A DNA stretch of 21,854 nucleotides from the IMG/VR virus record IMGVR_UViG_3300006793_000331, positions 1-21,854 of that record. One strand, written 5' to 3'. Position 1 is the first letter of the stretch; every line of letters starts with the position of its first letter. This stretch comes from a virus. Positions 1-21,854 of the stretch are shown here, one piece after another. The translations under genes were made by a program, and so were the position numbers. Under the pieces are notes generated by a model, which saw only the letters and a list, made by a program, of their open reading frames with translations, did no database searches and was not told where the DNA came from.

Positions 1-524
1 ATCAGTTTTTCTTAGAGTATGTAGCAAGGCCTCAAACTGCAGAGATATTTTTTGAAGAAGTGTTAATGGCTTGTGTCTTTTATGGTATGCCTATACTGGT
101 AGAGAATAATAAACCTAGGTTGTTGTATCATTTTAAAAATAGAGGTTACAGAGCGTTTAGTATTAACCGACCAGATAAACTTAAACACAAGCTCTCTAAG
201 ACAGAGAAAGAGCTTGGGGGTATACCTAACTCAAGTGAGGCTGTAAAACAAGCACACGCAGCAGCTATTGAGTCCTACATTGAATCTTATGTTGGTTTGA
301 TTGGACCTGAAGAGATGGGTTATATGCCTTTTGCTAGAACATTAGAAGATTGGGCAAAGTTTGATATAAGCAATAGAACTAAGTTTGATGCCTCTATTAG
401 TTCAGGTTTAGCTATAATGGCTTGTCAAAGACATCTCTACCAACCTATTAAAAAACAATCAAATATTATTGTTAACTTTGCTAGATATAGCAATAAAGGA
501 AGTCGTAGTGAAATAATAAGATAA
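1..524 (+). CDS. Terminase large subunit, C-terminal nuclease part (5' end outside window)
   Basis: The reading frame is open from the first bases of the window (codons from position 3) to TAA at 522-524, so the gene starts upstream and only about 173 C-terminal residues are visible. TerL is the packaging motor: an N-terminal ATPase, not seen here, drives DNA into the prohead and a C-terminal RNase H-like nuclease cuts the concatemer. The visible part fits the nuclease: an aromatic/aliphatic stretch leads to YGMPILVENNK, with an acidic residue at the end of a strand, and an RTKFDASISSGLAIMA segment near the end supplies a late Asp in the position expected for the RNase H fold. The portal gene starts immediately after the stop codon, the classic terminase-portal order. 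The internal GTG near position 60 is not believed to be a start, because the coherent sequence continues upstream of it. Confidence 0.82.
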   Translation, partial: QFFLEYVARPQTAEIFFEEVLMACVFYGMPILVENNKPRLLYHFKNRGYRAFSINRPDKLKHKLSKTEKELGGIPNSSEAVKQAHAAAIESYIESYVGLIGPEEMGYMPFARTLEDWAKFDISNRTKFDASISSGLAIMACQRHLYQPIKKQSNIIVNFARYSNKGSRSEIIR

Positions 525-2960
525 ATGAAAGACGTAAAAATAAATGTTTCTTCTGTTGGGTTTCCAAGTCAGTTTGTTTCTGATAGCGAAAAAGCTTCAG
601 ATGAATTTGGCTTACAAATAGGTCAAGCTATTCAATATGAGTGGTTTAAGAAAGACGGAAACCAATGTAGATACTACAATCAGTGGAGAGACTTTCAAAG
701 GCTACGTCTTTATGCTAGAGGTGAGCAGTCAGTTGCTAAATATAAAAACGAGTTAGCGGTTGATGGCGATTTAAGTTACCTAAACTTGGACTGGACACCA
801 GTGCCAATTATTCCAAAATTTGTAGATGTTGTTGTTAATGGAATGAACGACAGGCTATTTGATGTAAAGGCGTATGCAGAAGATGCAATGTCACAAGCAC
901 AGAGAAGTAAGTATCAGGATATGATACAGGGTCAGGCTGCAGCAAAAGATATATTAGAGATTGTTCAAAAAGAAACAGGAGCTGATCCTTTCGTAATGAA
1001 TCCTGATGACCTTCCTCAAACTGACGAAGAGTTAAACTTATATATGCAACTTAAATATAAGCCTGCTATAGAGATTGCTGAAGAGGAGGCTATTAATACT
1101 ATTTTCTCAGAAAACCATTATGACGATATTAGAAAAAGAATTGACTACGACTTAACTGTTTTAGGTATTGGATGTTCAAAGCATGAGTTTTTACAGGGTG
1201 CAGGTGTTGAGCTTAAATATGTAGACCCTGCAAATATTGTTTACAGTTATACAGAAGACCCACACTTTAAGGATTGTTTCTATTGGGGTGAAATAAAAAC
1301 ACTTCCAATTACTGAGTTAATGAAAATTGATCAGTCTTTAACAAATGATGATTTAGAGGAAATATCTAAGTATTCTCAAAGCTGGTATGACTACTATAAT
1401 GTTGCCCAGTTTTATGAGAATGATATTTTTTACAGAGACACGGTTACGTTAATGTATTTTAATTATAAGACTACAAAAAAAGTAGTTTACAAAAAAAAGA
1501 TACTAGAAAATGGAGGGTCAAAGGTTATAGAAAAAGATGACCAATTCAATCCACCTGTAGAGATGATGGAAGAAGGTAGGTTTGAAAAAATGGAAAAAAC
1601 TATTGATGTTTGGTATGACGGCATTATGGTTATGGGTACAAATATTATTTTAAAGTGGGAGCTTGCTGAAAATATGGTTAGGCCTAAATCAGCACAACAA
1701 CACGCACTTCCAAATTATGTAGCAACTGCGCCAAGAATGTACAAGGGAGTTATTGAATCTTTGACTAGGCGTATGATTCCTTTTGCTGATTTGATACAGA
1801 TAACACACCTAAAACTTCAACAAGTTATTTCAAGGGTTGTCCCTGACGGTGTGTACATCGATGCTGATGGATTAAATGAAGTAGACTTAGGAACAGGGAA
1901 TGCTTATAATCCAGAAGATGCATTAAGATTATATTTCCAAACAGGTTCTGTTATTGGTAGAAGTTATACTCAAGACGGAGACTATAACCAGGGTAAAATT
2001 CCTATAAAAGAATTACAGTCGAGTTCTGGTGCAAGTAAAACTCAGATGCTAATTTCGAATTATAATCACTACTTAGGAATGATTAGACAGGTGACAGGAT
2101 TAAATGAAGCTAGGGATGCTTCCTCTCCAGACCCTAATTCTTTAGTGGGCTTACAAAAGTTAGCAGCACTAAACTCTAATGTTGCGACTAGGCATATACT
2201 TGAAGGTTCTTTGTACATCTATAGAAGTTTAGCTGAAGCAATTACCTACAGGGTTGCCGATATATTACAATATGCAGACTTTAAGGATGATTTTGCTAAT
2301 GCTATAGGTAAGTATAATATTAGTATTCTTAATCAGATAAAAGATTTATACATATATGATTTTGGTATATTTATTGAAATAGCTCCAGATGAAGAACAAA
2401 AAGCACAACTAGAAGCGAATATACAAATGGCATTGTCTAAGGGAGATATAAATTTAGAGGATGCTATTGATATACGAGAAATTAAAAACATTAAACTTGC
2501 TAACCAATTACTAAAAGTAAAACGTAAAGCATTACAAGAGCAGCAACAACAACAAGCAATGCAAGCTCAGGCAATGCAAGCTCAACAGGCGTTGAAATCT
2601 CAAGAGATGAAGCAACAAATCGAAATGCAAAAACAACAGTTCGAGGTAGAAGGAAAGATGAGATTAAAACAAGCTGAGATAGCTTTTGAAATTGAAAAAC
2701 AAAATAATGAAGCTGTTCTTAAAAGTAAACTAATGGCTGAGGAGTTTAATTATAACTTAAAGTTAAGAGGTATAGAGTCTGAGGCGTTGTCTCAAAGAGA
2801 AACGCAAAGAGAAGGGGCAAAATCTAAAAGAATTAGTCAGGCAAATACTGAACAATCAAAATTAATACAGCAAAGAAAAAATAATTTACCTCCAGTAAAC
2901 TTTGAGTCTAATGAAGATAGTCTTGATGGATTCGATTTAGCTGAGTTTAACCCTAGGTAG
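525..2960 (+). CDS. Portal protein
   Basis: This 811-residue protein begins with ATG directly after the terminase TAA. Portal proteins form the dodecameric ring at one capsid vertex through which DNA enters and leaves. The size matches large podovirus portals (P22 gp1 is about 725 residues). The N-terminal 130 residues hold a W/Y-rich segment (YYNQWRDFQRLRLYARGEQ) and a helix-rich block with VPIIPKFVDVVVNGMNDRLF, typical of portal wing/clip regions. Residues about 665-780 are a long, Gln-rich charged helix resembling the helical barrel at the C terminus of P22-type portals; it contains a Q run at 673-677 and an exact AMQAQ duplication at 678-687. The gene stops with TAG, the only non-TAA stop in the window. 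It sits between terminase and a probable scaffold, which strengthens the call. I infer function from position, size and helical pattern, not from a search. Confidence 0.82.
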   Translation: MKDVKINVSSVGFPSQFVSDSEKASDEFGLQIGQAIQYEWFKKDGNQCRYYNQWRDFQRLRLYARGEQSVAKYKNELAVDGDLSYLNLDWTPVPIIPKFVDVVVNGMNDRLFDVKAYAEDAMSQAQRSKYQDMIQGQAAAKDILEIVQKETGADPFVMNPDDLPQTDEELNLYMQLKYKPAIEIAEEEAINTIFSENHYDDIRKRIDYDLTVLGIGCSKHEFLQGAGVELKYVDPANIVYSYTEDPHFKDCFYWGEIKTLPITELMKIDQSLTNDDLEEISKYSQSWYDYYNVAQFYENDIFYRDTVTLMYFNYKTTKKVVYKKKILENGGSKVIEKDDQFNPPVEMMEEGRFEKMEKTIDVWYDGIMVMGTNIILKWELAENMVRPKSAQQHALPNYVATAPRMYKGVIESLTRRMIPFADLIQITHLKLQQVISRVVPDGVYIDADGLNEVDLGTGNAYNPEDALRLYFQTGSVIGRSYTQDGDYNQGKIPIKELQSSSGASKTQMLISNYNHYLGMIRQVTGLNEARDASSPDPNSLVGLQKLAALNSNVATRHILEGSLYIYRSLAEAITYRVADILQYADFKDDFANAIGKYNISILNQIKDLYIYDFGIFIEIAPDEEQKAQLEANIQMALSKGDINLEDAIDIREIKNIKLANQLLKVKRKALQEQQQQQAMQAQAMQAQQALKSQEMKQQIEMQKQQFEVEGKMRLKQAEIAFEIEKQNNEAVLKSKLMAEEFNYNLKLRGIESEALSQRETQREGAKSKRISQANTEQSKLIQQRKNNLPPVNFESNEDSLDGFDLAEFNPR
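2556..2585 (+). repeat. 15-bp tandem repeat inside portal gene
   Basis: Two adjacent 15-bp copies (2556-2570 and 2571-2585) differ only in the last base and encode AMQAQ twice in the Gln-rich C-terminal helix of the portal. They follow a CAA/CAG run at 2541-2555. In-frame expansion of five codons preserves the reading frame. Confidence 0.85.
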
Positions 2961-2987
2961 TGTATAAAAACCGTATTATTTTTTTCT

Positions 2988-2995
2988 TATATTTG
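2988..2995 (+). promoter_or_regulatory. Putative Bacteroidota-type -7 promoter element (TATATTTG)
   Basis: TATATTTG matches the Bacteroidota primary sigma -7 consensus TAnnTTTG exactly. It lies in the 55-bp gap between portal and the probable scaffold gene, 20 bases before the scaffold ATG, so transcription would begin with a very short leader. I see no clear TTG -33 element at the usual distance. In DNA this AT-rich the motif also occurs by chance, so the support is its placement in a gap and its recurrence before 6485 and 14567. Confidence 0.5.
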
Positions 2996-3015
2996 TAACA
3001 ATCAAATTTAATTAT

Positions 3016-4089
3016 ATGGAACTTAAAGTAAAAGAAGTAAAAGTAGGGGAAGAAAAGTCAGTACAAGAGGTAGAACAAGAGCTTTTAGATAAGCATGAAG
3101 AAGGTCTTAATGATGACCGATCTAAAGCTGAAGAGCCTAAAGCTGAAGAGCCTAAAGCTGAATTAAACGAGGAAGATGTTCTTTCGTATATTGGTAAAAG
3201 ATATAATAAAGAAATTAATTCATTTGATGAGTTAATGAGTCAGCGAGAAACTCAGGAAGAATTACCTGAAGATGTAGCTGCTTACTTTAAATATAAAAAA
3301 GACACAGGAAGAGGAATTCAAGACTTTGTAGAGTTACAAAAAGATTTTGATGAATCCAATCCTGATTCTTTACTTAGAGATTATTTACGTGCTACTGAGG
3401 ATGGTCTTGATGAAGAAGATATAGAAACCTTAATGGATGACTATTCTTTTGATGAAGATTTAGACGAAGAGGGTGACATAAAGAAAATTAAGTTAAAGAA
3501 GAAAAAAGCTATTGCTAAAGCAAAAGATTACTTTAAAGAAATGCAAGAGAAGTATAAGCAACCACTTGAGTCAAGGGGAATGCAATCTTCAAATGTATCT
3601 GACGAAGAAATGGAAGGCTATAAGCAATACATCGCAGATGCGAAGTCTTATGAAGAAGAGACTGCTAGAAAGAAAGAGTTTTACGACTCTAAGACGTTAG
3701 AAGTATTTACGCCTGAGTTCAAAGGTTTTGAATTTAATGTAGGTGAAGAAACAATAACATTTTCTCCAGGTAGTTTAGATGATTTAAAAAAGAGTGCATT
3801 AAATCCAGGTAGTTGGGCAACCAAGTATTTAGATGATAGTGGTCTTTTAAAAGATTCTAAAGGTTTTCATAGGAGTGTAGCAATTGCACAGAATCCTGAA
3901 AAATTTGCTAAGTTCTTTTATGAGCAAGGCAAGGCTAATGCCACGGAAGATGTAATGCGTAAGACAAAAAATATTAATATGTCGGAACGTAGATCGCCTG
4001 AAGTGACAAGCAAGGGAGGAACACAGTTTAAGTCTTTAAACACAGATAGTGGAAGAGGACTTAAAATTAAGAGTATTAAAAGAAAATAA
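3016..4089 (+). CDS. Probable capsid scaffold/assembly protein
   Basis: This 357-residue, very acidic, Lys/Glu-rich, mostly helical protein lies between portal and major capsid protein, the usual position of a scaffold. Scaffolds chaperone capsid subunit assembly and then leave or are degraded. Residues 1-60 are low complexity and contain KAEEP twice plus a partial third copy (from residue 37). Residues about 115-170 hold an Asp/Glu-rich run followed by a Lys-rich helix. A more ordered segment follows at about 235-300 (EFKGFEFNVGEETITFSPG). The C terminus is basic (KIKSIKRK), as in scaffolds whose C-terminal tail binds the capsid protein. No serine-protease motif is recognisable, so I do not call it a scaffold-protease fusion. 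The start at 3016 is the first ATG after the promoter-like element and has an AT-rich leader. The role is inferred mainly from position and composition; a head-completion role is an alternative. Confidence 0.5.
   Translation: MELKVKEVKVGEEKSVQEVEQELLDKHEEGLNDDRSKAEEPKAEEPKAELNEEDVLSYIGKRYNKEINSFDELMSQRETQEELPEDVAAYFKYKKDTGRGIQDFVELQKDFDESNPDSLLRDYLRATEDGLDEEDIETLMDDYSFDEDLDEEGDIKKIKLKKKKAIAKAKDYFKEMQEKYKQPLESRGMQSSNVSDEEMEGYKQYIADAKSYEEETARKKEFYDSKTLEVFTPEFKGFEFNVGEETITFSPGSLDDLKKSALNPGSWATKYLDDSGLLKDSKGFHRSVAIAQNPEKFAKFFYEQGKANATEDVMRKTKNINMSERRSPEVTSKGGTQFKSLNTDSGRGLKIKSIKRK
3124..3162 (+). repeat. 15-bp tandem repeat (2.6 copies) in scaffold gene
   Basis: The unit AAAGCTGAAGAGCCT occurs at 3124-3138 and 3139-3153 and is followed by its first nine bases at 3154-3162. 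It encodes KAEEP-KAEEP-KAE in the disordered acidic N-terminal region. The copies are identical, which suggests recent slippage or recombination. Confidence 0.9.
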
Positions 4090-4094
4090 TTAAT

Positions 4095-4110
4095 TTAAAA
4101 AATAAAAATT
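4095..4110 (+). promoter_or_regulatory. A-rich translation leader of the capsid gene (no Shine-Dalgarno)
   Basis: The 16 bases before the capsid ATG are TTAAAAAATAAAAATT. The identical 16 bases precede the ATG at 14567. No GGAGG-like sequence is present. Bacteroidota commonly initiate on A-rich, unstructured leaders, so this is read as the element deciding the start and promoting strong translation. Confidence 0.6.
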
Positions 4111-5568
4111 ATGGCAGGATCAATCCAAGCTACGCCAGGTTTTGATTTGCAACCAAGTTCGCATCAAACACCTTTGGCATCGAATTATATTACTGACTTC
4201 AACTTTTTGAATCAGTACTTACCAGACACTTACGAAAAAGAATTCGAAAGATATGGTAACAGAACAATCTCCTCATTCATTAGAATGGTAGGAGCAGAAA
4301 TGCCTTCTAACTCAGACCTTATCAAATGGGCAGAACAAGGAAGATTACATACTAAGTACGTAGAATGTGGGACTGCGGCTTTAGTTGGAGGAGGAGAAGC
4401 AGTTTTCCAAATCAACGACACTTTAAATCCAGCAGGATCTACTGTTCAACCTGGTTCAGGAGCAACTGCTCAAATTGCAATCAGAGTTGGTCAGACTGTT
4501 GTTGTTGTAAACAATGACGCTTCAGGTGAGTTTAAAGCTATTGTTATAGCAGTTGACCTTGCAAACAGTCAAGTAACACTAGCGTTTTATGATGCTGCAG
4601 GTTATACAGGTGGTTCAGGATTAGGAAATGCTGATGCAAGTATTTTCATTTATGGTTCTGAATTTAAAAAAGGAACAAACGGAATGCAAGGTTCATTAGA
4701 GTCTGACGATTTTATTTTCGAAAATTCTCCAATTATCATCAAAGATAAGTATGCAGTATCAGGTTCTGATATGGCTCAAATCGGATGGATTGAGGTTACT
4801 ACCGAGAATGGAGCTTCAGGTTACTTATGGTACTTAAAGTCGGAGCACGAAACTCGTTTACGTTACGATGACTATTTAGAAACTGCAATGATTGAAGCAG
4901 TTCCTGCTGAAGCAGGTTCTGGTGTTGCTGCACAAACAACTTCTGACCAAGTTGGAAACAAGGGGTCTGAAGGTGTATTCTATGTAGTACAGCAAAGAGG
5001 TAATGTATGGTCAGGTGGAAATCCTGATGCATTAGTAGACTTTGACTCTATTATTTCTCGTTTAGATAAGCAAGGTGCTATTGAGGAAAATGTAATTTTC
5101 TTAAACAGAGACTTTGGCTTTGACATTGACGATATGTTAGCTGCTCAAAATTCTTACGGTGCGGGTGGAACTTCTTATGGTCTTTTTGACAATGATGAGG
5201 AGATGGCTCTTAACTTAGGATTCACAGGATTCCGTAGAGGTTATGACTTTTACAAGTCTGACTGGAAATACTTAAACGACCCAACAATGCGTGGTGGAGT
5301 TAATGGTACTGGAAGCATCAATGGATTGTTAGTGCCTGCAGGTTCTACAACTGTTTATGACCAAATCCTTGGGAAGAATGCTAAGAGACCTTTCTTACAT
5401 GTAAGGTACAGAGCTTCAGAAACTGAAGACAGACGTTATAAGACTTGGATTACTGGTTCTGCTGGTGGTGCAAAAACATCTGACTTAGATGCAATGGAAG
5501 TAAACTTCTTGAGTGAAAGAGCGGTTTGTACTTTAGGTGCAAACAACTTCTTTATCTTCCAAGACTAA
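4111..5568 (+). CDS. Major capsid protein (HK97-fold type)
   Basis: This 485-residue protein forms the icosahedral shell. The size and the position after portal and scaffold fit a major capsid protein. The N-terminal arm (residues 1-60) includes SNYITDFNFLNQYLPDTYEKE. A beta-rich, Gly/Val-rich insert at about residues 88-190 looks like an added surface domain. A long helix/strand region follows, and the C-terminal part has a well-ordered block starting at R426-P427-F428 with LHVRYRAS, then DLDAMEVNFLSERAV, which resembles the conserved C-terminal P-domain region of capsid proteins in flavobacterial phages. The codons look richer in AAC, TTC, GAC and TAC than neighbouring genes by eye (Asn codons about half AAC), as expected for a very highly expressed protein. 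The ATG follows the A-rich leader at 4095-4110, and a strong terminator lies just downstream. No cleavable prohead segment is evident. Confidence 0.85.
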   Translation: MAGSIQATPGFDLQPSSHQTPLASNYITDFNFLNQYLPDTYEKEFERYGNRTISSFIRMVGAEMPSNSDLIKWAEQGRLHTKYVECGTAALVGGGEAVFQINDTLNPAGSTVQPGSGATAQIAIRVGQTVVVVNNDASGEFKAIVIAVDLANSQVTLAFYDAAGYTGGSGLGNADASIFIYGSEFKKGTNGMQGSLESDDFIFENSPIIIKDKYAVSGSDMAQIGWIEVTTENGASGYLWYLKSEHETRLRYDDYLETAMIEAVPAEAGSGVAAQTTSDQVGNKGSEGVFYVVQQRGNVWSGGNPDALVDFDSIISRLDKQGAIEENVIFLNRDFGFDIDDMLAAQNSYGAGGTSYGLFDNDEEMALNLGFTGFRRGYDFYKSDWKYLNDPTMRGGVNGTGSINGLLVPAGSTTVYDQILGKNAKRPFLHVRYRASETEDRRYKTWITGSAGGAKTSDLDAMEVNFLSERAVCTLGANNFFIFQD

Positions 5569-5583
5569 GAATACTAACCAAAG

Positions 5584-5616
5584 AAAAGGGGGTCTCTTTA
5601 AGGAGACTCCTTTTTT
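5584..5616 (+). terminator. Rho-independent terminator after the capsid gene
   Basis: The stem arm 5589-5597 (GGGGTCTCT) pairs with 5602-5610 (GGAGACTCC) around a TTAA loop, with two G-T wobbles. A G-T pair and the AAAA at 5584-5587 against the following T run extend the stem. A run of six T follows (5611-5616). It would end most of the strong capsid transcript here, or lower the level of downstream genes if leaky. Confidence 0.88.
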
Positions 5617-5640
5617 ATAAATTAAATTAAATTATATCAA

Positions 5641-6390
5641 ATGAAAACTACAGTACAAAGAGTAGACAAGGTCTACAAGTTAACAAGGAATGCAGCACCT
5701 TTATCTTTCATGCTTGCAACAAGACACACTAGAAGATTTCCATTACTTTGGGTAGACCCAGAAACAGGAATAAACAGAGAATTAAGATACGCTAGAAACC
5801 AGTCCTCACCTTTTGTAGATGAGCAAGATGGTAACGCAATTATAGAACCTGTTGTTTTTGAAGATGGATTTTTAAGGGTTTCTAAAAACAATCAAATTTT
5901 ACAAAAATTCTTAGATGTTCACCCACACAATGGAATTAAATTTAAGGAATTAGATAATGCAAAAGATGCACAACAAGTTGTAGAAAATATTAACATAGAA
6001 CTTGATGCAATGATAGAGGCACGTTCTTTATCAATAGCACAACTAGAAACCTTAACAAGAGTATTATTTCAAAAAGACCCATCTAGAATTAGTACAGATG
6101 AAATGAGGAGAGATGTTTTAGTTTATGCTAAGAGAGAGCCTCAAGAGTTTATGTCTGTCGTAAACGACCCTGTATTAAAGCTACAGGCAACGGTGCATAA
6201 ATTCTTTGAAGAAGGTCTTATTAAATATAGAAATAAAAACAAAGAAGTTTGGTTTGCTACAAAGACTAATAAAACAAGACTTTGTACCATTCCTTTTGGA
6301 GAAGATCCAATTTATATAGTGTCATCTTATTTCCAATCTGACGATGGAATAGAGGCGTTAAAACATTTAGAAAAAATACTAGACTCGTAA
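5641..6390 (+). CDS. Virion-associated protein of unknown function
   Basis: This is a 249-residue protein whose function I cannot name. The most ordered segment is residues about 18-85, with APLSFMLATRHTRRFPLL, then a Arg-rich strand (INRELRYARNQSSPF) and DEQDGNAIIEPVVFEDG. A helical stretch follows at about 105-185, and a C-terminal region ends with IPFGEDPIYIVSSYFQSDDGIEALKHLEKIL. There are no membrane segments, signal peptide or catalytic motif that I recognise. This gene pattern, right after the capsid gene, seems familiar from marine phages as a conserved structural or auxiliary capsid protein, but that is memory of a pattern and not a confirmed match. The gene is isolated between two intrinsic terminators (5584-5616 and 6425-6456), and I see no TAnnTTTG element in front of it. 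It may therefore be expressed by read-through from the capsid transcript at a lower level. Confidence 0.6.
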   Translation: MKTTVQRVDKVYKLTRNAAPLSFMLATRHTRRFPLLWVDPETGINRELRYARNQSSPFVDEQDGNAIIEPVVFEDGFLRVSKNNQILQKFLDVHPHNGIKFKELDNAKDAQQVVENINIELDAMIEARSLSIAQLETLTRVLFQKDPSRISTDEMRRDVLVYAKREPQEFMSVVNDPVLKLQATVHKFFEEGLIKYRNKNKEVWFATKTNKTRLCTIPFGEDPIYIVSSYFQSDDGIEALKHLEKILDS

Positions 6391-6424
6391 TTGCATTAGG
6401 GAGCTATACGTGTTTAGTGAAAGT

Positions 6425-6456
6425 AAGGGGTCTGTTTTTAGACCTCTTTTTTTTTT
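6425..6456 (+). terminator. Rho-independent terminator after the 249-residue protein gene
   Basis: The arm 6426-6433 (AGGGGTCT) pairs with 6440-6447 (AGACCTCT), with one G-T wobble, around a six-base loop. A run of ten T (6447-6456) follows. The promoter-like element at 6460-6467 begins four bases later, so transcription stops and restarts in this gap. Confidence 0.88.
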
Positions 6457-6459
6457 AAC

Positions 6460-6467
6460 TATCTTTG
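6460..6467 (+). promoter_or_regulatory. Putative Bacteroidota-type -7 promoter element (TATCTTTG)
   Basis: TATCTTTG matches TAnnTTTG exactly and lies 17 bases before the ATG at 6485, directly behind the terminator T run. It would start the neck/tail operon. The position expected for a -33 element falls inside the terminator hairpin, and no clear TTG is visible there. Confidence 0.58.
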
Positions 6468-6484
6468 TGTAAATAATAGTTAGG

Positions 6485-7207
6485 ATGATAAACGACATTA
6501 GAAATACAGTTTTAGCTGTGTTAAATAAAAATAATTACGGCTATATATCTCCACAAGATTTCAATCTATATGCACAACAGGCTCAGATGGATTTATTTGA
6601 GGACTATTTCTATGCATATAATTACCAAGTAAATAAAGAAAACCAAAGAACTTCAGGAACAGATTATGCAGACATAAAAAAAGGATACGCAGAGGTTATT
6701 GATTTTTTTTCAGTAACATCAAACTTGACTCAAAATGGAGGTGCTACAAATAGCTTTTTTTTACCTTCACTTGCAACTACAGGTTCTGATTTTTATTTAA
6801 TTAATAAAATATTTACAGGAGGTATAGAGCTAGAAAGGGTTAATCAAAGTAAAATATTATTACTTAACTCATCTCCTTTGACTGCTCCATCTACAATGTT
6901 TCCTGCGTATACTACTCAAGGAAATATTGCAACAATATACCCTGTGTCGTCTGCAGCACCAACAATTACTTGTCAATACATTCGTTACCCTAAGCCACCT
7001 AAATGGACTTATGTGGACTTAGGTAATAACAGTGAGCCAGTGTTTGACCAAACTCAACCTGACTATCAAGACTTTGAATTGTTCCCAGATGATGCCACTG
7101 ATTTAACAATGAAAATATTACAGTATGCAGGAGTTTCAATAAGAGAGGCCTCTGTTGTTCAATATGCAGGAGCTGCAGAAGCGACTGAAACTAATAGCGA
7201 AAAATAA
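6485..7207 (+). CDS. Putative head-tail connector / ring protein 1
   Basis: This 240-residue protein opens the tail operon. Residues 1-45 form helices with NKNNYGYISPQDFNLYAQQA, then FEDYFYAYNYQVNKENQ, a pattern I associate with small structural proteins of flavobacterial phages. The middle (about 70-165) is strand-rich with Ser/Thr/Asn. CQYIRYPKPPKWTYVD leads to an acidic segment, then a C-terminal helix (DLTMKILQYAGVSIREASVVQYA). It is two bases from the next gene and belongs with it. Because the pair precedes the giant muzzle-like gene, and podoviruses encode adaptor and nozzle rings there, I infer a neck or ring role below the portal. The start has no Shine-Dalgarno sequence. Function is inferred from context; a tail terminator-like role is an alternative. 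Confidence 0.5.
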   Translation: MINDIRNTVLAVLNKNNYGYISPQDFNLYAQQAQMDLFEDYFYAYNYQVNKENQRTSGTDYADIKKGYAEVIDFFSVTSNLTQNGGATNSFFLPSLATTGSDFYLINKIFTGGIELERVNQSKILLLNSSPLTAPSTMFPAYTTQGNIATIYPVSSAAPTITCQYIRYPKPPKWTYVDLGNNSEPVFDQTQPDYQDFELFPDDATDLTMKILQYAGVSIREASVVQYAGAAEATETNSEK

Positions 7208-7209
7208 TT

Positions 7210-8133
7210 ATGTCATACATTAGCCAATACGATTACTATGAGAATGGAGGTAATGCTCCTGAAGATGCTAACTGGGGATCATACCAATACGTGTCATTGA
7301 AAGATATAGTTGTAAACTATCAGTTAATGTATTCTGGTAATCACTCTTTGGTAAACAATGAAGAGAGGTACAAAATACTTTTTCATGCAAAGAGAGCGAT
7401 ACAGGAATTAAACTATGATGCTTTTAAGGAAATTAAAGTATTACAGTTAAATGTTTCTGAAGACCTTAGATTTATACTTCCCTCAGACTATGTCAATTGG
7501 GTTAGAATATCTTACTTTCAGAATGGAGTAATAAGGCCTATGGTAGAAAATATTCAGGTAAACTCAGCTAAAGCTTATCTTCAGGCTAATGACAATAGGA
7601 TACTATTTGACCAAGATGGTAAGGCTTTACAGCCTGAATATTCTCCGTTGGATTTCTCAAGGATTACGGCACAACAACCAAGCATTTATTTAAATAGTCT
7701 TAGTCCTTACAATGGATTAATGGGTTACGAATATGAAGGGTGTTGGTACTTTGACTTTGCTGTGGGAGCTAGGTTTGGCCTTAATACTGAAACCGCCAAT
7801 GCAAATCCTACCTTTAGGATTGACAAAAAATCAGGTGTTATAAACTTTGATTCAACCATGGCAAACGAAAGTTGTATATTGGAATACGTTTCTGATGGAA
7901 TGGAGGGTGGAGACGATACCCAAGTAACTGTAAATAAGTTGTTTGAAGATTATGTTTACGCATATATTAGTTATCAAATATTAAATAGTAAATTAGGCGT
8001 ACAAGAATATGTTGTTAATAGAGCTAGAAAAGCTAAATCAGCACTTCTACGAAACGCAAAAATAAGATTAAGCAATATACACCCAGGAAGATTATTAATG
8101 AATCTGAGAGGTCGAGACAAGTGGATAAAATAA
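7210..8133 (+). CDS. Putative head-tail adaptor / ring protein 2 (T7 gp11 / P22 gp4-like role)
   Basis: This 307-residue protein probably joins the portal to the short tail. Residues about 28-75 contain VSLKDIVVNYQLMYSG, then YKILFHAKRAIQELNYDAF, a helical segment I recognise as recurrent in adaptor-type proteins of short-tailed marine phages. It is followed by strands and LPSDYVNWVRISYFQNG (about 92-110), then a strand-rich middle. The C-terminal third is helical and basic (NRARKAKSALLRNAKIRLSN), a good candidate for packing against portal or DNA. Its ATG lies two bases after the previous stop within the recurring A-rich leader, and the giant muzzle-like gene starts two bases after its own stop, so the three genes are co-transcribed and probably co-assembled. 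The exact ring number is uncertain. Confidence 0.6.
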   Translation: MSYISQYDYYENGGNAPEDANWGSYQYVSLKDIVVNYQLMYSGNHSLVNNEERYKILFHAKRAIQELNYDAFKEIKVLQLNVSEDLRFILPSDYVNWVRISYFQNGVIRPMVENIQVNSAKAYLQANDNRILFDQDGKALQPEYSPLDFSRITAQQPSIYLNSLSPYNGLMGYEYEGCWYFDFAVGARFGLNTETANANPTFRIDKKSGVINFDSTMANESCILEYVSDGMEGGDDTQVTVNKLFEDYVYAYISYQILNSKLGVQEYVVNRARKAKSALLRNAKIRLSNIHPGRLLMNLRGRDKWIK

Positions 8134-8134
8134 T

Positions 8135-11100
8135 ATGGCTACATTTCAAAGGAATTTTATAGCAGGTAAGATGAATAAATCCGTTGACGAACGACTTGTT
8201 CCAAACGGTCAATATATTGATGCATTAAATGTTAGGCTAGGTTCTTCTGAGTCTACAGAGGTGGGTGCTGTTGAAAACTCAAAAGGTAACACTAAGCTTA
8301 CAAGCATAGGTTATCAGGGTAATCTTTTGAGTACTAGTGCTAGATGTATTGGTGCGTACGAGGATGGAGCTAATGAGACTTTGTATTGGTTTATTCATGA
8401 CTCTGATTTTTCCGCTTCTCCTACAGGAAAACTTGACTTAATACTTTCGTTTAATTCAGCTACAAACAATTTAATATATCACGTAGTAAGTGTATCAAAA
8501 GGTGGTTCAACTCCTACTGAAACAGTTTTAAACTTCAACGAAAAGTATCTTATTACAGGAGTAAACTTGGTGGATGGATTATTGTTTTGGACAGACAATT
8601 ATAATCCACCTAGATTTTTAAATACCCAACGTAATTATAAAACTCCGAGTGGCACACCTTTAGTTGATGGTGATGGAAATTCAGAATTATTTTTTGAATC
8701 TTTTTTGGTTATAAAAAAACCGCCACACAGTGCGCCAACTATTGAAATGACTACCACAAGTGGGGGAGATGAAAATTATTTGGAAGAACGATTTATTTCA
8801 TTTGCTTATAGGTATGAGTATCAAGACGATGAGTATTCAGCTACCTCACAATTTTCAGACGCAGCATTTTTTACAAATCCTTTTGAATTTAGTAGTCAGT
8901 CATATTTAAATGAAGGAGTGACAAACAGGTTTAATACTGCTATTATAACATACAACTCAGGTAGTTCGTTAGTTACAGCTATTGATTTGTTATTTAAAGA
9001 TAGCAGTGGTACTGTAATTAGGGTTATAGAGAAATTAAAAAAATCAGAGCTAGGTCTTGCTGACAATACTGACTATACTTTTGTTTTTAGAAACAGCAAA
9101 ATATTTACTATTCTTCCTGAGGCTGAACTACTTAGGTTATATGACAATGTTCCTTTATTAGCCCAAGCTCAAACCTTAATGGGTAATAGGCTGATGTATG
9201 GTAATTATGTTGAAAACTACAACCTTGTAGATGTAAATAATTCTCCTGTTAAACTTGAGTATGAAACAGAATTAATTTCAAAACTCATAGGTAATGAAGA
9301 GGTTTTAGATACTACAGGAAATGTGGGTTATACTTTTGGGTCAACAACAAACATACCTAACGCACAGTTAATTATTGACTTAGAAGGTTTAGACTTAGTT
9401 GCTGGATCTAGCATTTCTATTGACGCAAGTTTTATTCACAACTCTTTTGCTGGAAATACTCCATCTGAAACAACTACTAATACTGATGTTATTTTTTCAT
9501 ATGTACTTCCTCAATCTTTTAGTAGTGCATACGAGTTGGCTACAAGTGTAGACTTTCAGGAAAAAATAGGTATTGCGTCAAACATAAAACCTATTTACAG
9601 CTCTAATCCTAACGATGAGACGTCGTGCCAGGGGGTTACTTTTACTGATTTAATTAACTGCGCTATTCCAAATATTTTAGATAGCTCGCAGCCTACTAGT
9701 TGGACTAAGTTTGAAAGTGGAATATCTGCAGCAAATCAGCCGCTTGGCATTATAACATCACCAGGATCAAATACCATAGGGATTGAATTGATTGCTATGA
9801 GAAGAGTAGACGCTACCAATAATCCTACACAAAATGCATACGAATATTTTAGTTGGAATTTTGCTGAGGTTTTTTTTCAAACAATAAGTGACACTAGAAG
9901 TTTACATAGTAATAGAGACTATGAGATAGGAATTGTTTACATGGATGATTTTAATAGGTCCTCTACTGCTTTAGTTAGTCCTAATAATAGTGAGCATATT
10001 CCATGTGGGTTTTCTGACCAAAAGAACTCAATTAGGGTGACAATACCTACCCAACAAAAACCTCCATATTGGGCTACAAAATACAAGTTTGCTATAAAGC
10101 CTAGCAGGGAAAATTACGAGACTATTTATACTAGCGTATACTTTACAGACCCCACTACTAATGAAACGTATTTTTTATTAGAAGGAGAAAACCAAAGGAA
10201 AGTAGAAACAGGTGACAGATACATTGTAAAGGCCGATACTCAAGGGCCTTTGTTAAGGTGCTCTTACGCAACAGTTTTAGAGAAGGAGGCTAAGGAGTCT
10301 GATTTTTTAGACCCTGCCCCTCAGAATTCTGATGGTGAAGATATTTCTATTCCTGCAGGAACTTATATGAAAATAAAGGCTCAAGATTTTTCTGTGCAAT
10401 TAGGAGATAACCCATTTATCTTACCAGGGAAACAGTGCTCTGTATCAAAAAAAGATAACCAATCAGTTATTGGAGCATATAGAGGGTTGTCTGGAACACC
10501 AGATAATTCAGGAAACTACTCTCCTTTTAACATACCTTCTGGCAGTAGAATAAAAATAGACCTTGACTTTACAAGAAGAGGTTCGGGAGATGGAAACTTG
10601 AGTTGTGAGAGAAGAAAGTATAGGTTAGAAACTACTTTAACTGCCTCTAAAGATTATGATAATATTATTGAGTGGTGGAATGGAGATAACATAGGTAGTA
10701 TTATAAATACAGGAGATCAAGAAGTTGGAGGCGGAGGTGCTGATATAGAAAATCAATATGATTCTACATTAATAACAAGCGAAGCTAATAATTACGGTTA
10801 TGGTAATGGTAGTCAAGACATTAACTACTACGCATGGTTTCAAGACACAGGAGCAGGCTCAAATAATACAAACGAGATACGTTTTATTACTTCAGGAACA
10901 ACAGCCTGTGGTTCAAAACCTAAGAGACGCTCAAACTCTTGTATTACATTTGAGGTATACAGAGCAGAAAACACTATAGTATTTGAAACAGAACCATCTG
11001 ATGCTCAACCAGATGTATGGTATGAGTCTTCTGAAACTTTTAATATTGTAAAAGAAGGATGTAAGTTTTTAGCAACGGTTGGAGCATCTGAACCTCAACC

Positions 11101-12838
11101 AATTGCTTTTGAGTATACCTTAGATGGAGCTTCACAACAGCTTATTGTTCAGCCAGGTTCTCAGCAAAAAACTTTAGGGGATTGTGGCTCTATGGTTGTC
11201 TCAACATCGACACCTCCAAGTAATCCTTCAAACGTAACAATAGTTTCTACAGATTTAGAAAACTCTCACGCAGGAAATGTACAAGACCAAACAACAGGTC
11301 AACCAGCTATTATAGATACATCTTTCTTTAATTGTTTTGCATTTGGAAATGGAGTTGAAAGTTATAAAATTAGAGACTCAATTGTTGGAGCTCCACTGCT
11401 ATTAGGTAATAGAGTAACGACTACATCTTCAGAAGATTACAGGCAGGCAAATAGGTTTGCGGATATTACTTACAGTGGGATATACAACGATGAGAGTAAT
11501 GTAAATAAACTTAATGAATTTAATTTAGGTCTTTTAAATTTTAAAAGAACAGAGGAGTCGTTTGGGCCGATACAAAAACTATTTGCTAGAAGTACAGATG
11601 TGCTTACGTTGCAGGAAGATAAAATATCTTATGTATTGGCAGGTAAAAATTTACTGTCTGATGCTGCTGTTGGTGGAGCAATAACCTCAATACCAGAGGT
11701 GTTAGGAACTCAAATCGCTAGACTAGAAGAGTTTGGAATAAGTTCCAACCCTGAAAGTTTTGCAGTGTACGGTTATAATAAATATTTTTCTGACCAAAAG
11801 AGAGGCGTATTAATTCAGTTAACAGGTAGTGCTTATTCTAATGAACAATTAACTGTTATTTCTGAAGCAGGAATGCGTTCGTGGTTTAGAGATAAATTTA
11901 TAGCATCACCAAGCACACAAAAACTTGGAGGATACGACCCTTACATGGATGAGTATGTGTTTTCTATTAATGATGACCCATTACCTGTTGATGTAAAATG
12001 TTTTGAGTGTGGGATTAGTCAACTTTTTAACTATAATTTAACTGCACAAAATTTATGTTTTGATGTTGGGCAATTAGTTGGTCAAGTAGAAATTATAGTA
12101 AATGTTGAATTTTCTGAGACAGGTACTTTTGAAATGGAAAGCACGTATGACGGATCATCTACTCAAACAGTTTTATCTGAAGGTGTTAACACGGTTATAG
12201 TTAATAAGGATAAAGTTTTAGTTGAAAAGATTGATTTATCTTTTACAGGGTCTGTTGTTGCTGACGTAAGTTTATCACTGTCTTGCCCTGATGCAGACAC
12301 AATAGAAATCATTCAGGTATGCGTTTCAGATAATGTAGATGGAGGCAAATTCATACACAACCAGTATAGATGGGTTGATGGTGCTTTTATTTCTCCACTA
12401 CACCAAGAACAAATACAGTTAGATAATTCAACAAGCTACCCTATTATATCTCAGTACAGCTCTGTATTAGGGCCTCAAGGTGCGGGTGTTATTCCTGCAG
12501 ATGGTGCTGTTGTTTCTATAATATCCAACAAAATAAAACCGACTGACACGTTTGTTTTTTCTAATCCACCAAATAATTTTAAGTATTTAAGGAGTGCAAC
12601 ACTGTATGCAAATACACCTGCCTCTGTTCAAAACTTAATAAATGCTGCCACCACTGGTGTGGTTGATGCATCAGGTGCACCGTCTGTATATCTATCAGAA
12701 TTTACTATGCCGTCAGGAAACACAGGGGACTACCTGTATTTAATATATGACTACAGAGCACCTGTTTTATCAAGCCTTTGCTACTCAACAACAAGCCCAC
12801 TTGATTCGTGTTGTGGATGCAGTGGAGAACAACCTTAA
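8135..12838 (+). CDS. Giant tail stabilisation / muzzle-like protein
   Basis: This is a 1567-residue tail protein. Residues 6-55 carry an N-terminal signature, FIAGKMNKSVDERLVPNG then YIDALNVRLG and a Gly-rich strand, similar to the start of P22 gp10-like stabilisation proteins. Beta-propeller-like strands follow, with LYWFIHDSD (about 85-95) and LLFWTDNYNPPRFLN (about 145-160). The middle is a large Ser/Thr/Asn-rich beta region. A compact block ends in LGGYDPYMDEYVFSIND (GGYDP at 1265-1269). Beyond it is a Cys-containing C-terminal extension with C1289-x2-C1292 and a terminal CCGC (1559-1562). More than 20 Cys are spread along the protein, unusual for a cytoplasmically assembled virion protein. 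Such proteins seal the tail below the rings and touch the cell envelope. crAss-like muzzle and P22 gp10 are the nearest named roles. Whether one domain binds a receptor cannot be seen. Confidence 0.62.
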   Translation: MATFQRNFIAGKMNKSVDERLVPNGQYIDALNVRLGSSESTEVGAVENSKGNTKLTSIGYQGNLLSTSARCIGAYEDGANETLYWFIHDSDFSASPTGKLDLILSFNSATNNLIYHVVSVSKGGSTPTETVLNFNEKYLITGVNLVDGLLFWTDNYNPPRFLNTQRNYKTPSGTPLVDGDGNSELFFESFLVIKKPPHSAPTIEMTTTSGGDENYLEERFISFAYRYEYQDDEYSATSQFSDAAFFTNPFEFSSQSYLNEGVTNRFNTAIITYNSGSSLVTAIDLLFKDSSGTVIRVIEKLKKSELGLADNTDYTFVFRNSKIFTILPEAELLRLYDNVPLLAQAQTLMGNRLMYGNYVENYNLVDVNNSPVKLEYETELISKLIGNEEVLDTTGNVGYTFGSTTNIPNAQLIIDLEGLDLVAGSSISIDASFIHNSFAGNTPSETTTNTDVIFSYVLPQSFSSAYELATSVDFQEKIGIASNIKPIYSSNPNDETSCQGVTFTDLINCAIPNILDSSQPTSWTKFESGISAANQPLGIITSPGSNTIGIELIAMRRVDATNNPTQNAYEYFSWNFAEVFFQTISDTRSLHSNRDYEIGIVYMDDFNRSSTALVSPNNSEHIPCGFSDQKNSIRVTIPTQQKPPYWATKYKFAIKPSRENYETIYTSVYFTDPTTNETYFLLEGENQRKVETGDRYIVKADTQGPLLRCSYATVLEKEAKESDFLDPAPQNSDGEDISIPAGTYMKIKAQDFSVQLGDNPFILPGKQCSVSKKDNQSVIGAYRGLSGTPDNSGNYSPFNIPSGSRIKIDLDFTRRGSGDGNLSCERRKYRLETTLTASKDYDNIIEWWNGDNIGSIINTGDQEVGGGGADIENQYDSTLITSEANNYGYGNGSQDINYYAWFQDTGAGSNNTNEIRFITSGTTACGSKPKRRSNSCITFEVYRAENTIVFETEPSDAQPDVWYESSETFNIVKEGCKFLATVGASEPQPIAFEYTLDGASQQLIVQPGSQQKTLGDCGSMVVSTSTPPSNPSNVTIVSTDLENSHAGNVQDQTTGQPAIIDTSFFNCFAFGNGVESYKIRDSIVGAPLLLGNRVTTTSSEDYRQANRFADITYSGIYNDESNVNKLNEFNLGLLNFKRTEESFGPIQKLFARSTDVLTLQEDKISYVLAGKNLLSDAAVGGAITSIPEVLGTQIARLEEFGISSNPESFAVYGYNKYFSDQKRGVLIQLTGSAYSNEQLTVISEAGMRSWFRDKFIASPSTQKLGGYDPYMDEYVFSINDDPLPVDVKCFECGISQLFNYNLTAQNLCFDVGQLVGQVEIIVNVEFSETGTFEMESTYDGSSTQTVLSEGVNTVIVNKDKVLVEKIDLSFTGSVVADVSLSLSCPDADTIEIIQVCVSDNVDGGKFIHNQYRWVDGAFISPLHQEQIQLDNSTSYPIISQYSSVLGPQGAGVIPADGAVVSIISNKIKPTDTFVFSNPPNNFKYLRSATLYANTPASVQNLINAATTGVVDASGAPSVYLSEFTMPSGNTGDYLYLIYDYRAPVLSSLCYSTTSPLDSCCGCSGEQP

Positions 12839-12846
12839 AAATAATT

Positions 12847-13002
12847 ATGAAGTATATAAATAGTTGGAAATCAAACGCAAAGCAGTCAGATAAAGTTGAC
12901 ATTACCATTCGTTTAGGTAGTGTAACATTTTTAAAAATTTATTTTGATAACAGTAGTAATAAATTTATATTAACTTTACTGAACTTTACTTTAAAGAATT
13001 AA
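12847..13002 (+). CDS. Small 51-residue protein, function unknown
   Basis: The ATG at 12847 lies eight bases after the preceding stop and has the recurring A-rich leader (AAAAATAATT), which is why I choose it over the in-frame ATG at 12808 inside the upstream gene. The 51-residue product starts MKYINSWKSNAKQSDKV and then alternates hydrophobic and polar residues as a small beta-sheet would (DITIRLGSVTFLKIYFD, then KFILTLLNFTLKN). There is no membrane helix, signal peptide or Cys. The next gene begins one base after its stop, so it is translated as part of the tail operon. It could be a small virion component or assembly factor. The region is more AT-rich than its neighbours, and the reading frame could be a chance one. 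Confidence 0.55.
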   Translation: MKYINSWKSNAKQSDKVDITIRLGSVTFLKIYFDNSSNKFILTLLNFTLKN

Positions 13003-13003
13003 G

Positions 13004-13702
13004 ATGGCGGTATCAGGAAATTATTATTTAAACGGACCTAGTTTATCTACAGCAACGGCAATATTCACCGATGTTAATTTAACTATATGTGCGCCCGATG
13101 GATGGTATTCTGATGGTGTAATTTCTAGAGAACTTGTTGGCTGTAAACTATTAATACAGCAAACGTGTTCAGGATGCGATGAAAACCAAGTAACACTACA
13201 ATTCAACGCTAACTCTGCGGCAGATTTATTCTGTGCAGGAAGCTCGACATCTATAGTCTATATGGCGGTTGGGGATATCTTTAGTACAACTACTCAAATC
13301 TATCAGGACTCTTTATTAACAATCCCTGCAATAGATGGGTTTTATAGAGAGCCTTTTAACGCCAGCTATCGTGCAGAACAGTTAAGTACATTAGGGTCAT
13401 TAACGACAGGACCTACATGTTCAGGAGGATTTTTTATATCAGGACTTAGTAACTCTTGTAATTCTTTCTGTACAACAAACTACTTAATAAGCGTTTCAGC
13501 AAGCTCAGTTAGTGGAAACGACTATTTTACATTAACATTGTATGACGAGATTGTAGGAGGTTTAGCTGATGGGTGGTATGCTTATGATGACTTTTCTGGT
13601 TCAACAAGTACGAGTGCAAGCTGGAGAATAATGCAAATACAAAACAATCTTGTCGTTGACATTCTAGAGTGTGATTCGTCAAATAATTGTCAACCACTAT
13701 AA
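13004..13702 (+). CDS. Cys-rich three-repeat virion appendage protein, function unknown
   Basis: This 232-residue protein has ten Cys (29, 47, 55, 58, 77, 139, 152, 156, 223, 229). It contains three copies of a module whose core is I/L-F/Y-x-D, eight or nine residues later D-G-W/F-Y. The first Asp is at 23, 102 and 181, exactly 79 apart, and the DG pairs are at 32, 111 and 189. Cys77 and Cys156 are also 79 apart. A CSGC motif sits at 55-58. The last repeat is truncated. The composition (Ser, Thr, Asn, Gly, aromatic) and alternating strands suggest an extracellular beta-structured appendage. The gene follows the muzzle-like and 51-residue genes and precedes another virion gene. No signal peptide is present, so it must assemble in the cytoplasm like other tail proteins. 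It could be a tail appendage, a receptor contact or a decoration protein; I cannot distinguish these. Confidence 0.6.
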   Translation: MAVSGNYYLNGPSLSTATAIFTDVNLTICAPDGWYSDGVISRELVGCKLLIQQTCSGCDENQVTLQFNANSAADLFCAGSSTSIVYMAVGDIFSTTTQIYQDSLLTIPAIDGFYREPFNASYRAEQLSTLGSLTTGPTCSGGFFISGLSNSCNSFCTTNYLISVSASSVSGNDYFTLTLYDEIVGGLADGWYAYDDFSGSTSTSASWRIMQIQNNLVVDILECDSSNNCQPL

Positions 13703-13711
13703 AAATAAATT

Positions 13712-14527
13712 ATGCCAAACTATACATTAACATATGACGATGGTGTGAAAGGGTTTCCTTCTTTTTATTCTTACTTTCCTGATTACATGATAGGAATGAA
13801 TAACTACTTTTATACATTTAAACAAGGCAACCTTTACCGTCATAACACAAACGAAACAAGAAATAATTATTACGGTATTCCTTACGACTCCGAAATTACC
13901 TCTGTGTTTAATGATGAGCCTTTAATGAATAAGATTTTTAAGACATTATCTTTAGAGTCAGATTCTTCATGGAGTGCTAGTCTAGAAAGTGATCAGCAGT
14001 CTAGTAATTTTATTGCTTCTGGAGACTTTGAATTAAAAGAGGGTGGATACTTTGGATACATTAGGGCACTTAATTCAAGCCCAGCGTTATCAACTCAATA
14101 CCCTTTAAGGTCGGCCAATGGCATTGGTAGTAATACGTTTGCCAACACAACAGACCCATCAGCGGTTGTAGTTAACTTTAGTACATCACCACTTGTAAGT
14201 ATTGGAAGTATTATAAGTATCGGGGACTTGTTGTATACAAAATCTGGAGGTGTTGTTACGTTGATAGGTAAGGTTACAGACAAGATGGAGGATATTGCAA
14301 ACGCAGAAAATTATTTAGTTGTTGACACCACTATAACAAACTCTGCTGGAGACGTTATAGGTAATCTGCCTCCTGAGACTCCTGTTTATTATTTCTTTAT
14401 TAAGAATGGAACTGCCGAGTCACATGGCTTGTTAGGCCACTATGCGGTGTTTACTTTAATAAACGGTAACACTAGTGCTGTTGAGCTTTTTGCAATAGAG
14501 TCAGAGGTAATGAAATCATTTCCTTAA
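13712..14527 (+). CDS. Virion structural protein of unknown role
   Basis: This 271-residue protein opens with YTLTYDDGVKGFPSFYSYFP, then MIGMNNYFYTFKQGNLYRHN and an Arg/Asn-rich RNNYYG segment. This looks like a compact N-terminal beta domain (residues 1-60), a pattern I associate with structural proteins of marine Bacteroidota phages. Residues 60-150 continue with strands, including FKTLSLESDSSWSASLES. The second half is a repetitive Val/Ile/Gly-rich strand region (VSIGSIISIGDLLYTKSGG and following), consistent with a small beta-barrel. No catalytic motif, Cys or membrane segment is seen. The ATG is nine bases after the preceding stop within the A-rich leader AAAAATAAATT. Position between the Cys-rich protein and the ejection genes suggests a tail or appendage role. 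A fibre-anchor function is possible but not shown. Confidence 0.55.
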   Translation: MPNYTLTYDDGVKGFPSFYSYFPDYMIGMNNYFYTFKQGNLYRHNTNETRNNYYGIPYDSEITSVFNDEPLMNKIFKTLSLESDSSWSASLESDQQSSNFIASGDFELKEGGYFGYIRALNSSPALSTQYPLRSANGIGSNTFANTTDPSAVVVNFSTSPLVSIGSIISIGDLLYTKSGGVVTLIGKVTDKMEDIANAENYLVVDTTITNSAGDVIGNLPPETPVYYFFIKNGTAESHGLLGHYAVFTLINGNTSAVELFAIESEVMKSFP

Positions 14528-14533
14528 AATTAG

Positions 14534-14541
14534 TATCTTTA
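14534..14541 (+). promoter_or_regulatory. Putative -7 promoter element (TATCTTTA, one mismatch)
   Basis: TATCTTTA differs from TAnnTTTG only at the last base. It lies in the 39-bp gap before the ejection-like gene at 14567, ending 25 bases before its ATG, and would separately drive the ejection module. No terminator precedes it, so read-through from the tail operon is also expected. Confidence 0.4.
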
Positions 14542-14550
14542 CAATAATAA

Positions 14551-14566
14551 TTAAAAAATAAAAATT
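14551..14566 (+). promoter_or_regulatory. A-rich translation leader identical to the capsid leader
   Basis: TTAAAAAATAAAAATT directly precedes the ATG at 14567 and is identical to the 16 bases before the capsid ATG at 4111. No Shine-Dalgarno sequence is present. The shared string suggests both genes are highly translated. Confidence 0.6.
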
Positions 14567-15604
14567 ATGCCAACAGAAGCAGTAGCAGGAGGTGGTGCAG
14601 CAGCAGGAGGAGCAATGGGCGTTTTAGGAGTAGCTGGATTAGGATTAAGTGCCTTCGGTATGGGAATGTCTTTTCTTCAAGCAGGTGCGCAACGTAGGGC
14701 TGCAGAAAAAGCAGACCGTGAGGCTGAAAGGTCAATGGCTGCAGCTAGAAAAAAATTAGAAGTAAACTACTTAGATGCCTTAGCTGTAAACAAGCTACCA
14801 TACGAATTAGAACGTGAGGCTTTACTGGTTGCAGGGGCGCAAGGTATTGACGCAGCAAGAGAGTCTGAACGAGGTGCTGCAGCAGGTGTTGGTCGAACAC
14901 AACTAGCACAACAAAAAGGTCAGCAAGGAATTAGGAAAGAGCAAAGCATAGAGTTAACTGCATTAGATAGGGCAGCGGCAGCAGAAGAATCAAGGCTTCG
15001 TGATGTTGGTGTTCAGTTAGATTTAGGTGAAGTTGCAGGGGCACAAATGGCATCATCAGATGCTAGTCAGGCGGCAGCAGCAGCACAGACACAAGGATTT
15101 CAACAGTTAGCTGCTTTTGGTGCACAGGCTTTAGAGGCAGCACCATTGTTTTCAAAGAGCGCAGGAGTTCGAGCATCCAACAAGGCATATAGACAGGCTA
15201 ATAGAGTAGGTAAAGAGGCTTTTATGAAAGCTAATCCAAATGCTGGTTTTTTGGGTATTGGAACAGGATATAGAAAAGCAGCAGGAAATTTAGGTAGACA
15301 GGGAGTTTTAAATCAATCAACATTTGATCAGATTACAAAAAATAATCCAAATTTTATAAATCAATTCAATAAAGCTCAAGGAAAGCAGGGAGTTCAATTT
15401 AATCAAGATTTGTTTTTAGCTAACCCACAAGGCTTTATAGGTAGAGGTAGTGTACAACAACAGGCTTTATTTAATAATGCTTTAACTGGAGTTCAAATGA
15501 GTCCTATAGAAGATGAAGATCAGTTTGTAGTTGAGGAACAAGATTTATCAAATACTGACCCAATGGCTTTATTAGGATACCTAAGTAATAAAAGAAAAAT
15601 GTAA
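14567..15604 (+). CDS. Putative small ejection (internal virion) protein, T7 gp14-like role
   Basis: This is a 345-residue protein. Residues 4-38 are Gly/Ala-rich and hydrophobic (AVAGGGAAAGGAMGVLG, then VAGLGLSAFGMGMSFL), like a membrane-inserting glycine-zipper segment. Residues 40-180 are Ala-rich amphipathic helices with heptad-like spacing (AEKADREAERSMAAARKK), followed by AAAAAQTQGFQQLAAFGAQAL and a Gly/Asn-rich second half that ends in an acidic stretch (EDEDQFVVEEQ). There is no enzyme motif. Small ejection proteins such as T7 gp14 and P22 gp7 are helical, membrane-active, carried in the head and inserted into the host envelope to open a path for DNA. This one starts the three-gene block of a small, a medium and a giant protein, and the next gene begins right after its stop. 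The role is inferred from composition and position. Confidence 0.55.
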   Translation: MPTEAVAGGGAAAGGAMGVLGVAGLGLSAFGMGMSFLQAGAQRRAAEKADREAERSMAAARKKLEVNYLDALAVNKLPYELEREALLVAGAQGIDAARESERGAAAGVGRTQLAQQKGQQGIRKEQSIELTALDRAAAAEESRLRDVGVQLDLGEVAGAQMASSDASQAAAAAQTQGFQQLAAFGAQALEAAPLFSKSAGVRASNKAYRQANRVGKEAFMKANPNAGFLGIGTGYRKAAGNLGRQGVLNQSTFDQITKNNPNFINQFNKAQGKQGVQFNQDLFLANPQGFIGRGSVQQQALFNNALTGVQMSPIEDEDQFVVEEQDLSNTDPMALLGYLSNKRKM

Positions 15605-17458
15605 ATGGCAACATATTATAAGTACGCAGAAAGGGATGCTAGCAATCAGGTAAACTGGTCGGAGATTACCTCCAACATGGTAAACTCTCTCAAAGAGGTT
15701 GAGGCTATTCGAGAGTCTAAGAGGCAGGCTATAAATGATGCTACTGCAGAGTTAGGCACAACTCTTTCAGAAGCTCCACAGGGAGACCATAGGGGCTTAA
15801 ATGAGTTTGCTATGACGTATGCTAACAACGCACAACAGATGCGTTTAATGCAAGACCAACTACTAAAATCAGGGCAGTTAAAACTAAAGGACTATAACAT
15901 TGGCCGTGCTAACCTTACTCAAGGGACTACGCAACTTTTTAATTTAGGAAAAAAATATCAAGCCGTTTACAAGGAGAAAATGGATAGGTTTCAGAATGGG
16001 GAGTCTGGTATGCAAGAGCAATTTCAAATGGGTGAGCTTGAAGCCTTTGCAAACTTTTCTAATCACGAGGCTTATATTAATCCTACAAACGGCCAAGTAA
16101 GTGTGGGTAAATTAATAACCGAAGAAAGAGATGGAAAGACTGTTACAACTATGGATAGAACTCCTGGTAGTTTTACCACAGTTCAGGAACTTAATTTTTC
16201 TGTTGCACAAAAAGTAGACAAGTATAAGCTTGATGGTTTAGATGCAGACATAGATAGGTTGGCTACAAAATACGTAAAAACATTTGGGCCAAATTTTTCT
16301 ATCGATGACGTTAGGCAGTTACCTGAGTTTAAGAAGATGAAGCAGGACATGATAAATGCACAAATGGCTACAGGAAACCAGAATGTGGGAAGCATGTTGG
16401 CTGATTACCTTAGGGTTGCACCTAATGGAGATGCATATGGATACACAAGAGACCCTAACAAGCAAGACGAAAACACCATACTATTAGTTGCTGACCCTAA
16501 TCAACCAGGCTCAGGTAAGCTTGTACCAGACTTTAGTAGTGAGATTGGAAAGAAGCAATATAAAGAAGCGGAAGGTTTTATTGATAGAGAAATTGAAAAG
16601 CAACTAAGTCGTACAGAAACTAAAAAAGAACCTAGGCCACCAAGAGAAAAAAGTCCATCTAAAATACTTGAAGAGCAACAAGGAAGTGTTGTTGACTTAT
16701 GGAACTCGTTGTATAGTGCAAAAGACACTGCTAAAAGAAATAGTATTGTTAGTTCTATTATTTCTAGTCCATACAATAAACAAGCTAAAAATATGTTAAA
16801 AAACATAACCTTTGTTTCAAGAAATATAGGTACAAAAGATAAGCCTGTAATGCAAGACTTTATGGAGGTTAGTTATGAAAACCCTGCAGGAAATAGAACT
16901 GGAAATAAAGCTATTCCTATAACTGACAGCTATGTAGATTGGGCAGCAGCAGGTGTAGAGCTTCATGGAGTTCAAGATAAAGCTAAGAGAGAAAAAGGAT
17001 TAAGTACAAAATCAATATTTGGTGGTGGAAAAGATAATTCATTTGAAGGGATAACTGGAGGAAGAGGTGAGGAAATAGAAAGTAATGTAACAAAAGTTAG
17101 GAATCAGGTAAGAGGCATGATAGGAAAAAACACATTTAAAGATATGAGTGATAACGATGTGGCTATATTCCTGCAGTCTAAACTTGGTGCTCTAGGGTTT
17201 ACTTTTAGACCAGATAATTCTCCATTTAATGATGTATTAGTTAAATATCCTGGAGGTGGGGATGACGAGTATGTTTTAGAGGTAGGGTCTCGTGGTAGTG
17301 TAGAAAAAACAAAAAACTTTTTAGATTTTATTCTTCCGTTAATATCAAACGAAGCAGCAGATGTATTTATAGAGTCAGGTGTTGATATATCTGGAGGTGT
17401 AATAGGAGGATCAAAAGAAACAGAAACAAACAATAAGAAGAAATTACCAGGAAGTTAA
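15605..17458 (+). CDS. Putative middle ejection (internal virion) protein, T7 gp15 / P22 gp20-like role
   Basis: This 617-residue protein starts immediately after the previous stop. Residues 1-130 are helical and charged (YYKYAERDASNQVNWSEI, then RESKRQAINDATAELG, then SEAPQGDHRGLNEFA), a beginning I associate with internal virion proteins in marine Bacteroidota phages. A mixed segment follows at about 180-320, then a Pro/Lys-rich flexible linker near 335-352 (RTETKKEPRPPREKSP), then a further mixed domain at about 360-617 with few hydrophobic runs. There is no membrane helix, signal peptide, or recognisable lysozyme, amidase or transglycosylase motif. It sits between the small membrane-active-looking protein and the giant one and is translationally linked to both (one base separates it from the next ATG). 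I infer that it is carried in the virion and forms part of a periplasmic conduit. A tail assembly role cannot be excluded. Confidence 0.52.
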   Translation: MATYYKYAERDASNQVNWSEITSNMVNSLKEVEAIRESKRQAINDATAELGTTLSEAPQGDHRGLNEFAMTYANNAQQMRLMQDQLLKSGQLKLKDYNIGRANLTQGTTQLFNLGKKYQAVYKEKMDRFQNGESGMQEQFQMGELEAFANFSNHEAYINPTNGQVSVGKLITEERDGKTVTTMDRTPGSFTTVQELNFSVAQKVDKYKLDGLDADIDRLATKYVKTFGPNFSIDDVRQLPEFKKMKQDMINAQMATGNQNVGSMLADYLRVAPNGDAYGYTRDPNKQDENTILLVADPNQPGSGKLVPDFSSEIGKKQYKEAEGFIDREIEKQLSRTETKKEPRPPREKSPSKILEEQQGSVVDLWNSLYSAKDTAKRNSIVSSIISSPYNKQAKNMLKNITFVSRNIGTKDKPVMQDFMEVSYENPAGNRTGNKAIPITDSYVDWAAAGVELHGVQDKAKREKGLSTKSIFGGGKDNSFEGITGGRGEEIESNVTKVRNQVRGMIGKNTFKDMSDNDVAIFLQSKLGALGFTFRPDNSPFNDVLVKYPGGGDDEYVLEVGSRGSVEKTKNFLDFILPLISNEAADVFIESGVDISGGVIGGSKETETNNKKKLPGS

Positions 17459-17459
17459 T

Positions 17460-20400
17460 ATGAACGAAGAAGCTATTTTATTACTGTATAACGACTTAAA
17501 AGAAACTTATGATGTTGGGTCTATAGATGATTTTAAAAATTATCTAATGGATGATAATAAGAAACAAATGTTCTTTGATCAGGTTATTAAACCAACATAT
17601 AATGTTGATGATATAGAAACTTTTAACGAAGTTTATGGATTAAAAAAAAAAGACGAATCTACTTTTGTTGCTCCAAAAAAAGATGTGGAATTGGTTACGG
17701 AAGACACTTCTTTGGATACACAAGAAACTCCTGAAACTACAGAGTACCAACCACAAAATATACTTGAGCCTATAGAAAGCGAGGATTCAGAATTTGAAGC
17801 ATCCTTAAAGACTTCTGTTACTCCAGAAATGATAGCTGACGTAGAAGAATTTGTAGTTCCAGAAATGCAATACAAGTTTGGTAAGTATGGCTTTGACTTT
17901 GAGGAAGCAAATATTTTGGGTGATGAAATGCGTGTCAAAGTTCGTGGCACGAATAAAGAATTAAAAGTTCCGTTACATAGACTTTTTTTTAAGGAAACTA
18001 CTTCAAAAGAATTAGAAAAATTTCTTAGAGAAAATAAAAGAAAGGAAAGCGAGATACTAAAACAAAGTCAAGCTATAGTACAAAACCAAAGAATTATTCA
18101 GACTGATGAAGAATTAAATGCTACCATAAAATTATTTAATAAAGAATCTGAACGATTTGTCTATGAGGCTAATGAGTATGCTAAATCTAAAGCAAAACTA
18201 GACAGTATATACGACTCTAATTTTTCTAATGTTAGCAAGGAGCTTATAAAAAATAATCCTGTATTAAAAGCAAACTACGATGAATGGCTAAAAGAGTCTA
18301 AACAACTAGATGCAAAACTTAAAGAAATAGAGGGTAAGTCTAAAGATTTTAAATATAAAGGTGCAAAGTTAGACAAGATTGCAGGAGATTACACTGCAAT
18401 GAAAGCAGAACAAGGCACGTGGTGGTCAGGTTTTTGGAATGAAATGGCGGGTGGTTTAGGACCTACGTTTACACCAATATCTTCAATTATAGACTTAGGA
18501 ACATACCTGGATGAGAAGATGATAATGGGAGATGATACTGATGCCAGTGTTCCTGTAAAAACTAGAAAAGAAGAATACAAGAAGGACATAATTAGAATAG
18601 CTAAAGAAGAGGGCTTAGCACCTGAAGGATTAAATGAAGACATGTCTCTTGATGAGGTGGTTAAAGCTCTTGGTGGGGACACCAATGATGTTAAACTTTT
18701 TTTTGATTCTATTGTCACCAAAGGGTTCTTAAATTCACCTAGTATGGCAAGAGCTAGAGCCATGAAAACAGGGTCTACAAAAGGAGGAACTCAGGAGAAA
18801 GAAGAAACAAACTTTGATATAGTTCAAGATAAACTTCTTGACATTGAAAGAAAGACTAAAAAGTATTACGAGCCAAAGGTTGACCCTAGTGACCCTGAAG
18901 GGAAAAGATTGATAAGTGCAAGAGAACTTGCCTTTACTGATGCTATGAGTGATGACCCTAAGTTTAGAAATCCATTCTCAGTTGTTGGAGCACAAAAAGA
19001 CAACTTTGGTAACGAGGGTATGGTTTCTGCAGGGCGTGATGCTTTTAATTTTTTAAAGGACAAGAGCACCACAGAACAGTGGGCAGAGGTTCAAAAGCAG
19101 GGTAATTTTTTAAAGAAAGGTTTTTTAGGATTAGGAGGTTCACTTCCTGCAATGCTAGGAACATCAACTCCTGCAGGTTGGGCGCAACGTACTGCTCAGA
19201 TGTACAACATGTCTACAGATTATGTAGACCAAGAGATGGAAAAAAATCCTATGTTTGACAAGATATCTGAGGCAGAAAAAACACTAGTAAAGATGCCTAT
19301 AGGTGTTGCTACAGCAGTATTAGAGAACGTAGGTCTTAGAAATATTATAGCACAAAAAGGATTACTAAACTCTTTAGTTTCCAAGGCTTTACGTAAGTCA
19401 AACAAGAACACAACTGCTAAGACATTCCAGGAGTTTATTCGTCAGGATGTCGAAAGTATGATTGGAAGGGGTGCCTTAGTTATAACAGGAGCAGGTTTAG
19501 CAGAGTTTGAGACTGGGTTTGCTCAAGAGATTGCAACTATTGGAATAAAGGATGTATACAATGCTAGCAAGGAGGCTAAGATGTTTGAGACTCCAGAAAC
19601 TTTTGCAACCTATATGTCACAGGTGGTTGAAGCAGGTTTAGCTGAAATGGTAGGTGGTTTTGTTATGGGTAGTATTCCTGCAGTAAGTTCTGCTGTTAGT
19701 GGTCTTGACGTTCAGAATCTAGACCCTGAAGTTTTTGAAATATTTGAGAATACGATACAAGAACCTACATTAAAAAGTGCATACATATCAGGATTAAAAA
19801 ACAGAATAGCTGACCCATCTAATCAATTAGATGCTAAAGAAGCTCAGAAGGAGTTAGACCTTGTAAACAAACTAGAAGGAATAATGATAGCTAATCGTGT
19901 TCCGTTTGATGAGTTTAATACTAACCAAAGAAAGGAGGCACTTCAGTTGCTTCTACAAAAAGAAACTCTAGACAACGAAATTCAAGAGGCAGATAAAGTT
20001 TTGTCTAAGCCAAAGCAAGAACTTTTAGACAGGGTTAATAAAAGACTAGAAGAGTTAACAGGGGAAAGTATTTCTACTCAGGAGGAAACTAAACTTGAGT
20101 CTGAAGGAATTACTGAGCTTGATTCAACTTTAGAAGAGGGTGATAAAACAGTAGAAGAAACAGAGATTGAAGTTGATGATGAAGTTTTAATGACACCTGA
20201 AGAAATAAAAAAGGCAATTTTTGAATCAAATGTAGCTAGAAATAAAGCAGAAAAAAAGGGTGATGAGGCTGAAGTAAGAAGACAAGTTGAAAGAGGGGAA
20301 TATCTATCCTCTTTGATTGACGAAAAAACTAGAGATAAACTAGGAATCATAAAGGATTTATATAGTAAAGATGCAGTAAAAACAAAAATAGAAGAATTAA

Positions 20401-21854
20401 AAAAAGATCCTTTTTATAACTCAAATTTTTTTACAGAACAAATAAAATTGCTTGAAGAGGTTTTAGAGGAGTACAATAAAATAGAAGCTTTAGAAGATAA
20501 AAAACAATTTGAATTAAATAATAGAAAGAAACCAGGAAACATAAAAGTTAAAGATGAAACCTCATTAACTGTAGTTCAAAAAATTGAGCAAAGAATAAAA
20601 ACTATTGCAAATATATCAGGACAAAAAAGAATATTAAACAGATTAAATATATTTAAAAATTCACCACTTCCTGAAAATTACAAAAATCTTTTAAATGCAG
20701 ATTTAGAATTAGTAAATAGCTCTATTGTTAAAGTAAAAGATATAATGGATATGTCTTTTAAACAATTTAGTGACTATACTAATAATTTAAACACCAATAG
20801 TTCTTTAGTAGACACTACTGCTATAGATAATCAGATTAAAGAGGCAAAGCAAAAGATAGAGAGCTATAAAAAGTTTGATAAAATTGCTGTAAAACCTGCT
20901 CCCAAAGCAGAAGTAAAAGTAGAAGCAGAGGTAGAGGTTACTTCTAAAGAAGAGACAGAAGTAAAAGAAGAAAGATTAAAGGACTCTCAGATACCTGTGT
21001 CAAACCAAAGGTTTACTGTTGAAGATGATAATGGAAATACTATTTTTGTAGAAATTACAACAAATCTTGATGGTAGCAGGAAAGTAATTCAAAAGATAGA
21101 AGATGGAACTATTGTAGGAGCAAACTCCAAGATAATTTCAAAAGACAATACTCTAACAAACGAAGAGTACACTTCACAACAATTTGGAGATATCAAACAA
21201 ACTGAAGATGTAGATATTAAAAATATAAGAAGTTCTAAAGTAGAATCTAGAATGTCTGACAGGCAGCGTAAAGCAGCAGGTATGGATGTAACACCTGAAG
21301 CTGAGGTTGAGGAAAAGAAAATAGATAAGGAAACTCAAGAAGAACAAGAAGATATTAAAGAGTTTTTTATAGATGAGTTGGGTGAGAGTATTTCTCCTAA
21401 CTTAAACATAAACAAAGAAGGGAAGCCTGAAAAAGTAAATAATTTAAAGCCAAGAATAATTAAAATAGCCAAGGCTAGTGCTAAGGCTATTGCTAATTTA
21501 CTTCCTAAAACAAAAATTGTTTTACACGAAAGCAAGTCAGAATACTTTAAGTATACTGGTAAAAAAGGTAGAGGTTATTATGATACTACGACAGACACCA
21601 TACATATCGATTTAACTAATGCTAAGTTAAGCACTGTACCACATGAGGTGTTTCATGCGGTGTTTTTAAATAAGTTAAAGACAGACGCAAAGGCAAGGGC
21701 GATGGCTATAAAGATGGTTGAGTCTGTTAAAAAGACCCTTCCTAAAACAAGTAAGCTTTACAAAGAAATTGATGCCTTCAGTAAGCTATATACTGGTGAA
21801 CAAGCACAGTTCCAAGAAGAAGAGTTTATTGCAGAACTTATAGGCTTGATGTCA
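17460..21854 (+). CDS. Giant ejection/cargo protein with zincin-type metallopeptidase motif (3' end outside window)
   Basis: The frame is open from ATG 17460 to the last base of the window, giving at least 1465 residues. Residues 1-65 hold two copies of T-Y-[DN]-V-x-x-I-x-x-F exactly 30 residues apart (16-25 and 46-55), ending in YGLKKKD. Residues 160-320 are helical and charged. Hydrophobic, Gly/Ala-rich stretches at about 552-580, 671-700 and 717-750 could enter membranes. Residues 860-1140 are acidic or coiled-coil-like. A Lys/Glu linker is near 1144-1170, and a small strand-rich domain follows at about 1184-1255. The visible end shows RGYYDTTTDTIHIDL followed by VPHEVFHAVF: H1395, E1396 and H1399 form HExxH. 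Glu1454-1455 or Glu1459, in EEFIAELIG, is a likely third zinc ligand. It stands in the giant (T7 gp16-like) position of an ejection set. Zincin domains are known in large phage polyvalent proteins (Iyer, Aravind and colleagues). The substrate is unknown. Confidence 0.66.
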   Translation, partial: MNEEAILLLYNDLKETYDVGSIDDFKNYLMDDNKKQMFFDQVIKPTYNVDDIETFNEVYGLKKKDESTFVAPKKDVELVTEDTSLDTQETPETTEYQPQNILEPIESEDSEFEASLKTSVTPEMIADVEEFVVPEMQYKFGKYGFDFEEANILGDEMRVKVRGTNKELKVPLHRLFFKETTSKELEKFLRENKRKESEILKQSQAIVQNQRIIQTDEELNATIKLFNKESERFVYEANEYAKSKAKLDSIYDSNFSNVSKELIKNNPVLKANYDEWLKESKQLDAKLKEIEGKSKDFKYKGAKLDKIAGDYTAMKAEQGTWWSGFWNEMAGGLGPTFTPISSIIDLGTYLDEKMIMGDDTDASVPVKTRKEEYKKDIIRIAKEEGLAPEGLNEDMSLDEVVKALGGDTNDVKLFFDSIVTKGFLNSPSMARARAMKTGSTKGGTQEKEETNFDIVQDKLLDIERKTKKYYEPKVDPSDPEGKRLISARELAFTDAMSDDPKFRNPFSVVGAQKDNFGNEGMVSAGRDAFNFLKDKSTTEQWAEVQKQGNFLKKGFLGLGGSLPAMLGTSTPAGWAQRTAQMYNMSTDYVDQEMEKNPMFDKISEAEKTLVKMPIGVATAVLENVGLRNIIAQKGLLNSLVSKALRKSNKNTTAKTFQEFIRQDVESMIGRGALVITGAGLAEFETGFAQEIATIGIKDVYNASKEAKMFETPETFATYMSQVVEAGLAEMVGGFVMGSIPAVSSAVSGLDVQNLDPEVFEIFENTIQEPTLKSAYISGLKNRIADPSNQLDAKEAQKELDLVNKLEGIMIANRVPFDEFNTNQRKEALQLLLQKETLDNEIQEADKVLSKPKQELLDRVNKRLEELTGESISTQEETKLESEGITELDSTLEEGDKTVEETEIEVDDEVLMTPEEIKKAIFESNVARNKAEKKGDEAEVRRQVERGEYLSSLIDEKTRDKLGIIKDLYSKDAVKTKIEELKKDPFYNSNFFTEQIKLLEEVLEEYNKIEALEDKKQFELNNRKKPGNIKVKDETSLTVVQKIEQRIKTIANISGQKRILNRLNIFKNSPLPENYKNLLNADLELVNSSIVKVKDIMDMSFKQFSDYTNNLNTNSSLVDTTAIDNQIKEAKQKIESYKKFDKIAVKPAPKAEVKVEAEVEVTSKEETEVKEERLKDSQIPVSNQRFTVEDDNGNTIFVEITTNLDGSRKVIQKIEDGTIVGANSKIISKDNTLTNEEYTSQQFGDIKQTEDVDIKNIRSSKVESRMSDRQRKAAGMDVTPEAEVEEKKIDKETQEEQEDIKEFFIDELGESISPNLNINKEGKPEKVNNLKPRIIKIAKASAKAIANLLPKTKIVLHESKSEYFKYTGKKGRGYYDTTTDTIHIDLTNAKLSTVPHEVFHAVFLNKLKTDAKARAMAIKMVESVKKTLPKTSKLYKEIDAFSKLYTGEQAQFQEEEFIAELIGLMS
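21627..21845 (+). other. Zincin metallopeptidase core (HEVFH plus downstream Glu)
   Basis: This segment encodes the strand and helix carrying H1395-E1396-V-F-H1399 and, about 55 residues later, EEFIAELIG. In gluzincin-like enzymes the two His and a downstream Glu bind zinc and the Glu of HExxH is the catalytic base. The preceding GYYD...TIHIDL edge strand is the usual companion of this helix in phage polyvalent-protein zincins. The domain may continue beyond the window. Confidence 0.72.

What the first reader, a model, noticed from the sequence alone, without database searches (positions are those of the whole stretch)
21540..21854. Metallopeptidase domain at the visible end of a giant ejection-type protein
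Seen: HEVFH at residues 1395-1399, a preceding GYYD/TIHIDL strand, and EEFIAEL about 55 residues later, all in one open frame with the hydrophobic giant protein. Known: T7 gp16 carries a transglycosylase to open peptidoglycan; phage polyvalent proteins often carry zincin domains. Inference: this phage may use a peptidase, cutting peptidoglycan cross-links, envelope proteins or its own cargo, at the ejection step or just after entry.
Basis: partly seen in the sequence, partly recalled or inferred. Interest (0 to 1): 0.75.

Follow-up and report, generated by a model that had tools for sequence, protein, structure and literature searches.

The report
Phage cargo polyprotein with built-in peptidase
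The sequence ends inside a zinc-peptidase domain of a giant phage protein; in related phages this domain sits just before a swappable set of effector domains bounded by a short repeated motif that changes together with the peptidase, which suggests the protein is cut into separate tools by its own enzyme.

Summary
HEVFH (aa 1395-1399) and EEFIAEL (aa 1454) lie in one open frame of a giant protein that runs off the window. Relatives supply the missing part (L002, zincin 89% identical; 4,082 aa). H-E-x-x-H and E-E-x-x-x-E are invariant in about 70 distinct homologues. The AlphaFold model has a zincin layout, and the nearest solved folds are zincins (IrrE/PprI, lethal factor). Profile comparison ties the domain to the HExxH domain (C1) of coliphage N4's ejected virion RNA polymerase (96%). 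Downstream lies a cassette region that recombines (ART-PolyVal, GNAT, methyltransferase-like, LPD23), then a conserved C-terminal block. Junctions carry a short motif, R-[EQ]-[QS]-[KR]: 73 sites against 2.8 expected. One zincin clade has E-K-x-Q at its junctions instead. Three cargo modules occur behind both zincin classes, each time with the motif of its own protein. Giants lacking zincin, cargo and motif also exist. Best reading: the zincin cuts its own giant protein at these sites and frees the cargo, as first suggested in general for polyvalent proteins (PMC5512222). Candidate cut sites and their co-variation with the peptidase appear new. Cleavage, its timing and zinc binding are inferred, not shown. 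A peptidoglycan role is not supported.

The parts
17460..21854 (+). giant protein gene, 3' end beyond the window (1,465 codons visible; the close relative L002 has 4,082)
21426..21854 (+). zincin-type metallopeptidase domain (residues 1323-1465), cut off by the window end inside or just after the helix of the third ligand
   Evidence: homology to L002 and alignments A1/A4; AlphaFold layout beta-alpha-beta-beta-alpha(HExxH)-alpha-alpha-alpha(EExxxEL)
21597..21614 (+). TIHIDL, edge strand before the catalytic helix; the His is conserved in 67 of 69 homologues
21642..21656 (+). HEVFH, zinc-binding/catalytic motif
   Evidence: H, E, H invariant 69/69
21819..21839 (+). EEFIAEL, helix that should carry the third (Glu) ligand
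   Evidence: E, E, E invariant 68/68
17460..19870 (+). N-terminal part shared by the family (residues 1 to about 804), with two moderately hydrophobic stretches; weak profile similarity to virion protein gp123 of Cellulophaga phage phi18:3 and its kin
20100..21425 (+). charged, poorly conserved linker region before the zincin
   Evidence: conservation profile of relatives; translation
21261..21272 (+). RQRK at residue 1268 in the linker: resembles the junction motif of relatives; possible upstream site, may be chance
14567..15604 (+). 345-aa virion protein gene; position of the smallest ejection protein in T7/N4-type triads
   Evidence: phrog_13764; syntenic gene found in virions of phi18:3
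15605..17458 (+). 617-aa gene; position of the middle ejection protein of the triad
   Evidence: phrog_35506; syntenic order in relatives

Best explanation
The domain is a zincin metallopeptidase built into a giant virion protein of a Bacteroidota-type podovirus, a protein of the N4 gp50 / polyvalent kind that is most likely ejected with the DNA. Its main substrate is most likely the giant protein itself. It recognises a short motif (R-[EQ]-[QS]-[KR] in most lineages, E-K-x-Q in one clade) that stands 3-37 residues after the zincin, between cargo domains, and twice around the start of the C-terminal block. Cutting there would free exchangeable effector domains (ADP-ribosyltransferase, acetyltransferase, methyltransferase-like and unnamed ones) and part the N-terminal membrane-side portion from the C-terminal block. 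Shown by computation: zincin family, invariant catalytic residues, cassette exchange next to the zincin, repeated junction motif selected at protein level, motif class following zincin clade. Inferred: zinc binding, cleavage at the motif, cis action, ejection, and that the window's own unseen 3' part is like that of L002. Timing is open; I lean to during or after ejection, because N4 gp50 is packaged uncut.
For: H/E/H and E/E/E invariant while the two x residues vary (HEVFH, HEIFH, HEAFH, HEVMH, HELFH, HEVTH ...). Model pLDDT 88, pTM 0.84; PDB hits are zincins: IrrE/PprI probability 0.97, lethal factor 0.95. Motif in the zincin-to-C-block region: 73 sites, 47 distinct contexts, against 2.8 by shuffling; N part 9 vs 3.8, C block 6 vs 6.8; unbiased 4-mer ranking puts RQQK, GREQ, REQK, GRQQ on top. 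Other ORFs 0.08 per 1,000 aa; codon usage in the motif equals background, so it is not a DNA site. Sites cluster after the zincin and at the C-block start. Seven proteins that form one zincin clade (support 99, one change) have EKxQ at all junctions instead. Junctions of one protein agree with each other: 0.82 against 0.52 shuffled, 0 of 2,000. Three homologous first-cargo modules occur behind both zincin classes, each with the motif of its own protein. L013 and L014: 98% DNA identity up to the zincin end, none over the cargo, 97% after it. Full-length giants L076-L078 lack zincin, cargo and motif together. The general idea of processing by such peptidases was proposed in PMC5512222.
Against: No cleavage was observed. 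N4 gp50, which has a homologous zincin, is packaged uncut (PMC5512222) and the zincin's activity is unknown. The Flavobacterium elemo phages carry the zincin but only one motif copy; types L021/L023 have none. The zincin is kept even where the cargo is nearly absent (19-70 aa in L053, L067, L069), though L053 and L069 still have sites. Class B arose once, so the co-variation is one evolutionary switch, at several sites. The motif was first noticed by eye in a few loci. The window itself ends before any junction.
Confidence: 0.6

Rival explanations
1. The zincin is itself an effector: after entry it cuts host proteins (for example defence or regulatory proteins), and the junction motif has another use.
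For: Nearest folds IrrE/PprI and lethal factor cut other proteins. Proposed as an alternative in PMC5512222. The zincin persists when the cargo is almost absent.
Against: A host-directed effector would be expected to be swapped like the cargo, yet it is the most conserved block and its clade predicts the motif of the junctions.
Confidence: 0.13
2. The junction motifs are cut by another protease (host or phage), and the zincin does something else.
For: Basic motifs are typical sites of many proteases; motif class also tracks phage lineage, since class B is a single clade.
Against: No motif in zincin-less full-length giants of the same family (L076: none; L077/L078: one, in the N part). The motif changes with the zincin clade while the cargo module stays the same.
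Confidence: 0.12
3. The motifs are not cut: they are linker signals for unfolding, threading through the tail or binding a partner, or exchange-tolerant joints; the zincin is structural.
For: N4 gp50 passes the tail as beads on a string with flexible linkers and its C1 domain is part of a larger C-terminal body (PMC12633501).
Against: Strict catalytic residues; absence of the motif from the linkers upstream of the zincin.
Confidence: 0.1
4. Cell-wall or envelope peptidase that opens the path for DNA, like the transglycosylase of T7 gp16.
For: Position in an ejection-type protein.
Against: Relatives encode separate M15 peptidase, carboxypeptidase or endolysin genes; phi38:1, phi18:3 and Panino giants have no HExxH at all; HExxH zincins are protein peptidases (established knowledge).
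Confidence: 0.03

Closest known systems
Escherichia phage N4 virion RNA polymerase gp50, domain C1 (HExxH, residues 2124-2375; PMC12633501, PMC5512222)
   Same: Homologous zincin (profile-profile probability 96%, E 2.5e-9; reversed and shuffled controls at most 3.4%); giant last gene of a three-gene ejection set after portal, capsid and tail genes; N-terminal part with hydrophobic stretches, linkers, zincin, then a large C-terminal body.
   Different: No RNA polymerase domain found; exchangeable cargo between zincin and C-block; the C-block is not detectably related to N4 C2; N4 gp50 is reported to be packaged uncut.
Polyvalent proteins with MPTase domains (Iyer et al. 2017, PMC5512222)
   Same: Multidomain phage proteins in virion gene neighbourhoods with zincin, ART-PolyVal, GNAT and LPD domains; processing by the zincin was proposed there.
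   Different: The Pfam MPTase-PolyVal model does not match; a defined junction motif that co-varies with the zincin is not in the passages I read there.
Syntenic giant virion proteins of Cellulophaga phages phi18:3 (gp123, annotated from MS/MS) and phi38:1 (gp101)
   Same: Same place after the same two genes; weak profile similarity of the N part (probability 74%).
   Different: 1,691-1,935 aa, no HExxH, no cargo.
Flavobacterium elemo phages, 3,694-aa structural protein
   Same: Same zincin by sequence (E 4e-28), same gene order.
   Different: Unrelated C-terminal part and no repeated junction motif.
IrrE/PprI and related zincins
   Same: Best solved-fold matches.
   Different: Whole-domain similarity is low (TM about 0.34); no sequence match at E below 0.05.

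Membership tests
zincin metallopeptidase (gluzincin-like) | HExxH with a distal Glu ligand on a later helix, both conserved | tested here: met
   H/E/H 69/69, E/E/E 68/68; helices at 70-84 and 124-143 of the model
zincin metallopeptidase (gluzincin-like) | zincin fold | tested here: met
   model pLDDT 88; top PDB hits with probability 0.9 or more are zincins, though E-values are 0.01-0.1 and TM 0.34-0.44
zincin metallopeptidase (gluzincin-like) | ligands clustered around bound zinc; proteolysis | not testable with these tools
   no coordinates returned; no assay
Pfam PF18818 MPTase-PolyVal | match to the curated model above cut-off | tested here: not met
   0 of 17 records over cut-off; one sub-threshold match, E 0.03; none
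polyvalent protein (PMC5512222) | several unrelated catalytic domains in one polypeptide | tested here: met
   in relatives: ART-PolyVal E 1.4e-23, LPD23, GNAT, DUF7178, weak Methyltransf_23; cannot be seen in the window itself, which is cut
polyvalent protein (PMC5512222) | packaged and delivered into the host | tested here: inconclusive
   syntenic gp123 of phi18:3 annotated from virion MS/MS, but only weak similarity
N4 gp50-type ejected vRNAP | homologous HExxH domain C1 | tested here: met
N4 gp50-type ejected vRNAP | RNA polymerase domain | tested here: not met
   no RNAP family in Pfam scans of the window protein, L002 or 14 relatives; a very divergent one is not excluded
N4 gp50-type ejected vRNAP | C2-type C-terminal body | tested here: not met
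   probability 0.2%, same as reversed control
T7 gp16-type ejection protein | lytic transglycosylase domain | tested here: not met
   no lysozyme/transglycosylase family found

The most novel reading that the evidence does not exclude
A bacteriophage virion polyprotein: an ejected giant protein whose own zincin cuts it at lineage-specific sites, with swappable effector cassettes placed between sites so that any new cargo is released if it is bounded by the right four-residue tag. Peptidase and sites evolve together, as in eukaryotic RNA-virus polyproteins.
Probability: 0.5. Interest if true: 0.88.

Novelty: new variant of a known kind. Interest (0 to 1): 0.74.

Why it matters
Zincins are the commonest domain in phage polyvalent proteins, yet what they cut has been a guess since 2017 and the N4 structure leaves it open. 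Here nature offers a readable experiment: the same cargo behind two zincin types carries two different tags. That gives a concrete substrate motif to test in a tube, a rule for finding cargo borders and new injected effectors in metagenomes, and possibly a modular delivery scaffold in which cargo is released by a built-in enzyme.

Tried and rejected
Pfam, NCBIfam and PHROGs on the window protein: nothing. Single-sequence PDB search: nothing decisive. Bacterial genomes: only one phage-like contig in an Aliivibrio MAG. Peptidoglycan role: rejected for the reasons given. DNA recombination site as cause of the motif: rejected, codon use is at background. Homology of the C-block with N4 C2: rejected. 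Similar motif in the linkers upstream of the zincin: no clear enrichment. A strict link 'zincin only with large cargo': rejected, cargo can be 19-70 aa. An apparent zincin-less short giant, L043, proved to be split by a frameshift, with the zincin in the preceding ORF.

Full report
1. What is in the window. The window is a whole IMG/VR record of 21,854 bases: a late-gene operon of a podovirus with terminase end, portal, probable scaffold, capsid, tail genes, two smaller virion-type genes (345 and 617 aa) and a giant gene that runs off the end. The portal is 76% identical to that of an uncultured podovirus from Manatee Spring and 45-49% to Flavobacterium elemo phages and Maribacter phage Panino.

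2. The missing part. A search of viral contigs with the last 152 residues found 32 relatives. L002 is 89% identical over the domain and encodes 4,082 aa; other relatives encode 2,200-3,600 aa. The window stops inside or right after the helix of the third ligand.

3. It is a zincin. In an alignment of 21 relatives the catalytic residues are invariant. In a wider set that includes loci chosen by the C-terminal block, without regard to the zincin, H-E-x-x-H is kept in 69 of 69 and the three Glu of EExxxE in 68 of 68, while the x positions vary freely. Of 60 full-length proteins chosen that way 53 carry this zincin (54 with L043, which is split by a frameshift), three have another HExxH (L054, L056, L065) and three have none (L076-L078). 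The AlphaFold model from 52 sequences has pLDDT 88 and pTM 0.84; its best PDB matches are IrrE/PprI and anthrax lethal factor, both zincins. E-values are modest (0.014 and up), so the fold evidence is supportive rather than decisive alone.

4. It is related to the HExxH domain of N4 gp50. Profile comparison with 67 N4-type sequences gives probability 96.2% and E 2.5e-9 over the strand-strand-helix core; reversed, column-shuffled and unrelated profiles give at most 3.4%. A recent preprint on the N4 protein describes an N-terminal membrane part, the polymerase, the HExxH domain C1 and a large helical C2, and does not assign C1 a function (PMC12633501). The giant here has the same gene position after two smaller genes, but no polymerase was found, and its C-block is not detectably related to C2.

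5. Virion and ejection. The syntenic proteins of Cellulophaga phage phi18:3 (gp120, gp121, gp123) are annotated from MS/MS of virions. The N parts show weak profile similarity (probability 74%, reversed control 0.3%). Presence in the virion is therefore likely, not shown.

6. A cassette region follows the zincin. Conservation peaks in the zincin (0.33-0.50), falls to 0.01-0.08 in the next 20-1,170 residues, and rises again in the C-block. The variable part holds ART-PolyVal (E 1.4e-23), LPD23, GNAT, DUF7178 and weak methyltransferase matches in different relatives. L013 and L014 are 97% identical up to residue 1274, the last residue of the zincin, unlike over the cargo, and 93% identical after it; the DNA shows the same. 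So cargo is exchanged as a block next to the zincin.

7. A repeated motif marks the junctions. In the zincin-to-C-block region R-[EQ]-[QS]-[KR] occurs 73 times in 53 non-redundant proteins, in 47 distinct contexts, against 2.8 expected from shuffling; the N part and the C-block are near expectation, and other genes have 0.08 per 1,000 aa. I first saw it by eye in L002 and a few others; an unbiased ranking of 4-mers by number of distinct contexts gives RQQK 21, GREQ 16, REQK 14, GRQQ 9, next 7. Sites lie 3-37 residues after the zincin, at the C-block start, again about 70 residues later, and between cargo domains, in L002 on both sides of the GNAT domain. Codon use inside the motif is that of the genes as a whole, so selection acts on the protein.

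8. The motif follows the zincin. Proteins without it have another repeated motif in the same places: E-K-[ANSK]-Q in seven proteins, GKEQK in L119. The seven form one clade of the zincin tree (support 99, one change). Sites within a protein agree with one another more than sites dealt out among proteins (0.82 against 0.52, 0 of 2,000; class R alone 0.82 against 0.68, 0 of 2,000), although relatedness of the proteins inflates this. Most telling, three homologous cargo modules stand behind both zincin types, and each time the tag before them is that of their own zincin: for one module GRQSK, PRQRK or SREQK in one set and EKKQ or EKNQ in the other. Proteins that lack the zincin altogether pass from the N part straight to the C-block, without cargo and without the motif there.

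9. Interpretation. The simplest reading is an enzyme and its own cleavage sites. Iyer and colleagues proposed that such peptidases process polyvalent proteins or act on the host (PMC5512222); the present data favour processing and supply candidate sites. What is shown is sequence evidence only. Cleavage, cis or trans action and timing remain to be tested. N4 gp50 is reported to be packaged uncut, which argues for cutting late or for a different role in N4.

10. Limits. The window's own cargo region is unseen; the argument rests on relatives. The elemo branch and L021/L023 lack the repeated motif. The EKxQ class arose once. E-values from the profile comparisons are for single pairs, and the quick tree has many weak forks.

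Noticed in passing
L036 and L037 (Manatee Spring phage MW202828), giant protein residues 1615 and 2500: Although its portal is the closest relative (76%), its giant protein has two different HEFGH zincins in place of the HEVFH one; L054, L056 and L065 also carry HExGH types.
   Followed up: partly
window 17460-17660; L003, L007, L036 giant N-termini: The N-termini carry a short repeated unit of the form LYxxLxxxGYTKSFEEF, often twice, followed by KKK. It looks like a docking or packaging signal.
   Followed up: no
C-block start, between the two motif copies about 70 residues apart (e.g. L042 residues 1669-1740): A small domain of about 60 residues (MNxxGFxxP...ARxxxxGxGGGxYL) stands between the two junction motifs in many relatives: a possible constant mini-cargo.
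   Followed up: partly
elemo giant residues 1217-1355 and Manatee giant residues 862-1013: Linkers before the zincin share a conserved AVQKQ[AS]T...VGLQE stretch (34% identity, E 1e-8) in otherwise unrelated giants.
   Followed up: no
window 3016-4089: Sub-threshold match (E 0.021) to the crassvirus cargo protein 1 domain in the scaffold-like protein next to the portal.
   Followed up: no
L123 (contig binned in an Aliivibrio MAG): A phage contig with the same 310/620/2,749-aa gene triad lies in a metagenome-assembled bacterial genome.
   Followed up: partly
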